Shown one piece after another: positions 1-64,000 of a stretch of 64,000 nt of DNA. The stretch is from Flavobacteriales bacterium. Lineage in GTDB: Bacteria > Bacteroidota > Bacteroidia > Flavobacteriales_F > PHOS-HE28. A program made the translations under genes and the position numbers. The number at the start of each line of letters is the position of its first letter. Position 1 is the stretch's first letter. Location of the stretch: positions 1,024,245-1,088,244 of the forward strand of contig JAMLHB010000001.1 in the NCBI GenBank assembly GCA_023957375.1, given 5' to 3'. The notes below the pieces were generated by a model that was given only the letters and a program-made list of their open reading frames with translations, was not told the DNA's origin and searched no databases.

Positions 1-2
1 GC

Positions 3-944
3 AAGGTGGAATCCTTCGGGCCCGTGGGGCAACCCGTGGTGAAACGGCCGCCCATACCGGTGATGCGGGCGTACGTGGTGAAGGTGGGCGCCCAGGTGGA
101 AGGCATCTCCGAGGAGATGATCCAGCGCATCCTAAGCTTGCCCGATGTACGCACCGTGGAACGCGGCGACACCACCTTCTACATCGTAGGAAACTATGAA
201 GCACTGCCCGACGCCATCAAGCGCCAACTCCAACTTAAAGGCCAAGGGTTTGAAAGCGTGGTGATGTTGGAGCAGGACGGCAAGCTGCTCGACCTGCCGA
301 GCGGAGGGATCACTCCGCGTGAGGAGGAAGTGTTGACGAAGCTGGTGGAACCGGCTCCGGAAAAACCGGGCCAAGTGGTGGTGCGCGTTCAGTTGGGCGC
401 CTTCCGCTACCGGCTGTCCGAGAACATCTTCAGGAACGTGACCGACCTGGTGACCTTGAAGGACCAGGACGGCCTCACCCGCTATTACACCGGCAGCTTC
501 ACGGACATCAACGATGCGGCCAAACACAAGGTGAACATGCTGTTGGACGGCTTCGAGGGCGCATTCCTGGTAGCTTTCAAGGACGGCAAGCGGGTATCGA
601 TCACCGAGGCCGGGGCCCAGCTTTCCGGTCCCGAGGACCTGTCCCGGATCCCCGTGGAAAGCATCGATGTGAAAACCCTCTCCTTCCGCGTACAGGTAGG
701 CACGTTTGCCGGCAATGTGCCCATGGAAACAATGGGCAAGTACGTGGAGCTCGGCAACGTGAAACCGGTGCCAGGCGTCAACGCCGTCCGCTACCTCTAT
801 GGCGAATATCCCACCAGGGCGGCAGCCGAGGAAGCGCGCAAGGAACTGCAAAACCTTGGGTTCGCCGATGCCTTCGTGGTGGGCGATCTCAACGGCAGGA
901 TCATCCTGGCAGAGGACGCCGAACGCCTGCAACAAGGCAAGTAG
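3..944 (+). CDS. SPOR-like repeat protein, 3' end only
   Basis: The reading frame is open from the left edge of the window, so the N-terminus is missing; the GTG at 6 is only the first possible start inside the window. The visible ~313 residues hold three related units of about 75-85 residues, near residues 18-95, 123-200 and 228-305. Each opens with a pattern like VKVGAQ, VRVQLGAF or VRVQVGTF and ends with a strand of type GFESVVMLEQDG, GFEGAFLVAFKDG or GFADAFVVGDLNG. This is the usual look of SPOR domains (about 70 residues, peptidoglycan-binding in other bacteria), here in tandem. In Bacteroidota such C-terminal SPOR repeats often follow TPR/PD40 or lipoprotein segments. The complete architecture cannot be told from this window. 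It lies 82 bases upstream of the macroglobulin gene on the same strand and may share its transcript. Confidence 0.7.
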   Translation, partial: KVESFGPVGQPVVKRPPIPVMRAYVVKVGAQVEGISEEMIQRILSLPDVRTVERGDTTFYIVGNYEALPDAIKRQLQLKGQGFESVVMLEQDGKLLDLPSGGITPREEEVLTKLVEPAPEKPGQVVVRVQLGAFRYRLSENIFRNVTDLVTLKDQDGLTRYYTGSFTDINDAAKHKVNMLLDGFEGAFLVAFKDGKRVSITEAGAQLSGPEDLSRIPVESIDVKTLSFRVQVGTFAGNVPMETMGKYVELGNVKPVPGVNAVRYLYGEYPTRAAAEEARKELQNLGFADAFVVGDLNGRIILAEDAERLQQGK

Positions 945-1026
945 CCCATCGTACGGCCTTTTTCAAGTGCCCGTGCAAGTTGCCCAAGGGTGGTTCCGTT
1001 ACTTTTACCCGGAACCTCCACCCATC

Positions 1027-4000
1027 ATGTGCATTCTTCCTGCCCGACCCACATGGCTCTGCCTTCCGGTGCTTCTCCTGCTCGCCGGTTGCACGGGGAA
1101 CCGACCGGCCGATCGCCCGGATGATGCGTTCGCACCGTATATCACTGGGTTCACCACGGGCTATATTTCCGCACGCGCCCCGGTGCAGGTGCGCTTAGCG
1201 GAGGGCTTGGCGTTGAAGGACACCTCACAGGCCACCCTCCAGAAGCTTTTCAGCCTGGCCCCTGCCACAGAAGGCTCCGTGGCTTGGCAGGATGGCCGCA
1301 CCCTCGCATTCCGGCCACGTGAGCGCTTGGCGCAAGGCCGTGAATACCGGGTCACCTTCCACTTGGAGAGCCTGGCAGAAGTACCAAGCAACCTGGCCGA
1401 CTTCAAATTCGCGGTGAACACCTATGAGCAGGGCATTGAGCTGAACCTGGAGGACATGTACCCAAGTACTCCGGCCGACCTGCGGCGGCAGCGCGTGGTG
1501 ATGGCCGTATTCACCAGCGATGATGCCACCGGGCAGGACCTGGAGGGAGCTGTCACGGCCTCGCAAAACGGCCGCAAGCTGAAGCTGAACTGGGAGCATG
1601 AGCCGGGCGGCACCCAGCACCGCGCGGTGGCCGACAGCGTACAGCGCGGGGAGCAGGCCGGGCAAGTGGAATTCACGTGGGACGAACGGAAGATCGGCGG
1701 CAAGGAAAAGGGCAGCCTGAACGTGGACATTCCCGCCCTGGGCAACTTCAGCCTGGTCCGCAGCACAACCACCTCCGAAGGTGAGCAGAGCGCCACGTTG
1801 CTCTTCAGCGATCCGATCGACCCCGCGCAAAACCTCGCAGGCCTTGCCGGGATCCTGGAGACTGAGGCCGTGCGGGCGGCCGTTTCCGGCAACAAACTGA
1901 TCCTGTATCCGCTGGAACGCCTTACCGGTGAGCAGCGTGCCTTTGTGGCCGCCGGCTTGAAGAACACCGCAGGCAAGCTGCTGGGGAGCGAGCTGAACGT
2001 GGACCTGTTCTTCCAAGAGGCCAAACCCGATGTGCGCGCCGTGGGCACCGGCAACATCTTGCCCGGGACCGACGGACTGCTCTTCCCCTTCGAAGCGGTG
2101 AACCTCAATGCCGTGGATGTGCGCGTGGTGAAGATCTATGCCGACAACGTGCCGCAGTTCCTGCAGGTCAACGACATGGACGGGGACGACAACCTCACCC
2201 AGGTGGGGCGGCTGGTGATGACCAAGACCCTGCCGTTGGGCGGCAGCGACGGCATCCGCACGGGCCAGTGGCAGCGCTATTACCTGGACCTGGACAAATT
2301 GATGAGGACCGAGCCGGGCGCCATCTACCGCATCATCATCGGATTCCGGAGGGCTTACTCCACCTACCCTTGCGCGGGAGGCACCGTCCCCGCCGAGCCG
2401 CTGATGGCCGCAAGACCGGCTGAGCCAAGCGACGACACCTGGGATTCCCCCTACGGATATTTCTACGACAACGACTACGAGGACGGCGAGCCCTACTATT
2501 GGCGCGACCGTGACGACCCCTGTACGGCCAGCTACTTCCGCGAGAAAGGCATGGCCTTGCAGCGCAACGTCCTGGCCTCGGACCTGGGCCTGATCGCCAA
2601 GCGGGGCAACGACGGATCCCTGTTGCTGGCCGTGAGCGACCTGCGCACCACGGCGCCCATGGGCGGCGTGGAACTGAAGGTGCTGGACCTGCAACGCCGC
2701 GTGATGGCCACCGTGAAAACCGGCAGTGACGGGCTGGCTTCCGTGGCCAATACCCCGCACAAGCCCTTCCTGCTTACGGCGGCCAAAGGTGCCCAGCGCG
2801 GCTACCTGAAACTCGCGGACGGCAATTCGCAAAGCGTAAGCAACTTCGATGTGCAGGGTGAAACCGTGGACAAAGGCCTGAAGGGATTCCTCTACGGTGA
2901 GCGGGGCGTGTGGAGGCCGGGCGATTCACTCTTCCTGGCTTTCATGCTGGAACCGGACGGCAAGCAGGCCCTGCCGAAGAACATTCCGGTGGCCTTTGAA
3001 CTGAGCGATCCCATGGGCCGCCTGCAGTACCGCACCGTGAGCACGACCGGTACCGACGGCACGTACGCCTTCCCCTGCCGTACCGATGCCGATGCCCCCA
3101 CCGGAGTTTGGGCCGCGCGGGTAACCGTGGGCGGCACCTCGTTCCACAAGCCTTTGCGCATCGAAACCGTGAAGCCCAACCGCCTGAAGATCTTGATGGA
3201 CCCCGGCGGGGACCGGCTCACCGTGCTGGACCGGCGCGAGATGAAGGTGCAAAGCAGCTGGTTGCATGGTGCGCCTGCCAAAGACCTCCAGGTGCGTATT
3301 ACAACCAGCTTCACCCGGGCCGGGGCGAAATTCAAGGGCTTGGACAAATTCACCTTCGATGACCTGGGCAGCAACCTGAACACCGATGAGACCACTCTTT
3401 TCGATGGTCGGCTGAACAGCGAAGGCAAGGTCAGCTTCCCCTTCCAGCCCAAGCTCCACACGGGTGCCCCAGCGGCCGTGAACGTGAACGTGGTGACGCG
3501 CGTGTTCGAGGCCGGCGGTGAGGCCAGCATGGACCGCGCAACGCTCTCCTACTACCCGTACGCCAGCTATGCCGGGCTGCAAGTGCCCGAAAGCAGCAGC
3601 CCATGGGGCACCTACTACACCGACACCACGTACCACGTCAACACCCTGGCCGTGGATGCCAACGGAAAGGTCCTGCCCGGGCACAAGTTGACCGCCCAGG
3701 TGGTGAAGGCCGACAACCACTGGTGGTGGAGCGGCGACATGGACGAGCCGAGCAATTACATGTCAAGGCCCAGCACCCGCGTGGTGCAAGAAGAGCAGTT
3801 GACCACCGATGCGCAAGGGCGGGCCACCTTCAAGCTGCGCATCAACCAGCCGGAATGGGGCCAGTTCATCATCCGCCTGATCGATCCGGAAAGCGGGCAC
3901 GCTGCTGCCGCCTTCATGTACATGGATTGGCCGGGGTACAGCGGCCGCAGCCGGCGCGAGGCCAGCAGTGCGGCGGCCATGCTGCGCTTCAACAGCAACA

Positions 4001-6627
4001 AGGAGAAGTACACCGTGGGCGACCGTTGCGAGATCACCATCCCCAGCTCCGGCCACGGGCGCGCCTTGGTGAGCTTGGAGAGCGGCAGCCGCATCCTGCA
4101 GGCACAATGGATCGAGGTGAAGGACAAAGAGACGAAATACAGCTTCCCGATCACGGCGGACATGGTGCCGAACATCTACGCCTGCGTCACCCTGGTGCAA
4201 CCCCATGCCCTCACCGGCCCCGACGAAGGCCCGGGAAGCCCCGGCAATGACCTGCCCATCCGCCTCTACGGCATCATCCCCATCTTCGTGGAAAACCCCG
4301 CCACGCACCTTGCACCGCTGATCGCCTGCGCGCCCGAATTCAAGACCGACCAGCCTTTCACCGTGGAGGTGGCCGAAAAGGACGGCAAGGCCATGACCTA
4401 TACCTTGGCCATTGTGGATGAGGGCCTGCTGGACCTCACCCGCTTCAAGACCCCGGACCCGTGGGGCTACTTCCATGCGCGGGAAGCCTTGGGTGTACGC
4501 ACTTGGGACTTGTACGACGACGTGATCGGCGCCTTCGGGCAGCGCCTGCAACGCGTGCTGGCCTTGGGCGGCAGCGACCAGGTGGACCCCGCCCAAGCCG
4601 CCAAGGCCCAGCGCTTCAAGCCCGTGGTGCGCTTCGTGGGCCCCTTCAAATTGGCCAAGGGCAAGAAAGCCGCGCATTCCTTTACCATCACCAACTACGT
4701 GGGCAGCGTGCGCGTGATGGTGGTGGCCAGCACCGCCGACGGCGCATACGGCAGCGTGGAAAAAGCCGTGCCCGTGCGCAAGCCGTTGATGCTGCTGGCC
4801 ACGCTGCCCCGCGTGGTAGGCCCTGGCGAAACCGTGGACCTGCCGGTCACCGTTTTCGCCATGGACCCCAAGGTGAAGAACGTGAAGCTCTCGTTGAATG
4901 CCAACGACCTGTTCACGCCTGAAGACGGAACGGAGAACACGCTAACGTTCAACAAGCCCGGAGAGCAAGTGGCCACCTTCCGGGTGAAGCTCAAGGACCG
5001 CATCGGCATGGGCAAGGTTACCATCACTGCGGAAGGAGCCGGTGAGCGGTCCACACAAACCATCGAGATCGATGTGCGCCAAGCAGGCCAGCCCCAAACC
5101 GACGTGGCGGAAGCGCTTCTCCAGCCGGGCCAAGCATGGGAAGGCGCACCGGAAGCCTTCGGCATCGCAGGCACCAACAGCGCCTACTTGGAACTGAGCA
5201 CCTTGCCGCCCCTCGACCTGGGCCGCCGCTTGCAATACTTGGTCGATTACCCCCACGGCTGCCTGGAACAGACCACCAGCAAGGCGTTCCCCCAACTGTA
5301 CCTGGCTGAGGTGATGGAGTTGAACAACGCCTTCGTGAACACCATGCGCCAAAACGTGCAGGCCGGCTTGGACCGCCTGAAGCAGTTCCAGACCACCAGC
5401 GGCGGCTTCGGTTATTGGCCAGGCGACCGTGATCCGGACAACTGGACCACCACCTACGCAGGGCACTTCATGGTAGAAGCAGAACGCAAGGGCTTCAATC
5501 CGCCCACCGGGGTGAAGGAAGCTTGGCTTGCCTATACCCGGAAGCAGGCCCGGGACTGGGCACCCGGCGGCCATGACGGGTGGAGCCGCAGCGCCGACCT
5601 GCTCGCCCAAGCCTACCGCCTGTATGTACTCTCCCTGGCCAACAGCGCAGAGGCCGGCGCCATGAACCGCCTGCGCACCACCCCCGGGCTTTCCGACCAA
5701 GCCCGATGGATGCTCGCCGCCGCTTACGCCGTGAACAACCGCAAGGACGTGGCCCGCGAAACCATCAAGGACCTTAACACCAACGTGCAGGCATACCGCG
5801 AAATGGCCTGGACCTACGGAAGCGAACTGCGCGACCAAGCCGTGATCGCCGAAGCGCTGATGCGCATGGACGACAAGGCCGGTGCCGCCCAGTTGGTGAA
5901 ACAGATCGGCCAAGACCTGGGCAGCGACACCTGGTACAGCACACAAAGCACGGCCTGGGCCCTACTTGCCGTCAGCCGTTTTGCCGCCGGGGACCGGCTC
6001 GATAATACCATGCACTTCACCGCCCTGGTGAACGGCAAAACGGAGAACCGTGCAAGCGACAAGGCCATCGTGCGGATAAACCTGCCCATGCCCGACGGCA
6101 AACGCAAGGCCACCATCACCAACACCGGCAATAACCTGATGTACCTGCGGTTGGTGCGCACCGGGATCCCCGTGGCCGGCCAGGAACAGCCCGCTGCCAA
6201 CGGACTGGCCATGCTGGTGGAATACCAGACCATGGGAGGCAAGCACCTCGATCCAGGGGAACTCGAACAAGGCACCGACTTCATGGCCGTGGTAACCGTG
6301 AAAAACCCCGGCACCCGGGGCGAATACCGCGAGCTTGCGCTTACGCAGGTGTTCCCCAGCGGATGGGAGATCCGCAACAGCCGATTGGAAGAAAACGAAG
6401 AAGCCTTGCACAACAGCGCCTTCAACTACCAAGACATCCGCGACGACCGCGTAATGACCTACTTCAACCTGCCCCCCGGGGAATCCGCCACCTACCGCGT
6501 GCTGCTCAACGCCGCCTACACCGGGCGCTTCCACCTGCCCAGCACCACCTGCTCCGCCATGTACGACAACACCATCACCGCACGGAATGGCGGGCAATGG
6601 GTGGAGGTGGTGCAGCCGGGGAAGTAG
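1027..6627 (+). CDS. Alpha-2-macroglobulin family lipoprotein with thioester motif
   Basis: 1866 residues, the normal size for bacterial alpha-2-macroglobulins. These are periplasmic protease traps that link covalently to attacking proteases through an internal thioester. ATG 1027 was chosen because it gives a clear lipoprotein signal ending LLLLAGC (Cys22); an open frame continues upstream but overlaps the previous gene and has no signal-like N-terminus. Repeated macroglobulin beta domains fill residues ~60-1150. The thioester Cys-Leu-Glu-Gln is at residues 1412-1415 (bases 5260-5271) in the context YPHGCLEQTTSKAFPQ, so this is the reactive E. coli YfhM-like type rather than the thioester-less YfaS type. 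An alpha/alpha toroid follows (~1420-1660), then a C-terminal receptor-like domain. The usual partner pbpC (penicillin-binding protein 1C) is not adjacent; lipoate ligase genes follow instead. Family assignment is firm, the trapping role is inferred from the family. Confidence 0.93.
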   Translation: MCILPARPTWLCLPVLLLLAGCTGNRPADRPDDAFAPYITGFTTGYISARAPVQVRLAEGLALKDTSQATLQKLFSLAPATEGSVAWQDGRTLAFRPRERLAQGREYRVTFHLESLAEVPSNLADFKFAVNTYEQGIELNLEDMYPSTPADLRRQRVVMAVFTSDDATGQDLEGAVTASQNGRKLKLNWEHEPGGTQHRAVADSVQRGEQAGQVEFTWDERKIGGKEKGSLNVDIPALGNFSLVRSTTTSEGEQSATLLFSDPIDPAQNLAGLAGILETEAVRAAVSGNKLILYPLERLTGEQRAFVAAGLKNTAGKLLGSELNVDLFFQEAKPDVRAVGTGNILPGTDGLLFPFEAVNLNAVDVRVVKIYADNVPQFLQVNDMDGDDNLTQVGRLVMTKTLPLGGSDGIRTGQWQRYYLDLDKLMRTEPGAIYRIIIGFRRAYSTYPCAGGTVPAEPLMAARPAEPSDDTWDSPYGYFYDNDYEDGEPYYWRDRDDPCTASYFREKGMALQRNVLASDLGLIAKRGNDGSLLLAVSDLRTTAPMGGVELKVLDLQRRVMATVKTGSDGLASVANTPHKPFLLTAAKGAQRGYLKLADGNSQSVSNFDVQGETVDKGLKGFLYGERGVWRPGDSLFLAFMLEPDGKQALPKNIPVAFELSDPMGRLQYRTVSTTGTDGTYAFPCRTDADAPTGVWAARVTVGGTSFHKPLRIETVKPNRLKILMDPGGDRLTVLDRREMKVQSSWLHGAPAKDLQVRITTSFTRAGAKFKGLDKFTFDDLGSNLNTDETTLFDGRLNSEGKVSFPFQPKLHTGAPAAVNVNVVTRVFEAGGEASMDRATLSYYPYASYAGLQVPESSSPWGTYYTDTTYHVNTLAVDANGKVLPGHKLTAQVVKADNHWWWSGDMDEPSNYMSRPSTRVVQEEQLTTDAQGRATFKLRINQPEWGQFIIRLIDPESGHAAAAFMYMDWPGYSGRSRREASSAAAMLRFNSNKEKYTVGDRCEITIPSSGHGRALVSLESGSRILQAQWIEVKDKETKYSFPITADMVPNIYACVTLVQPHALTGPDEGPGSPGNDLPIRLYGIIPIFVENPATHLAPLIACAPEFKTDQPFTVEVAEKDGKAMTYTLAIVDEGLLDLTRFKTPDPWGYFHAREALGVRTWDLYDDVIGAFGQRLQRVLALGGSDQVDPAQAAKAQRFKPVVRFVGPFKLAKGKKAAHSFTITNYVGSVRVMVVASTADGAYGSVEKAVPVRKPLMLLATLPRVVGPGETVDLPVTVFAMDPKVKNVKLSLNANDLFTPEDGTENTLTFNKPGEQVATFRVKLKDRIGMGKVTITAEGAGERSTQTIEIDVRQAGQPQTDVAEALLQPGQAWEGAPEAFGIAGTNSAYLELSTLPPLDLGRRLQYLVDYPHGCLEQTTSKAFPQLYLAEVMELNNAFVNTMRQNVQAGLDRLKQFQTTSGGFGYWPGDRDPDNWTTTYAGHFMVEAERKGFNPPTGVKEAWLAYTRKQARDWAPGGHDGWSRSADLLAQAYRLYVLSLANSAEAGAMNRLRTTPGLSDQARWMLAAAYAVNNRKDVARETIKDLNTNVQAYREMAWTYGSELRDQAVIAEALMRMDDKAGAAQLVKQIGQDLGSDTWYSTQSTAWALLAVSRFAAGDRLDNTMHFTALVNGKTENRASDKAIVRINLPMPDGKRKATITNTGNNLMYLRLVRTGIPVAGQEQPAANGLAMLVEYQTMGGKHLDPGELEQGTDFMAVVTVKNPGTRGEYRELALTQVFPSGWEIRNSRLEENEEALHNSAFNYQDIRDDRVMTYFNLPPGESATYRVLLNAAYTGRFHLPSTTCSAMYDNTITARNGGQWVEVVQPGK

Positions 6628-6629
6628 AG

Positions 6630-6673
6630 CAGGCAGGAGATGCAGCGAGCAGTGGGCAATGGGCAGCGGGCAG
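6630..6673 (+). repeat. Heptad-word repeat, single arm
   Basis: Between the macroglobulin stop and the first lipoate ligase lies a run of degenerate 7-base words such as GCAGCGA, GCAGTGG, GCAATGG and GCAGCGG. It has the same 7-base period as the larger inverted arrays at 32786, 47164, 49948, 56863 and 57684, but only one arm is seen here. Confidence 0.5.
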
Positions 6674-6692
6674 GTGATGTTACTTGGAAGCA

Positions 6693-7670
6693 ATGCTTTT
6701 GATCGACAACGGTAACAGCACCGACCCGGCCTTCAACCTCGCCCTGGAAGAGCACTGCCTGTTGAACCTGCCCATGGAGCCGGGCTACCTGCTGCTCTAT
6801 GTGAACGATCCGTGCATCGTCGTCGGCAAGCACCAGAACGCATGGGAGGAGATCAACACCGACCTGGTGGATGAACGCGAGATCCCCGTGCTGCGCCGCA
6901 TTTCCGGAGGAGGCACCGTGTACCATGACCACGGCAACCTCAACTTCAGCTTTCTGCGCCCGCACAACAGCCGGTACTTCAACAACTATACGCACTTCAC
7001 CGGCGCGGTGGCTGAGGCCCTGCAAGGCATGGGCGTGCCCGCCGTGCTCAATCATCGCGGCGACATCCTCATGGGCGACCGCAAGATCTCCGGCAGCGCA
7101 CAGGCCATGCGCAAGGGGCGCTTGGGCAGCCACGGCACCCTGCTCTTCCGTTCGGACCTGCAGCTGATCTCCCCGGTCCTTCGCCCCAAGCCGGGCCGAT
7201 TCTCCTCGCACAGCCGCCAGTCCGTCCGCAGCCGCGTGGGCAACGCCGGCGACCACCTTCCCGCCAGCTTCTCCATGGATGACCTTCGCCATGCCTTGGC
7301 AGAGGCCCTGCTCCCCCACCCCGTGCGCCATTACCTACCCACCTCGGATGAACTGGCCCAAGTGCGGCAGCTGGCAGACACCAAGTACCGCACCTGGGAA
7401 TGGAACTATGCGGAATCGCCGCCGTTTGCGATGGAGCGTACCGGCACCATCAACGGCAAGGAAGTGCAGTTACGGGTGTGCGTGGAAAAGGGCCGCATCA
7501 AAGAAGTCCTCTTCCACTGCACTGCTGAAACAAGGGTTGACTTGGGAGGGTTGTCCGGCATGCTGGTCAACTGCCGGTACCAACGCCATTCCATCCACGA
7601 AGTACTTGCAACGTGGGGCGTCAATCATTCCGGCCAGGCTGTGGAACCAATGCTCAGCCTGTTGTATTAG
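6693..7670 (+). CDS. Lipoate-protein ligase A family, copy 1
   Basis: 325 residues. Members of this BPL/LplA catalytic family activate lipoate with ATP and attach it to lysines of E2 and GcvH proteins in the cytoplasm. ATG 6693 is preferred over the TTG at 6684 because it matches the start of the neighbouring paralogue (MLLIDNG versus MLFIDNG). The hallmark RRISGGGTVYHDHGNLNF lies near residues 68-85. The lipoyl-adenylate lysine motif is at ~125-134 and reads RGDILMGDRKISGSAQ with Lys131. The paralogue keeps the commoner RND in place of RGD. The C-terminal accessory domain carries YRTWEWNYAESPPF. A second ligase follows 71 bases downstream on the same strand, so this is a tandem duplication. 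The two probably differ in substrate or efficiency, but the sequence does not show which is the main enzyme. Confidence 0.88.
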   Translation: MLLIDNGNSTDPAFNLALEEHCLLNLPMEPGYLLLYVNDPCIVVGKHQNAWEEINTDLVDEREIPVLRRISGGGTVYHDHGNLNFSFLRPHNSRYFNNYTHFTGAVAEALQGMGVPAVLNHRGDILMGDRKISGSAQAMRKGRLGSHGTLLFRSDLQLISPVLRPKPGRFSSHSRQSVRSRVGNAGDHLPASFSMDDLRHALAEALLPHPVRHYLPTSDELAQVRQLADTKYRTWEWNYAESPPFAMERTGTINGKEVQLRVCVEKGRIKEVLFHCTAETRVDLGGLSGMLVNCRYQRHSIHEVLATWGVNHSGQAVEPMLSLLY

Positions 7671-7741
7671 GCGGTTCATCCCTGTAGCTGCCCATGCGCC
7701 TGTGGCGGAGGGTAACTTCGCACCGCTATTCCGGATCAACC

Positions 7742-8731
7742 ATGCTTTTTATTGACAACGGCGGCAGCCACGATGCTTCCTACAACCTTGCCTTGGAGGA
7801 ATACTGCTTAGTGAACGTGCCCATTGACGAAGACTATCTGCTTTTCTATGTGAACGCACCGGCCATCATCATCGGCAAGCACCAGAACACCGCCGAGGAG
7901 ATCAATGCGGACTATGTGCAGGAGAAGGGGATCCAGGTGGTGCGGCGCATTTCCGGCGGAGGGGCGGTATACCACGACCTGGGCAACCTGAACTTCAGCT
8001 TCATCCGCAAATACGACAAGGCCAAGTTCAACAACTATGCGGCCTTCACCCGGCCGGTGGTGGAAGCCCTGAACGAGCTGGGCGTGCCTGCGGAGCTGAG
8101 CGGCCGCAACGACATCCTGGTGGAAGGGCGCAAGGTGAGCGGAAACGCACAGGCCGTGCGCGGCGACCGGATGTTCAGCCACGGCACCCTGCTGTTCCGC
8201 TCGCGCATGGAAGACGTGGTGGGCGCGCTAAAACCCAAGCCCGGCAAGCTGCAAAGCAAGGGTATTCAAAGCGTGCGCAGCCGGGTGGCCAACATCGGCG
8301 AATACCTCCCGGATGCGGTGGACATGGAACATTTCCGGGCCGCGTTGCTCAAGCACCTCTTTCCCCAGCCTGGCGCAGTTCCTACGTACCGCCCAAGCGA
8401 AGCGGACCTGAACAAGGTGCGCGAACTGGCCGATGCGAAATACCGGTCCTGGGACTGGAACTATGGCCGATCACCGGCCTTCAACCTGCAACGGGTGCAG
8501 CGCTTCGCCATCGGCGAGGTGGATGCACGCCTGTTCGTGGAGAAAGGCGTGGTGAAGGAGGCGAGGTTCTACGGCGATTTTTTCAGCAGCCGCGACATCG
8601 GCGAGCTGGAGCGGGCGATCACGGGCATCCGGTACCAACCGAAGGAGCTGCTGCACGCTATGCAGCAGGCACGGGCCGAAGAGTTCCTTGACGGCGTTGG
8701 CGCGGAAGAGCTGGTGAAGTTGGTGTACTAG
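7742..8731 (+). CDS. lplA: Lipoate-protein ligase A family, copy 2
   Basis: 329 residues, clearly paralogous to the gene immediately upstream. The start at 7742 is chosen by alignment with copy 1 and by family length; the frame extends upstream to 7694 without a plausible start context. The catalytic signature RRISGGGAVYHDLGNLNF lies near residue 68. The lysine motif GRNDILVEGRKVSGNAQ contains Lys131 and is canonical, unlike copy 1. The accessory domain has YRSWDWNYGRSPAF. It ends 22 bases before the convergent bshB1 gene. By sequence this copy is the better candidate for ordinary lipoate-protein ligase activity (lipoate scavenging); lipA/lipB are not in the window. Confidence 0.9.
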   Translation: MLFIDNGGSHDASYNLALEEYCLVNVPIDEDYLLFYVNAPAIIIGKHQNTAEEINADYVQEKGIQVVRRISGGGAVYHDLGNLNFSFIRKYDKAKFNNYAAFTRPVVEALNELGVPAELSGRNDILVEGRKVSGNAQAVRGDRMFSHGTLLFRSRMEDVVGALKPKPGKLQSKGIQSVRSRVANIGEYLPDAVDMEHFRAALLKHLFPQPGAVPTYRPSEADLNKVRELADAKYRSWDWNYGRSPAFNLQRVQRFAIGEVDARLFVEKGVVKEARFYGDFFSSRDIGELERAITGIRYQPKELLHAMQQARAEEFLDGVGAEELVKLVY

Positions 8732-8753
8732 GCGCACCCCGCGCAACGGTCGT

Positions 8754-9479
8754 TCAACGCAGCTCCAGCACATCATTTACCCCGGGAGCGCGCTCCACGG
8801 TGAACCCTTCCCCAAAGGCAGTTCCGATCAGGCGGCCTGTTTCCCGGGCACGTCCTTCCAAAGTGGGCAGGAACTCGGGCACGCTGATGGGTGACACCGG
8901 CTCGGTGCTGGTCGGATCATAGAACTGCGACTTGAAGCAGGCCAGGGCTTCCATCTTGCGCTGCCAGAAATCACTTACGTCCACAACGAAATCCGGGTGG
9001 ATCCAGTGATCTTGGATGATGTGGTACACGGACACGGGCCGGTGGGCTTCCTGTTCCTGCCCTTCATCCGCGGTGATCACGCGGCGCAACCCGCTCAGGA
9101 AACATGCACGCGACACCAGCTTGGAGCCGCGCCCATGGTCGGGGTGGCGGTCGCGGACGGCGTTGGTGAACACCACCCGGGGCCGGTGCCTTCGGATGGT
9201 TGTGATCACCTTAAGCAGGCTTTCCTCATTGATCTCGAAAAAGCCATCGGGCAGGCCGAGTTGGTAGCGGAACTTGGCACCGATCACCCGGGCCGATGCT
9301 TCGGCTTCCTGCCTGCGGATCTCGCCCGAACCCCGCGTGCCCAATTCCCCGGACGACAGGTCCACCAAACCCACGGACCGGCCTTGGTGGATGTGCCGCA
9401 GCAAGGTGCCCCCCATGCCGATCTCCGCATCATCGGGATGTGCCGTGATGCAGAGGATGTCTACGCCTTCGTTGTTCAT
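8754..9479 (-). CDS. bshB1: Bacillithiol biosynthesis deacetylase BshB1
   Basis: 241 residues. The enzyme removes acetyl from N-acetylglucosaminyl-malate to give glucosaminyl-malate, the second step of bacillithiol synthesis, and belongs to the zinc-dependent PIG-L/LmbE deacetylases. The diagnostic stretch ITAHPDDAEIGMGGTLL puts the zinc ligands His14 and Asp17 near the N-terminus, and NAVRDRHPDHGRGSKLV supplies the second conserved His-Pro-Asp-His. The ATG at 9479 overlaps the stop codon of the glutathione peroxidase gene by four bases (ATGA), so the two are translationally coupled in the order peroxidase then bshB1. Longer frames upstream lie inside the peroxidase gene and are rejected. bshA and bshC are not in the window. 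Confidence 0.93.
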   Translation of the reverse strand: MNNEGVDILCITAHPDDAEIGMGGTLLRHIHQGRSVGLVDLSSGELGTRGSGEIRRQEAEASARVIGAKFRYQLGLPDGFFEINEESLLKVITTIRRHRPRVVFTNAVRDRHPDHGRGSKLVSRACFLSGLRRVITADEGQEQEAHRPVSVYHIIQDHWIHPDFVVDVSDFWQRKMEALACFKSQFYDPTSTEPVSPISVPEFLPTLEGRARETGRLIGTAFGEGFTVERAPGVNDVLELR

Positions 9480-10069
9480 TTCCCTTCCACCCAGTTGATG
9501 ATCGCTTCGCTCAGGGGCTCCTGTGCGCTCGGGTACATGGCCACCAGCCGGCCCTGCTGATCGATCAGATATTTCTGAAAGTTCCACTTCACCTCGCTGT
9601 CCAGCACGCCGTTCAGCTTCTTCCGCGTGAGCCATGCATACACCGGGCTTTGGTCCGGCCCCTTGGTGTGCACCTTGGCCATCATGGGGAAGGTGACGCC
9701 ATAATTCTTCGTGCAGAATGCGGCGATCTGCTTCTCATCCCCCGGCTCCTGCCCGCCGAAATCGTTGCTGGGAAAGCCGATCACCATGAACCCGGTGCCT
9801 TTGTACCGCTCGTACAGCTCTTCCAGCCCTTTGTACTGCGGCGTGAACCCGCATTCGCTGGCGGTGTTCACCACCAGTACCTTATGCCCCTTCAAACGGG
9901 TGAGGTCGAACGGGTGGCCGTTGATGTCGGTCGCATTCAATTGGTGAAAGCCCATGGCCGGTTGTGTTTGTGCATCCACCGCGCTTTGCCCGTTTGCTTC
10001 CGGTGCCGTACAGGCGGAAAGGCAGCCCAGCATCAGAACGGTGGCCACAGCGAAATTGCAGTTGAACAT
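9476..10069 (-). CDS. Glutathione peroxidase family thiol peroxidase, lipoprotein-like
   Basis: 197 residues from ATG 10069; an alternative ATG lies six codons upstream at 10087. The N-terminus resembles a lipoprotein signal with Cys at residue 20 (LGCLSAC), so the enzyme is probably exported or membrane-anchored. The peroxidatic cysteine is Cys73 in NTASECGFTPQY. The other expected active-site pieces are present: Gln in GFPSNDFGGQEPG, and Trp-Asn in KWNFQKYLID. Most bacterial members of this family use thioredoxin rather than glutathione. The coupling of its stop codon to the start of bshB1 makes a link to bacillithiol chemistry attractive, but that is inference. Confidence 0.9.
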   Translation of the reverse strand: MFNCNFAVATVLMLGCLSACTAPEANGQSAVDAQTQPAMGFHQLNATDINGHPFDLTRLKGHKVLVVNTASECGFTPQYKGLEELYERYKGTGFMVIGFPSNDFGGQEPGDEKQIAAFCTKNYGVTFPMMAKVHTKGPDQSPVYAWLTRKKLNGVLDSEVKWNFQKYLIDQQGRLVAMYPSAQEPLSEAIINWVEGK

Positions 10070-10168
10070 GGTGCAAAGTTCGGACATCCATGGGAAGGCG
10101 TGGTTGCGCAAGGCATGCTGCGTGGCTGGAACCCTGATACGGTTAATCACGTAGGATATCTTGCCTGG

Positions 10169-10176
10169 TACCTTTG
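10169..10176 (+). promoter_or_regulatory. -7 box TACCTTTG
   Basis: A match to the Bacteroidota -7 consensus TAnnTTTG, 24 bases upstream of the secreted protein gene at 10201. No convincing -33 TTG was identified. Confidence 0.5.
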
Positions 10177-10200
10177 TGCCACCTCGTAAGCCCACTGCCC

Positions 10201-11028
10201 ATGCGCTACCTGCTTCTTCTGCTTTCCTTCGCCCTGCTGCCCGCCTTGTTCGCACAGCAACAGGTACAGATCAAGGAAGTGGCCGCGCTGGATGCGGCGC
10301 CGGACCTGCGCAAGTCGAAGGAGATACAGGATGCTTTGCAGGGTGCCGGATTCAATGAGGAAGAATTGAAGACCATCCTGGATTTCGGCAACCGGCAGAA
10401 CTGGCCGGAAGGGATCCGGACGGACACGGCACGGGCCGCCAATGCACCGTACATCCCCAATTACGTGTGCTTTCGCTTGTGTGCGTACAACCTGAACGGC
10501 GACCAGCAGGAGGTGCTGATGGTGCCGGCCAGAAACAACATCCACATGCCGGAAGGCATGCGGCCCTTGGGCGATTTTTTCGTGGCCTTGCCTGAACATG
10601 CCCTGTCCAACGTGGAAGGGAATCCCCAGAAGCGCCCAACGGTAAGCCGCGGCCCCGCGTGGGCACATCGCCCCAAGGTGAAGATCGTGAAGGCCGATGA
10701 GCTCTTCGGCTCCTACGACCTGGAAGCCGACAGCGCCGGATTGAAAGCCTTGGAGGACGCCGGCATGAGCCCGGCGGAGATCGACGCGGTGGTATTCCGA
10801 AGCACGGAACGCAACTGGCCCGAGGGCATGGACAACTTGGAGAAGCGCTATCCCTTGCAGAAACGGTTCACCAAGTACAAAGCCTATTTGGGTGCCCAAT
10901 GGGACAATAAGGCGCTGCTGATCGTACCGGTGGCGAAGAACCGCCGCATGCCGGTGAACATGCGCCCTTACATCGACCTGTACTTCGTGTACAGCCTCTC
11001 CGGGGTGAAAGTGCAGGGAACCCGCTAG
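10201..11028 (+). CDS. Secreted protein with an internal duplication, function unknown
   Basis: 275 residues. The start at 10201 gives a strong Sec signal (MRYLLLLLSFALLPALFAQ). The mature part contains two similar halves. The first includes FNEEELKTILDFGNRQNWPEGI and later RNNIHMPEGMRPLGDFFVAL. The second includes MSPAEIDAVVFRSTERNWPEGM and later KNRRMPVNMRPYIDLYFVYS. Shared features are the RNWPEG-type motif and the MPxxMRPxxDxxFV motif, separated by a beta-rich stretch of ~50-60 residues. I do not recognise the family. It stands alone, convergent with the DUF4442 gene one base away. A periplasmic or cell-surface role is all the sequence supports. Confidence 0.75.
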   Translation: MRYLLLLLSFALLPALFAQQQVQIKEVAALDAAPDLRKSKEIQDALQGAGFNEEELKTILDFGNRQNWPEGIRTDTARAANAPYIPNYVCFRLCAYNLNGDQQEVLMVPARNNIHMPEGMRPLGDFFVALPEHALSNVEGNPQKRPTVSRGPAWAHRPKVKIVKADELFGSYDLEADSAGLKALEDAGMSPAEIDAVVFRSTERNWPEGMDNLEKRYPLQKRFTKYKAYLGAQWDNKALLIVPVAKNRRMPVNMRPYIDLYFVYSLSGVKVQGTR

Positions 11029-11029
11029 G

Positions 11030-11536
11030 TTACACCCGGGTTCGCACCTTGTCCCAAGGCTTCATCTGCCACGTGATACGGCCCGTGGCCACATGCTTTC
11101 CCTGGCTGTCGCACACCCTTACCTCGGCTTCATGCAACACGGCCTGGCCCGCACGGAGTGGCCCGGCGACGCGGGTTTCCAACTCCTCGGCGGAGGGGGC
11201 ATACTCGGCATAGGCACCTGACTTGGCCTGGTAGTGGTACTCCATGGCCAGCGACTTCATGATGATCCGGATGTGCTTAGGGTCCAAGTGCTCCATCAAG
11301 GCCAGGCCGCTGCACAGCTCGGCAGCGGTGGCCAAGCAACACGCATGGATCCCCTTGATGTGGTTGCGGTTGGTGCGCCGCGCGGGCACCACCACCCGGA
11401 TGCCCCCGGACGGCATCGGCACCACACGGAACCCGTGGGGCCGGTTGAAGGGGATCATCCGTCGCAGGGCGGCATTCAGCCACCAACGCGCCAGCGCTGA
11501 ACTGCGCGAATGTTCGATCAGGCGTTGCAGTTCCAT
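11030..11536 (-). CDS. DUF4442 hotdog-fold protein
   Basis: 168 residues from ATG 11536, chosen because upstream codons give a low-quality arginine-rich extension with no family similarity. The sequence has the character of DUF4442, a hotdog-fold (acyl-CoA thioesterase-like) cytoplasmic family. It starts with an amphipathic helix and a basic segment ARWWLNAALRRMIPFNRPHG. The thioesterase-like core follows with NRNHIKGIHACCLATAAELCSGLALM (the Asn-His/Gly helix segment), and the chain ends with the strand VATGRITWQMKPWDKV. The substrate is unknown. It runs convergent to the preceding secreted-protein gene and divergent from moxR. Confidence 0.75.
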   Translation of the reverse strand: MELQRLIEHSRSSALARWWLNAALRRMIPFNRPHGFRVVPMPSGGIRVVVPARRTNRNHIKGIHACCLATAAELCSGLALMEHLDPKHIRIIMKSLAMEYHYQAKSGAYAEYAPSAEELETRVAGPLRAGQAVLHEAEVRVCDSQGKHVATGRITWQMKPWDKVRTRV

Positions 11537-11713
11537 GTGGCGCGTTCTTGAGGGGCGGTCCCGGTTCAGCTCGCGGCCGACTTCCCCCAGGGTTGCGAAA
11601 CACTTGCAGATCCTCCCAAACCACCGTAACCACTGGAAAAACAGCCTCGGCCGGTTAACACATCTTAACTGCAAATTAAGTGCAATAACCCGGCAGAAAC
11701 GCACCGATCTCGG

Positions 11714-11721
11714 CACTTTTG
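11714..11721 (+). promoter_or_regulatory. Possible -7 box CACTTTTG for the moxR-bat operon
   Basis: CACTTTTG matches TAnnTTTG except at the first base and sits 16 bases before the moxR ATG. Upstream at about 11665-11679 is an inverted TTAA/TTAA arrangement that could be an operator or part of the divergent promoter. Weak evidence only. Confidence 0.35.
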
Positions 11722-11737
11722 CGAGCCATTCGCAGAA

Positions 11738-12781
11738 ATGTTTTCAATGAACACGGAACAGAACCCGGCAACGGTTGCCCCTGCCTCCACATCGGACACC
11801 TTGCGGGCACTGAACGAGCGCATTCAGCAGGCCAGTTCATTCGTCGACCTGATCGACGGTGAGATGCAAAAGGTGATCGTGGGGCAGAAGGACATGGTGC
11901 AAAAGCTCCTGGTGGCCTTGTTGGCGGACGGGCACATCATGCTGGAGGGCATGCCCGGGCTGGCCAAAACCTTGGCCATCAAAACCCTGAGCGAAGTGGT
12001 GGACGTGGGCTTCAGCCGGATCCAATTCACCCCCGACCTGCTGCCTGCCGACCTGGTGGGCACCATGGTGTACAGCCCCCGCAACGAGGAATTCACCGTG
12101 AAGAAGGGTCCGCTCTTCAGCAACTTCATCCTTGCGGACGAGATCAACCGGGCGCCTGCCAAAGTGCAAAGTGCCTTGCTGGAAGCCATGCAGGAGCGGC
12201 AGGTCACCATTGGGTCGCACACGTACAAACTGCCCGAGCCGTTCCTGGTGATGGCCACCATGAACCCCGTGGAGCAGGAAGGCACCTATCCCTTGCCGGA
12301 AGCCCAATCGGACCGGTTCATGCTGAAGGCCGTCCTGGATTATCCGCGAAAGGAGGAGGAACGCAACATCATCCGGCAAAACACCGGCGCCACGGCACGC
12401 CCGGCCGTGCAGAAGGTGATCCATCCGCAGGACATCATCAACGCGCGCCAATTGGTGCGGGAGGTGTACATGGACGAGAAGATCGAATCCTACATCGTGG
12501 ACATCGTGCATGCCACGCGGCAACCGGGCGAGCACCGCATGGCCGACATCGCGCAGATGATCAGCTTTGGCGGCAGTCCCAGGGCCAGCATTTACATGGC
12601 CATGGGCGCCAAGGCCTACGCATTCACCAAGCGCCGGGGCTATGTGATCCCCGAGGACGTCCGTGCGGTCTGCCCCGACGTTCTGCGCCACCGGATCGGC
12701 CTTACTTATGAAGCCGAAGCCGAGAACATCCGCGTGGACGAGATCATCGGCAAGGTGCTCAATACTGTTGAAGTGCCCTGA
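11738..12781 (+). CDS. MoxR family AAA+ ATPase
   Basis: 347 residues. MoxR ATPases act as chaperones with VWA-domain partners. Walker A is GMPGLAKT (~71-78), Walker B is FILADEINRAPAK, and the sensor/arginine-finger region is ATMNPVEQEGTYPLPEAQSD followed by RFMLK. ATG 11738 or the ATG three codons later are both possible starts. It is the first gene of a run reaching batE at 20154, the standard Bacteroidota order moxR, DUF58, BatA, BatB, BatC, BatD, BatE. The operon is linked to aerotolerance and envelope stress in Bacteroides and related bacteria; the molecular job is not settled. Confidence 0.95.
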   Translation: MFSMNTEQNPATVAPASTSDTLRALNERIQQASSFVDLIDGEMQKVIVGQKDMVQKLLVALLADGHIMLEGMPGLAKTLAIKTLSEVVDVGFSRIQFTPDLLPADLVGTMVYSPRNEEFTVKKGPLFSNFILADEINRAPAKVQSALLEAMQERQVTIGSHTYKLPEPFLVMATMNPVEQEGTYPLPEAQSDRFMLKAVLDYPRKEEERNIIRQNTGATARPAVQKVIHPQDIINARQLVREVYMDEKIESYIVDIVHATRQPGEHRMADIAQMISFGGSPRASIYMAMGAKAYAFTKRRGYVIPEDVRAVCPDVLRHRIGLTYEAEAENIRVDEIIGKVLNTVEVP

Positions 12782-12828
12782 GCCAGGCAGCCGCCCGCAG
12801 GTGGCATGCGGCATCCGGTACCGCCGCG

Positions 12829-12853
12829 CGCTGCCCGCTGCTTGCTGCCCACT
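12829..12853 (+). repeat. Short heptad-word run between moxR and the DUF58 gene
   Basis: The 80-base gap contains GCTGCCC, GCTGCTT and GCTGCCC words with a 7-base period, ending 8 bases before the DUF58 ATG. It is the reverse-complement style of the words at 6630-6673. Confidence 0.4.
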
Positions 12854-12861
12854 GAAACGAA

Positions 12862-13749
12862 ATGGCCACCCAGCGAAATACCCAGGACCTCATCAAGAAG
12901 GTGAGGTTGATCGAGCTGAAAACACGCGGCTTGAGCAACCACATCTTCAGCGGGGAGTACCACAGTGCCTTCAAAGGCCGCGGAATGGCCTTCAGTGAAG
13001 TGCGCGAGTACGTGCCGGGCGATGAAGTGCGCACCATCGATTGGAACGTAACAGCCCGCTTGGGGCACCCCTTCGTGAAGATCTTCGAGGAGGAACGCGA
13101 GCTTACGGTGATGCTGGTGGCCGACGTGAGCGGAAGCGGCGAGTTCGGCACGGTGGGCCAACTCAAGCGCGAGCTGATCACCGAGGCCTGTGCCACCATC
13201 GCTTTCAGCGCCATTCAAAACAACGACAAGGTGGGACTGATCCTGTTCACCGACCAGGTGGAGCTGTTCATTCCCCCGAAGAAGGGCAGCAGCCATATCC
13301 TTCGGATCGTGCGGGAACTGTTGGAATTCAAGCCCCAAAGAAGGGGTACCGATATCGGCGGGGCATTGAAGTACCTCAACAACGTGATCAAGAAGCGCAG
13401 CATCGCCTTTCTCATCAGCGACCTGATGGACGAGGGCTATGGGGATGCCCTGAAGATCGCCAACCGCAGGCATGACCTGGTCGTGCTCCGCTGCACCGAT
13501 CCGCGGGAAATGGAACTGCCCAACATGGACCTGGTGCAATTCAGCGACCCCGAGACCGGGGAGGCCCGCTGGGTGAACACCCGCAACAAGGCCGTGCGCA
13601 ACCACTACAGGGCACAGGCGCTCAAGCACCAAGCCCGATCAAGGGACGCCCTGCACCGTGCCGGGGTGGACCATGCCGTGATCAGTACGCGCGAAGGCTA
13701 TGTGAAACCCCTGATGAACCTCTTCCGGCAACGGGACCAGAAGCGATGA
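12862..13749 (+). CDS. DUF58 domain protein (VWA-like)
   Basis: 295 residues, soluble. The DUF58 signature is clear: GRGMAFSEVREYVPGDEVR near residues 43-61, followed by TIDWNVTARLGHPFVKIFEE. A VWA-like fold follows, with a metal-site DxSxS motif in LVADVSGSGEFG (~88-99). DUF58 proteins are encoded next to MoxR ATPases and are thought to be their clients or partners. The last codons overlap the next gene start (ATGA at 13746-13749), indicating translational coupling within the bat operon. Confidence 0.93.
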   Translation: MATQRNTQDLIKKVRLIELKTRGLSNHIFSGEYHSAFKGRGMAFSEVREYVPGDEVRTIDWNVTARLGHPFVKIFEEERELTVMLVADVSGSGEFGTVGQLKRELITEACATIAFSAIQNNDKVGLILFTDQVELFIPPKKGSSHILRIVRELLEFKPQRRGTDIGGALKYLNNVIKKRSIAFLISDLMDEGYGDALKIANRRHDLVVLRCTDPREMELPNMDLVQFSDPETGEARWVNTRNKAVRNHYRAQALKHQARSRDALHRAGVDHAVISTREGYVKPLMNLFRQRDQKR

Positions 13750-14738
13750 GCAGGCTGCCGGCATCATGGGGCCCCGCCCGGCCCGTCATCACCTTGGGCC
13801 TGGCGTGCATTTGCGCGACCGCCGCGCCGTTGCTACATGCGCAAGGCATCGTACCGGTGGCCACGTTGGACAGCTCCTCCATCCTGATCGGGCAACAGGC
13901 CCATGTCACCTTGTCCGTGGATTACCGGGCCGACCACGGAGCCGTGAACATCCAATGGCCGCAGATCGGCGACACGCTCACCGGCAAGGTGCCCGTGCTG
14001 CACGACAGCCATGTGGACACCATCCTGCCCGACAAGCAGCACGATCCCTTTCTGTTCAAGCAGGTCCGCACGCTCACCATCACCTCGTGGGATTCGGGGT
14101 ATTGGGCCATCCCGCCCTTCCGCTTCACGATCAATGGCGACACGCTGGAGACCGCTGCGCTCCTGCTCACGGTAAACACCGTGGCCGTGGACACCACGCA
14201 GGCCTTCCGCGACATCAAGGAGATCTATACCCTGCCGTTCAGCTTGGTGGATTGGCTGCGCGAGCACTGGCCATGGATCGCCGGCGGCATAGCGGCCGTG
14301 GCCATCCTCGCGGCATTGTTCATCGTGCTGTACAAGCGTGCCAGGCGGCCCAAGCCCGTGGCTCCACCGCCACCGGTGCAACCGCTTCATGTGCGCACGT
14401 TGCTGGCCCTGGAGGCACTGCAGCAACAACAACTCTGGCAGCAGGGCCGCACCAAGGCCTATTACATCGGGCTGACGGAGATCTTGCGCAGCTACGTGGA
14501 GGAACGCTTCCAGGTGCCTGCCTTGGAGCAGACCACCGATGAGATCCTCGCCAGCCTGCGCATGAGCGCCATGCCCCGGGGCCAACAGGAACAGCTTGCC
14601 CCCCTGCTCCGCTTGGCCGACATGGTGAAGTTCGCCAAGTGGTCCACCCTGCCCGCCGAGAACGAGCAGGCCATGGCCAGCGCCATCCGCTTAGTGCAGG
14701 AAACAGCTTATACCGGAAACGATGCGCCGCTCGCGTGA
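13746..14738 (+). CDS. Bat operon membrane protein, DUF4381-like
   Basis: 330 residues. A signal/anchor segment occupies residues ~1-33, followed by a beta-rich periplasmic domain to ~170. A single transmembrane helix (WIAGGIAAVAILAALFIVLY, ~179-198) leads to a basic proline-rich linker (RRPKPVAPPPPVQP). The C-terminal cytoplasmic helical part contains YYIGLTEILRSYVEERFQVPA, typical of the protein found between DUF58 and BatA genes. It probably helps assemble or anchor the VWA proteins. Its start overlaps the DUF58 stop by four bases and its end overlaps batA by 17 bases. Confidence 0.78.
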   Translation: MSRLPASWGPARPVITLGLACICATAAPLLHAQGIVPVATLDSSSILIGQQAHVTLSVDYRADHGAVNIQWPQIGDTLTGKVPVLHDSHVDTILPDKQHDPFLFKQVRTLTITSWDSGYWAIPPFRFTINGDTLETAALLLTVNTVAVDTTQAFRDIKEIYTLPFSLVDWLREHWPWIAGGIAAVAILAALFIVLYKRARRPKPVAPPPPVQPLHVRTLLALEALQQQQLWQQGRTKAYYIGLTEILRSYVEERFQVPALEQTTDEILASLRMSAMPRGQQEQLAPLLRLADMVKFAKWSTLPAENEQAMASAIRLVQETAYTGNDAPLA

Positions 14739-15804
14739 CCTTCTCTTCCTGCTGCTCCTGCTGGTGGCGGTACATGCCGCGCTGGCCGCCGGGACATGGT
14801 GGCTCCGGCAGCACTACGAGCTGGCCACGCCCGCATGGTTGTGGGGCCTCTTGGCCGTGCCCGTGCTCGCCATTTGGTACGTCGTCCGCAGGGATCGGCG
14901 CAGGCCGCATGCCACGCTCAGCACGCTGCAGCTGCTGAAGAACGGGCCGATGGACCTGCTGGCCCGCTTGCGCCACCTGCCCTTCAACCTGGGCCTGCTG
15001 GGGTTGGGGCTCATGCTGCTGGCCATGTCCCGCCCGCAGAGCAAGGACAGCTGGCGCGATGTCACCCATGAAGGCATCGACATCGTGATCGCCATGGATT
15101 ACAGCGCCAGCATGCTGGCCAAGGACTTTAAGCCGGACCGCCTGGATGCCGCCCGGGACGTGGCCATGAAGTTCATCGACGACCGTCCCAACGACCGCAT
15201 CGGCCTAGTGGTATATGAAGGCGAGGCGTTCACGCAGTGCCCCCTCACCACCGACCATGCCGTGCTGAAGAACCTCTTCCTGCAAGCGCGCACCGGCCTG
15301 ATCACGGGAGGCACCGCCATTGGGCTGGGCTTGGCCACCGCCATCAACCGTCTGCGCGAAAGCACCAGCAAAAGCAAGGTGATCATCCTGCTGACCGACG
15401 GCATGAACAACGCCGGCAGCATCCAGCCCCTGGACGCTGCCCAGATCGCACAGGAACTGGGCATGCGCGTGTACACCATCGGCGTGGGCACGCGCGGCAA
15501 AGCCCTTTCACCGGTGGCCATCTACCCGAACGGCCAGTACAAATACGACTACGTGGACGTGGACATCGACGATGCCATGCTGCAGAAAATGGCGGACATG
15601 ACCGGCGGGCGCTACTTCCGCGCCACCGACGAACAGAAACTCCGCGCCATTTACCAGGAGATCGACCGCCTGGAAAAGACGCGCATGAAGGTGACCGAGC
15701 ACAGCAGCCGCACCGACGAATACTTCCGCCCCCTGCTGGCCGGATGCTCACTGCTTTTCCTTTCCCTCTTCCTTGGCAGCACCTGGTTGCGCACCACCCC
15801 ATGA
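14722..15804 (+). CDS. batA: BatA: VWA-domain inner membrane protein
   Basis: 360 residues. Two N-terminal transmembrane helices (~8-25 and ~34-54) and a third hydrophobic stretch (~87-100, NLGLLGLGLMLLAMSRPQ) precede a periplasmic von Willebrand A domain. Its metal-binding motif is DYSAS (IVIAMDYSASMLAKDF), with the conserved threonine region TGGTAIGLGLA and LLTDGMNN. A C-terminal helix (FRPLLAGCSLLFLSLFLGSTWL) re-anchors the protein. The size and three-helix topology match BatA. The stop overlaps the batB start (ATGA). Confidence 0.92.
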   Translation: MRRSRDLLFLLLLLVAVHAALAAGTWWLRQHYELATPAWLWGLLAVPVLAIWYVVRRDRRRPHATLSTLQLLKNGPMDLLARLRHLPFNLGLLGLGLMLLAMSRPQSKDSWRDVTHEGIDIVIAMDYSASMLAKDFKPDRLDAARDVAMKFIDDRPNDRIGLVVYEGEAFTQCPLTTDHAVLKNLFLQARTGLITGGTAIGLGLATAINRLRESTSKSKVIILLTDGMNNAGSIQPLDAAQIAQELGMRVYTIGVGTRGKALSPVAIYPNGQYKYDYVDVDIDDAMLQKMADMTGGRYFRATDEQKLRAIYQEIDRLEKTRMKVTEHSSRTDEYFRPLLAGCSLLFLSLFLGSTWLRTTP

Positions 15805-16952
15805 GCACACCAAACACCTATCGCACCGGGGCCATGGCCACCACCGTGCTGATCGCCGAAGTGGTGGCATGGGGTGTGGGCATCGCGTTCCTGCTCACCG
15901 CTTCACGGTATTTGCCGCAGTTCCGGATCCAACGCCAGGAGGTGCTGTGGGCCTTGGCCGCCGGGCCCGTGCTGGTGGCCCTTTACCTGGCCGGCCTCGG
16001 GTTGAAGAACCGCGCCCTGCGCCGCTTCAGCGATGATGCGCTCATCGGCGACATGGTTCCGGGCATCTCCTCCTGGCGCTCCGCGCTGAAGTTCCTTTTG
16101 CTTCGGCATGGGTTCTCCTTCGCCATTTTCGCCCTGGCCGGCCCGCAAATGGGCACCCGCTTGGAAGAAGTGGCCACCAAGGGAGTGGACGTGGTGGTGG
16201 CCTTGGACGTGAGCAACAGCATGCTGGCCGAGGATATCAAGCCGGACCGCATGGAGGTGGCCAAGCGTGCCCTTGCACAATTGGTGGACCGCATGGGCGG
16301 CGACAGGCTCGGCATCGTGGTGTTCGCAGGCGAAGCCTACACCCAGATGCCCATCACCGCCGATCGCGGGGCTGCCAAGATCTTCCTGAATACCCTGGGA
16401 CCCAATTTGGTGCGGACCCAAGGCACGGTGATCGGTGCCGCCATCGACCAAGCCCGCAAGAGCTTCGGGCCCGATGCCGCCAAGAGCAAGGCCATCATCG
16501 TGATCAGTGATGGCGAAAGTTTCGACGATGACCCCGTGGGAGCCGCTATGCGGGCCGCCGAGGAAGGCATCGTTGTTAACACGATCGGCCTCGGCACCCG
16601 GCAGGGCGCACCTATCCCGATCCGCATGGGAGGGCGCATGATGGGCTTCAAGAAAGACCGCGAAGGCCAAACGGTGATCGCCAAGCTCGACCCCGCCACC
16701 CTGATGCGCATCGCCCAAGCCGGCGGCGGCGAGTTTGTGGAAGCCACTGCAGGCCATACCGGCGTGGAGGCCATGGTCCGGAAATTGCGTGGCATGGACC
16801 AGAGCAGCCTGGGCACCTACACCTTTGCCGGCCACGAGGACCGCTACCAGTACTTCCTGGCCATAGCCTGCGCCATGCTGGTGGCCGGCCTGCTCACCGG
16901 GGAGCGGAAACTTTCCGTATCATGGATTAAATTCATGCCATGGAACGCCTGA
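15801..16952 (+). CDS. batB: BatB: VWA-domain inner membrane protein
   Basis: 383 residues from ATG 15801, which overlaps the batA stop. It has N-terminal helices (~14-33 and ~47-66) and a hydrophobic segment near 95-110, then a VWA domain with metal motif DVSNS (VVVALDVSNSMLAEDI), the threonine site RTQGTVIGAAID and IVISDGESFDDDP. A C-terminal helix (YFLAIACAMLVAGLLTG) follows. It is a paralogue of BatA, as is normal for this operon. The last 13 bases overlap batC. Confidence 0.92.
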   Translation: MSTPNTYRTGAMATTVLIAEVVAWGVGIAFLLTASRYLPQFRIQRQEVLWALAAGPVLVALYLAGLGLKNRALRRFSDDALIGDMVPGISSWRSALKFLLLRHGFSFAIFALAGPQMGTRLEEVATKGVDVVVALDVSNSMLAEDIKPDRMEVAKRALAQLVDRMGGDRLGIVVFAGEAYTQMPITADRGAAKIFLNTLGPNLVRTQGTVIGAAIDQARKSFGPDAAKSKAIIVISDGESFDDDPVGAAMRAAEEGIVVNTIGLGTRQGAPIPIRMGGRMMGFKKDREGQTVIAKLDPATLMRIAQAGGGEFVEATAGHTGVEAMVRKLRGMDQSSLGTYTFAGHEDRYQYFLAIACAMLVAGLLTGERKLSVSWIKFMPWNA

Positions 16953-17650
16953 TCGCCTCATTGCTGCTGGCCATGGCCATCGGGGGCGCACCCGCCCAGG
17001 AAGTGGACCGCTCCATCCGCAAGGGCAACAACGACTACGCCAAGGGCGACCTGAACGGAGCGATCGATGCCTACAGCCACGCAGGGGAAGACCCCCGCGC
17101 GCTGTTCAACCTCGGCAATGCCCATTACCGCCAGGACAGTGCGGCTGCCGCGCAGCGCACCTTCGAGAATGCCGCTTCCATTGCCAAAGGCCCGCAAGCC
17201 CAGGCGCGCGCGTACCACAACCTGGGCAATAGCTGGATGAAGCAGCAAAACTTCCAGGAAGCGATCAATGCATACAAGGAAGCACTGAAGCGATCGCCCA
17301 ACGATGCGGATACGCGCTACAACCTGGCCTATGCACAAAAGAAGCTGGCCCAACAACAGCAGCAACAGCAACAGCAGGGTGGCCAGGACAACAAGGACCA
17401 AAAGGACCAGGACAAGCAGGACCAGAAGGGCAAAGACCAACAAGACAAGGGCCAGCAGGACAAGAACGATCCGCAGCAAGGCGATCAACCAAAGGAGCAA
17501 CAACAGGAACAGCAACGGCAGGAGCGCATCGACCCGCAGGACGCTAAACGCATGTTGGATGCTGCGCAACAGCAAGAGCAGGACGTACAGGACAAGGTGA
17601 GGCAGCTGATGCAACCCAAGCCTGCCACCCCGCCGGAAAAGGATTGGTGA
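16940..17650 (+). CDS. batC: BatC: periplasmic TPR protein with glutamine/lysine-rich tail
   Basis: 236 residues. A signal peptide (~1-19) is followed by two to three TPR units, ~24-60 and 75-130, with signatures RALFNLGNAHYRQ and RAYHNLGNSWMKQQ. The low-complexity tail (~133-205) is rich in Gln, Lys and Asp and starts with an uninterrupted Gln run encoded by CAA/CAG codons at about 17351-17375, a possible slippage site. The tail ends with a charged helix before PATPPEKDW. This arrangement is typical of BatC. Only three bases separate it from batD. Confidence 0.88.
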   Translation: MERLIASLLLAMAIGGAPAQEVDRSIRKGNNDYAKGDLNGAIDAYSHAGEDPRALFNLGNAHYRQDSAAAAQRTFENAASIAKGPQAQARAYHNLGNSWMKQQNFQEAINAYKEALKRSPNDADTRYNLAYAQKKLAQQQQQQQQQGGQDNKDQKDQDKQDQKGKDQQDKGQQDKNDPQQGDQPKEQQQEQQRQERIDPQDAKRMLDAAQQQEQDVQDKVRQLMQPKPATPPEKDW

Positions 17651-17653
17651 GAC

Positions 17654-19402
17654 ATGAGCTACCGCGCCCTACTTACTGCATGGATAGCCGCATCCGGCTT
17701 CCTGCTGCAGGCCCAGGAGATCACCTTCCAGGCGACTGTGGACCGCAATGAGATCGCCAGTGGCGAACCCGTGAAGCTGAGCATCGAACTCACCAATGCC
17801 TCCGCCGGCGGCGGCATGTCCACCCCCGATATGGGCGGCCTGGTGGTGATGCAAGGGCCCATGGAGAGCAGCAACTTCTCGTTCATCAACGGGCGTACCA
17901 GCCGAAGCACCACCCGCACCTGGCACCTTACTGCCACGGCGCCCGGCAACTACACCATTGGGCCTTCCACCGTGCGCATCGGCAACAGTGAACTGAAGAC
18001 CGTGCCGATCACCATCAAGGTAAGCAAAGGGGCTTCCGGCGGCACCTCCAACCAAGCCATTGACAAGGCGCAACAGCGGGACCCCAACCTGTTCTGCACC
18101 ATCTCCCTGAGCAAGAACAAAGCGTTCGTGGGTGAACAACTCGTGGCCACCTACACCCTGTTCTCGCGCTACAACTCGCTCCAACCAAAAGACTATGACC
18201 TGCCGAAGCTCAACGGCTTTTGGGCAGAGGAGGTGGACCTGGGGAACACCAATTGGGAAGCCCAGTTGCGAACGATCAACGGCGTGCAATACCGCGTGGC
18301 CATCCTCAAGAAACAGGTGCTCATCCCGTTGCGCAGCGGCAAGCTCACCGTAGCTCCCATGACGCTGAACTACATGGTGAACCCGAGCTTCTTCAGCAGC
18401 GGAACACCCGTACGCATCCAAAGCAATGCAGTGGATGTGAATGTGGCGGAGCTGCCCTCGGGCAAGCCGGCCGATTTTTCCGGTGCCGTCGGTGACCTGC
18501 GCCTGCAGGTAACGGCCCCATCCGGCCAAGTAAAGGCCAACGAGGCGATCGACCTGTCCCTCACCTTCAGCGGCCGCGCCAACCTGAAGCTGCTGGACGC
18601 CCCCAAGCTGAACCTGCCGCCGGACTTTGACAGTTACGACCCAAAGGTGAGCGACAAGATCACGGTGAACGGCAGCGGCATGAGCGGCAGCAGGGAGTAC
18701 CAGTACGTGATCATTCCCAGGCACGAAGGCACATACGATCTCGGCTCCTTGACCTTCAGCTATTTCGACCCGGCATCGGGAAGCTACAAGGAACTGCGTT
18801 CGCAACCACTGTCCTTCAGCGTGGGGCCAGGCGATGCGGCGGCGGCCACCACCGGCGGCACCTCCCCCAAAGTGGACGTGCAGCGGTTGGGTTCGGATAT
18901 CCGTTATATCCGCACCGGTGACCTGCAGTTGCGCCCCAGAGGAAAGTTCCTGTACGGGTCCGCGGCATGGATCCTGGGGATGACCCTTCCGCCGGCCTTG
19001 CTGCTATTGACCTTCCTTTGGCACCGGCGCCGTGAGCAGCGCATGGGTGACGCACAAGGGCAGCGGCGGCGCGGGGCCGACCGGGTGGCCAGGAAGCACT
19101 TGGCCGCAGCACAAACCGCCTTGGAGAAGAACGACCAAGGCGCGTTCCACGACGCCGTGGGCAAGGCCATGGAAGGCTACTTCGCGGACAAGTTCAACTT
19201 GGGGGTGGCCGAGGTGAACGCCGCCATGATCCAGGATAAGCTGGGGCAGATGGACCAGGGGCGGACGGCAGCGGAATACATCGCCTTGATCAACGAGGCA
19301 CAAATGGCCCGCTTTGCCCCTATCGTGGAAAAGCCCAGTAAACAAGCCTACGACGAGGCGGTGGCCATCATCAGCCGCATCGAATCACGGTACCGCAAAT
19401 GA
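17654..19402 (+). CDS. batD: BatD: BatD-family periplasmic beta-domain protein
   Basis: 582 residues. A signal peptide ends near ALLTAWIAASGFLLQAQ. Repeated Ig-like beta domains run to ~420 (the BatD/oxygen-tolerance family pattern), with motifs such as VDRNEIASGEPVKLSIEL at the start and FVGEQLVATYTLFSRYN in the second unit. A transmembrane helix (AAWILGMTLPPALLLLTFLW) at ~436-455 is followed by a basic, mostly helical cytoplasmic tail of ~125 residues. The final four bases overlap batE. It is expected to sit on the periplasmic face with BatA and BatB. Confidence 0.92.
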   Translation: MSYRALLTAWIAASGFLLQAQEITFQATVDRNEIASGEPVKLSIELTNASAGGGMSTPDMGGLVVMQGPMESSNFSFINGRTSRSTTRTWHLTATAPGNYTIGPSTVRIGNSELKTVPITIKVSKGASGGTSNQAIDKAQQRDPNLFCTISLSKNKAFVGEQLVATYTLFSRYNSLQPKDYDLPKLNGFWAEEVDLGNTNWEAQLRTINGVQYRVAILKKQVLIPLRSGKLTVAPMTLNYMVNPSFFSSGTPVRIQSNAVDVNVAELPSGKPADFSGAVGDLRLQVTAPSGQVKANEAIDLSLTFSGRANLKLLDAPKLNLPPDFDSYDPKVSDKITVNGSGMSGSREYQYVIIPRHEGTYDLGSLTFSYFDPASGSYKELRSQPLSFSVGPGDAAAATTGGTSPKVDVQRLGSDIRYIRTGDLQLRPRGKFLYGSAAWILGMTLPPALLLLTFLWHRRREQRMGDAQGQRRRGADRVARKHLAAAQTALEKNDQGAFHDAVGKAMEGYFADKFNLGVAEVNAAMIQDKLGQMDQGRTAAEYIALINEAQMARFAPIVEKPSKQAYDEAVAIISRIESRYRK

Positions 19403-20154
19403 AAAGGCTTCTCCTCCCCCTGTTGATGATGGCGCTCAGCTTGCCCCTAACCGCACGGAACGCCCCGGCAGCCCTGCTGGACCAAGCCCAGGAAGCCTAT
19501 GCCAAGGGCCACCACCAGCAGGCACTGGCCCTGTATGATTCCATAAATACCGAATACACTTCGGCGGGGTTGTTGTACAACATCGGCAATTGCTACAGCA
19601 AGCTGGGCGACTTCCCCCGGGCCATCCTGTACTACGAGAAAGCGCTGCGCCTTTCACCGGGCGCGGAGGACGTTCAGGCCAACTTGGACATGGAGCGCAC
19701 CAAGGTGGTGGACCGCATGAACCAGCGGCCCGCCTTCACGCTCGGTTCCGCCTGGGACCGATTGCAGGGGGGCAAGGACGTGGACCAATGGGCCCGTCGC
19801 TCCATCTGGGCCAGTATACTGATGGCCTTCTTCGCCGGAGCGGGCCTGCTGATCCGGCCGACCTACGCCAAGCGCTTGCTGTATGGTGCAGCAGGGATCG
19901 CGTTGGTGGCATCGGTGGCGTCGGCGGCTTTGGCGGCCTATCGCGTGCACAACGTGGAACAACGCTCCGAAGCGATCATCCTTTCCCCTTCGGTGGAGAT
20001 CCTGGGCGAACCCCGCCAAGGGTCCACGCGCTTGTTCATCCTTCACCAAGGCACCAAGGTGGACCTGCTGGACCACCAAGGGGAATGGCAGGAGGTGCGG
20101 TTGCCCAGTGGTGCCGTTGGCTGGCTACCCACAACGTCCATCGGGGTGATCTGA
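19399..20154 (+). CDS. batE: BatE: TPR plus SH3-like domain membrane protein
   Basis: 251 residues. A signal peptide (~1-21) is followed by TPRs ~27-95 (LLYNIGNCYSKLGDFPRAIL). Two transmembrane helices lie at ~134-150 and ~158-178. A C-terminal bacterial SH3-like domain at ~190-251 contains FILHQGTKVDLLDHQGEWQE and ends VGWLPTTSIGVI. This is the usual last gene of the bat operon. A convergent gene ends 12 bases beyond the stop and no terminator hairpin of note is visible between them. Confidence 0.9.
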   Translation: MKRLLLPLLMMALSLPLTARNAPAALLDQAQEAYAKGHHQQALALYDSINTEYTSAGLLYNIGNCYSKLGDFPRAILYYEKALRLSPGAEDVQANLDMERTKVVDRMNQRPAFTLGSAWDRLQGGKDVDQWARRSIWASILMAFFAGAGLLIRPTYAKRLLYGAAGIALVASVASAALAAYRVHNVEQRSEAIILSPSVEILGEPRQGSTRLFILHQGTKVDLLDHQGEWQEVRLPSGAVGWLPTTSIGVI

Positions 20155-20166
20155 GGCCGCGCCCGG

Positions 20167-23100
20167 TCAGGGCATTGCTTCGTGGCGGATCGCGGTGGCA
20201 AGCGTACTACCAATGGCCTGTAGCACCATGTCGCGATCATTGTTCGCTCCCGTGTATGACACAAACCCGTTCAGGTTTACATCTTCACGCAGGTATCCGG
20301 GCACCACGGTAATGGGTTCCGAGCCGCCCAGCACGTCCAGTATGGCATCACGGTCATTTCCGGCACCGGTGTATTTCACCTCGGCATTGCCTGTGGCATC
20401 GCCCGGCCAAAGGCACTTGCGCTCATCGATGGTTGTCTGTGCATCATCACCGTAAACCGGCAGGTCATACCTGGTGAAGTCCACCATGGCATCGGCAGTG
20501 AGCACGGTGGTGCACAGTACCCCGAGGTGATTGCGGTGCCGCACGGCAAGGTACCGGCCCACAGTGGTGGAATTGAACGTGATCAGGTCGTTGCCTGTTG
20601 GCGTAACCACCTTGCCGTTCCGCAACAGCAGGGCGGCCCGGGTTCCCAGCAAGGTGTAGGCGGGAGCGGCCGCATGCAATTGCACCAGCACCCAATCCAC
20701 CACCGCCAACGGTCCGGTGGCCTGCATCACGGCCGTAGCCGCCGCTGCGCCTGTGTTCTCTATGGAATACCCCAAGGCGGTGTAGGGTTCGGTGGCCGGC
20801 ACCAAGCCCTGCTGGCGCAGGTCGTCGCGCATCATTCCGATGGTGGGGTCCATGGCCCCGCCCAAGATCATCTTCACTTTCACCCCGCCCACAGGCGCCA
20901 CCACATCGCAATCCGGCCCATCATCCAGGTACACCACCTTGGAGGAGTAGGGCGGCACGGGGATGCTTCCGTTGAGCAGGTTGCCGTCGAGGTCCTTCCA
21001 GCAGCCTTCGGGCAAGGGGAAGCTTTGTGCGGTGGCTTGATCGTTCACGAAGAGCTTGTGGCGCTCCAAGGGGTCCAAGGGTTGCACCTGCACGCGGGTT
21101 ACCTCCACGTTGTCCAGGAAGTAATAGGGATCGGTCCACGGGTTGGAGAACAGGATCCAGGCCTGGTCGTTCACGTTGCTCTGGAAGTACATCTCCAGGT
21201 CGCGCCGCTCGCTGCTGAAGGGAACGTCCCATTGCCAGGTGGTGTAGGGGTTGCCGATGGAGGCCTCGCCCTTCACCCCCACGGTGAGCTTCCCGTGCAC
21301 ATCGCTCTGCAGGCTGCAGCGCACGCGGTACCACGCGTTATCCTGGATGGGAAAGTGGTCCGGGTTCTCCAGGGTGAAATTGGGGTACATGCTGTTGTTC
21401 GGCAGGTTGGCCTTCAGGGCGCCGTTGTCCAGGCGGTTGGTCACGTGGCTCACCTGCGCGTTGGAGGGCCAGCCGGTCCAGCCGTTCACGTTGTTGGTGA
21501 ACTGGCCGTTGGCCACCAGATTGCTTCCCAGTTCCTGCACGGTGCTGTATGCGCTCAGGCGCAGGGGGCTGCGCGTGCTGCCCGCGTCGGTGGCCTTCTC
21601 GGCCTGCCAGCGCTCCAGGGTGAAGGCGCGGTTCTGGTAGCCGTCGAGAAAGTTCGTCGTCTTGATGCTGAGCTCGTTGTAGGGGTTGAAGTAGCGGTTG
21701 TTGGCAAAGGAGCCGTAGACCACGGGGGTGGCGCTGTAGCAGTGGTACTGCAGCATGCAGGGCTGGTCCTTGGTCAGGGAGTACATCACGTTGCCGCTGT
21801 ACACGTCGTTGTATGCGGGCACATGGTAGGGGGCCATGGCCCCGGCGCCGATGGCGTTGGAGTAGTCGGCCATGGCCAGCTGGGCCCCGGCGGCATAGCC
21901 GGTGCCGTTGTTGAAAAAGGTATTGTCCTTCACCTGCACGCCGGTGGTCACCATGGTGTGGTCCACGTACATGCCGTACTGCGGGCAGTTGTACACCGTG
22001 TTGCGCTGCACCGTGGTGTTCTTGATCGAGGTGTTGCCGAAGTAGATGCCGATGCCCATCGGGACGTTGTGCGGGGCCACCGGCGGGGAGCCGTTCTGCC
22101 AGGATCCGATGGGGTCGCCCACGATGTTGTCCTGGATCACCAGCCCGTCGCTGCCGTCCAGGGTGATGCCCCCGCCGTCGTTCATGGTGGCCATGGTGTG
22201 GCGCACCACGTTCTTCTCGATCAACTGGTCCAGCCCGCTGGTGATGCCCATGTAGCCAATGGTGTCTAAGCGGTTGCCGCGCACCACCGTGCCGTAGCCC
22301 CCGGCGCGGATGCCGAAGTAGCCCCACTGGTGCTCACCATCGCCGTCCACCACGGCAATGTTGTTCAGGGTGTTGTAGGCGATCAGCGCATTGTTGCCGA
22401 AGGCCGGGATGGCCGTGGCATAGGTGTCCCGGATGGTGTTGTTGATGTAGGTGCCGTTGGTGCCCCCGGTCAGGATAGCGTGGTAGAGCTGGCTGAACGA
22501 GCAGCCATCCACCACCACGTGGTCGGCGTCCTCATCGTACACCCCGGCGCGCAGTTGGTGGCGCAGGTCCAGGTCCTTCACGCTCAGGTGGTGGCGGTGC
22601 CAGGTGCACCACACCCCGTACAGCCGCACGGCGGCCTCCACCTCCAAGTTGTTGGGGTTGGCGTTGCCGGGCGCCCACAGGTAGAGCTGCTGCGCCGCCT
22701 TGTCGTAAAACCATTCCCCCGGGCTGTCCAGCTCGCTGAGCTTGCCGCGCATGAAGAAGCCCCAGGCCTCGTTGCCCAGGTTGAAGGTGCTGCCGGCAAA
22801 GTGCAGGGTGCCGTTCACCTGGCTGGTGACCCGCAGGGTATCGAAGGAGCTGCTGGAGCTGCGCAGCACGCAGATCGCCCCGTTCCAGTAGCCGTTGGGC
22901 TGGGTGATGTCGTTGCTCTGCAGCTGGGTGCCGCCGCCCTGGGTGTTGCGCAGCCAGCCGCTGTTGGGGTAGCGGGCCGGGGTCATGCGCTGGCCGCCCA
23001 CGTACACTTGGGCCAACTTGTCGGCCGCCACGGTGGCCTTCCAGATGTTGCCCTGGTGCACCGTCCAGCCGCCCACCAGGTTGCTCCCCTTGATGATCGG

Positions 23101-23382
23101 CTTGGGCCCGCTGCCGTATGCCCCCACCGTGATCGGCTGGCCCGCCGCGCCGCTGGTGCCCAGGAACACTTCGCCGCGCCAGGTACCCCCCCGTTGGAAG
23201 AGCACCTTGTCGCCTGGCTGCAGGGTGAAGGACAGCTGGTTCACCCGGTCGATCGTCTTCCAAGCCGTGCCGGGCGAGGTGCCGTTGTTCGAATCGTTGC
23301 CGGTGGGCGAAACGTAGTAGTCCGTGGCATGTGCTTGGCCATATCCAAGCAGGACAGGCAGGAGCAGAAAAAGCGTGCGCAT
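20167..23382 (-). CDS. Large secreted parallel beta-helix protein with dockerin-like tail
   Basis: 1071 residues from ATG 23382, which begins a good signal peptide (MRTLFLLLPVLLGYGQAHA). The mature protein opens with TDYYVSPTGNDSNNGTSPG and TAWKTIDRVN, a start common in pectate-lyase-like right-handed beta-helix proteins. Helix-forming strands rich in Asn and Gly continue to ~570 (for example NNTIRDTYATAIPAFGNNAL). A jelly-roll, carbohydrate-binding-like module lies at ~640-770. The C-terminal ~75 residues hold two Asp/Asn-rich units, GDATGNAEVKYTGAGNDRD and EDVNLNGFVSYTGANNDRD, each followed by a short helix (AILDVLGG, MVLQAIGS). They resemble a dockerin-type calcium-binding pair. A polysaccharide-active or adhesive role is plausible; no catalytic residues were identified with confidence. 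Confidence 0.85.
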   Translation of the reverse strand: MRTLFLLLPVLLGYGQAHATDYYVSPTGNDSNNGTSPGTAWKTIDRVNQLSFTLQPGDKVLFQRGGTWRGEVFLGTSGAAGQPITVGAYGSGPKPIIKGSNLVGGWTVHQGNIWKATVAADKLAQVYVGGQRMTPARYPNSGWLRNTQGGGTQLQSNDITQPNGYWNGAICVLRSSSSSFDTLRVTSQVNGTLHFAGSTFNLGNEAWGFFMRGKLSELDSPGEWFYDKAAQQLYLWAPGNANPNNLEVEAAVRLYGVWCTWHRHHLSVKDLDLRHQLRAGVYDEDADHVVVDGCSFSQLYHAILTGGTNGTYINNTIRDTYATAIPAFGNNALIAYNTLNNIAVVDGDGEHQWGYFGIRAGGYGTVVRGNRLDTIGYMGITSGLDQLIEKNVVRHTMATMNDGGGITLDGSDGLVIQDNIVGDPIGSWQNGSPPVAPHNVPMGIGIYFGNTSIKNTTVQRNTVYNCPQYGMYVDHTMVTTGVQVKDNTFFNNGTGYAAGAQLAMADYSNAIGAGAMAPYHVPAYNDVYSGNVMYSLTKDQPCMLQYHCYSATPVVYGSFANNRYFNPYNELSIKTTNFLDGYQNRAFTLERWQAEKATDAGSTRSPLRLSAYSTVQELGSNLVANGQFTNNVNGWTGWPSNAQVSHVTNRLDNGALKANLPNNSMYPNFTLENPDHFPIQDNAWYRVRCSLQSDVHGKLTVGVKGEASIGNPYTTWQWDVPFSSERRDLEMYFQSNVNDQAWILFSNPWTDPYYFLDNVEVTRVQVQPLDPLERHKLFVNDQATAQSFPLPEGCWKDLDGNLLNGSIPVPPYSSKVVYLDDGPDCDVVAPVGGVKVKMILGGAMDPTIGMMRDDLRQQGLVPATEPYTALGYSIENTGAAAATAVMQATGPLAVVDWVLVQLHAAAPAYTLLGTRAALLLRNGKVVTPTGNDLITFNSTTVGRYLAVRHRNHLGVLCTTVLTADAMVDFTRYDLPVYGDDAQTTIDERKCLWPGDATGNAEVKYTGAGNDRDAILDVLGGSEPITVVPGYLREDVNLNGFVSYTGANNDRDMVLQAIGSTLATAIRHEAMP

Positions 23383-23445
23383 GGGCAGAGGTGCAGTAAC
23401 CGGGTTTACTTCGCTAAAAAGGGGATGCGAAGTTTGTCCCTGCAA

Positions 23446-23718
23446 CCAGTCATGTCCACCCCTCCCGGCAGGTATTGATCAACAATTCGACCACCCGCCC
23501 GGAATGTCCGACGATCCCGTTCCACAGCCGACGATCCCTTCGCTCATCGGCTTTTATACCAGCTTGAACCACAAATTAGTCCAATCTGCTTGCTCTTTTT
23601 CCGCATTACTTCTCCGGGTGCCCAGTGGCGTAGCCATGGTTACGCCACAGCCCCCCCGGATCGTCCTGTGAAAAATTAGCCCCGCGTCTTTTGGCCTGAT
23701 TCGTGATTCAAGATGGTA
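23446..23718. other. Intergenic region with a 24-base near-perfect palindrome
   Basis: This gap lies upstream of the beta-helix gene and downstream of creD, both on the minus strand. No credible gene is present. At 23625-23648 is a palindrome, GTGGCGTAGCCATGG then TTACGCCAC, with a single G/T mismatch and CCATGG at its centre. It has no T-run, so it looks more like a regulator site or repeat than a terminator. The rest of the gap shows no clear structure. Confidence 0.5.
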
Positions 23719-25098
23719 TTATTCCCCTGCTCCGTTCCAATCGATCCTCCGGCTCACGGCCATCACGATCGCCAGCACGATGAACAGGCCGATGCTGCCG
23801 ATCAGTAGCGCATAGTCCTGCTGGTTGATCAAGGTGAACATGAAGCCGAACACCAGCAGCATCACCAAGCCCAGCAACTGCGTGGCCTTGGCTTGGCCGA
23901 ACACGCTCCGGGCATAGAACACCACCAGGCCGATCACCGCCACGGCCGATGCCACGAAGGCTGCACTGAAACCGATGTGCTCACTGAGCGCGATCAGCAG
24001 CGTATAGAAGATGCACAACGCAAACCCCACCAGCAGGTATTGGATCGGGTGAATGTGCAGCTTTTGCAGCACCTCCACGAAGAAGAACACCAGGAACACC
24101 AGCACGATCAGCATCAGCCCGTACTTGGTGGCCCGGGTGCTCTTTTGGTATTCGTCCACCGGCAGCATCAGGTCGGTGCCGAAGGTGCTGGCATCCAGTT
24201 CCGCGTACCGGAACCCCGTAAATTCCTGCGGATAGGGGCGGTTCAAGTGGAGCACGCTCCAATGCGCACTGAACCCGTCCTTGGAGATGTTGGAGCTATC
24301 GGGCAGGAATGCCCCTTGGAAGCTGGGATCGGGCCAGGTGGACCGCATGGTGGCCGATGTGTTCCTTCCAACAGGCGCTATCTTGAGGCTGCCGCTGCCG
24401 TTGAGTTCCAACACCACTTTCATGCTCAAGGGCCGGCCGAGCCCCGCACTGTCCATGGGTATGGCGGCGCTCAGCCCGGAAGGAGCTACATCATCCGTCA
24501 AAAGGCCCGGTTCAAACGAAAGCGCTCCGTCTTGCAGTTCCGCCTTCACCTGTTGCTTGATGCTGCGCAGGTCGGTGATGCCTATGCACAGTGCTGCTTC
24601 ATTCCATCGCAACGCCGGGGCCGTGGTGGGCAACAAGCCGTTCATGGCCGGGAAAGTGGCCTGCAGCACCATGTGCCCCTTGTACACCACCACGTCATAG
24701 ATGCCCCGGTGCCGCTTCTCGGGATCCAGCGTGGCGCGTGCATCGAGCGCGTCGGGAAGGAAGTGCGCATAGCGCGTAACCTCCCGCATCTCGCTGCGTC
24801 CATTGTCCAGTTGCACCCGCTCATTCGTTGAATAGGGAACACTGATCCATGGTCCGGTGATGGTCTGTGCACGGCCCCACGTGGCGCTCACCTCATCCAT
24901 GGCTTCCTGCTTCCTGTATTCCCGCTCGCGGATCAGCTCCTGCACCATGGACAACGGGATCAACAGCAGCAGCACCAGTATGGCCACCACGGCAGCGCGA
25001 AAGGTCATCGATCGCCGCAGCCAGCTCATGCGGCCAACCGGCTGAGTTGTGGAGATGGGCTGTTGGACAGGGTTCTCGGGCGTGGTGGATCCGCTCAT
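23719..25098 (-). CDS. creD: CreD family inner membrane protein
   Basis: 459 residues. A polar N-terminus (~25 residues) precedes one transmembrane helix (~32-50, AAVVAILVLLLLIPLSMV). The long periplasmic domain (~60-310) contains the CreD-typical ISVPYSTNERVQ and GHMVLQATFPAMNGL. At least five more helices follow between ~315 and 450. CreD proteins have been linked to envelope integrity and to beta-lactam/colicin responses in enterobacteria; their biochemistry is unknown. No creBC-like two-component genes are nearby, so regulation here is likely different. It is transcribed away from the tRNA cluster. Confidence 0.9.
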   Translation of the reverse strand: MSGSTTPENPVQQPISTTQPVGRMSWLRRSMTFRAAVVAILVLLLLIPLSMVQELIREREYRKQEAMDEVSATWGRAQTITGPWISVPYSTNERVQLDNGRSEMREVTRYAHFLPDALDARATLDPEKRHRGIYDVVVYKGHMVLQATFPAMNGLLPTTAPALRWNEAALCIGITDLRSIKQQVKAELQDGALSFEPGLLTDDVAPSGLSAAIPMDSAGLGRPLSMKVVLELNGSGSLKIAPVGRNTSATMRSTWPDPSFQGAFLPDSSNISKDGFSAHWSVLHLNRPYPQEFTGFRYAELDASTFGTDLMLPVDEYQKSTRATKYGLMLIVLVFLVFFFVEVLQKLHIHPIQYLLVGFALCIFYTLLIALSEHIGFSAAFVASAVAVIGLVVFYARSVFGQAKATQLLGLVMLLVFGFMFTLINQQDYALLIGSIGLFIVLAIVMAVSRRIDWNGAGE

Positions 25099-25221
25099 GG
25101 TTCGGGAATTTGAAGTAAAGAAACGCGAACGGGTACTGCCAAGTATTTACATCGGCCGACCTATGCAAAATTGGCATTCCGCAAAGGCGAGCCAAAAAGC
25201 CCTTTCTTTGCAGCCCGTTTT

Positions 25222-25295
25222 CGGGGCGTAGCGTAGCCCGGTATCGCGCCTGCTTTGGGAGCAGGAGGTCGTCAGTTCGAATCTGGCCGCCCCGA
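25222..25295 (+). tRNA. tRNA-Pro (anticodon TGG)
   Basis: The 7-base acceptor CGGGGCG pairs with CGCCCCG. The anticodon stem CCTGC/GCAGG (25249-25265) closes loop TTTGGGA with TGG at 25256-25258, and the T arm is GTCAG-TTCGAAT-CTGGC. The 3' CCA is not encoded. It is the first of three tRNA genes on this strand. Confidence 0.95.
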
Positions 25296-25307
25296 CAAGC
25301 CCGGCCA

Positions 25308-25340
25308 AGGGCCACCTCTCCGGAGGTGGCCCTTTCGTTT
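25308..25340 (+). terminator. Intrinsic terminator after tRNA-Pro
   Basis: A perfect 11-base-pair stem AGGGCCACCTC/GAGGTGGCCCT with loop TCCG is followed by TTCGTTT. It implies that the next tRNA gene has its own promoter. Confidence 0.8.
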
Positions 25341-25381
25341 GAATGCCCGGCCCAAGGTCTCTATCCAAGGGCCGAGGGGCC

Positions 25382-25389
25382 TACTTTCG
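25382..25389 (+). promoter_or_regulatory. -7 box TACTTTCG for tRNA-Arg
   Basis: TACTTTCG fits the TAnnTTTG/TAnnTTCG pattern seen repeatedly in this window and ends seven bases before the mature tRNA-Arg. Confidence 0.6.
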
Positions 25390-25395
25390 CGGCTT

Positions 25396-25469
<74 letters not shown>

Positions 25470-25489
25470 CGAAGTATGGGGCATGCGGC

Positions 25490-25497
25490 TATATTTG
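25490..25497 (+). promoter_or_regulatory. -7 box TATATTTG for tRNA-Ser
   Basis: An exact TAnnTTTG match 13 bases before the tRNA-Ser gene. Confidence 0.65.
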
Positions 25498-25510
25498 CCG
25501 CCCGAAACAC

Positions 25511-25602
<92 letters not shown>

Positions 25603-25608
25603 CCACGC

Positions 25609-25636
25609 AAACCGTCCGCCGAAAGGCGGGCGGTTT
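25609..25636 (+). terminator. Terminator hairpin after tRNA-Ser
   Basis: The stem AAACCGTCCGCC/GGCGGGCGGTTT with loop GAAA is followed by GTTC. The flanks of this hairpin (from 25601 and to ~25653) recur in inverted orientation in the array immediately downstream, with the hairpin apex replaced. Confidence 0.75.
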
Positions 25637-25655
25637 GTTCGTTCCGGGGATCACC

Positions 25656-25976
25656 AAGCGCAGCTTGAAGTGATCCCCGGAACGAACAAACGGGGAGCGG
25701 AGCGACACGGTTTGCGTGGTGATGCCTCCCCCCTCCGGGATAGCGCGCCTCGCGCAATCCCCCAAGCGCAGCTTGAAGTGATCCCCGGAACGAACAAACG
25801 GGGAGCGGAGCGACACGGTTTGCGTGGTGAAGCCCCCCCTCCAGGATAGCGCGCCTCGCGCAATCCCCCAAGCGCAGCTTGGAGTGATCCCCGGAACGAA
25901 CAAACGGGGAGCGGAGCGAGCCGGTTTGCATGGTGAAGCCCCCCCTCCAGGATAGCGCGCCTCGCGCAATCCCCCC
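25656..25976 (+). repeat. Three-unit ~107-base array derived from the tRNA-Ser terminator
   Basis: Units start at 25656, 25764 and 25870 with AAGCGCAGCTTGAAG (GGAG in the third). Each continues with TGATCCCCGGAACGAACAAA, then GGGAGCGGAGCGA, then GGTTTGCGTGGTG (TGCATGGTG in unit 3), a C-rich spacer and a hairpin GGAT-A-GCGCG-CCT-CGCGC-A-ATCC (25737-25761, 25844-25866, 25950-25972). The arms are the reverse complement of the tRNA-Ser terminator flanks at 25601-25653. The terminator apex is replaced by the GAGCGGAGCGA segment. The same architecture, with different arms, follows tRNA-Pro(CGG) at 61940. No gene is present; the ORFs that cross it are repeat artefacts. Confidence 0.9.
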
Positions 25977-25995
25977 CTCTGTTCTTACTGCGTTC

Positions 25996-26056
25996 AATGG
26001 ACACCAATGGACGCGGACGGACACGGCTGCTTGGCCGTGTCCATCCGCGTCCATCG
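25996..26056 (+). repeat. Inverted word repeat upstream of the thiolase gene
   Basis: The left arm CAATGGACGCGGACGGACAC plus GG pairs with the right arm CCGTGTCCATCCGCGTCCAT plus CG, with loop CTGCTTGG and two mismatches. The arms consist of repeated GGACAC/GGACGC words. It belongs by architecture with the inverted word arrays elsewhere in the window, although the period is closer to 9-10 bases. Confidence 0.65.
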
Positions 26057-26087
26057 CCCCCCTGCTTCCGCCCTCCTCCCCGCTCCG

Positions 26088-26095
26088 TACCTTCG
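26088..26095 (+). promoter_or_regulatory. -7 box TACCTTCG for the thiolase gene
   Basis: It fits TAnnTTCG and ends 24 bases before the ATG at 26120, leaving a short 5' leader. Confidence 0.55.
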
Positions 26096-26119
26096 CGGCC
26101 CAATTCAAACATTCTTGCC

Positions 26120-27298
26120 ATGGCCCGTGAAGTTGTCATCGTTTCCGCCGTACGCACCCCCATCGGCTCCTTCGGGGGCGCGCTGTCCACCGTGCCCGCC
26201 ACCGAGCTGGGCGCCGCCGCCATCAAAGCCGCCGTGGAAAAATCCGGTGTAAGGCCGGAAGAGGTGAACGATGTGATCATGGGCAACGTGCTGCAGGCCA
26301 ACGTGGGCCAGGCTCCCGCGCGCCAAGCCTCAAAGTTTGCAGGGCTCCCTGACACCATCCCGGCCACCACGGTGAACAAGGTGTGCGCCAGCGGCATGAA
26401 GGCCATCATTTACGGCACCCAGGAGATCCTGCTGGGCGATGCCGAAGTGGTGGTGGCTGGCGGCATGGAAAGCATGAGCATGGCCCCCTATTATGTGGAA
26501 AAGGGCCGCTATGGCTACCGCTTCGGCGATGGCAAGCTCATCGACGGCATTGGCCGTGACGGCCTCACCAACGTGTACGACCAAAAGGCCATGGGCGTGT
26601 GCGGCGACCTGTGTGCGACCGAAAAGCACATCAGTCGCGAAGAGCAGGACGCGTTCGCCATCGAGAGCTACACCCGCAGCGCCGCCGCCTGGAAGGAGGG
26701 CCGCTTCAAAGAGGAAGTGGTGCCCGTGACCGTGAAGGGCCGCAAGGGCGACACCGTTGTTGAAGAGGATGAGGAATACAAGAACGTGAACTTCGAGAAG
26801 TTAAAGACCTTGAAGCCGGTCTTCACCAAAGACGGCTCGGTGACCGCGGGCAACGCCAGCACCATCAACGACGGTGCTGCGGCCCTGGTGCTGATGAGCG
26901 CGGAAAAAGCCAAGGCCCTTGGCCTGAAACCACTGGCCAAGGTGATCGGCTACGCCGATGCGGAACAGGCTCCGGAATGGTTCACCACCAGCCCGGCCAA
27001 AGCCGTGCCTGTTGCCGTGAAGAAGGCCGGGCTGAAAATGGAGGACATCGACCTGGTGGAGCTCAACGAGGCCTTCTCCGTGGTGGGCATCGCCAACACC
27101 AAGCTGCTGGGCCTGGACCCAGCCAAGGTGAACGTGAACGGCGGCGCCGTTTCGCTGGGCCACCCGCTGGGCTGCAGCGGTGCCCGCATCATCGTCACCC
27201 TAGTGCATGCCCTTAAGCAGCGCGGCAAGAAATACGGGGCAGCCGGCATCTGCAACGGCGGGGGGGGCGCCAGTGCGCTGGTGATCGAAGCGCTCTAG
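26120..27298 (+). CDS. Acetyl-CoA C-acetyltransferase (thiolase)
   Basis: 392 residues, the standard thiolase length from ATG 26120; the frame upstream runs into the repeat arrays and is rejected. The N-terminus [19 protein letters not shown] is typical. The nucleophilic cysteine is in [10 protein letters not shown] (~Cys88). The C-terminal active-site elements are [18 protein letters not shown] (His and Cys) and [16 protein letters not shown]. The enzyme condenses two acetyl-CoA to acetoacetyl-CoA or runs the reverse cleavage. A short-chain fatty acid transporter gene lies 1 kb downstream on the same strand, which favours a role in acetoacetate/butyrate use, but a terminator separates them. 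Confidence 0.95.
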
Positions 27299-27319
27299 GC
27301 TCGGAAAAGCAACCAACCG

Positions 27320-27356
27320 AGGGCCGGTGGAGAGCATTTCTCCACCGGCCCTTCTT
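27320..27356 (+). terminator. Intrinsic terminator after the thiolase gene
   Basis: The 13-base-pair stem GGGCCGGTGGAGA/TCTCCACCGGCCC with loop GCATT is followed by TTCTT. Confidence 0.85.
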
Positions 27357-27453
27357 CATATTCCCCGTCCCAGTGCGCCATCAACGGCCCGCCGCGCAAA
27401 ACTTGGTAAACGCGCCCTGCGTCCACGTCTCGGCCAGCCGCATTTTCGCCTCC

Positions 27454-28221
27454 ATGAACGTGGAGAAAATCGCCATCTGCCCATTGGGCATCGTGCCCGT
27501 GCGCCGCGAGCCCGACGACCGCGCCGAACAGGTTACCCAATGGCTGTTGGGTGAAACCGCCCAGGTGCTGGAGCGCCAGCCCAAGTGGACCCGCCTGCGT
27601 TTCCACCACGACGGCTATGAGGGTTGGGCGGACAACAAACAAATCGCGTGGACCACGGATCCGCCGGAAGAAAAACCCGTGCGCTCCATCGAGCAGTTCG
27701 TGCACGTCTCCACTTCCAACGGCGTTATGCTGGTGCCCTTCGGTGCGGTGCTCCCCTCCTATTCCGCAGGCCGGTTCCACATCGGCCAGGAAAAACTGTC
27801 ATTTCCCGGTCGCACCACCGCACAACCCAATGGCACAGCGGTGATGCGCATCTTGGCCCTGAAAGACCAGTGGATGAACACGCCCTATCTCTGGGGCGGC
27901 CGCTCCCCCTTCGGCGTGGATTGCTCCGGGCTTACGCAAATGCTCTTCCTGGCCGGGGGCAAACGCCTCCAGCGCGATGCATGGCAACAGGCCGAACAAG
28001 GCACCACCGTGGATTCCCTGGCCAGATCCGTCACCGGCGACCTTGCCTTCTTCCAAAACCCCGCTGGGCGCATCATCCACGTGGGCATCGTCCTGGAGAA
28101 CCGCCAGATCCTTCACGCCTCGGGCCGCGTGCGCATCGACCGGCTCGATGAAGAAGGCATCTTCAACGAGGCGGAACAGCAGCATACCCACCGACTGCAT
28201 TCCATCCGGCGGGTGGTGTAG
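27454..28221 (+). CDS. NlpC/P60 (C40) cysteine peptidase with SH3-like domains
   Basis: 255 residues from ATG 27454. No signal peptide is obvious. Two SH3b-like units occupy ~1-65 (ETAQVLERQPKWTRLRF) and ~80-130. They are followed by an NlpC/P60 domain with catalytic Cys in WGGRSPFGVDCSGLTQ and a downstream His in GRIIHVGIVLEN. Such enzymes cut gamma-D-glutamyl-diamino acid bonds in peptidoglycan peptides. Without an export signal it may act on recycled muropeptides in the cytoplasm, like dipeptidyl-peptidase VI relatives. This role is inferred from architecture. Confidence 0.9.
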   Translation: MNVEKIAICPLGIVPVRREPDDRAEQVTQWLLGETAQVLERQPKWTRLRFHHDGYEGWADNKQIAWTTDPPEEKPVRSIEQFVHVSTSNGVMLVPFGAVLPSYSAGRFHIGQEKLSFPGRTTAQPNGTAVMRILALKDQWMNTPYLWGGRSPFGVDCSGLTQMLFLAGGKRLQRDAWQQAEQGTTVDSLARSVTGDLAFFQNPAGRIIHVGIVLENRQILHASGRVRIDRLDEEGIFNEAEQQHTHRLHSIRRVV

Positions 28222-28298
28222 GAGGCTTGGCCGATCCCGTAGTGGATCCGCGGACGGCTGAGAGGACTGTATTTTTCACCGCTCCCCACAAGCGCAAC

Positions 28299-29636
28299 AT
28301 GGCTGACCCCTCCCCACCGGCACGCTTGCACTTCCTCGAGCGCTGGATCCCCTCGGCGCTCACCTTCGCCATTGTGCTCACCGTGGTGGTGGCGCTGATG
28401 GCCTTGTTCCTCACCGATGCCGGCGCAGTGGACATCATCCAAGGCTGGGGCAACGGGCTTTCAGGGCTTTTGGCGTTCATGGCGCAGATGTGCCTGATCT
28501 TGTTGTTGGGGCACATGCTGGCCAACACCGGCCCGGTGCGCAAAGCACTTGTGGCTTTGGCGAGGGTGCCGGCCAAGGCGGAAACGGCCTATGTGTTCGT
28601 CTTCACGGTTGCAGCGCTTACCAGCCTGATCAACTGGGGCCTGGGCCTGGTGACCGGCGCCTTGCTAGCGCGTGAAACCGCCGTGCAGCTCCGCAACAAA
28701 GGCGTACCCGCGCACTTTCCCCTGCTGGTGGCGGCGGCCTACTCGGGCTTCGTGGTGTGGCACATGGGCTACAGCGGCAGCGGTCCGCTTACTGCGGCCA
28801 CGCCCGGTTCCTTTTTGGCCGAGGTGATGGACGGCAACACGGTGCCGCTTGCACGCACTACGTTCGCTACGTGGAACATCCTGGCGGCCTTGGGCTGCAT
28901 TGCCGCCTGCGCCGTGGCCCTTTGGCTGATCGCACCGCGCAAACGCACCGCCATGAAGGAACTGCCGACAGATGTGGCCTCCGAAACGCGCACGGCTTGG
29001 GAGGATGAGCTCGTTACGCCAGCCGACCGGATCGATGCTTCTCGCTTGCCCACATTGATCATCGGACTGGCACTTGCCGCCTACATCGCCATCCACTTCA
29101 GCCAAGGCGGCGGCATGACGCTGGACCTGGTGAACTGGACCTTCCTCGCATTGATCCTGCTGCTGGTGCGCAACCCCTTTGAGCTGATCCACCTCACCCG
29201 CGAGGCTGCGGCCAATGTGGGCGAGATCCTGGTGCAGTTCCCGCTCTACGCCGGCATCATGGGCATGATGGCTTCCACCGGCCTGATCGCCCTCTTCTCC
29301 AACGCCTTCGTCGCCATCGCCAACACGCACACCTTTGGGGTGCTTGCCCTGCTCTCGGCCGGAGCAGTGAATTTCTTCGTGCCCAGCGGCGGAGGCCAGT
29401 TCGCCGTACAGGGGCCCATCATGCTGGATGCCGCCGCCAAGCTCGGCGTGGACCCCTCCATTGCCATCATGGCCGTGGCCTACGGCGACCAGTGGACCAA
29501 CATGCTGCAACCCTTCTGGGCACTGCCCGTGCTGGCCATCGCCAAGCTGAAGATGCGCGACATCCTGGGCTACACCGCGCTCACCTGCTTGGTCTCCGGC
29601 GTGGTGATGGCGTTGGCGCTGTGGTTGGCATCGTGA
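28299..29636 (+). CDS. Short-chain fatty acid transporter, AtoE family
   Basis: 445 residues from ATG 28299. About 10-12 hydrophobic helices are spread through the chain, beginning with ALTFAIVLTVVVALMALFL. Family-typical stretches include INWGLGLVTGALLARE, VVWHMGYSGSGPLTAATPGS and the conserved FFVPSGGGQFAVQGPIM near the C-terminus. The family is proposed to take up short-chain fatty acids such as acetoacetate and butyrate. It starts 77 bases after the peptidase gene on the same strand, with the thiolase gene further upstream, so acetoacetyl-CoA cleavage after uptake is a reasonable pathway inference. It converges on the TonB receptor gene, with 12 bases between the stops. Confidence 0.9.
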   Translation: MADPSPPARLHFLERWIPSALTFAIVLTVVVALMALFLTDAGAVDIIQGWGNGLSGLLAFMAQMCLILLLGHMLANTGPVRKALVALARVPAKAETAYVFVFTVAALTSLINWGLGLVTGALLARETAVQLRNKGVPAHFPLLVAAAYSGFVVWHMGYSGSGPLTAATPGSFLAEVMDGNTVPLARTTFATWNILAALGCIAACAVALWLIAPRKRTAMKELPTDVASETRTAWEDELVTPADRIDASRLPTLIIGLALAAYIAIHFSQGGGMTLDLVNWTFLALILLLVRNPFELIHLTREAAANVGEILVQFPLYAGIMGMMASTGLIALFSNAFVAIANTHTFGVLALLSAGAVNFFVPSGGGQFAVQGPIMLDAAAKLGVDPSIAIMAVAYGDQWTNMLQPFWALPVLAIAKLKMRDILGYTALTCLVSGVVMALALWLAS

Positions 29637-29648
29637 ATCAACGCGTGC

Positions 29649-32003
29649 TCAGAACCGCAGCGTGTACTGCATCACCGGCAGAACGGCCAACTGGGGCCAA
29701 TCCTTGATCGTCTTCGTACGCTGGTCGTAGTAGTAGAACACCGGCGTGTCCGCGTTCAGCACGTTCTGCACATCGGCTTTGAACTCATGGCTCACCTTGG
29801 GCCGCCCCACGCGGTAGCTGGCCACGACGTCCACTTTGTGGATGGCACCGGCTTTTTCGCTCCACACGGGGGTGCCGTCCTGCTGCTCGCCGGTGGCGAT
29901 ACTGGCCTGCAGGTCGATCGGCGTGTAGTACTGGCCGCCTTGCACCGACCAGCGGAAGCCGGCCAGCAGCGTGCGGTCCTTGTCCGCCGGGCCCAGCTCC
30001 CATTCCTTGCCGGCGAGCACGTTCGCCACGGGCCCGATGTTGAAGCGCGAGTTGTGCCACTGGCCGTCCAGCGCCTTGTACTTCGACTCGCTGTAGGAAG
30101 CGGTGACCAGGTAGTGGTAGCCCCGGGTAAAGTACTTCTCCACACTTAGCTCCACGCCGCGGTTGTAGCCAGTGCCTTCGTTCACCAGCGGCTTGTTGGT
30201 GAACCATTCCACCATGTTGTTGGCCGTGAACGCGCTGGCGGGATCGTTCTCCACGGGCAGGTCGTAGAGGTACTGGTAGTACACTTCCCCCTTGAACTGC
30301 ACATCTTCCGAAAGGCGCTGCTCATAGCCGGCCACCAGGTGTGCAGCACGGGTGAGTCCGAGGTGTTCGTTGGGCGTGATGATCCTTCCTTCGGCATCCA
30401 CATCCTGCGCCAGGTAGGTCATCAGCGCTTCGGTCTTGGAGTGGAGCCCCGCCCCCAGGGTGAAGGCGCGGTCCGGGCGCTGCTGGTAGCGCAGGGCCAT
30501 GCGCGGCTCCACGCTGGTGGCGTTGTTGAGGTCGTAGTGGAGCACATGCACGCCGCTGGTCAGCGTCCATTGTTCGTTCCAGCGCCAGCGCCAACTGGTG
30601 AAGGCCTGCACGGTGTTGCCCTCACCCGTGCGGTCCAGGTTCACCACCATGCGGTCGCGGTCGGGGTCCCAGGAGTTGGAGTACATCCTGAACTGTTCGG
30701 CGGAAATGATGATGCCTGAGCGCAGCTTGTGGTGCGCATTGATGCGCGTGTTCAAGGTGCTGGAGAGGCGCCAGGTCCACTTGGCCAGGTCGTCCTCATG
30801 GCGCAGTTCCTGTGCGCTCTCACCCGGCGCGGGGCTTTCGGTGTAGTCCGTGCCGCTGCCGTTGCCGCTGAGCGAGAGGTTGGTGTAAATGAAGCTGTGC
30901 TCACCCAGGGTGCGGGTATGTCCCAGGCCCAGCACGCCCATCCTGGAACCCACGTCGGCACGGGAGAAGAGCGTGTCGCCCTCGGTGCCGCGGTCTTCGT
31001 CGATGATGGCGCTGCGGCCACCGATGCCGTATAGCTCCATGGTGCCCAGCTTGGCCGAGGGGAGCTTGATCTTGAAGGCCGCATCGGTGTAGCGCGGCAC
31101 GCCGCCGTAGTCCACGATGCCCGCGCCATCGAGCAGTGCGAGCGTGCTGTAGCGGTAGTTGGCGAGGTAGGAGCCGCCGTTGGTGCCGGGGATGGGGCCT
31201 TCCGCCGTGAGGTCGGTGCCGATCACGCCGGCCTTCAAGGTGTATTCGCGTTTCTGGTCGTTGCCGTCGCGCAGGCGCATGTCGAACACGGCGCTGTACA
31301 CGTTGCCGTACTCCGCGGGGAAGGCGCCGGTGTAGAACTCGCTGTCGTCGATCATGTCGCTGTTGAGCACGTTGATGGGGCCGCCGGTGCTGCCGTCATC
31401 GCTGAAGTGGTTGGGGTTGGGGATCTCCACGCCTTCCAAGCGCCATTGCACGCCCTTGGGGCTGTTGCCGCGCACCACCACGGTGTTGTTGCCGCCGGGG
31501 TCGCCAGCCACGCCGGGGAAGGTGCCCACCATGCGGGCGGGATCGTTGATGCCACCCGCGATGCGCGAGGTCTCCTCCACGCCGATGGTGCGCGCGCTGA
31601 GAAAGGCCATGTCGTTGCGTACCTGCTGGCGGTCCTTCTTGCCGGTGACTTCCGCGGCTTGCAACTGGGTAAGTGCCTGCTGCATGCGGATGGTGAGCAC
31701 CAGCTCCTTGGCACTGTTCACCAGCTGGTTGGTGAGCCGCAGGTCGTCGTAGCCCATCATGCGCACCTCCACGTCGATGCGGCCCACGGGCACGTTGGCC
31801 AGGGTGAAGCGCCCGTCGAGGTCGGTGGTGGCTGCGATGCGGGGTTCGGTGCCCGAAACGGCCACCACCGCGCCGATCAAGGCTTCGCGGGTGTCGGCGT
31901 CCTGCACGGTGCCGCGCACGGTCTGGGTGTAGGACTGGGCAAATGCGTCAAATCCTGTCAGCAGGCACAACAACACTAAGGAAAGTGAACGAAGGTGGTT
32001 CAT
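29649..32003 (-). CDS. TonB-dependent receptor with carboxypeptidase-like N-terminal domain
   Basis: 784 residues. A signal peptide (MNHLRSLSLVLLCLLTGFDAFAQ) is followed by a CarboxypepD_reg-like beta domain (~27-110). The plug domain (~125-235) contains NNTVVVRGNSPKGVQWRLEG, and a 22-strand-type barrel runs to the aromatic C-terminus (MQYTLRF). It is shorter than SusC-type receptors and no SusD gene is adjacent, so the substrate is probably a small molecule, metal complex or peptide rather than a glycan; the substrate is unknown. It lies 20 bases downstream of the small outer-membrane-like gene on the same strand and is likely co-transcribed with it. Confidence 0.9.
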   Translation of the reverse strand: MNHLRSLSLVLLCLLTGFDAFAQSYTQTVRGTVQDADTREALIGAVVAVSGTEPRIAATTDLDGRFTLANVPVGRIDVEVRMMGYDDLRLTNQLVNSAKELVLTIRMQQALTQLQAAEVTGKKDRQQVRNDMAFLSARTIGVEETSRIAGGINDPARMVGTFPGVAGDPGGNNTVVVRGNSPKGVQWRLEGVEIPNPNHFSDDGSTGGPINVLNSDMIDDSEFYTGAFPAEYGNVYSAVFDMRLRDGNDQKREYTLKAGVIGTDLTAEGPIPGTNGGSYLANYRYSTLALLDGAGIVDYGGVPRYTDAAFKIKLPSAKLGTMELYGIGGRSAIIDEDRGTEGDTLFSRADVGSRMGVLGLGHTRTLGEHSFIYTNLSLSGNGSGTDYTESPAPGESAQELRHEDDLAKWTWRLSSTLNTRINAHHKLRSGIIISAEQFRMYSNSWDPDRDRMVVNLDRTGEGNTVQAFTSWRWRWNEQWTLTSGVHVLHYDLNNATSVEPRMALRYQQRPDRAFTLGAGLHSKTEALMTYLAQDVDAEGRIITPNEHLGLTRAAHLVAGYEQRLSEDVQFKGEVYYQYLYDLPVENDPASAFTANNMVEWFTNKPLVNEGTGYNRGVELSVEKYFTRGYHYLVTASYSESKYKALDGQWHNSRFNIGPVANVLAGKEWELGPADKDRTLLAGFRWSVQGGQYYTPIDLQASIATGEQQDGTPVWSEKAGAIHKVDVVASYRVGRPKVSHEFKADVQNVLNADTPVFYYYDQRTKTIKDWPQLAVLPVMQYTLRF

Positions 32004-32023
32004 CAGTACGGTGTTGAATAGCC

Positions 32024-32704
32024 TCAGAAGCAGCCCACTTTGATGCTCACCCCGGCGTTGATGCCGTGCAACGCGTCCTTGGGCGTTTCGGGCATGTCCA
32101 GGTCGCTGGTGTAGCGGTAGCTGGCACCGAAGCCGAGGCGCACCAAGCGGATCACGTTCAGCTCCAGTTCGATGCCCGGCTCCACCACGAAGAAGGCTTG
32201 TGCATCCCAGTCGCGGTCGTCCCAGTGCTCCGGCGCACCGGAATGGTCGGCGGGATCATAGCCGTGGTTGTAGCCGTAGGTGACGCCACCGGCACCGATG
32301 AGAATGGGCAGCGAAACGTGTACCGGCGAGCGGTAGGCGATGATCGGCTCGATGAACAGGCCGCCATAGCCCATGTACAGGCTGCTCCGGCGGCGCAGTT
32401 GGACGCCTTGGTCGATGAGGTGCTGGTCGTAGGCTTTGTTGGGCACGTTGGTCACCAAGCCGTGCCCGGCAAAGCCGATGGTGACGCGGTGGTCGATGAG
32501 CCAACCGCCGCGCGCACCCACTAAGAGCGCATCGTGGTCGAGGATGCGCGTGTAGTGCGCGGTGGGTGCGCCCCAGCCGCCGTTGTGCTGCTTGCGGCCA
32601 TCGCCCAGCAGCGTGCGCATGGGGGCGTCGGTGGTGTCCTGTGCGAAGTTCGGTGTGGCGACGAGAGCGAGGAGGAGCAGTACAAAGAGGTTCCTGAAGG
32701 GCAT
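32024..32704 (-). CDS. Exported beta-barrel-like protein of unknown function
   Basis: 226 residues from ATG 32704, giving a clean signal peptide (MPFRNLFVLLLLALVATPNFAQ). The longer frame upstream contains only repeat DNA. The mature chain alternates polar and aromatic/hydrophobic residues (for example MGYGGLFIEPIIAYRSPVHV and LVRLGFGASYRYTSDLD) and ends in ISIKVGCF-like strands, as in small outer membrane barrels. It contains KQHNGGWGAP near the start, also common in such Bacteroidota proteins. It directly precedes the TonB receptor gene and may work with it. Confidence 0.7.
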   Translation of the reverse strand: MPFRNLFVLLLLALVATPNFAQDTTDAPMRTLLGDGRKQHNGGWGAPTAHYTRILDHDALLVGARGGWLIDHRVTIGFAGHGLVTNVPNKAYDQHLIDQGVQLRRRSSLYMGYGGLFIEPIIAYRSPVHVSLPILIGAGGVTYGYNHGYDPADHSGAPEHWDDRDWDAQAFFVVEPGIELELNVIRLVRLGFGASYRYTSDLDMPETPKDALHGINAGVSIKVGCF

Positions 32705-32785
32705 TGTTGCGGGTTTGTTTTCCCTATGACAATGCGGGGACGGGATACCCCTATTGGGGAACTGGAAATTTTTGGTTGAGGGGAA

Positions 32786-32867
32786 TGGTTCGTGGTTCGT
32801 AGGGCATAGTGCGTAGGGCATAGTTCGTAGGGCAGTCCTACGAACCACGCACTACGAACTACGCACC
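32786..32867. repeat. Inverted heptad array (word type GTTCGTA/GTGCGTA/GGGCATA)
   Basis: This is the intergenic gap between two minus-strand outer membrane genes. The left arm is a run of 7-base words (GGTTCGT, AGGGCAT, AGTGCGT, AGTTCGT). After CAGTC the right arm runs in reverse complement (TACGAAC, CACGCAC, TACGAAC, TACGCAC). The repeated 7-base period and inverted arms match the arrays at 47164, 49948, 56863 and 57684, but the word is unique to this locus. Confidence 0.85.
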
Positions 32868-32875
32868 AAACACGA

Positions 32876-35143
32876 TCAAAACCTCACTCCCACTCCGGCT
32901 TTCCAGCCGATCCAGCCGTTGATCTGCATTCCTCCGAGGCCATCGGTGAATAGCGGTTGTTGCGGTGGAAGTGTACTAGTGTAAACGCCGGTGTCGCGAT
33001 CGCGGAGATCGCTGACGAGCGTGTTCAGCACCGGCCCGGCGGAGAGGATGAAGCGATCGCCGAAGTACACGCCGGGGCTGATGCTGAAGCGGCCCAGGAT
33101 GTTCAAGGCATCCACCCATTCCTCCTGCTCCACCACCTGTTCGCCGGTGAGGTCGATGTTCAGCGCCCAACGTTTGCCCAGGCGCGGTTCCGTGCCGAAG
33201 CCGTAGAGAAAGCCCCAGCGGCCATCGGGCGTAGTGGGCGGTGAGAAGCCGAGGATGTTGTGGAAGGGGCGGGTGCCGGTGCGCATCTGGATCCCGAAGG
33301 GCATCACGCCATTGGCGACCACTTCCGCGCGGTGGTAGCCCGTGCGCGAGATGGTGAGCAGGCCCACGGCCCCGGCGGCGAGCGTGTCGCTGAGGTTGAG
33401 GATGCCCACTTGCACGCCGAGGGCATGCCTGGCATAGTTGAGCACGCCCACTTGGCCGCCTTCCGCGGTATCGGCCACCACGTTGGCACCGAAAGTGAAC
33501 TGGCCGCCCTTCACGTCATTCGCATAGTTCAGGCCGAAGCCCACCTGCCCGCCTTCGGCCGTGCCGGGCACCACGTTGGCGCCGAAGCTGAACTGGCCTT
33601 TGGTGACGTGGTGCGCGTAGTTGAGGCCGAAGCCCACCTGGCCCGCTTCCACCGTGCCTGGAACGATGTTCGCCCCGAAGCTGAACTGGCCCTTGGTGAC
33701 GCGGTGTGCATAGTTCAGGCCGAAGGCCACCTGGCCGCCGCTCACCTCTCCGGGCACCACGTTGGCACCGAAGCTGAACTGGCCCCCGCTCACCGAGCCG
33801 GCGTAGTTGGCACCGAAGCCCACCTGGCCGCCGCCCACCTCACCGAGCGACACGTTGGCACCGGCAGCGACCTGCGCACCCTGCACGCTGCGCGCATAGT
33901 TCAGCCCACCGGCCACCTGCGACTTGCGCACCACGCCATGGGCCACATTCACGCCACCCGCTATCTGTACGCCGTCCTGATCGCCGAGGGTGACATTCAC
34001 GGCCCCGGCCACTTGGGTGCCGTGCATGCCGCGCTTCACCACATTCACGCCACCGGCCACCTGCACGCCGCTGAGCGTGTCCCACACCGTGTTGGATGCG
34101 CCCGCCAACTGCAGTCCGTACAGCGAGCCCATGGTGTGGTTGAAGCCGCCCGAGACCTGCACCCCCCGCGTTCGCCCGCCCACCAAGTTGGCCGCGCCGC
34201 TTGCTTGGAAACCGTTCAAATTCTCCGAGAGCAGGCTGAAGCCGCCGCTGATCTCCGCACCGTCCACGCCGCGTGCGTATCCGCCCAGCACATTGAAGGA
34301 GGCGCGGTTGACGATGGAGGCCGCCAACGGGCCGTTGGTGCTGACGCCCGGCACGAGTGAAAGCTGCGCGTTGCGTCGCTCGCCGCCACCGAGGTTGGCG
34401 TTCTGCTGCAACTGTGCGGTGGGCACCAGGAGCCGTGCCACGCCGAGTTCCTCCACGCCGCAGCGGTCATTGAGGCAGATGGGCTCCAGGTATTCCAGGC
34501 GCGTCAACGGGCTCAAGGCCACGCGGCCCGCATCCGCGTTGCGCGGTACGTACACCACGGTATCGCGGTAGCCTTGGCGCGCGATGCGGAGCGGCGTCCG
34601 GTCGAGTTCCCCGGAGATCTCCACGCTGAAATCACCGCTGGGGCCGCTGCCTGCCACGTTGCCGCGTTGCACATCGAGGATGCTGGCGCGCGGGATGGGT
34701 GCGCCGCTGCTGGCATCCACCACGCGGCCCCTGCTGTTGAAGCGGTGCCGCGCCCCGGCTTCACCGGTGATGATGAGATGCTGGCCGCTCATCTTCCACT
34801 GGGTGCGCTTGGGCAACAGGCCGCGCAGCACGCGGTCCACGGGCTGTTCCACCGCGTTTATGGAGACCACGCTGTCCATGGGCACCACGGCCGCGTTGTA
34901 GCTGAGCTTGAAGGCGGCGTCCTTGGCCACCAGCTCCAAGGCTTGGGAGAGGCGCACCTGTTCGGCATGGATGGTGACGCGGCGGTCCAGCGCGGATTGC
35001 GCGAAAGCGGAAGAGGTGAAGAAGGTGATAAGGGTGAAGAAGAAGAAGCGCTGTATGGAAAAACGGCCATGTGCGACACCCTTCGGGGTCGTAATACCCT
35101 GAATGCAATGTTCAACGCTGTGCGACGCCCTCCGGGGTCGCAA
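32876..35143 (-). CDS. STN-domain outer membrane protein with LA_2272-type surface repeats
   Basis: About 755 residues; the start is uncertain. The protein part is clear from the hydrophobic signal RFFFFTLITFFTSSAFAQ (bases ~34990-35050) onward. No ATG lies in frame close upstream; the nearest options are TTG 35143 and GTG 35158, both within REP hairpins. Domains after the signal are an STN domain (ALDRRVTIHAEQVRLSQAL to ~80), then a CarboxypepD_reg-like domain (FNSRGRVVDASSGAPIPRAS). A long array of ~18-residue glycine-rich beta repeats follows, such as GGQVGFGLNYAHHVTKGQF and SFGANVVPGTAE, of the LA_2272 surface-repeat kind. A C-terminal barrel segment ends VGVRF. It sits downstream of ECF sigma and FecR genes, so STN-FecR signalling is likely. 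No TonB box was identified. Confidence 0.8.
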   Translation of the reverse strand: MRPRRASHSVEHCIQGITTPKGVAHGRFSIQRFFFFTLITFFTSSAFAQSALDRRVTIHAEQVRLSQALELVAKDAAFKLSYNAAVVPMDSVVSINAVEQPVDRVLRGLLPKRTQWKMSGQHLIITGEAGARHRFNSRGRVVDASSGAPIPRASILDVQRGNVAGSGPSGDFSVEISGELDRTPLRIARQGYRDTVVYVPRNADAGRVALSPLTRLEYLEPICLNDRCGVEELGVARLLVPTAQLQQNANLGGGERRNAQLSLVPGVSTNGPLAASIVNRASFNVLGGYARGVDGAEISGGFSLLSENLNGFQASGAANLVGGRTRGVQVSGGFNHTMGSLYGLQLAGASNTVWDTLSGVQVAGGVNVVKRGMHGTQVAGAVNVTLGDQDGVQIAGGVNVAHGVVRKSQVAGGLNYARSVQGAQVAAGANVSLGEVGGGQVGFGANYAGSVSGGQFSFGANVVPGEVSGGQVAFGLNYAHRVTKGQFSFGANIVPGTVEAGQVGFGLNYAHHVTKGQFSFGANVVPGTAEGGQVGFGLNYANDVKGGQFTFGANVVADTAEGGQVGVLNYARHALGVQVGILNLSDTLAAGAVGLLTISRTGYHRAEVVANGVMPFGIQMRTGTRPFHNILGFSPPTTPDGRWGFLYGFGTEPRLGKRWALNIDLTGEQVVEQEEWVDALNILGRFSISPGVYFGDRFILSAGPVLNTLVSDLRDRDTGVYTSTLPPQQPLFTDGLGGMQINGWIGWKAGVGVRF

Positions 35144-35302
35144 TGGTGCGCTGTGCACGGTGATATCAACGTCTTCATGAGAACGTACAACGACAGGGGA
35201 AGTCCTCTGATACAGTACGGTCCAATTGAAAAGCTTGACCCCGGAGGGGTCACAGAACGTTGCAACCAACGAAGAAGCCGTTCGACCCCGAAGGGCGTTG
35301 CA
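35072..35302. repeat. Four REP-like hairpins in inverted pairs (REPIN-like)
   Basis: Four copies of a GACCCC..GGGG motif occur: 35072-35093 (GCGACACCCTTCGGGGTCGT), 35120-35143 (GCGACGCCCTCCGGGGTCGC), 35235-35254 (GACCCCGGAGGGGTC) and 35281-35302 (CGACCCCGAAGGGCG). The first two are in one orientation and the last two are inverted. The first and the last share a longer match including GCACATGGCC. They lie between fecR and the STN protein gene and overlap the possible start codons of the latter. Confidence 0.75.
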
Positions 35303-35438
35303 CATGGCCTTGCACACCGAATTCGACTGCAGGCGCAACAGGTGCTGAGCACTGGCCTGAACAGGCCCCTCGGAGCTTCGGCAAGTGCTGCGCATCGGCA
35401 GTTCAGCACAGCGGACCTGGGCGGCATGTTCACGAGCC

Positions 35439-36407
35439 TCAGCAGCCATCGCCATCCAGTTTATAGGTGCCGGCATCCTTGGTCAATTGCAGGCCGAAGG
35501 TTTGTGCGATCACATCCAGGATACCGGCGATGGGCTCATCGTTGAACTCGGCGGTGAGGCGGCAATCAGCGATGCGCTCGTTGCCCATGGTGATGCGCAC
35601 CTGGTAGAGGTTCTCCAACTGCCCCACCACACGCGCCATGGGCGCACCCTCGAACTTCAGCACGCGCAGGCCATAGACCTCCATGGGTGGTGCCGGGCGG
35701 CGTTCCAAGAGATGGCGCTGCTTGTCGTAGCGCAGGTGGTCGCCCGCCAGCAGCTCCACGGTATCGGTGCCGGCCACCACGCGCACATGGCCGGTGCGCA
35801 CGCGCACGGTGGCGAAGGCAGCCGTGTCATAGTCGGCCACTTCGAAGGCCGTGCCCAAAACGGTCACTTGCAGGTCACCGGCCTCCACGGTGAACGGCCT
35901 TCGTTCATCGCGGCGCACCTCGAAGTAGGCACGGCCTTCCAACTGCATGGCGCGTTGCTTGCCCATGGTTTCTTTCAAGGTGGACCCGGGGAAAAGCACT
36001 GTGCGGCTGCTGTCGGCCAGGAGGATCTGCTCAGGCTGCGCTTGGGCAAGGTAGGTGGTGCTGATAGGCTGGAAGAACCAGCGGGCGGCGAGCACCAGCA
36101 TGGCCACCATGGCCGCTGCGGAAAGCCAGCGGGGCCAGGTGCGTACACCGATGGAGCGCACGCGCCCCTTGCCTTCGGCATCGGCGATGCGGGCTTCCAG
36201 GCGGACCCAAGCGGCCTCCACATCCACCTCCGGCACGTCCACGGCTTGGCCGCCGAGGTCCCACAGTTCGCGCATGCGCCGCAGCTCATCGGCGTTCGCC
36301 GGTGCTTCCGCAGCCCAGGCCTCCACCGCGCCGCGCTGCTCCTCATCGGCTTCGCCGGAGAGGTAAAGCGCGAGGAGCTCGCTGGGTATGGAGGGCGTGT
36401 GGGCCAT
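35439..36407 (-). CDS. FecR family anti-sigma factor
   Basis: 322 residues. The N-terminal cytoplasmic anti-sigma part (~1-85) carries LLALYLSGEADEEQRGAVEAW. One transmembrane helix follows (~93-110, WLSAAAMVAMLVLAARWFF). The periplasmic FecR domain contains EQILLADSSRTVLFPGSTL and GRAYFEVRRDERRPFTVEAG. The DUF4974-like C-terminal domain is LKFEGAPMARVVGQLENLYQ through IAGILDVIAQTFGLQL. It should hold the adjacent ECF sigma factor inactive until the STN-domain outer membrane partner signals. The sigma gene ends 112 bases upstream. Confidence 0.94.
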   Translation of the reverse strand: MAHTPSIPSELLALYLSGEADEEQRGAVEAWAAEAPANADELRRMRELWDLGGQAVDVPEVDVEAAWVRLEARIADAEGKGRVRSIGVRTWPRWLSAAAMVAMLVLAARWFFQPISTTYLAQAQPEQILLADSSRTVLFPGSTLKETMGKQRAMQLEGRAYFEVRRDERRPFTVEAGDLQVTVLGTAFEVADYDTAAFATVRVRTGHVRVVAGTDTVELLAGDHLRYDKQRHLLERRPAPPMEVYGLRVLKFEGAPMARVVGQLENLYQVRITMGNERIADCRLTAEFNDEPIAGILDVIAQTFGLQLTKDAGTYKLDGDGC

Positions 36408-36519
36408 CAGTGCGTGAGGTTCATCGAATTTGGGACTGTCCTATGTCCCATGCTACAATCCTGCATAAGACATTGGACATCGGAAAGTCCTCTATCTCCC
36501 ATAATGACAATCATCCCGT

Positions 36520-37086
36520 TCAATTCCCCCATCCTCCCCTATCGCCTATCCAAAAAAGCCACGGCAGCAGTGGCACGAGGTCGGCCAGTTCCTCGCGTAG
36601 GGTCTTGAAGGCCTTGCCCATCTGGTTCTCCACGGTCTTCATGGAAATGCCCAACCGCTCGGCGATCTCGTGGTACTTCAGCCCTTCGTAGCGGCTCAGC
36701 TTAAAGACCTTCCGGCGTTCCTCGGGCAACTGCTCGATCGCGGCCTGCACGCGGGCGATGCGCTCGGTGTGCTCGTCCTCGGAGCATTCATCCACCGCAG
36801 CCAGGTCGTCGATCTCCTCGTTCACCACGCGCATGCGGGCCCCGGCCTTTACGGCATTGAGGCTGCGGTTGCGCACCGAAGTAAAAAGGTAGGCCTTGGT
36901 GCTGGTGGTGATGTTCACCTTTTCGCGGTCCAGCCACAGGCGGAAGAAGAGGTCCTGCACGAGGTCTTCGGCCTGGTCCATGTCCTTGAGGTAGCCCATG
37001 GCAAAGCCGCACAGCGGCCGGTAGTGCAGGCGGAAGAGCGCTTCAAAGGCGGTGCGGTCACCGGCGGCGATGGGCGCGAAATCCAT
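36520..37086 (-). CDS. ECF RNA polymerase sigma factor
   Basis: 188 residues, normal for the family. Region 2 is seen in FRLHYRPLCGFAMGYLKDMD and AEDLVQDLFFRLWLDREKVN. Region 4 (helix-turn-helix) is in LSRYEGLKYHEIAERLGISM and KTVENQMGKAFKTLREEL. It is the Bacteroidota FecI-like type found with FecR and STN-domain receptors, and here it heads a sigma, FecR, STN-protein series on the minus strand. Its most likely targets are the STN/LA_2272 protein gene and possibly the TonB receptor genes further down. Confidence 0.95.
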   Translation of the reverse strand: MDFAPIAAGDRTAFEALFRLHYRPLCGFAMGYLKDMDQAEDLVQDLFFRLWLDREKVNITTSTKAYLFTSVRNRSLNAVKAGARMRVVNEEIDDLAAVDECSEDEHTERIARVQAAIEQLPEERRKVFKLSRYEGLKYHEIAERLGISMKTVENQMGKAFKTLREELADLVPLLPWLFWIGDRGGWGN

Positions 37087-37220
37087 GGCCGCGAATGTAG
37101 CGGGGGATGACAGGAAGTTTGATTGGACAGGATAAATGCCCTGAGCAGCGAGTCCGCTTCGCGAGACCTTGATGAGACTCTGTGCGGTACCCTTAACTTA
37201 GCGGACAAGAACCCCGGGCC

Positions 37221-37427
37221 ATGTCCACCGCCGATCTCTTCTTGAAGATCGAATCCTTGCCTGCCGAGTTACGCAAGGAGGCGGAAGCGTTCATAGATGC
37301 CTTGTTGAAACGTGGTCCGAAAAAGAAGCCCGATCGCAAGCCGATCCCCTTCGGCAAGTTCAAAGGAAAGATCCGCATTGCGGATGATTTCGACGCGCCG
37401 TTGGTTGACCTCAAGGATTACATGTGA
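37221..37427 (+). CDS. DUF2281 (VapB-type) antitoxin, copy 1 (orphaned)
   Basis: 68 residues, MSTADLFLKIESLPAELRKE at the start and IRIADDFDAPLVDLKDYM at the end, the DUF2281 antitoxin pattern. It is a near duplicate of the gene at 37997, with the match starting ~60 bases upstream of the ATG (GCGGACAAGAACCCCGG). The toxin gene that should follow has lost its 5' half, so this copy is an orphan and could still bind the operator or neutralise the second VapC. Confidence 0.85.
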   Translation: MSTADLFLKIESLPAELRKEAEAFIDALLKRGPKKKPDRKPIPFGKFKGKIRIADDFDAPLVDLKDYM

Positions 37428-37652
37428 TGGACATCCTTACCTTTAGAGGAACTTGTCCGTTCATTCCCGGAATTCCATTTGCACTTGTTGCCGCTTCGTA
37501 CGGAACATATCCTGTTGCTCCGGACCCTTCCACATCACCACAGGGACCCTTTTGACCGCATCCTCATTGCCCAAGCGAAGCACGAAGGCATGCACCTGCT
37601 TACGTCGGACCCGCAGTTCAGCGCGTATGATGTGCCCTTGATCAAGGCTTGA
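37428..37652 (+). pseudogene. vapC toxin remnant (C-terminal half only)
   Basis: From the antitoxin stop codon an open frame encodes LPLEELVRSFPEFHLHLLPL, then RTLPHHHRDPFDRILIAQAK, and ends QFSAYDVPLIKA. This is the C-terminal half of a PIN-domain VapC close to the intact toxin at 38206 (shared HHRDPFDRILIAQAKHEGMH). The first ~55-60 residues, including the N-terminal catalytic aspartates, are missing, and no start codon is available. The gene was therefore inactivated by an internal deletion. Confidence 0.85.
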
Positions 37653-37775
37653 TGAGTGATGAGGTGGAACTCTCCTGCGTCAAGGTCCGCTGCAAACCTT
37701 CGCGAATTGCTTCGGCCTGCAAAGCGCGAGACCTTGAGAGGGCTATCGGGTCCTATCCACGCGCTTGGCGGCACA

Positions 37776-37890
37776 TTCACACATTGACTTTAACCACGGA
37801 TCCACACGGATGAACACGGATTGGGAAAGTGGTTTTACATGGTAGGTGGGTCCGTGATCCGTGTTCATCCGTGGCCATCCGTGGTGTGAA
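37776..37890. repeat. Inverted 10-base word repeat (CACGGAT type)
   Basis: The left arm ATTCACAC...CCACGGATCCACACGGATGA then ACACGGAT pairs with the right arm ATCCGTGTTCATCCGTGGCC then ATCCGTGGTGTGAAT. The internal period is about 10 bases. It lies between the dead and the intact VapBC copies. Similar CACGGATGAACACGGAT arrays are known to me from assorted bacterial genomes but have no established role. Confidence 0.75.
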
Positions 37891-37996
37891 TACTATTGGA
37901 AGCCGCACCCGCAGGGCGTGTTAGACCCGATGGCCCTGGAGACCTTGATGGGACTTTGTGCGGCACCCTTAACTTAGCGGACAAGAACCCCGGACC

Positions 37997-38209
37997 ATGT
38001 CCACCGCCGACCTCTTCGTGAAGATCGAATCCTTGCCGACCGAGTTGCGCAAGGAATTGATCGACTTTTTGGAGTTTCTTCTTCAACGGAACAAACCGCG
38101 TAAGGAGGGGCCACGGCGTGGCGGTGTACCTGGCTTGGCCAAAGGACGCATCGTCATTGCGGATGATTTCGATGCTCCTTTGGACGACTTCAAGCCATAC
38201 ATGGAATGA
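37997..38209 (+). CDS. DUF2281 (VapB-type) antitoxin, copy 2
   Basis: 70 residues, MSTADLFVKIESLPTELRKE to VIADDFDAPLDDFKPYME. Antitoxins of this family bind DNA and the paired PIN-domain RNase. The stop codon overlaps the toxin start (ATGA-type overlap at 38206-38209), the usual translational coupling. The upstream region is duplicated at the first copy (37160-37220), so both copies may share an operator. The segment GAGACCTTGATGGGACTTTG upstream also occurs near 47000. Confidence 0.88.
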   Translation: MSTADLFVKIESLPTELRKELIDFLEFLLQRNKPRKEGPRRGGVPGLAKGRIVIADDFDAPLDDFKPYME

Positions 38210-38592
38210 AGTTGTTGGTTGACACGCATGTGTTCCTTTGGTTCATTCTGGACGACCCGCGCATCACGACAACCGCCCGCCCCTTGCTGGTGGACCCGGA
38301 CCATGAGCGGTTCCTCAGCTTGGCTTCCGTTTGGGAGGTGGCCATCAAGCATGGCTTGGGAAAGCTCCAGTTGACCGACGGTATCAAGGGCTTCTTCCGT
38401 GATATTGAGCAGGCCAATTTCGAACTCCTCGACATCAAGCCCGGACATATCATGGATCTTGCCTCACTTCCCCTGCACCATCGCGATCCCTTCGACCGCA
38501 TCCTCATTGCCCAAGCGAAGCATGAGGGCATGCACCTGCTTACGTCGGACCCGCAGTTCGGCTCGTATGCTGTGCCGCTGATCAAGACTTGA
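38206..38592 (+). CDS. VapC-like PIN-domain toxin
   Basis: 128 residues, the usual PIN toxin length. It starts MKLLVDTHVFLWFILDD with the conserved Asp6 and Thr-His. It continues with SLASVWEVAIKHGLGKL (conserved Glu) and ends with LPLHHRDPFDRILIAQAKHE (conserved Asp). PIN toxins are metal-dependent ribonucleases, typically cutting tRNA or rRNA, and are silenced by the cognate antitoxin encoded just upstream. All expected acidic residues are present, so this copy looks active, unlike the truncated copy upstream. Confidence 0.92.
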   Translation: MKLLVDTHVFLWFILDDPRITTTARPLLVDPDHERFLSLASVWEVAIKHGLGKLQLTDGIKGFFRDIEQANFELLDIKPGHIMDLASLPLHHRDPFDRILIAQAKHEGMHLLTSDPQFGSYAVPLIKT

Positions 38593-38639
38593 TAGGCGCT
38601 TTGACCGAGGCGCTGTTCTCGCCCGCGCTTACATTGGAG

Positions 38640-38733
38640 GGCATGTACTTCCGCGCTTGAAGTGCGCAACAAAAACACATCTCGTCCGCGTTTGCAACGC
38701 GGGTAAATGCAGTTCCGCACTTGCAGCGCGCTG
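38640..38733. repeat. Cluster of short REP-like hairpins
   Basis: Three imperfect palindromes occur in a row: CCGCGCTTGAAGTGCGC (~38649-38667), CCGCGTTTGCAACGCGG (~38687-38703) and CCGCACTTGCAGCGCG (~38715-38730). They share the pattern CCGC-TTGCA/TTGAA-GCG and resemble REP elements common in Bacteroidota. They stand immediately upstream of the 154-base dispersed repeat. Confidence 0.6.
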
Positions 38734-38738
38734 TAGCT

Positions 38739-38892
38739 GCTCTCCGCCAGGGATGGGAGCGGCGGCCTGCTGAAGGCGAAGCGTAGCCATTGTGCCAGCG
38801 AGGAGGTACCCTTCGAGACCCTCAGGGCACCGGGACCACCGCAGCGGCAACAACGGCCGTTGAGCCGAAGCAGCCACAGCGGACAGCCCGTT
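38739..38892 (+). repeat. 154-base dispersed repeat, copy 1
   Basis: Nearly identical over its flanks to 46802-46957, both on the plus strand. Conserved flanks are CTCTCCGCCAGGGATGGGAG through GTGCCAGCGAGGAG, and CCACCGCAGCGGCAACAACG through ACAGCGGACAGCCCGTT. The centre here is a hairpin GGTaCCCT/AGGGcACC; in the other copy it is a different hairpin. There is no ORF of note. It could be a structured RNA or a mobile hairpin element. Confidence 0.8.
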
Positions 38893-38946
38893 CATGAAAC
38901 CTCCATGGAATACGCCTTGAAGCATGGTTCAAAACATTTTCCCGAT

Positions 38947-38970
38947 GTTAGTGTTCACTAACTATATTTG
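38947..38970 (+). promoter_or_regulatory. TetR operator and overlapping -7 box
   Basis: A perfect 16-base inverted repeat GTTAGTG-TT-CACTAAC (38947-38962) directly abuts TATATTTG (38963-38970), an exact TAnnTTTG -7 box. A repressor bound here would cover the -33/-7 spacer of the tetR promoter, so autoregulation by the TetR product is likely. A half site GTTAGTG recurs at the start codon of the tolC-like gene (39708-39714). Confidence 0.8.
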
Positions 38971-39010
38971 CACCCGGATCCAAGGTCAACACTCCGCTCC
39001 CCTCTTCCCC

Positions 39011-39604
39011 ATGGAACCTTTCACCGAACGCCAGATCGAGATCATGGAAGCCGCTACGGCGCGGATCGACGCGCACGGAATCCAGCAACTGACGATCAAG
39101 AACCTGGCGGCGGACCTCGATCTATCGGAGCCCGCGCTGTACCGGCACTTCAAAGGGAAGAATGAGATCCTGCTGGGCTTGCTGGATTACTTCATGAGCG
39201 AGATGAGGACACGTTTGGACGACGTGCTTGCCAAGCCGTATACGGACCAAGGTGCCGAATTGCGCGCGATCTTCAATTCGCAGCTGAAGGCCTTTGCGGC
39301 GAAGCCCGCCGTGGTGAGCGTGATCTTCGCCGAGAGCATCTTTCACTTCGACGAGGCCCTGAGCGCCAAGGTGGCCGAGATCATGGACCTGATGCAAGGC
39401 CACGTGAGGCGCAACGTGGAGGCGGGCCAGGCAGCAGGGCATTACGGCAAGCTGGTGGGCGCTTCCACGCTCACCACGATCATCTTGGGCAGCATGCGGC
39501 TGGCCGTGATGAAATGGAAACTGGGCGGGCACAAGGCCAATTTGGCGAAGGACGGCAAGGCCGTGCTGGAGGGCATCCTGAAAATGGCGGAAACCGGCAA
39601 GTGA
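39011..39604 (+). CDS. TetR/AcrR family transcriptional repressor
   Basis: 197 residues from ATG 39011; the frame upstream runs through the promoter and is rejected. The N-terminal helix-turn-helix (~10-55) has the family pattern IQQLTIKNLAADLDLSEPAL followed by YRHFKGKNEILLGLLDYF. The C-terminal part is an all-helical ligand-binding domain. It precedes a complete tripartite efflux operon by ~100 bases and very probably represses it and itself, as in AcrR/TtgR systems. The inducer is unknown. Confidence 0.92.
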   Translation: MEPFTERQIEIMEAATARIDAHGIQQLTIKNLAADLDLSEPALYRHFKGKNEILLGLLDYFMSEMRTRLDDVLAKPYTDQGAELRAIFNSQLKAFAAKPAVVSVIFAESIFHFDEALSAKVAEIMDLMQGHVRRNVEAGQAAGHYGKLVGASTLTTIILGSMRLAVMKWKLGGHKANLAKDGKAVLEGILKMAETGK

Positions 39605-39704
39605 ACAAGGCAGCGGAACGATGGAATCGGAACGGTATGCGGGGGATCAACGGGAACGAACGCTCGGAACCCTACGGCGATAGCTTCAAAAAATTTGCCC
39701 AAAA

Positions 39705-41039
39705 ATGTTAGTGAATACTCGCAAACTTGGTTTGGCCCTCATCCTCCTCGCGGTTGGTGGCGCGGCTCTTGGCCAGGCCCCCTTCTCCCTGCAACAATGC
39801 GTGGACACCGCCTTGGCCCGCAACGCCGAACTGTTGATCGGCCGCAACCAGGTGGAGATGGGCGAGGAGCGCCTGAAGGAGGCCAAGGCCAACCGGCTTC
39901 CCAAGTTCACCGCCAACGGTGACTACCGCTGGTCCATTGACCTGCCCTACCAGTTCATGCCCCTGAGCACCTTCACTCCCATGGCGGGCGAAGGGCAGTT
40001 CAAGGAGGTGCAATTCGGCGTTCCGCACAACATCAACGCGAACGTGCAGCTGGCCTGGCCCCTGTACAACCCGCAGTTGTTCGGGGGCATCCGCACGGCC
40101 GGCGTGGCCGCCGAACTGCAAGCACTGCAACTGCGCAAGACCGGGGAGGAAGTGGTGCAAGAGGTGACCACGCTTTACTGCAACGCACAGGTCCTGCACC
40201 ACCAAATAGCCTTTCTGGACAGCAATGCAGTGAACACCGGCAAGCTGTTGCGCAACGTTCGCTTGCTGCGTGAACAACTGCTGGCCACCGGCACCGATGT
40301 AGGCCGCGTGGAACTGCAAGTGGCGCAATTGGCCACCCAGCGCGGTCAAGTCGCGAGCCGGTACACACAAGTGCTTGATGCGCTGAAGCTGGCCATGGGC
40401 CTGCCCTTGGAACGCGACCTGCAGATCAACCCCGCCATAGCCATGGGCCAGGATGCGGGCTACCTGCCCGCCACCACCGTGGAACACCGCCTGGCGCAAA
40501 CACGGACGGAGCTGGTGCGCAGCGAACTTGGCACGCTGGGCCGGTCGCGCTACCTGCCCTCGGTGAACCTGATGGGCAGCTATGGCACCATGGGCTTCGG
40601 CTACGACAAGCCACCGAACGACTTCCTGAAGTTCCATCCGGTGAGCATGGCCGGCCTGCAAGTGTCCTGGCCTTTGTTCAGCGGTACGGTGATCAACCGG
40701 AAGATGGCCGGGAAGCGGCTGGAGCTGCGCAACAGCGAACTGCAGTTGAAGCTGCTGGATGACCGGCAGGCCCTGCGCACCGCCACCGCCCAACGGCAGC
40801 GGGAGCTGGCGCGCACCACCGTGGCCAACACCTTGGAACAGGTGGACCTGGCACAAAGGATCTACGAACAAACGCTTCTGCAGCAGGCCCAAGGCACCGC
40901 CTCGCTCACCGACGTGCTGCTGGCGGACAATGCCCTGCGCACCGCCCAGCAAGACCAGCTCGCCGCGTTGGTGGACTACCTGAAGGCGGACCTGGAACTG
41001 AAGGCGGCAACGGGCAACCTCATGCAAACGAACAACTGA
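39705..41039 (+). CDS. TolC-family outer membrane efflux protein
   Basis: 444 residues. A signal peptide (LGLALILLAVGGAALGQ) is followed by two OEP repeats rich in long helices, beginning FSLQQCVDTALARNAELLIG, with the second repeat starting near residue 250 (TVEHRLAQTRTELVRSELGT). It forms the outer membrane channel for the adaptor and RND pump encoded next. The first seven bases after the ATG read GTTAGTG-like sequence, a half operator. The adaptor gene starts 6 bases downstream. Confidence 0.93.
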   Translation: MLVNTRKLGLALILLAVGGAALGQAPFSLQQCVDTALARNAELLIGRNQVEMGEERLKEAKANRLPKFTANGDYRWSIDLPYQFMPLSTFTPMAGEGQFKEVQFGVPHNINANVQLAWPLYNPQLFGGIRTAGVAAELQALQLRKTGEEVVQEVTTLYCNAQVLHHQIAFLDSNAVNTGKLLRNVRLLREQLLATGTDVGRVELQVAQLATQRGQVASRYTQVLDALKLAMGLPLERDLQINPAIAMGQDAGYLPATTVEHRLAQTRTELVRSELGTLGRSRYLPSVNLMGSYGTMGFGYDKPPNDFLKFHPVSMAGLQVSWPLFSGTVINRKMAGKRLELRNSELQLKLLDDRQALRTATAQRQRELARTTVANTLEQVDLAQRIYEQTLLQQAQGTASLTDVLLADNALRTAQQDQLAALVDYLKADLELKAATGNLMQTNN

Positions 41040-41045
41040 CGGACA

Positions 41046-42119
41046 ATGGACGCGGAACAGAAGAACAGCAAGCGCAGGTGGATCATCATCGGGTTCTCGG
41101 TAGCGCTGGTGGTATTGGTGTTCGTACGCTTAGCGCACAACAAGCGCACGGCGGAGGCGCTGGTCTTCCACTACGACAGTGCGAAGCCCGTATCGGTGGC
41201 CGTGGACACCTTGCGGCTGGAGCCCTTGGGCGAAGGGCGCTCGTACGTGGGCCTCTTCGAGCCGGACCGCGAGAGCAAGGTGAGCGCCGAGGTGCAGGGC
41301 AAGATCGCGGAGGTGCTGGTGGATGTGGGCAGGCGTGTAAGCAGAGGCCAACCGCTGGTGCAACTGGACAACTCCTTGCTGCGCCTGCAATTACAAGGCG
41401 TGGAAGTACAGATCAGCGGCCTGCAAAGCGATGTGGACCGATATACCGTGCTGGCCAAGGCCGATGCCGTGCAAGGCGTGCAATTGGAAAAAGCCGAAAT
41501 GGGCCTGCGGACGGCCCAGGTGCAGCGCGCCACCCTGCAGGAGCAGATCGCCAAGACCACCATCCGGACCCCTTTTGCCGGAGTGGTCACGGCCAAGTTC
41601 AATGAGGCGGGTGCCTTCGCAGCACCGGGCGTGCCCTTGGTGCAGATCACCGACATCGCCACACTGCGCTTCACTGTCAGCGTGCCCGAAGCGGATATCA
41701 CCGGGTTCAAGGAAGGCCAGGCATGGCGTGTCACTGCGGATGCACTGCCCGGCATTCCGCTGGAGGGCACCGTGGTGCTCGTGGGCGCCAAGGCCGACCC
41801 GGCCAACAATTACCCGGTGCAGTTGCGGGTGAAGAACGCCGCCGAGGGCCACATCCGTGCGGGCATGTTCGGCCGCGTGTACCTGCAAGAAGGCGAACGG
41901 CAACAAGGCGTGCTTGTAGCCACCAGCGCGGTGATGATGGAGCAAGGCCGTGCCGAGGTGTACCTGGTGAAGAACGGCAAGGCCGTACGCCACGTTGTCT
42001 CCACGGGAACGCATGTGGGCGACAGGTTGGAGATCACACACGGCCTTGCCCCCGGCGACGTGGTGGTCACCGCCGGCTTCATCGACCTGCACGACGGTGC
42101 AAATGTGGCAATGCAGTAA
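41046..42119 (+). CDS. RND efflux periplasmic adaptor (membrane fusion protein)
   Basis: 357 residues. One N-terminal anchor helix (~11-27) is followed by a split lipoyl/hairpin region. The first half is in VSAEVQGKIAEVLVDVGRRV (~80-100), then a helical hairpin (~105-160), and the second half is IRTPFAGVVTAKFNEAGAFA. A beta-barrel domain follows (~200-285) and a membrane-proximal domain at the C-terminus. It bridges the RND pump and the TolC channel. Twelve bases separate it from the pump gene. Confidence 0.93.
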   Translation: MDAEQKNSKRRWIIIGFSVALVVLVFVRLAHNKRTAEALVFHYDSAKPVSVAVDTLRLEPLGEGRSYVGLFEPDRESKVSAEVQGKIAEVLVDVGRRVSRGQPLVQLDNSLLRLQLQGVEVQISGLQSDVDRYTVLAKADAVQGVQLEKAEMGLRTAQVQRATLQEQIAKTTIRTPFAGVVTAKFNEAGAFAAPGVPLVQITDIATLRFTVSVPEADITGFKEGQAWRVTADALPGIPLEGTVVLVGAKADPANNYPVQLRVKNAAEGHIRAGMFGRVYLQEGERQQGVLVATSAVMMEQGRAEVYLVKNGKAVRHVVSTGTHVGDRLEITHGLAPGDVVVTAGFIDLHDGANVAMQ

Positions 42120-42131
42120 ACCGATCCGGCC

Positions 42132-45100
42132 ATGAACATCACAGAGATCTCGATCCGGCGGCCCTCGCTGATCATCGTGCTCTTCAGCGTCTTCGCGCTC
42201 TTGGGCATCATCGGCTACATGAACCTCGGCTATGAGCTCATGCCCGACTTCAACCAACCCGTGGTGGTGATCCGCACCGGCTACCCCGGCGCCGAGCCCA
42301 ACGAGGTGGAGACCTCCGTATCGCGCAAGATCGAGGATGCCCTCTCCAACCTCGAGGGCGTGGATTACCTGGTCACCAAATCACTGCCCGATGCCTCGGT
42401 GATCATCGCCAACCTGAAGTACGGCACCGACCTGGACCGCACCATGCAGGATGCCCAGCGCTACATCGACAACATCCGCAAAGACCTGCCGGCGGACATC
42501 CTCAACCCGGTGATGAGCAAGGTATCGCCCAACGACCTGCCCATCATGTCAGTGAGCGCCATGAGCACCTTGCCGCCCACGGTGTTCTTCCAACGCATGA
42601 AGGACGACTTCCTGCCGCAAGTGCAGCAGATCAAGGGCGTGGCCGAGATCACCGTGCTGGGCGGCGAGCAGCGTGAAGTGCAGGTGAAGGTGGACCGCGA
42701 CAAGTTGCGCCTGTACCGAGTGCCGCTGCAGCAGGTGGTGGAGGCCATCAAGCGCGCCGGAATCGACCTGCCCGCAGGGCGCGTGGAGACCGACGACCAG
42801 AGCAGCACCGTGCGCCTGTTAGGCAAATTCACATCGCTCCAAGCCATCCGCAACGTGCAGGTGGCCATGCCCGTGCAGGGCAGTCCGGTGTATGTGAAGG
42901 ACCTTGCCGAAGTGGTTGACGGCACCAAGGAAGCCAGCTCCGTGAGCTACTACAACGGCCAACAAGGCATCGGCCTGCTGATCAAGAAGCAAGGCGATGC
43001 CAACGCCGTTGATGTCTCCAAGGCCGTGCGGGCGAAATTCCAGGAAATGGAGCGGGCAAACCGCGCGGCCGGCGTGCAGTTCGTGATCGCCGATGACAGC
43101 ACCGACAACACCATCGCCGCAGTGAACTCCGTGGTCTTCGACCTCATCCTGGCCGTGATCCTCGTCTCCCTGGTGATGCTGCTCTTCCTGCGCAGCTTCC
43201 GCAACGCCCTCATCGTGGCCGTGGCCATCCCCACCTCGCTCATCACCGCCTTCGCCATGATGTGGCTGCTGGGCTACACCCTCAACCTGATGACCTTGCT
43301 GGCCATGTCGCTCATCATCGGCATCCTGGTGGACGATGCCACCGTGGTGCTGGAGAACATCCAGCGCCACCTGGACATGGGCAAGCCCAAGCGCAGCGCC
43401 GCCTTCGATGGCCGCATGGAGATCGGCTTCGCCGCCCTCTCCATCACCTTGGTGGACGTGGTGGTCTTCCTGCCCATCCTCTTCCTGCAGGTCTTCGTGG
43501 CCGACATGCTCAAGCAATTCTCCGTGGTGGTGATCACCTCCACGCTCACCAGTCTGCTCGTGGGCTTCACCCTCACCCCCTGGTTAGCCTCGCGCATCGG
43601 CACCAAGGAAGACCTTCGCCCCGTCAATGCCTTCAACCGCTTCCTGCTGTGGTTCGAGGGCGGCCTGGAAGCCTTCATCCAATGGTACGGGCGTGCCCTG
43701 CAATGGGTGCTGGGCCACAAGCTGCTGTTCATCGGCTTCGTGCTGCTGCTTTTCACGGGCACCGCCGCCATGATGAAGCAGCACATCATCGGCAAGGAAC
43801 TCATCACCACCGGCGACCAGGGCAAGTTCCGCCTCGCGCTGGAATTCGACAAGGCCACGGCATTGCCCCGCAACGACTCGGTCTCCCGCGTGATCGGCAC
43901 CTACATCCTCGCACAACCCGAGGTGGCCTCCCTCTTCAGCAACGTGGGCGGGCCCAGCACCGGCATCGGCAGCTTGGGCGTGGGCGCGGCCAACAAGAGC
44001 GAGTTCACCGTGCAGCTAAAGCCCAAGAAAGAGATCGGCAACGTGGCCACAGAGGCCTTCATGCGCAAGCTCCGCGAAGAGCTTGCCAAGGAACACACCG
44101 GCATCAACATCTCCATGATGGCCTTGGGCTTAGTGCCGCGTACCGCACCGATCGAGATCACCCTCAGCGGCCGCAGCCGCGAGGAGGTGATGGCCTCCGC
44201 CAACAGCCTCAAAGGCGTGGTGCAAGCGATCCCCGGCGCGGACAACGTGCGGCTTTCCGTGGAGGAAGGAAGTCCCGAATGGAAAGTGGTGCCCGATGCG
44301 GACAAGATGCAGCGCCTCGGCCTCAACACGGCCTACACGGGCCTGGCCCTGCGCACCGCCTTCACCGGCAACGACGATGCCACCCTCACCGAGGCCGGCA
44401 CCGAATACCCCGTGCGCATCCGCCTGGACCGCTTCGACCGCCGCAACTTCGCCGACGTGCAGCAGCTCACCGTGGTGAACCCCATGGGCATGCCCCTGCA
44501 AGTGTCCCAGTTCGCCGACATCCAGCGCGGCAACGCGCCATCGCTGCTGGAACGCAAGGACCGCCAGCCCGCCGTAACACTCACCGCCGATGCATTAGGA
44601 AGGCCCTCGGGCTCCGTGGCCGATGATGTGGTGGCCTACATCAAGGACCACCCGCTGCCCGATGGCATGGGCATGGCCTGGGGCAGCGACATCAAGCGGC
44701 AGGACGAAAGCTTCGGCGCGCTCGGCTCAGTGCTGCTCATCTCCTTCATCCTCATCTACCTCATCCTTGTGGCCCTCTACGACAGTTACATCTACCCCTT
44801 CGTGGCGCTCTTCGCCATACCCGTGGCGGCCATCGGTGCCTTCCTCGCGCTCAACCTCTCCATGAGCCAGCTCAGCCTCTTCGCCCTGCTGGGCCTCATC
44901 ATGCTCATGGGCTTGGTCACCAAGAACGCCATCCTCATCGTGGATTTCACCAACCAACTGAAGGCTGAGGGCAAGCACTACGCCGAGGCGCTGGTGATCG
45001 CTGGCAAGGAGCGCATGCGCCCCATCCTGATGACCACCCTCTCCATGGCCATCGGCATGCTGCCCATCGCCTTGGCCAGCGGCACCGCCGCCGAATGGAA

Positions 45101-45233
45101 GAACGGCCTGGCCTGGGTGATCATCGGAGGCCTGCTTTCCTCGCTGGCCCTTACCGTGTTCTTGGTGCCCATGGTGTACTATGTGGTGGATAGAGTGAAG
45201 GAGCGTTTCACCAAACGGACACGCACCGCGTGA
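42132..45233 (+). CDS. RND efflux pump, AcrB/HAE1 type
   Basis: 1033 residues with the full twelve-helix plan: TM1 at ~12-32, a large periplasmic loop to ~335, TM2-6 (~336-540), a second loop, then TM8-12 (~860-1020). The proton-relay Asp pair lies in TM4 (GILVDDATVVLEN, Asp401/402). Porter-domain strands such as QPVVVIRTGYPGAEPNEVET are typical. The substrate range of drugs, detergents or lipids cannot be predicted. The operon order tetR, tolC, adaptor, pump, lpxR, DUF2141 is compact, with 18 bases to the next gene. Confidence 0.95.
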   Translation: MNITEISIRRPSLIIVLFSVFALLGIIGYMNLGYELMPDFNQPVVVIRTGYPGAEPNEVETSVSRKIEDALSNLEGVDYLVTKSLPDASVIIANLKYGTDLDRTMQDAQRYIDNIRKDLPADILNPVMSKVSPNDLPIMSVSAMSTLPPTVFFQRMKDDFLPQVQQIKGVAEITVLGGEQREVQVKVDRDKLRLYRVPLQQVVEAIKRAGIDLPAGRVETDDQSSTVRLLGKFTSLQAIRNVQVAMPVQGSPVYVKDLAEVVDGTKEASSVSYYNGQQGIGLLIKKQGDANAVDVSKAVRAKFQEMERANRAAGVQFVIADDSTDNTIAAVNSVVFDLILAVILVSLVMLLFLRSFRNALIVAVAIPTSLITAFAMMWLLGYTLNLMTLLAMSLIIGILVDDATVVLENIQRHLDMGKPKRSAAFDGRMEIGFAALSITLVDVVVFLPILFLQVFVADMLKQFSVVVITSTLTSLLVGFTLTPWLASRIGTKEDLRPVNAFNRFLLWFEGGLEAFIQWYGRALQWVLGHKLLFIGFVLLLFTGTAAMMKQHIIGKELITTGDQGKFRLALEFDKATALPRNDSVSRVIGTYILAQPEVASLFSNVGGPSTGIGSLGVGAANKSEFTVQLKPKKEIGNVATEAFMRKLREELAKEHTGINISMMALGLVPRTAPIEITLSGRSREEVMASANSLKGVVQAIPGADNVRLSVEEGSPEWKVVPDADKMQRLGLNTAYTGLALRTAFTGNDDATLTEAGTEYPVRIRLDRFDRRNFADVQQLTVVNPMGMPLQVSQFADIQRGNAPSLLERKDRQPAVTLTADALGRPSGSVADDVVAYIKDHPLPDGMGMAWGSDIKRQDESFGALGSVLLISFILIYLILVALYDSYIYPFVALFAIPVAAIGAFLALNLSMSQLSLFALLGLIMLMGLVTKNAILIVDFTNQLKAEGKHYAEALVIAGKERMRPILMTTLSMAIGMLPIALASGTAAEWKNGLAWVIIGGLLSSLALTVFLVPMVYYVVDRVKERFTKRTRTA

Positions 45234-45251
45234 AAACCGGTCCGGCAGGCC

Positions 45252-46220
45252 ATGAACGGGATCATCGCCACCGCCATGCTCGCAGCCCTGGTGCCGTTGG
45301 CTGCAAGTGCCCAAACACAGGCTAGTCCGTCGCTGCAAGTGGCGTGGGACAACGACTACCTTATTTTCAAGGGTGACGGCACCGACCGCTACTACACCAA
45401 CGGGGTGCGGGTGGAGTATTTCTTCCGCCCGAAGAAGCGCAACTTCCTGCAACACGTGCTGCTACAGGTAGCGGATGACGATAACCGCTACGGCTGGGGT
45501 CTCGCCCAGCACATGTTCACGCCCTCGCGGATCGACATTGCCGAGGTGCAGCCCGATGACCGGCCGTACGCCGGCGCGCTCTTCGCCATCCACTCGCTCC
45601 GTTCCATGGACTGCACCAAACGGATGACCGTGGCCACGGAGATGAACATTGGCGTGACGGGCCCGCTGAGCATGGCCGACCAAGCCCAGACCTGGGTGCA
45701 TGGCGCCATCGGTTACACCATTCCCGAAGGCTGGGGCAACCAGGTGCCGAACGACCTCATTCTCAACTACAACCTCGAGGTGGAGCGCGAAGTGGTGAAC
45801 GTGCCGGGCAAGCTCATCGTGTCGGGCATCATGGATGCCTTCGTAGGCACGTTGTACGATGCCATGGGCGCCGGTTTCAGCCTGCGGATGGGCCGCGTGC
45901 GCAGCCCGTATGATGCACCTTCCGAAGCAAGCAACGGGGGAATAAAGCACCAGCTCTACCTGTTGATGCGGCCCACCGCCCGGGTGATCTACTACAACGC
46001 CCTGCTGCAAGGCGGGATCATTCATCACATCACCGCCTCGGAGGATGGCTACACCCTTGGCAAGGACCAGTTGGAGCGGATCAGTGCCTTCACCGAAGTT
46101 GGGGTGGTGTACGAACGGCCAAAGCTTTCCATCAAGCTAGCCCAGAAGATGCGCACCGCGCCTTTCCGGGGTGGCCATGCCCTGGAATACGGAAGTGCGA
46201 CCGTAGCCTTCAACCTGTGA
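45252..46220 (+). CDS. LpxR-like lipid A 3'-O-deacylase family protein (DUF2219)
   Basis: 322 residues. A signal peptide (~1-20) is followed by a 12-strand outer membrane barrel. The family signature LQVAWDNDYLIF and GTDRYYTNGVRVEYF sits near the N-terminus, followed by DDRPYAGALFAIHS and QTWVHGAIGY. In Salmonella LpxR an Asn-Asp pair and a His form the active site; the Asn-Asp in WDND and the His in WVHG are in matching places. It would trim lipid A acyl chains at the cell surface. Its position at the end of an RND operon suggests coordinated remodelling of outer membrane permeability. Confidence 0.85.
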   Translation: MNGIIATAMLAALVPLAASAQTQASPSLQVAWDNDYLIFKGDGTDRYYTNGVRVEYFFRPKKRNFLQHVLLQVADDDNRYGWGLAQHMFTPSRIDIAEVQPDDRPYAGALFAIHSLRSMDCTKRMTVATEMNIGVTGPLSMADQAQTWVHGAIGYTIPEGWGNQVPNDLILNYNLEVEREVVNVPGKLIVSGIMDAFVGTLYDAMGAGFSLRMGRVRSPYDAPSEASNGGIKHQLYLLMRPTARVIYYNALLQGGIIHHITASEDGYTLGKDQLERISAFTEVGVVYERPKLSIKLAQKMRTAPFRGGHALEYGSATVAFNL

Positions 46221-46242
46221 ACCCCGAAACACCGGATCAACG

Positions 46243-46725
46243 ATGGACATGATCGCAACCACGGTGGCAGCCTTGGCCTTGTGCATGGCCGCTACGCAAA
46301 CCAGCATTCATTTCCCTATTGCCCCAGCCTCCCCGGTGGGATGGGCGGAACGCACCGCAACGCTCACCGTGGAAGTGGAACACCTGCGCAACGCCAAGGG
46401 CCGCGTGCAGTTCGCCCTGTACGATCGCGACGGCACCATACCCGATGAACACTATGAGCACTGGTACAAGTTGGGCACCGCACCGATCAACAATGGCAAG
46501 GCTACTTACACCTTCATCAACTTGCCATCGGGGCGCTACGCCGTGAACATCTTGCACGATGAGGACGCGAACGGCAAGATCGACAAGGGCCTCTTCCTGC
46601 CCAAGGAAGGCATCGGTTTCTCCAACTACACCTCAGTAGGGCCGATGAACCGGCCCAACTTCAAGAAAGCCAGCTTTGTAGTGGAAGGGGATATGCGGGT
46701 GCGGGTGAAGGTGGTGTACTTGTGA
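46243..46725 (+). CDS. DUF2141 secreted protein
   Basis: 160 residues. An N-terminal signal-like helix (~1-16) is followed by a single beta-sandwich domain of the DUF2141 family, with VEVEHLRNAKGRVQFALYDR, LPSGRYAVNILHDEDANGKI and the terminal EGDMRVRVKVVYL. The Asp/Asn-rich HDEDANGKID resembles a calcium-binding loop. It lies 22 bases downstream of lpxR and is probably the last gene of the efflux operon. Function in this family is unknown. Confidence 0.85.
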   Translation: MDMIATTVAALALCMAATQTSIHFPIAPASPVGWAERTATLTVEVEHLRNAKGRVQFALYDRDGTIPDEHYEHWYKLGTAPINNGKATYTFINLPSGRYAVNILHDEDANGKIDKGLFLPKEGIGFSNYTSVGPMNRPNFKKASFVVEGDMRVRVKVVYL

Positions 46726-46801
46726 GGGATTGGCTTCCTGTGGCACAGCAATCAAGGCCGCGAGCGAAGGGACCTGGTCTATCGGTACAAGCATGTGTAC
46801 C

Positions 46802-46957
46802 GCTCTCCGCCAGGGATGGGAGCGGCGGCCTGCTGAAGGCGAAGCTTAGCCGTTGTGCCAGCGAGGAGGCGACCGTCCCGGGTCACGAGCCCGGGAGAAG
46901 CCACCGCAGCGGCAACAACGGCCGCTGAGCCGAAGCAGCCACAGCGGACAGCCCGTT
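46802..46957 (+). repeat. 156-base dispersed repeat, copy 2
   Basis: It has the same conserved flanks as 38739-38892. The central hairpin is TCCCGGG/CCCGGGA with loop TCACGAG, whereas copy 1 has an unrelated stem in the same place. It sits ~75 bases after the DUF2141 stop, in a gene-free gap. Confidence 0.8.
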
Positions 46958-47163
46958 AAGGCGGCCAAGAAATCTCCTGGCGTCAAGGTCCGCTCCACGA
47001 GACCTTGATGGGACCAAGCTCCACGAGACCTTGATGGGACTTGTTCCCCGCCATTCCGTCCGCAACACCCCGCCCCTGCTGGACTTTTTGACATTGGCGA
47101 ACCGCGCTGAACTGCCAGTTGTTCCGTTGTACCTTCACGGTGCGGGGCTTGATGAGCCGCAAA
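46958..47163. other. Gap before clpB with repeated GAGACCTTGATGGGAC motif and a -7 box
   Basis: No gene is seen. CACGAGACCTTGATGGGAC occurs twice (~46996-47014 and 47023-47041), preceded by GGCGTCAAGGTC, which can pair with it. The same motif stands upstream of both DUF2281 antitoxin genes (~37160 and ~37940). TACCTTCA at ~47130 is a plausible -7 box for clpB. Confidence 0.5.
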
Positions 47164-47271
47164 TGGTTGTTAGTTGTTAGTTGTTAGTTGTCAGTTGTCA
47201 GTTGTCAGGGCAGTACGACCAACAACTCACAACTGACAACCGACAACTGTGTACTGACAACCGACAACTGA
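47164..47271. repeat. Inverted heptad array (GTTGTCA/TGACAAC) directly before clpB
   Basis: Left arm: GTTGTTA x3 then GTTGTCA x3, each exactly seven bases. After GGGCAGTACGACC comes the right arm of CAACTGACAAC and CGACAACTG words with one interrupting GTGTAC. It ends nine bases before the clpB ATG, so the transcript leader would be a long hairpin covering or bordering the ribosome-binding region. Confidence 0.9.
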
Positions 47272-47279
47272 TCCCACCC

Positions 47280-49934
<2,655 letters not shown>

Positions 49935-49947
49935 GGGTGAGGGGGGG

Positions 49948-50037
49948 CAGTTGCCGGTTGCCAGTTGCCGGTTGTCAGTCAGTTGCCAGTAGCCGGTTGT
50001 TAGTGGCAGAGCCTGGCAACTGACATCGTACAACTGC
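49948..50037. repeat. Inverted heptad array (GTTGCCG/GTTGCCA)
   Basis: Words GTTGCCG, GTTGCCA, GTTGTCA and GTAGCCG repeat with a 7-base period. After GAGCC a shorter right arm (TGGCAACTGACATCG, TACAACTG) is inverted. It begins 14 bases after the clpB stop. Confidence 0.8.
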
Positions 50038-50117
50038 GCCCCGGCTGCTACCTTCCTATCCACCCAGCAGCCATCCAAGCCTCCGAACACAACCTTCCGA
50101 TTACCATCACCCAAGTG

Positions 50118-50270
50118 ATGGTATGGTTGCAGCAATGCTCTAAGCTGGAGAAGAAGAAGATCCTTCGCGAATTGCTGGACGATACGGCCTCGCTCACCAA
50201 CGCGAGTGAACCCAGCTTGGCCAAGGACTGGGGCGGCGAGGATGAGGATGAAGCGTGGAAGGGCCCATGA
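50118..50270 (+). CDS. Small antitoxin-like protein, orphan
   Basis: 50 residues from ATG 50118 (GTG 50115 is an alternative). It starts with a predicted helix MVWLQQCSKLEKKKILREL and ends SLAKDWGGEDEDEAWKGP. The WxxxEDEAWK ending resembles the C-terminal tails of small Bacteroidota antitoxins paired with PIN or MazF-type toxins. No full toxin follows; the next ~60 bases hold only a 23-codon frame (from ATG 50272) that could be a relic. The ORF may be a remnant of a lost module. Confidence 0.5.
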   Translation: MVWLQQCSKLEKKKILRELLDDTASLTNASEPSLAKDWGGEDEDEAWKGP

Positions 50271-50318
50271 GATGGAATTCCAGTTCGTCGGGGTGGTGTT
50301 CCAGCCCTCAGCGGCAAG

Positions 50319-50326
50319 TACATTTG
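50319..50326 (+). promoter_or_regulatory. -7 box TACATTTG upstream of the cyclase gene
   Basis: An exact TAnnTTTG match; transcription would begin about 70 bases before the cyclase ATG at 50404. Confidence 0.55.
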
Positions 50327-50403
50327 ACCATCCACCTCATTAGGGGGTTCCGATTCCCGGGCGGGCCGCCGAACCTTGCCCCTCCTTTGAGAGGAAACGT
50401 ACC

Positions 50404-52590
50404 ATGGGCCACCTGCGTGCACTTCTGTTCATCGTTGCTTCCTGGCTGGTTGCATGCAGCACCTGCATCGCACAAGCGGATACACCTACCACAGACGGTG
50501 CCGTGCAGGCCCGCATGGATTCCCTGCTCCGGCAATTGCGTGTTCAACGGGACGATACCAACAAGGTGCTTACGTTGCTGGCCTTGGCGGACCTGCCTGT
50601 GGCGGCGCCGAAAGCGGTGCCGGTGGCCAACCGCACCGTTCATGCGGAATACATACCAACGGCCCTCGATCTTTCCCGCAAATTGGGATGGAAGCGCGGC
50701 GAAGTGCTGGCCATCTTCCTTTCTTCCATTGAAAGCGAGCAGCGTGCGGACATGGTCGCCGCACGATCGCGGCTCAACGAGGCGATCCAACTGAGCCCTG
50801 TCCTTTTACCGCACGAACGCGGCGAGGTGCTGCAGCGGGGCGCTTTGTTCTATGCGGTGAACCAGTTGGACCTGGACCTCGCCGACTCGCTGGTAAAGGC
50901 TTCGTTGGCTTGCTTCGACGAGCGGACCACTCCGTTGCAGTTGGCCGCAAGCCTCGAGGTGCAAGCGCGCGTGCTGCTTTTCAAACAGGACTGGGTGCCG
51001 GCCATTGTGGCGTATTACAGGGCCATCGACTTTGGTGAGAAGCACCACGCCTGGCAAGCCCTCGCAATCGCGTATGAGAAGACGGCCATGATCATGGACC
51101 AGCTTGGCGACGTGGACAAAGCGTGCCAGTACTATGGACACTCCACACGGCTGAGCGATTCACTCGGCTTCCACTTCAGGGCATACATGGGCTACTCCAA
51201 TTTGGCCGGGACACTCAACGAGAACGGTCGGGCGGGCGAAGCCCTGGCAGCGGCACGCAAAGCCACCGCCATTGCGCGCGTGTTCGCATTGCCAGCCGGC
51301 TATGCGCTCTCCAGCACCGTGGATGAAGCGCGGGCCCGCCTGGCGCTTGGCGAGGTGGCCGCTGCTGGAAACCTGCTGGACAGCATCGCACGTGCAGGAC
51401 TGACCGGAGACATCCCGTCGATGATCCTGCGGGGAGAGATCGCGCTGAGGCGTGGACGGTGGCAAGAGGCCGTACGGCAATGCCGGGGTGCATTGCCCGG
51501 TGGGGCGCGCCACTACGATCATTTGCGCCAGGACAAGCAGGCCTGCAATTGCCTGATGCGGGCGTATCAGGGAGCCGGGGCGGCAGGTGAGGCATTGAAG
51601 TGGAGCTTACGCGTGCAACAACTGGCCGATACGCTGCATGACATGGCCTCGGCAAATGCCGTGACACGCATGGCGGCCGATCGCGAGTACGGTAAGCGCA
51701 TGCTCTCCGACAGTCTGGCCCATGTGGCGGAGACGAGCCGTATCGAGGCCAAGGCGCTTTACACGGTGAACAAGGAACGCACACGTCGGAACTTCATGCT
51801 CATCTTCTCGCTGTGCCTCCTTGCGGTCGCGCTGGTCATCCTGCGCCAACGCATGCGCATCGCCAAGGAACAGAAGCGCAGTGAAGAACTGCTCCTGAAC
51901 ATCCTGCCGGCGGAAGTCGCCGAGGAACTGAAGAACACGGGTTCCTCCGAGGCTCGTCACGTCGAGCAGGCCACCATCCTCTTCACCGATTTCAAGGGCT
52001 TCACCGAACTGAGCGAGGTGCTCACACCGCAGGAACTCGTTGCGGAGTTGGACACGTGCTTCAAAGCCTTCGATGCCATCATCACTGCGCGCGGCATCGA
52101 GAAGATCAAGACCATCGGCGATGCCTACATGGCCGCCGGCGGACTGGCACGCGACAAGCACGGCAGCGCGGCCGATGTGGTGGAAGCAGCCTTGGACATG
52201 CAGGAGTTCATACAGGGGCGCAAAGCCGAACGTGAAGCAGCGGGCAAGCCCTGCTTCGAGATGCGCGTGGGCATCCACACCGGCCCCGTGGTAGCCGGCA
52301 TCGTGGGCGTGAAGAAATTCCAGTACGACATCTGGGGCGATACGGTGAATACGGCTTCGCGAATGGAGAGCAGCGGTGAGGTGGGCCGGGTGAACATCAG
52401 CGGGGCGACATACCGCTTGGTGAATGGCGAAGAGCGAATGGCGAATGGAACGGACAAGGACGGTATTCACCATTCGCCACTCACCAACTCCCATTCACTC
52501 GCATTCACCTTCACCCCGCGCGGCAAAGTACAGGCCAAGGGCAAGGGGGAATTGGAGATGTACTTTGTCGAACGACTGGCCTCCCTGTAA
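50404..52590 (+). CDS. Class III adenylate/guanylate cyclase with periplasmic TPR sensor domain
   Basis: 728 residues. An N-terminal signal peptide ends near STCIAQA (the LVAC could also be a lipobox). A helical TPR-like sensor region (~60-440) precedes one transmembrane helix (FMLIFSLCLLAVALVILRQR, ~463-482). The HAMP-less linker and class III catalytic domain start ~522 with ATILFTDFKGFTELSEVL, then KTIGDAYMAAGGL and MRVGIHTGPVVAGIVG. The metal-binding Asp in TDFKGF and the second Asp in GDAYM are present, so the cyclase looks active. The segment ~672-702 is an in-frame insertion of heptad-repeat DNA, between the conserved ATYRLV and PRGKVQAKGKGELEMYF. It may disturb or extend the catalytic C-terminus. 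Confidence 0.9.
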   Translation: MGHLRALLFIVASWLVACSTCIAQADTPTTDGAVQARMDSLLRQLRVQRDDTNKVLTLLALADLPVAAPKAVPVANRTVHAEYIPTALDLSRKLGWKRGEVLAIFLSSIESEQRADMVAARSRLNEAIQLSPVLLPHERGEVLQRGALFYAVNQLDLDLADSLVKASLACFDERTTPLQLAASLEVQARVLLFKQDWVPAIVAYYRAIDFGEKHHAWQALAIAYEKTAMIMDQLGDVDKACQYYGHSTRLSDSLGFHFRAYMGYSNLAGTLNENGRAGEALAAARKATAIARVFALPAGYALSSTVDEARARLALGEVAAAGNLLDSIARAGLTGDIPSMILRGEIALRRGRWQEAVRQCRGALPGGARHYDHLRQDKQACNCLMRAYQGAGAAGEALKWSLRVQQLADTLHDMASANAVTRMAADREYGKRMLSDSLAHVAETSRIEAKALYTVNKERTRRNFMLIFSLCLLAVALVILRQRMRIAKEQKRSEELLLNILPAEVAEELKNTGSSEARHVEQATILFTDFKGFTELSEVLTPQELVAELDTCFKAFDAIITARGIEKIKTIGDAYMAAGGLARDKHGSAADVVEAALDMQEFIQGRKAEREAAGKPCFEMRVGIHTGPVVAGIVGVKKFQYDIWGDTVNTASRMESSGEVGRVNISGATYRLVNGEERMANGTDKDGIHHSPLTNSHSLAFTFTPRGKVQAKGKGELEMYFVERLASL
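52419..52508 (+). repeat. Heptad array inserted in frame inside the cyclase gene
   Basis: The left arm GTGAATG, GCGAAGA, GCGAATG, GCGAATG and the right arm ATTCACC, ATTCGCC, ACTCACC, ATTCACT, then CGCATTCACC, form an inverted pair with 7-base period. Its length is a multiple of three in effect, since the reading frame resumes with the conserved PRGKVQAKGKGE segment. Confidence 0.85.
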
Positions 52591-52697
52591 GCTTCCCTGA
52601 CCAGGTGCGCGGGTTGCTGAAGATCGGCTTACGCCGGGATGTCTGTGTAATCGGGTCACGATTTCTGTTGGGCCGGTGATAACGGAAGCAGGCTCTG

Positions 52698-52985
52698 CTG
52701 GAGAGCAACTTGGCCTTCTGCAACGCCTTTTAGGGGAACGCCGCCTCGGACCCCATCACCGGCGAGCTGGGCAAGAGCATTGTGTTCTGTGCAAGCCAAC
52801 GCCATGCGCTAAAGGTGACCCAACTGCTCATCCAGCTCGCCTCCGCCCGCTGGCCCGGCCGCTACCGGAGCGGCTTCGCCGTGCAGGTCACCAGCTTGGT
52901 GCCCGGTACGCAGCAAATGACCTTCAACTTCAGCAACAGCCAACTGACAGGCACCGGCGCCTGGTTTGTACGAACTGCGGCTTGA
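52698..52985 (+). pseudogene. Type I restriction enzyme R subunit (hsdR) fragment
   Basis: The frame encodes LESNLAFCNAF, a stop codon (TAG at 52731), then DPITGELGKSIVFCASQRHA and FAVQVTSLVPGTQQMTFNFS, followed by NSQLTGTG. This matches the helicase-domain stretch of HsdR proteins that normally reads DPITGE-GKSI-F...KHA...VTS. Only ~95 of more than 900 residues remain and there is an internal stop, so it is dead. It marks a former type I restriction-modification locus. Confidence 0.8.
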
Positions 52986-53062
52986 GGTGGACGAAATGCT
53001 TGTTGCACGGAAGGTGGTGAAGCGGTGAACCTGCTCATCCCTTCAAGAGATCCAGTATCTCT

Positions 53063-53320
53063 TCAAACCTTCCTTCCCCCAAGCCGTTTGGCCCCTTTCG
53101 CCACCTGTTTCGCCTCGCTCTTCAACCGCCGTTCCACCTTCTTCACGTCCTCGCCGGGCGGCAGTGACTCCGGCTTGATGCCGCGTTGCAACATGCTCTG
53201 GCGTACCGCCTTGTTCGTGGCCACATGCTCGGCGCCGATCGGCCCCGTGCCGCGCACGTGTTTTCCCAACACGTTATGGCCGGGCATTTCCATGGCGAAA
53301 TCCTTGGCCTTGATCGCCAG
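53063..53320 (-). pseudogene. dinD (DNA-damage-inducible protein D) C-terminal fragment
   Basis: The minus-strand frame encodes AIKAKDFAMEMPGHNVLGKH and later NKAVRQSMLQRGIKPESLPP, then GEDVKKVERRLKSEAK. This is the C-terminal part of DinD-like proteins (ADEHI-NN-AVR..L..RGI-PE-LP-EDVKKV pattern). Full DinD is about 270-280 residues; ~85 remain. DinD genes often travel with type I restriction loci, which agrees with the hsdR fragment 80 bases away. Confidence 0.75.
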
Positions 53321-53340
53321 TATGGAGAGGAAGCCGGCCA

Positions 53341-53704
53341 ACGGGCAATTCAGCATGGACGACATCAAGGGCGATCACCCCTGGCCGCATGCCTACTTCA
53401 TCGTGGTGAGCGAGGAGCACATCAAGTACCTTTTACCGTTGCGACAAACAACATGGTCCGATTTCAGCTTCGCCTTATCCGACCATTTGTTTGTACACAC
53501 GGCACATACCACTATAGACATTCAAATCGTCCTTTGAACTGGTTTGAATGTCACATTGGTATTACCTACAAGCAGCTCGCAGCGGGCAAGGCCATCACGC
53601 CGGAATGCAACAACCTCCTCATCGTCCGCAAGGACCTCGGCCTGGACCGCACGCTGATCGTGGCCTATGGGCGGATGGCGAAGAAATTCTTTGCGGGGGT
53701 GTGA
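53341..53704 (+). other. Decayed coding remnants, unidentified
   Basis: Two short plus-strand stretches look like former protein in different frames. One runs MDDIKGDHPWPHAYFIVVSE (from ~53354). The other, ending at 53704, contains ITYKQLAAGKAITPECNNLL and IVRKDLGLDRTLIVAYGRMA. I do not recognise either. The AT-richer segment ~53440-53560 between them may be a junction of separate insertions. Best read as part of the same degraded island. Confidence 0.4.
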
Positions 53705-53774
53705 GGGGAAGCCGTCGGCAAGTCAAACTTCCGTCCGGCACCGGTTCTATGCAATCCAACAACCGGGTTTCTGC

Positions 53775-53832
53775 GCCAGACGGGAGTCTGGCTTACCACG
53801 TTGTTGGATCATGCGCCAGACGGGAGTCTGGC
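53775..53832. repeat. Two direct REP hairpins downstream of the RAYT gene
   Basis: GCCAGAC-GGGA-GTCTGGC occurs at 53775-53792 and again at 53815-53832, each preceded by TGC and followed by TTACC. Outer bases around the first copy (TCCAACAAC and GTTGTTGGA) can also pair, forming a nested hairpin. They lie just past the 3' end of the minus-strand transposase gene. Confidence 0.85.
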
Positions 53833-53854
53833 TTACCCGGCTGTTGGATTACTT

Positions 53855-54646
53855 CTACCCCTCTTTCCCCGCCCCGGCCGAAGACCACCGCCAATCCTCC
53901 GCCCTTTTCACCAACCCCGCCTTCACCGGGTTGTTGTGGATGTAGCTCACTACAGTTTCGAAGTGCCCATTGTCGCGGATGTACCGGTCGAAATATTCGC
54001 GGTGCCAAACGGGCGGTAAGCCAGACTCCAGTCTGCCACGTACACCCGGCTCCTGCCCGGCGAGTACACCCCTTGGCACCGTACCCATCCCTTGTTCCTT
54101 CAAGTAGATGTTGATCCTCCGCGCCGTGAACTTCTTCCACGAACCTATGATGCTGCCCATCGTCCAACCTTCCGCAACTTGGAAAAGGACATGCACATGG
54201 TTCGGCATCACGCACCAGGCATGCAGCGTATAGCGCTCGCCATGGAAGTGCAGAATGGTCTGCTGCACCAGTTCGCCCACTTCCGGAATGCGCAGCACGC
54301 AACTGCCAATGCCCGCATCCAGGTATGCCGCAACCCGCTTTTCCTTCTCTGTGTCACGAAGCGATGGCGGAATACGTTCCAGTTCCGCGGCCATCTTCTC
54401 CACCACTTCCCTCGGCAGGCTGTCGGCCAAATGGAACGTAACGTGCTGGATCAGACGAGGGCTTTCCAAATGCGGGTGGTAGCCCCGATCCCACCAGACC
54501 GGATCACCGGAGTTTCCGGCTGCCTTCAGCCCTTTGCCCAAGCGGCCATAGCCGGGTGCCTTCTTCTCCATCAGTCTTCGGGCCGATGGCCTGGCATCCC
54601 CACCAGTTCCCGATATATCGGAATCATCGTCCATTTCCTCTGTCAT
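53855..54646 (-). CDS. REP-associated tyrosine transposase (RAYT, Y1/IS200-like)
   Basis: 263 residues from ATG 54646 (MTEEMDDDSD). Single-strand nuclease of the HUH/Y1 group that acts on REP hairpins. The HUH motif is in HAWCVMPNHVHVLFQ, and the catalytic tyrosine helix region is REYFDRYIRDNGHFETVVSY followed by IHNNPVKAGLVKR. It has no partner genes or IS ends, as is normal for domesticated RAYTs. REP hairpins of one family lie on both sides (53775-53832 and 54697-54714). A third lies inside the gene at 54020-54036, encoding RLESGLPP just before the REYFDRY motif. The frame is intact. Confidence 0.92.
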   Translation of the reverse strand: MTEEMDDDSDISGTGGDARPSARRLMEKKAPGYGRLGKGLKAAGNSGDPVWWDRGYHPHLESPRLIQHVTFHLADSLPREVVEKMAAELERIPPSLRDTEKEKRVAAYLDAGIGSCVLRIPEVGELVQQTILHFHGERYTLHAWCVMPNHVHVLFQVAEGWTMGSIIGSWKKFTARRINIYLKEQGMGTVPRGVLAGQEPGVRGRLESGLPPVWHREYFDRYIRDNGHFETVVSYIHNNPVKAGLVKRAEDWRWSSAGAGKEG

Positions 54647-54670
54647 CACGCACCGATCCGGGCAGTAGCC

Positions 54671-54737
54671 CAAAGTAGCACACAACGGGTTTTCTCGCCG
54701 GACTGGAGTCCGGCAGCACCCAGTGTGTGCTACTTTG
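54671..54737. repeat. REP hairpin nested in locus-specific inverted arms
   Basis: The core GCCGGACT-GG-AGTCCGGC (54697-54714) is the same REP family as at 53775 with compensating A/G and T/C changes in the stem. It is enclosed by arms CAAAGTAGCACACA..GGGT and ACCCAGTGTGTGCTACTTTG (18 of 20 paired). It lies between the RAYT start and the DUF3307 stop, and could act as a terminator for the latter. Confidence 0.8.
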
Positions 54738-54777
54738 CAAAGAGGAACAGGTGCGATGAATTGAGTGCTCACCGGGC

Positions 54778-55506
54778 TTAGGCCCATGCATCCAGGCCAA
54801 CCCGCGCCAGCAGCCCGATGCCAATGGTCACCCCGAAGCTGAGCAGCGTGCCGATCAGCACGTACTCGGTGCGCATGCGGTCGGGGCTGTTTCGCAGATC
54901 GCCGAAGCGGAACACGCTCTTGGCGGCAAGCACGAAGCCCACGGCCTCCAAGTGCCCCACCAGGATGAACAACAGCACCAACGTCCGCTCCAGGATGCCG
55001 ATCCACAGGCCAGCGTTGGGCAGGTTGTCCGCTTGATCGCCCAAATGCGCGGTCCAACGCTTGGTGAAGATGGCGATGAAGAAGGCCGTGGGGCGCATCA
55101 CCAGCAGCGCCGCCAGCAGCACCAGCAGGATGCGGGGATCGGTGAGAAGCTCACCCGGCGCGGCCATTCCTTCCGGGCGCACCACCCACCACCAGGCGGC
55201 CACCAGCACGGCGGCATGCAGCATTTGGTCCAGCACGAACCACTTGGTGTCCGCACCGTTCCGGTAGGATTTGAAAACATCGATGGCCACGTGCGCAAGG
55301 GCCACCAGCAAGGCCGGGAACCATCCCTGCAGGTCGCCGATGGCCAACAGCACCAACAGCCCATGCACCGCGCCATGCCACCACAAGCCGGGTGAGCGGA
55401 GGTGCCGCGCCTTGCGGTCCTCCACCCAGCGGCGCGGTTGCAGCAGGAAATCGCCGATCACATGCGCGATGAACAGGCGCAGCAGCACGTCCACGCCGGG
55501 GATCAT
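54778..55506 (-). CDS. DUF3307 multi-pass membrane protein
   Basis: 242 residues from ATG 55506. About six hydrophobic helices are present. The first region, LLRLFIAHVIGDFLLQPRRW, carries the DUF3307 signature H-x3-D-(F/W)-L-Q, and LLVALAHVAIDVFKSYRNGA another conserved H/D pair. The ATG overlaps the stop codon of the SatD-like gene (ATGA), so they are co-translated. This gene pair is seen repeatedly in Bacteroidota and some Firmicutes. Transport or signalling is suspected, not shown. Confidence 0.85.
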   Translation of the reverse strand: MIPGVDVLLRLFIAHVIGDFLLQPRRWVEDRKARHLRSPGLWWHGAVHGLLVLLAIGDLQGWFPALLVALAHVAIDVFKSYRNGADTKWFVLDQMLHAAVLVAAWWWVVRPEGMAAPGELLTDPRILLVLLAALLVMRPTAFFIAIFTKRWTAHLGDQADNLPNAGLWIGILERTLVLLFILVGHLEAVGFVLAAKSVFRFGDLRNSPDRMRTEYVLIGTLLSFGVTIGIGLLARVGLDAWA

Positions 55507-56213
55507 TGGGCCAGGTGTTGCGCGATGCGGTCCGCATAGCGGTGCAGCGCGGCATTGACGGCATCCAGGCCGGCAGCGGCCATGCGCTTGTGTACTGCGG
55601 GCTGCGAGATGCCCAGCTTCGCCGAGATCTCCACCTGGTTGAGGCCCTTGGACAGATGGAGGAACATGGCCTGTGCCGATGCTGCGGACCAAGAGCCCAC
55701 CAACGTATCCAGCAGTTTCCCAGTGGCCGCGAACTCCTTGTCCACATCCTCCCAGGGCGTGCTGATGGCCAACCGCCCGCCGGTGCGCGCCAGGGCATCC
55801 AGCTCCCGGCCCGAGGCACGGAAGGCCTCCCCGTCGGATTCGATCACCTTGGCCGACCGGAAGGACACCGTGCCGATGCCGATGGAGATGCGCGCATCCG
55901 GCAGGCTTGCCAATGCGCTTGCTGCACGGGCAGGCCCTTTGGGCTTTCCCTTGGAAACCGATTTCGGCACAGCCAAAAAACCCTGGCGCAGCCGGGCACG
56001 GACCAATAGCGCCGCATGCAGGGCCTGCACCGGGTCCATCACGCCTTGGAAGCTGTCGCCGCGGTACACCTCGAACGGCCGCACCAGCCCCCCGCCCTTC
56101 CTGGACAGGGCCGCGAACGCTTCGAGCATCGCCTTGCGCAATTGCGCCCTGCTCCCCACGGACGTACTGCCCACAATATCCCCGGTGAGCACGGCTACCG
56201 ATCGTTGAGCCAT
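55503..56213 (-). CDS. SatD-family regulator-like protein with C-terminal helix-turn-helix
   Basis: 236 residues. The N-terminal domain begins VAVLTGDIVGSTSVGSRAQL and includes YRGDSFQGVMDP and RISIGIGTVSF. It resembles the catalytic fold of class III nucleotide cyclases (the SatD family), with an Asp in GDIVGS and another in RGDSFQ. A C-terminal winged/helix-turn-helix reads LNQVEISAKLGISQPAVHKR. It is coupled to the DUF3307 gene. A set of regularly spaced ATAACC sites stands immediately upstream, and self-regulation is likely. Confidence 0.8.
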   Translation of the reverse strand: MAQRSVAVLTGDIVGSTSVGSRAQLRKAMLEAFAALSRKGGGLVRPFEVYRGDSFQGVMDPVQALHAALLVRARLRQGFLAVPKSVSKGKPKGPARAASALASLPDARISIGIGTVSFRSAKVIESDGEAFRASGRELDALARTGGRLAISTPWEDVDKEFAATGKLLDTLVGSWSAASAQAMFLHLSKGLNQVEISAKLGISQPAVHKRMAAAGLDAVNAALHRYADRIAQHLAQ

Positions 56214-56231
56214 GGGCCGAATGTAGCTGAA

Positions 56232-56295
56232 ATAACCTCCATTCGTTATATGGGCACAAAATAACCTTCTGTGGTTATATCTACCCCCTATAACC
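56232..56295. promoter_or_regulatory. Three ATAACC sites with 29-base period, divergent promoter region
   Basis: ATAACC begins at 56232, 56261 and 56290, an exact 29-base spacing. The middle one is a perfect inverted repeat ATAACC-N6-GGTTAT (56261-56278). The first is a near-perfect ATAAC/GTTAT pair (56232-56249) and the third a half site. They lie between the divergent satD-like and HIRAN genes, and the HTH of the SatD-like protein is the obvious candidate binder. Confidence 0.75.
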
Positions 56296-56332
56296 TTCCC
56301 TCCGCCATGGATGCCGTCGCGCCATTTTCCTG

Positions 56333-56340
56333 TACCTTGC
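56333..56340 (+). promoter_or_regulatory. -7-like box TACCTTGC close to the HIRAN gene start
   Basis: It ends only four bases before the ATG at 56345. If used, the mRNA would be leaderless. The last two bases depart from TAnnTTTG. Confidence 0.4.
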
Positions 56341-56344
56341 CTTC

Positions 56345-56860
56345 ATGAACCGCCTCACCTTCCTCCGCAACCTGCTCGGCTCTGCTGCCCTGCTCACGCT
56401 GCCGCCGCGCGAGCTCCTCGCCCAGCACCAGCCCGGCCTGCTGGACTGGACCGAAGAATGCGAGCTGCTCCACGCCTGGGACGGCTACGTGAAGGGCTTC
56501 CGCTTTCACGATGGGCCCAAGGTGCTGGCGCAGATCAAGGACGAAGATGACCTGGACCTGGTGCGCGAGTACGACAGCGAGCACGACCCCGATGCCGTGG
56601 CCGTGTACTGGCAAGGGCAAAAGCTGGGCTACCTGCCCATGATGGAGAACCGCACGCTGGCCAACCTGATCGACCACGGCATGAAGCTCTCCGCCTACGT
56701 GATCTATACCCAGCCCGATGAGGACCCGTGGGTGCAGTGCTTCATCGGCGTGCAATTGATCGTGCCCTCCAACCCTTCCTTCCAGCGCTACATCGATGCG
56801 TACATGGAGCGGCCCGATGCGGGGTACAAGAGGCACAGGCATTATGGGGGGGAGGGATAG
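56345..56860 (+). CDS. HIRAN-domain protein with N-terminal signal-like segment
   Basis: 171 residues. The N-terminus MNRLTFLRNLLGSAALLTLP resembles a signal or Tat-like leader (no twin Arg). The HIRAN domain occupies ~45-120: YVKGFRFHDGPKVLAQIKDE, LVREYDSEHDPDAVAVYWQG and QKLGYLPMMENRTLANLIDH. In eukaryotic HLTF HIRAN binds 3' DNA ends; bacterial stand-alone HIRAN proteins are of unknown role. Presence of an export signal on such a domain is unexpected and is discussed as a finding. Confidence 0.85.
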   Translation: MNRLTFLRNLLGSAALLTLPPRELLAQHQPGLLDWTEECELLHAWDGYVKGFRFHDGPKVLAQIKDEDDLDLVREYDSEHDPDAVAVYWQGQKLGYLPMMENRTLANLIDHGMKLSAYVIYTQPDEDPWVQCFIGVQLIVPSNPSFQRYIDAYMERPDAGYKRHRHYGGEG

Positions 56861-56862
56861 GT

Positions 56863-56968
56863 GTTGGTTGTCAGTTGTCAGTTGTCAGTTGTCAGTTGTT
56901 GGTTGTCAGTTGTCAGTGTCAGATGATCGAGCCACCGCCTGACAACTAATAACTGACAACGGACAACT
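56863..56968. repeat. Inverted heptad array (GTTGTCA/TGACAAC), second locus
   Basis: GTTGTCA repeats at least six times with a 7-base period, followed after GATCGAGCCACCGCC by TGACAACTAATAACTGACAA and CGGACAACT. The word is the same as at 47164. It starts two bases after the HIRAN stop and ends 28 bases before the hepT ATG. Confidence 0.9.
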
Positions 56969-56981
56969 CTCTGCCCAAGGC

Positions 56982-56989
56982 TACTTTCG
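56982..56989 (+). promoter_or_regulatory. -7 box TACTTTCG for hepT-mntA
   Basis: It is separated by seven bases from the ATG at 56997, suggesting a leaderless or nearly leaderless transcript. Confidence 0.55.
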
Positions 56990-56996
56990 CCCACCC

Positions 56997-57392
56997 ATGC
57001 TACCCGCCAAGCTCGACCTTTCCCCTTTGCGCCGCTCCCTCACCGCCCTGCGGAAGGTGACGCGCATGGACCTTGAGGACGAGGTGGTGCGCGATGCCGC
57101 CATCAAGCGGTTCGAGTTCACGTACGAGATTGCGTGGAAGATGATGAAACGTCATTTGGAATGGGCCGGACAGAGCGGATTGTCGGCCTTGCCGAGGCGT
57201 GAATTGTTTCGATTGGCCGCACGATCTTCCCTGATCGAAGACCCCGCGCGCTGGTTCACTTACCACGATGGCAGGAACCTAACCAGCCACACCTACGATG
57301 AGGCCAACGCACGCCAAGTGGTGGCCTTGCTGAAGGACTTCGTCAAGGACACCAACAAGCTGCTCACTGCGTTGAAGGAATACCATGCTTGA
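56997..57392 (+). CDS. HepT-like HEPN toxin (nucleotidyltransferase substrate-binding family)
   Basis: 131 residues, four-helix HEPN fold of the HI0074/HepT family. The active-site RX4HXY motif is present in GRNLTSHTYDEAN (Arg, His and the Tyr that MntA proteins adenylylate). HepT enzymes are ribonucleases held inactive by AMP addition to that tyrosine. It overlaps the next gene by eight bases, the usual hepT-mntA arrangement. Confidence 0.9.
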   Translation: MLPAKLDLSPLRRSLTALRKVTRMDLEDEVVRDAAIKRFEFTYEIAWKMMKRHLEWAGQSGLSALPRRELFRLAARSSLIEDPARWFTYHDGRNLTSHTYDEANARQVVALLKDFVKDTNKLLTALKEYHA

Positions 57393-57675
57393 CCTTGCTG
57401 CCGATCAACTCGCCATGGTACGCGCCATCCTTGCGCAGCACGTGCCCGGTGCCAAGGTGTGGGCCTTCGGCAGCCGTGTACTGGGCACCGCCCAAAAATT
57501 CAGCGACCTCGATCTGGCCATCGAGGACAAGCAGGAGCTTCCCTTGGACACCAAGGGCAACCTGCGCCATGCCTTCATGGAAAGCGACCTGCCCATCAGC
57601 GTGGACATCCTGGACATGCGCACGGTGAAGCAGCCCTTCAAGCGCATCGTGGAGGGGCAGCGGGTGGCGTTGTGA
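57385..57675 (+). CDS. MntA-like minimal nucleotidyltransferase antitoxin
   Basis: 96 residues. The nucleotidyltransferase motif is GSRVLGTAQKFSDLDLAIED: the Gly-Ser and the Asp-x-Asp that bind magnesium and ATP, with a third acidic Asp in ISVDILDMRT. It matches MntA, which adds AMP to the HepT tyrosine. The start lies within the last codons of hepT, so both are made together. Confidence 0.9.
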   Translation: MLDLAADQLAMVRAILAQHVPGAKVWAFGSRVLGTAQKFSDLDLAIEDKQELPLDTKGNLRHAFMESDLPISVDILDMRTVKQPFKRIVEGQRVAL

Positions 57676-57683
57676 TGGGGATC

Positions 57684-57752
57684 CGTTGTTAGTTGCCAGT
57701 TGCCCGTTGTTCGTGGCACCGCCTGACAACTAACAACTGACAACTGACAACT
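57684..57752. repeat. Inverted heptad array, third locus
   Basis: CGTTGTT, AGTTGCC, AGTTGCC and CGTTGTT words, then GTGGCACCGCC, then TGACAACTAACAACTGACAA followed by CTGACAACTG. Word and centre (CACCGCCTGACAACTAA) are shared with the array at 56863, so these two arrays flank the hepT-mntA module on both sides. Confidence 0.9.
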
Positions 57753-57787
57753 GCGTCCTTGCCTATCTTTCACCCACTCTCCCACCC

Positions 57788-57907
57788 ATGAACAAATTCC
57801 TCCGCGCCCTCATCGCCGGCTACGGCGCCAAGAAGCTGGGCGGCGGTTGCGTCAGCACCGTGGTGATCTTCCTTATCCTGTATTGGCTGTTGGGGACGTG
57901 CAATTGA
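57788..57907 (+). CDS. Small membrane protein of 39 residues
   Basis: The ORF MNKFLRALIAGYGAKKLGGG followed by CVSTVVIFLILYWLLGTCN has one clear transmembrane helix and a basic N-terminal part. A TATCTTTC box lies 17 bases upstream (57764-57771). The pattern of an amphipathic AGYGAKKLGGGC segment before the helix is one I associate with a short conserved Bacteroidota protein, but no function is known to me. Confidence 0.7.
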   Translation: MNKFLRALIAGYGAKKLGGGCVSTVVIFLILYWLLGTCN

Positions 57908-57930
57908 TCACAGGATGGAAGTATGCTTTG

Positions 57931-58005
57931 TTTCAGGTTTCCATTTCAGCTTTCAGCTTCCCACTTTCACATTTCAGCTTTCACCTTTCCACTTTCACCT
58001 TTCCG
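57931..58005. repeat. Heptad array, pyrimidine-rich, one arm (TTTCACC/TTTCAGC)
   Basis: Words TTCAGCT, TTCCCAC, TTCACAT, TTTCACC and TTCCACT repeat with a 7-base period over ~75 bases. No convincing inverted partner was found nearby. The following ~95 bases before 58100 show no other clear feature. Confidence 0.7.
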
Positions 58006-58099
58006 TAGATCGTTGGATCGATCGTGCATAACCCGTTCCGCTGAAGTGGCCCACGCATGGATGTGGGGAATAGTTTGCGATCGAACCAGAGGACGAGAA

Positions 58100-58543
58100 A
58101 TGACCTTGACATCCCAATTGGACGAGCTGTTGATCGCCTTGCGCCAAACGCATGCACGCCTGCTCGCACCCATGGACCACCAGCAACTGCTACTGCCCAC
58201 TGATCCGGAAATCTTCGTGGAGGACGTGCTGCATTATGTGATGGACGAATGGCGCAGCGACCTGCTGAAAGAAGGGCACACTCTGGAGGAAGTCACCTCA
58301 TGGAAGGATCCCGTGAGCCATTATCCCCGCTTTGAACTGCGCGTGAACGGCGGTGCCACGCTGGACCTGCTCTTCACGGGTTCCTACCCGGAAACGCTGT
58401 TCCTGCACGTGGGCAAGACCATGGCCAACAAGAACCAGTTCAGTGATGCACAATCCGTTCAAGTGCCGCTGCGCGTGAGCAACGACCCCAATGCGCTGCT
58501 CTTTTCCATTCTCGGCGGCCTGAAGGATCTTGCCAAGGCGTGA
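58100..58543 (+). CDS. Conserved-looking cytoplasmic protein, function unknown
   Basis: 147 residues from ATG 58100. No signal or transmembrane segment. The sequence mixes helices (SQLDELLIALRQTHARLLAP) with a beta region (YPRFELRVNGGATLDLLFTG and YPETLFLHVGKTMANKNQFS). I do not recognise a family. It lies directly upstream of the SixA-like phosphatase gene, perhaps in one transcript. Confidence 0.7.
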   Translation: MTLTSQLDELLIALRQTHARLLAPMDHQQLLLPTDPEIFVEDVLHYVMDEWRSDLLKEGHTLEEVTSWKDPVSHYPRFELRVNGGATLDLLFTGSYPETLFLHVGKTMANKNQFSDAQSVQVPLRVSNDPNALLFSILGGLKDLAKA

Positions 58544-58546
58544 TGC

Positions 58547-59098
58547 TTGCGGAACGCCGCTTGGGACTTGGCTTCTGATCGCCCAACTTCGCGTTGCTCA
58601 AACACGACTGCGATCAAAACGATCTACATCACCCGCCACGCCAAAAGCGATCCGGCAGGGCCCGGCCAGCAGGACTTTGACCGCCCGCTGAGCCGGCAGG
58701 GCATGCTGGATGCAGCACGCATGGCCGAACGCTTTGCCGAACGGAAGGAACCCGTGGATGCCATCGTGAGCAGCACCGCCAAGCGGGCGCTCACCACTGC
58801 CCGTTTCTTTTCCGCCGCCTTGGGCAACATGCCCGTGCATGAAACCCGCAACATCTACCACGCCGACCTTTACGCACTGGAAGCCATCCTGCGCGCATTG
58901 CCCGATGCGCACAACCGCGTGATGATCTTCGGGCACAACCCCGGCTTCAGCGAGCTGGTGGAGCACTTGGCAACCGGATGCCCGGGCCACCTGTCGCCTT
59001 GCACCACCGTGTGCATCGACCTGCGCGTGGAGCATTGGGCCGAAGTGGCGCAGCGCACGGGCCGTGTGGCATGGGTGGATGCCCCCATGGCCGGTTAG
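58547..59098 (+). CDS. SixA-like phosphohistidine phosphatase (histidine phosphatase superfamily)
   Basis: The catalytic segment is IYITRHAKSDPAGPGQQDFD (the RHA/RHG motif with the nucleophilic His), followed by RPLSRQGMLDAARMAERFAE. The second His lies in MIFGHNPGFSELVEHLATG. This is the SixA-type subfamily, which dephosphorylates phosphohistidine on small carrier or HPt domains. TTG 58547 is the only conventional start and gives a 22-residue N-terminal tail with no family likeness. The expected start at 58613 reads ATC-AAA-ACG (normally ATG) in IKTIYITRHAK. An ATG-to-ATC change there would leave ATC or TTG as the initiator. Confidence 0.85.
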   Translation: MRNAAWDLASDRPTSRCSNTTAIKTIYITRHAKSDPAGPGQQDFDRPLSRQGMLDAARMAERFAERKEPVDAIVSSTAKRALTTARFFSAALGNMPVHETRNIYHADLYALEAILRALPDAHNRVMIFGHNPGFSELVEHLATGCPGHLSPCTTVCIDLRVEHWAEVAQRTGRVAWVDAPMAG

Positions 59099-59143
59099 CT
59101 GCTCCTCAAGCCCGGCAGGGCCGCAAAGCAGCGGCCAAAAAAA

Positions 59144-59173
59144 CGGAGGGCCGTCCACATGGACGGCCCTCCG
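59144..59173 (-). terminator. Bidirectional-looking terminator between sixA-like and OmpA genes
   Basis: The 13-base-pair stem CGGAGGGCCGTCC/GGACGGCCCTCCG with loop ACAT is preceded on the plus strand by seven A residues (a T-run for the minus-strand transcript). It best serves the OmpA-family gene. Confidence 0.85.
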
Positions 59174-59193
59174 CATTGATCTCCAACTCCGGC

Positions 59194-60558
59194 TCAGCGC
59201 CAGAAGGTCACTTTGAATTCGACCCTGCGGTTCTTCGCACGGCCCGTTGCCGTGGCATTGTCCGCAACCGGCTCGGTTTCCCCGTGGCCGAAGCTCTTCA
59301 TCCGGTCGCCGCTGATGCCCTTGCCTTCAAGGTAGGTGCGCACGGCTGCGGCGCGGTCCTCGCTCAACTTCAGGTTCTTGGCATCATCGCCCTGGCTGTC
59401 GGTGTGCCCGTGGATCTCCAGATCATACGTGGAGTTCTCCTTCATCACGTCCACCACTTGGTTGAGGATGGAGTAGCTGGAAGCCTTGATCGCGCTCTTT
59501 CCGGTTTCGAATTGGATGCCGGTAAGGGCCTTCTCAAAGAGCTTCTTGGTCTTCTCGGAGATCTCGGGGCAGCCGTTGTTGCTGGCAGGGCCTTTCGCCG
59601 TGGGGCAGCGGTCAAGGTTGTCCGGGATCCCATCGCCATCGGTATCAGGGCAGCCGTTGAATGAAGCAGGGCCGGCCACATCGGGGCAGGCATCCATGTC
59701 ATCGGCGATGCCGTCTCCGTCACGGTCGGGGCAGCCTTCCAGTGAGGCCAGGCCAGCCACGTCGGGGCAGCGGTCCACTTTGTCCGGCACGCCGTCGCCG
59801 TCGCGGTCTTCCTCGGGGTGCTCCTTCAGACTGATGCCGTCCAGGTAGTAATAGGCCCGCTGGTTGTCAGGGCCGCCGGCCACCTTCTCGCTTTCGAACC
59901 CGGCATTGATGAATGCGCCGATGATGATGTACTTCTCAGTGCCGTCCGCGGTGAACGTGCCCGTCACCTCGGTCCAATCCTGCTTGTTGTTCACGATCTT
60001 GGAGGCGGACACCTGGGGCTTCTCCAGCAGGAAGCCGTTGTTATGATAGCCGAGCTGAATGGGCGACAGGTAGGCGCCAATGGCGTTAACGGCCCTGGAG
60101 CTGTGGCTGGCAAGCTTCACGTGGAAGGTGACATCGTACTTCTGCCCGGCGACAAGGGGGCTGGTCAGTTCGCTCTGTACGTATTCGGAATAGCTTTGGT
60201 AGGCAGGCTCGGTCACCTCCTCCTGGCCGTTCAGGATGTGCTTCCAGTTCTTGCGCACCGCTTGTTTGTAGGCTACGAAGCCTGCGTACGATTCCCCCTC
60301 AAAGGCGGTTGTGCCCGTGCCTAAGTCATTGTCCGGGATGCCAACGGTCTTGGGGCTGGCCCCTTTGGAGAACAGGTCGGCGCTGCCGGTGTTGGGATTG
60401 CTCCAGCCCGTGGCCCGGTTGATCTGCTGCCAGGTGGTCACCGGCTTGGAAAGGTCTTCGAACCCTCCGTTTTTCAAGAAGTTCTCTCCCTTGCCCTGGG
60501 CCAGCACGCCCATGGTGATGAACATGCCGGCTACCACGGCGACGTATCGGTTTCTCAT
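59194..60558 (-). CDS. OmpA-family protein with N-terminal beta domain and TSP3-type calcium repeats
   Basis: 454 residues. A signal peptide (~1-20) is followed by a jelly-roll-like domain (~25-235) starting NFLKNGGFEDLSKPVTTWQQ. Three thrombospondin type 3 repeats (~255-325) follow, of the form DRDGDGVPDKVDRCPDVAGL. A C-terminal OmpA domain has IQFETGKSAIKASSYSILNQ, then DLEIHGHTDSQGDDAKNLKL and GHGETEPVADNATATGRAKN (peptidoglycan binding). The jelly-roll part is clearly related to the single-domain protein at 60654-61424 upstream. It is probably an outer membrane-to-peptidoglycan anchor. Confidence 0.92.
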   Translation of the reverse strand: MRNRYVAVVAGMFITMGVLAQGKGENFLKNGGFEDLSKPVTTWQQINRATGWSNPNTGSADLFSKGASPKTVGIPDNDLGTGTTAFEGESYAGFVAYKQAVRKNWKHILNGQEEVTEPAYQSYSEYVQSELTSPLVAGQKYDVTFHVKLASHSSRAVNAIGAYLSPIQLGYHNNGFLLEKPQVSASKIVNNKQDWTEVTGTFTADGTEKYIIIGAFINAGFESEKVAGGPDNQRAYYYLDGISLKEHPEEDRDGDGVPDKVDRCPDVAGLASLEGCPDRDGDGIADDMDACPDVAGPASFNGCPDTDGDGIPDNLDRCPTAKGPASNNGCPEISEKTKKLFEKALTGIQFETGKSAIKASSYSILNQVVDVMKENSTYDLEIHGHTDSQGDDAKNLKLSEDRAAAVRTYLEGKGISGDRMKSFGHGETEPVADNATATGRAKNRRVEFKVTFWR

Positions 60559-60653
60559 GATCTGCTCGTTTTGGTTCTACGGTTTGTCAAAGCCGAATTT
60601 CGGCTCCCGCCTCTTTTTTGGGGCCGCAAAGGTAACCGATAAAGCACTCGGTT

Positions 60654-61424
60654 TTAATCAGTGTCCGGGGTGACTTCCGTCACCGTGACGTTATCCAAGT
60701 AATAATAAGCATACTGGTTGTCCAGTCCATCGATGATCCGCTTGGTTTGGAAAATGGCCGTGGGGAAGGTGCCGATCACCAGGAAGCGCTCATCGCCGTC
60801 GGCCTTGAACCGCCCTCTCACCTCCACCCATTTTCCCCGTTCCTCCAGAACCTTATCAGCCACCACCTGCGGCCGCTCGCCCAGGAAGCTCCGGTTCGGG
60901 TAGCGCAGGTTCAAGGGCGAAACCAATGCCCCGATCCCTGCCACGGCCCTGTCGCTGTTGCCCGCCAAGGCCACCTGAAAGCTGATTTCATAGGTGACGC
61001 CATCCTTGAGGGTGATCGGCAACTCGGTGATCGGGTACTCGGAGTAGGCGTTCCATCCAGGCTTGAAGGGGTCTTCGGGGCCTCCTTCAAAATTGGACCG
61101 CTGGTCGTCCTTCCAAGCCATGAAGCCCGCATAATGGTCCCCCTCGAACGGTTCCATGGTGCCGTAGAAATTGTCGGGGATGCCCACCGTTTTTACCGTG
61201 GCGCTTTTGCTGAACAGCTCGGCCATGCCGAGCGTGACGTTGTTCCAGCCGTCGGCACGGCCAAGCTGGTCAAAGGTGGTGGGTTCCTTCACCACGATCT
61301 CGAAGCCGCCATTGAGCACGATGCTCCCTTGGGCAGTGGCCGTCGTGGCTGCATTCGCTGCCATGACCAGCAGCATCAGGCCCTTTGCACCGGCCCGTAG
61401 CACGTTCATCGTTTCCATCTGCAT
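60654..61424 (-). CDS. Secreted single-domain relative of the OmpA protein's N-terminal domain
   Basis: 256 residues. A signal peptide (MNVLRAGAKGLMLLVMAANA) is followed by one domain with SIVLNGGFEIVVKEPTTFDQ, SKSATVKTVGIPDN and YAGFMAWKDDQRSNFEGGPE. These align with matching stretches in the adjacent gene (NGGFED, SKGASPKTVGIPDN, YAGFVAYKQAVRKN). The shared pattern ends YAYYYLDNVTVTEV versus RAYYYLDGISLKEH. It lacks the TSP3 and OmpA parts. Likely a gene duplication with domain loss or gain; role unknown. Confidence 0.85.
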   Translation of the reverse strand: MQMETMNVLRAGAKGLMLLVMAANAATTATAQGSIVLNGGFEIVVKEPTTFDQLGRADGWNNVTLGMAELFSKSATVKTVGIPDNFYGTMEPFEGDHYAGFMAWKDDQRSNFEGGPEDPFKPGWNAYSEYPITELPITLKDGVTYEISFQVALAGNSDRAVAGIGALVSPLNLRYPNRSFLGERPQVVADKVLEERGKWVEVRGRFKADGDERFLVIGTFPTAIFQTKRIIDGLDNQYAYYYLDNVTVTEVTPDTD

Positions 61425-61569
61425 CGTTCAATCCCGTTCAACGGAGCAGCCCATCAGGCCTTGCTTGCGTACGCTCCTGCACGGCGGCAAAATAGCGTTT
61501 TTCAAGCTGCGGCAGACGCTGGCCCGGCCCTCACATGATCCGTGCCGGAACGGCGCGATGCCCAACAAG

Positions 61570-61600
61570 AAGGCCCCGATCCATGGATGGTCGGGGCCTT
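61570..61600 (-). terminator. Terminator for tRNA-Gly (minus strand)
   Basis: AAGGCCCCGA/TCGGGGCCTT stem with an 11-base loop, immediately 3' of the minus-strand tRNA-Gly. Confidence 0.75.
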
Positions 61601-61601
61601 G

Positions 61602-61674
61602 AGCGGGAAACGGGACTCGAACCCGCGACCCTCAGCTTGGGAAGCTGATGCTCTACCAACTGAGCTACTCCCGC
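61602..61674 (-). tRNA. tRNA-Gly (anticodon CCC)
   Basis: On the minus strand the acceptor GCGGGAG pairs with TTCCCGC. The D arm is TAGCTCAGTTGGTAGAGC, the anticodon stem TCAGC/GCTGA closes loop TTCCCAA (anticodon CCC), and the T arm contains GGTTCGAGTCC. CCA is not encoded. Confidence 0.94.
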
Positions 61675-61765
61675 TTACGGGGCGCGAATGTAGTGCGGAC
61701 AGGGGATCGGCGATCAACGCGACCGTGTTCCGTAATAATGTCGTCGCGGGCTTTGGCCAAGCACC

Positions 61766-61773
61766 TATATTTG
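61766..61773 (+). promoter_or_regulatory. -7 box TATATTTG for tRNA-Pro(CGG)
   Basis: An exact TAnnTTTG match, 19 bases before the mature tRNA. Confidence 0.65.
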
Positions 61774-61792
61774 CCGCCCCTTAAGTGGGCTA

Positions 61793-61870
61793 CGGGGTGT
61801 AGCTCAGCCCGGTTAGAGTGCTACGTTCGGGACGTAGAGGCCGGTGGTTCGAATCCACTCACCCCGACCA
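61793..61870 (+). tRNA. tRNA-Pro (anticodon CGG)
   Basis: The acceptor CGGGGTG pairs with CACCCCG. The anticodon stem CTACG/CGTAG closes loop TTCGGGA (CGG), the T loop is TTCGAAT, and the CCA end is encoded. It is the second proline tRNA in the window. Confidence 0.95.
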
Positions 61871-61873
61871 GTG

Positions 61874-61906
61874 AAAAGCCCCTGCAACTTCGTTGCAGGG
61901 GCTTTT
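61874..61906 (+). terminator. Terminator of tRNA-Pro(CGG)
   Basis: The 15-base-pair stem AAAAGCCCCTGCAAC/GTTGCAGGGGCTTTT with loop TTC runs into TTTTT. It is the parent of the array that follows. Confidence 0.85.
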
Positions 61907-61939
61907 TCATGCGCCGCCAAACCAAGCGCAGCTTGAAGT

Positions 61940-62276
61940 GCAGGCGGCGCATGAAAAAGCCCGGTGAGCGGAGCGAGCCAAGGCTTTTCAATGGAGCTCC
62001 CCCACCTTGGATAGCCCGCAGCGTAGCGCGGGCAATCCACGATCCCCGTGTGCAGGCGGCGCATGAAAAGGCCCGGTGAGCGGAGCGAGCCAAGGCTTTT
62101 CAATGGAGCTCCCCCACCTTGGATAGCCCGCAGCGTAGCACGGGCAATCCACGATCCCCGTGTGCAGGCGGCGCATGAAAAAGCCCGGTGAGCGGAGCGA
62201 GCCAAGGCTTTTCAATGGAGCTTCCCCACTTTGGATAGTCCGCAGCGTAGCGCGGACAATCCACGATCCCCGTGTG
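61940..62276 (+). repeat. Three-unit 112-base array derived from the tRNA-Pro terminator
   Basis: Units start at 61940, 62052 and 62164. Each reads GCAGGCGGCGCATGAAAA, then a CCGGTGAGCGGAGCGAGCCA segment, then AGGCTTTTC. The first unit is preceded by AACCAAGCGCAGCTTGAAG, as in the tRNA-Ser array. The arms are the reverse complement of the tRNA-Pro terminator and its tail (GGCTTTTTCATGCGCCGCC), with the apex replaced. Hairpins GGAT-A-GCCCGC..GCGGGC-A-ATCC occur at 62009-62038 and 62121-62150 (one imperfect). At 62233-62262 the stem reads GTCCGC..GCGGAC, a compensated change. No gene is present. Confidence 0.92.
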
Positions 62277-62411
62277 GAGCATGGCTGCCGATGGTTGTCC
62301 AACAAGCACCGTTCCCGTGAAACCAAGGCCCATCGTCGTTCCCTTCCCGCCGCAGGCATCCATTCCCCGTGGCCTAGCGTCTTACCATCGGAACCAATCC
62401 CCCCGGTTGCC

Positions 62412-62603
62412 ATGACACGCAAGTACAAGATCACCTTCATCCTCAAGAGCCGCCGCAACATGGCCGTATACACGGACCTGTCACACATGAGCGACGAGGA
62501 ATTGGACGACCATTACCGCACGATGGTGCGGCGCATGCGGCGCAACGAAAGTGCAGTGATCGCGCGCATGGTGCTCAGGCAGCCTACCTTCAGCCTGAAC
62601 TGA
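62412..62603 (+). CDS. Small basic protein, function unknown
   Basis: 63 residues from ATG 62412, MTRKYKITFILKSRRNMAVY to MVLRQPTFSLN. It is rich in Arg and Lys with one short beta-like start and a helix SDEELDDHYRTMVRRMRRNE. No family recognised. Confidence 0.55.
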   Translation: MTRKYKITFILKSRRNMAVYTDLSHMSDEELDDHYRTMVRRMRRNESAVIARMVLRQPTFSLN

Positions 62604-62643
62604 ACACGGCGAAGGGGTTGGATGCGGCCTTGGCCCGCTGCCC

Positions 62644-62651
62644 TATATTCG
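62644..62651 (+). promoter_or_regulatory. -7 box TATATTCG
   Basis: It ends 21 bases before the small membrane protein ATG at 62673 and fits TAnnTTCG. Confidence 0.55.
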
Positions 62652-62672
62652 CCGCACCAAAACACTTATGCC

Positions 62673-62798
62673 ATGGCGGGCCACGACCAGGAAGGACATT
62701 TCCCCGAACAAGCGGAAGAGAACGAGATCGGCGGGCCGGTACTGCTGGCGGTGATCGTGCTGGGCCTGGTGATACTGCTCCTTTGGGCGAGCTGCTGA
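62673..62798 (+). CDS. Small membrane protein of 41 residues
   Basis: The ORF MAGHDQEGHFPEQAEENEIG ends with a transmembrane helix GPVLLAVIVLGLVILLLWAS and a final Cys. It has its own -7 box. An acidic soluble head with a C-terminal tail anchor is seen; function unknown. Confidence 0.6.
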   Translation: MAGHDQEGHFPEQAEENEIGGPVLLAVIVLGLVILLLWASC

Positions 62799-62819
62799 GG
62801 CGGTCGGCCCCCGCTCCTT

Positions 62820-63221
62820 TCAGGGCTGGCCATCACCGGCCTTTTCCAAGTATTCGTCCCGGCGCACCAGCGCATACCAGTTCTCGCTGAGTTCGAGGTA
62901 TCCGTGCTCGAAGCAGAACACGTAAACGTTGCCCACCTTGGTGCGGTAGATGTTGGTATGGTACATGAAATTGTACCCGCGTTCCACCAGTTTATCCCGG
63001 TGCACCTTGGTCTTCCCCCCGGGATTGAGCTCGCCCAGAATGCGGCGGTTGCGTTTTAGGGCGTTGACCACGTTGCGCACATAGTTGATCGGCGCGTTGT
63101 TGGCCCGGTAATGGAACAGGTTGCGGCAGGCATCGGAGCAGAACTTCTTGTCCGTCCGCCCCTGGATGGGTTCCCCGCATTCCAAACAGCCCTTTTTCCG
63201 GGTTGCACTTTCGGCAAGCAT
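62820..63221 (-). CDS. Zinc-ribbon protein, DUF2116-like
   Basis: 133 residues from ATG 63221. The nine codons upstream overlap the likely -7 box, so the longer start at 63248 is not favoured. A four-cysteine zinc site is near the N-terminus, CLECGEPIQGRTDKKFCSDA followed by Cys-Arg, which is the DUF2116-type ribbon. Then comes a basic helix (NNAPINYVRNVVNALKRNRR) and a beta-rich C-terminal part with YNFMYHTNIYRTKVGNVYVF. Small Bacteroidota proteins like this may bind nucleic acid; role not established. Confidence 0.75.
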   Translation of the reverse strand: MLAESATRKKGCLECGEPIQGRTDKKFCSDACRNLFHYRANNAPINYVRNVVNALKRNRRILGELNPGGKTKVHRDKLVERGYNFMYHTNIYRTKVGNVYVFCFEHGYLELSENWYALVRRDEYLEKAGDGQP

Positions 63222-63226
63222 CAAGC

Positions 63227-63234
63227 CGAAAGTA
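63227..63234 (-). promoter_or_regulatory. -7 box TACTTTCG almost at the zinc-ribbon start
   Basis: It is read on the minus strand and ends five bases before the ATG at 63221, so the transcript would be leaderless or nearly so. Confidence 0.55.
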
Positions 63235-63313
63235 AGCTTAGTTTCCAAACAGGACGAAAAAAGCCGCCTCCGGCAACGGAAGCGGCTCAGTATCGGTTCG
63301 TGCCCGGGGTTCC

Positions 63314-63616
63314 TTATTCGGCCGGTTCGCTTGCCTTGCTGCCCGCAGGTGCTGCCTTCTTGATCTCGGCATGCTTGGCAAAGCGCTTCTTGAACTTGTC
63401 CACGCGGCCGGCGGTGTCCACCAGCATCATCTTGCCCGTGTAATACGGGTGCGACGTGCTGCTGATGTCCAGCTTCACCAGCGGGTACTCATTGCCGTCC
63501 TCCCACTTCATGGTGTCCTTGGTGGACGCGCAGCTTCGGCCTAAGAACATGTCATCGTTGCTCATGTCCTTGAAGATGACCAAGCGGTAATTCTCGGGAT
63601 GGATGCCTTTTTTCAT
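63314..63616 (-). CDS. rpmE2: 50S ribosomal protein L31 type B
   Basis: 100 residues. It starts [20 protein letters not shown] and contains [20 protein letters not shown] and [11 protein letters not shown], the L31 signature. It lacks the CxxC zinc site of type A L31, so it is type B, the zinc-independent form found in most Bacteroidota. The alanine/lysine-rich tail [18 protein letters not shown] is an extension common in the phylum. Confidence 0.95.
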
Positions 63617-63778
63617 CTGGATCGGAGGTTGTCGATGCCGGTCGTCCGGCTAACGGGGCGCAAATGTAGGCAAAAACCGTTTCGGTACGTGCACCGGTGT
63701 CCACATAGTGCCCAGGCGGCCGGGCAATGATCCGCTACTCGTGGCGTAGTTAAACCGGCCACCCCATCTTTGCCCACC

Positions 63779-64000
63779 TTGAAAAAGCTCCTTCTCCCCT
63801 TGTTACCGCTGGTGCTGCTGACCGCACTGCTCCCCGGCTGCCGCCGCGACCAGCTCTTCACCGATGCTTCCGGCATCCAATTGGAATTCTCCCAGGATTC
63901 CATCCTCTTCGACACCGTGTTTACCACCGTGGGCACCGTTACCAAGCGGTTCACCGCCCGAAACCCCAACAGCGACGGCGTGCGGGTGGACATCGCCCTG
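63779..64000 (+). CDS. Lipoprotein, 5' part only (cut by window edge)
   Basis: 74 codons are visible from TTG 63779 to the window edge. The lipoprotein signal LKKLLLPLLPLVLLTALLPG is followed by a Cys lipobox (LLPGC). The mature start contains IQLEFSQDSILFDTVFTTVG and TVTKRFTARNPNSDGVRVDI, an Ig/BACON-like start common in Bacteroidota surface proteins. No ATG is available; the TTG sits six bases after a CATCTTTG box. Confidence 0.7.
   Translation, partial: MKKLLLPLLPLVLLTALLPGCRRDQLFTDASGIQLEFSQDSILFDTVFTTVGTVTKRFTARNPNSDGVRVDIAL

Follow-up and report, generated by a model that had tools for sequence, protein, structure and literature searches.

We analysed a 64,000-nt stretch of Flavobacteriales DNA (hereafter, the window) and found an unrecognised recurring structure at tRNA gene ends, namely an element whose shape is kept, whose sequence is almost free to change, and which adjoins genes of one and the same tRNA family in numerous lineages of a major phylum, members of other classes among them. 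The full unit is approximately 150 nt long and begins at the tRNA 3΄ end. Its tRNA-sense strand forms a four-way cloverleaf consisting of a closing stem, a terminator hairpin, a long arm and a third arm, and at its end the unit carries a C-run followed by a copy of the tRNA T-stem.

The array behind tRNA-Pro(CGG) (3΄ of 61793–61870) contains three tandem copies with a period of 112 nt and 96% matches (61938–62276). The earlier note had described such an array with inverted arms, and both points were confirmed; the strands at 61899–61918 and 61943–61962 are reverse-complementary at 20 of 20 positions. The parts of this array are as follows.

61793–61870, + strand: tRNA-Pro(CGG), the anchoring gene (ARAGORN, Rfam)
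61872–61880, + strand: left strand of the closing stem (a), TGAAAAGCC (DNA fold, inverted repeat)
61882–61898, + strand: arm 1 (b), the tRNA terminator hairpin (DNA fold, inverted repeat)
61899–61918, + strand: left strand of arm 2 (c), GGGCTTTTTCATGCGCCGCC, comprising the T-tract and its flank (inverted repeat, 20/20 complementary to 61943–61962)
61922–61938, + strand: tip of arm 2 (core 1), CCAAGCGCAGCTTGAAG, with a GCA triloop (motif scan, DNA fold)
61943–61962, + strand: right strand of arm 2 (c΄) (inverted repeat)
61963–61979, + strand: arm 3 (core 2), GGTGAGCGGAGCGAGCC, with two G-C pairs, a GGA triloop and GA/GA flanks (DNA fold, motif scan)
61982–61990, + strand: right strand of the closing stem (a΄) (DNA fold, inverted repeat)
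61998–62004, + strand: C-run before the T-arm mimic (sequence; conserved across species)
62008–62039, + strand: T-arm mimic, TGGAT..hairpin..ATCCA, whose right strand is the tRNA-Pro T-stem strand (DNA fold, cross-species comparison)
62050–62167, + strand: partial unit 2, the right half of the cloverleaf plus the T-arm mimic (direct repeat, 98% to copy 1)
62162–62276, + strand: partial unit 3 (direct repeat, 96% to copy 1)

The tRNA-proximal sequence GAAAAGCC is found again, inverted, at positions 61982–61994. A 63-aa ORF lies 3΄ of the array (62412–62603); it has relatives in 31 related MAG loci (62–75% identity), many of them also 3΄ of tRNA-Pro(CGG), and matches no Pfam family above the cut-off.

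An array of the same kind stands behind tRNA-Ser(GCT) in the window.

25511–25602, + strand: tRNA-Ser(GCT), the anchor of this first array (ARAGORN)
25602–25720, + strand: full cloverleaf (DNA fold, z = –9.95)
25602–25615 and 25707–25720, + strand: closing stem; 25616–25629: terminator hairpin (DNA fold)
25654–25670, + strand: tip of the long arm; 25695–25705: core 2 (DNA fold, motif scan)
25737–25761, + strand: T-arm mimic, GGGAT..ATCCC (sequence, cross-species comparison)
25654–25975, + strand: tandem part, three copies of 106–108 nt (TRF)

The core GAGCGGAGCGA and the longer sequence CCAAGCGCAGCTTGAAG are common to the two arrays, in both of which the later copies are partial units lacking the left half that carries the terminator hairpin. 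The core begins at 25695, 25803 and 25909 in the tRNA-Ser(GCT) array and at 61966, 62078 and 62190 in the tRNA-Pro(CGG) array, that is, once per copy. The earlier note had counted CCAAGCGCAGCTTGAAG among the shared parts; it does occur in both arrays, but the tRNA-Pro array holds a single copy (61922–61938), and partial units 2 and 3 are without it. Against shuffled controls, which had been proposed as a check on a chance core, 11 matches to GAGCGGAGCGA (≤1 mismatch) were observed in the window where 1.85 were expected, and 10 matches to CCAAGCGCAGCTTGAAG (≤3 mismatches) where 0.33 were expected; the observed count was reached in 0 of 100 shuffles in either case.

We folded positions 61871–62050 as single-stranded DNA in the tRNA-sense orientation, and the four-way junction was the minimum-energy structure (z = –7.9), followed by a T-arm-like hairpin at 62008–62039. 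The antisense strand was of equal stability, but the cloverleaf was not its minimum. The long arm (61899–61962) ends in the tip CAAGC-GCA-GCTTG, and the third arm (61963–61979) is GC-GGA-GC with GA/GA flanks. The core does not replace the apex of the terminator hairpin, as had been thought, but forms a separate third arm, and the terminator hairpin at 61882–61898 is intact beside it; being a GNA-capped mini-hairpin, the common 'core' is a structural cap. The GGAT..ATCC hairpin formerly regarded as a spacer is present; its right strand is the T-stem strand of the tRNA itself, and this copy often runs on through the acceptor strand. The left strand of the hairpin also matches the tRNA concerned, being GGGA at Ser loci and GTGGA, AGGA or TGGA at Pro loci. 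The same cloverleaf was the minimum-energy DNA fold at L381, L376 and L118 (z from –5.1 to –7.8); at L345, one of five loci DNA-folded together, it was not the minimum-energy structure.

The genome has 43 tRNA genes; we inspected the region downstream of each, and the architecture was present at six of them and at none of the other 37. These results correct the count of two loci made in the earlier note and rule out a two-locus coincidence; an artefact or chance is ruled out by the shuffles together with the conservation across species. The six carriers are all four tRNA-Ser genes, tRNA-Pro(CGG) and tRNA-Leu(GAG), and the presence of all four Ser genes among six positives of 43 was significant (P = 1.2e-4). 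In a wider tRNA set, mirror-arm scores rose to 24 at Ser and Pro(CGG) and to 16 at Leu(GAG), with a maximum of 10 in shuffles; two further high scores (Gln, 21; a Gly, 28, at L189) came from unrelated hairpins. The units at Ser(GGA), Ser(CGA) and Ser(TGA) have tips, junctions and closing stem in common, but Ser(GGA) has a long arm unlike that of Ser(CGA)/Ser(TGA), with matched differences on its two sides. The description of these arrays as terminator-adapted holds for tRNA-Pro, where arms a and c overlap the terminator, but not for these three Ser loci, at which c/c΄ is unrelated to a terminator and the first hairpin has no T-run, with the architecture unchanged. The association is with tRNA genes, mainly tRNA-Ser, and not with terminators in general. 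Copies away from tRNA genes were sought in this genome by sequence patterns, and none was found; core and tail patterns outside tRNA loci hit only chance, coding or unrelated sites, and the other GAGCGNAGCGA sites were coding or unrelated, all without the element. Apart from tRNA-Glu, which has another kind of direct repeat, the non-carriers are followed by a plain terminator or by none. This repeat, downstream of tRNA-Glu(UUC) (G000:C1:1641988-1642059; L068), duplicates the tRNA 3΄ end in direct tandem together with the entire terminator; a C-run and a hairpin precede the repeated tRNA end. It is possibly a distant relative of the element without mirrored arms.

Orthologous loci were compared within the genus (Flavobacteriales MAGs); many of the genomes used in this work are fragmented MAGs. 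At the tRNA-Pro(CGG) and tRNA-Ser(GGA) loci, many species had the element, with arms that differed entirely, and others lacked it; for Ser(GGA), 22 of 36 distinct loci in the genus carried it. Genomes of the class Bacteroidia were searched with a tail pattern (CCCC, up to 14 nt, GGGATCA, 4–24 nt, TAATCCC), and 14 of 149 matched, compared with none for the reversed control. Wherever a tRNA was included in the matched locus, it lay 43–313 nt upstream on the same strand, and it was a tRNA-Ser in all cases but one, a tRNA-Pro. In the phylum sample, eight genomes matched, three of them 3΄ of tRNA-Ser; the class and phylum patterns represent one tail variant only, and these counts are therefore minimum numbers. 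Two of the loci, L376 and L381, belong to other classes (two families) and have the element 126 nt behind tRNA-Ser. The phylum-sample matches without a nearby tRNA (L377–L380 and L382) look like chance. The same architecture was also seen in G024 (Ser, Pro and Arg) and G033 (Ser and Pro). Taken together, the element occurs behind tRNA-Ser in about a dozen families of Bacteroidia and two families of other classes, and the median distance from the tRNA to the C-run is 123 nt in the genus and 127 nt outside it. The proposal of an architecture-defined class whose members share a core and have inverted arms specific to each locus is supported across both genus and phylum. One exact pattern scan of viral contigs gave no match. 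At L348 (G034), the sequence in front of the element resembles a tRNA-Ser 3΄ end but is not called as a gene by the tRNA finder; it is possibly a disrupted or displaced tRNA end. A separate observation concerns G033, from another Bacteroidia family, in which a second dispersed palindrome, AAAACAGCAAGAGCATAC..TATGCTCTTGTTGTTTT, stands behind Arg, Met and Phe tRNAs with a similar sequence at each locus (L250, L256, L326, L327 and L332).

Pairing within the arms was compared for 60 elements, and the mean score was 21.4 with an arm's own partner, 9.2 with a swapped partner and 7.5 with a shuffled one. The own partner was the best partner in 19 of 20 Ser(GGA) orthologues and in 8 of 14 among the less diverged Pro(CGG) orthologues. 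Beside 2004 Watson-Crick pairs, the arms contained 44 G-U and 39 A-C mismatches (23 and 20, respectively, when counted per 31 sequence clusters), and the G-U share was 2.1%, compared with 7.7% in the tRNA stems of the same loci, for which the tool scores canonical pairs only and its A-C count is uninformative. The arms thus pair without an RNA-type G-U bias, although balanced G-U and A-C counts could also be expected from terminator transcription of both strands. GCGNAGC tips numbered 99 in sense and 0 in antisense orientation in the 60 units, 46 versus 0 in the 31 clusters, and 10 versus 1 outside the genus; GNA accounted for 42% of GCxyzGC loops in the element versus 4.9% in the rest of the window. 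Sequences of the type d(GCGNAGC), such as d(GCGAAGC) and those with other GNA loops, form exceptionally stable DNA mini-hairpins (PMC4686876). RNA folding energies favoured neither strand. The low-wobble stems and the sense-only GNA caps suggest that folded single-stranded DNA of the tRNA-sense strand fits better than RNA. GNA caps are stable in RNA too, and conserved tips within the genus are partly inherited and not independent events.

The loci also differ in content in ways that bear on gain and loss. At tRNA-Ser(GGA), the order in G014, G056 and G044 is tRNA, unit, copy of the tRNA 3΄ end (ATCCCTCTCTCTCCGC) and older terminator, and in G007 and G042 the terminator is directly at the tRNA. 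These are filled and empty alleles, respectively, the former having the tRNA 3΄ end twice, as expected of a tRNA-targeted integrative element. No gene was seen inside the units. Other origins are conceivable, namely ordinary tandem duplication from one AATCC stretch to another for the duplicated 3΄ end, and loss for an empty allele. Neighbouring units in G011 and G003 have differing arms, each self-consistent, and in G002 a different unit type adjoins the tRNA and is followed by partial units similar to those found in related species. Related units were found at different tRNA-Ser loci of one genome, with 90% identity between Ser(GGA) and Ser(TGA) in G003 and 87% between Ser(TGA) and Ser(CGA) in G000 (shuffled maximum, 75%), a sharing that could also reflect gene conversion. 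Tandem units that include the tRNA 3΄ end occur at six loci (L177, L118, L224, L231, L089 and L078); the window arrays repeat a partial unit instead.

We tentatively favour the reading that this is a non-autonomous palindromic element anchored at tRNA 3΄ ends across Bacteroidota, for which folded single-stranded DNA would matter, and regard it as quite possible rather than probable. The unit sits exactly at the tRNA 3΄ end, preferably that of tRNA-Ser, and provides hairpins, usually including a terminator, directly behind the tRNA. The relevant molecule would be the tRNA-sense strand as folded single-stranded DNA; copies of the tRNA 3΄ end might recombine to add, remove or multiply units, the element acting like a tiny attachment-site element moved in trans. 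The perfect pairing of its arms might be maintained through hairpin-templated correction (template switching), through selection for the folded single-stranded DNA, or through both. Support comes from the position, the conserved cloverleaf, the complementarity within each element and the strand-specific GNA caps, and further from the filled and empty alleles, the relatedness of units found at separate tRNA-Ser genes within a genome, and tandem growth. That these are phylum-wide minimal mobile elements known only by the shape of the folded strand, which recombine site-specifically into tRNA-Ser 3΄ ends, is unlikely in our estimation; recognition by shape (the GNA-capped cloverleaf and the T-stem mimic) would leave the stem sequence free to change.

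Termination or insulation is the main rival, and a passive mutational product is the second. The element might be a cis-acting transcription element, that is, a reinforced and often bidirectional terminator or insulator behind highly expressed tRNA genes, in which the tRNA-side hairpin would stop sense transcription, the mirrored half with its A-tract would stop antisense transcription, and tandem units would add strength. Arm 1 with its T-tract has the shape of an intrinsic terminator in most units, and in many the mirrored half is a hairpin with a T-tract on the other strand; the deeply conserved position (median 123–127 nt from tRNA to C-run) suggests use, and selection acting on both strands would agree with the equal numbers of G-U and A-C mismatches. 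At Pro and at many Ser loci, arm 1 can be seen as a hairpin with a T-run, and a simple terminator scan listed none in the region. We consider this explanation somewhat unlikely, in view of the three Ser units of this genome that have no T-run, the plain terminator or none at its other tRNA genes, and the T-stem/acceptor copy, the sense-only GNA caps (99:0) and the tRNA-Ser preference, which it leaves unexplained. Alternatively, functionless and immobile palindromes might have been made and homogenised by replication template switching at the terminator hairpin and then tandemly duplicated. That template switching can generate perfect stems and restore imperfect ones is established (PMC8794818; quasipalindrome papers), and the arms do change in matched pairs with pairing kept and few wobble intermediates. 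However, a purely local process would not keep what is seen across families and in two further classes, namely the recurrence of cloverleaf, caps, C-run, T-stem copy, spacing and tRNA-Ser preference, and most other tRNA ends of the genome show nothing similar, making such an origin quite unlikely.

Mobilisation by a RAYT (Y1 transposase), as for REP/REPIN-type elements, would agree with small intergenic palindromes that have variable stems and form single-stranded DNA hairpins, and Y1 transposases were detected in 33 of 45 genomes of the order, nine of them encoded in this genome. It is nevertheless very improbable, since no GTAG/CGTC tag was seen at the foot of the units on inspection, there is no genome-wide dispersal, and G040, G044 and G060 (94–99% complete) carry full units without a Y1 match, suggesting that Y1 transposases are not required there. 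Equally improbable is a structured regulatory RNA produced by read-through from tRNA-Ser. The strand-specific GNA caps and the strong predicted fold would suit it, but the G-U share is 2.1% versus 7.7% in tRNA stems, neither strand folds better than the other as RNA, the element lies beyond the terminator in most loci, and no convincing Rfam family match was obtained.

In the Rfam scans, only tRNA exceeded the gathering score; the best non-tRNA matches were below threshold, and rtT was not matched. Among open-licence papers, we found no description of such an element. The element matches none of the catalogued families searched, and its newness rests on these comparisons together with the open-licence literature. 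The tyrT repeats of E. coli (rtT) are 178-bp repeats, each with 19 bp of the tRNA 3΄ end. They resemble the present arrays as tandem repeats directly behind a tRNA gene with units bounded by copies of the tRNA 3΄ end, but here a conserved cloverleaf, free arm sequence, GNA caps, a T-stem mimic and tRNA-Ser genes across a phylum are involved. Integron attC sites are variable in sequence, have a conserved single-stranded DNA fold, and can form tandem arrays; the element shares such a structure-conserved, sequence-variable fold and the possibility of tandem arrays, whereas it sits at tRNA genes and no gene cassettes were seen in its units. Integrative elements with attachment sites at tRNA 3΄ ends insert exactly there, and a duplicated 3΄ segment restores the tRNA. 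The likeness lies in the insertion exactly at the tRNA 3΄ end and the duplicated 3΄ segment, and the difference in a unit of approximately 150 nt that is gene-free. REP, BIME and REPIN sequences and their RAYTs (PMC3733652) are similar in being short intergenic palindromes, some in arrays, with compensatory stem changes. In contrast, the element is without a visible GTAG/CGTC tag, undispersed, tied to tRNA 3΄ ends, far longer in its multi-arm fold, and present in some genomes without any Y1 transposase match. Quasipalindromes formed by template switching (PMC8794818, PMC7202029) likewise show matched changes in both arms and near-perfect stems, and the process is a precedent for homogenised stems (PMC8794818), but the element is a complete multi-arm architecture that is found again and again at tRNA loci, both orthologous and paralogous.

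Since shape is conserved and sequence is not, repeat finders and sequence-profile tools overlook such elements. If mobile, this would be an extremely small, structure-recognised mobile element; if cis-acting, it would hint at some process, as yet unknown, at the ends of tRNA-Ser genes. In both cases, it offers a natural system in which to measure how inverted-repeat arms stay identical.

Several other repeats were noted. Tandem repeats of 7 nt (GTTGTTA, GTTGTCA, CTGACAA and TTTCACC) occur in the window at 47166–47271, 49948–50004, 56867–56922, 57723–57753 and 57931–58004. Similar 24-mers at G000:C2:694-696 kb were rejected as coding repeats, and approximately 16 copies of a 237-bp repeat at G000:C2:693500-697500 (L073) apparently code for a repeat protein. 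Finally, a 376-nt repeat in a non-tRNA region (L039/L040, G000:C1:12059-12445) has copies that vary in a hairpin-like stretch.
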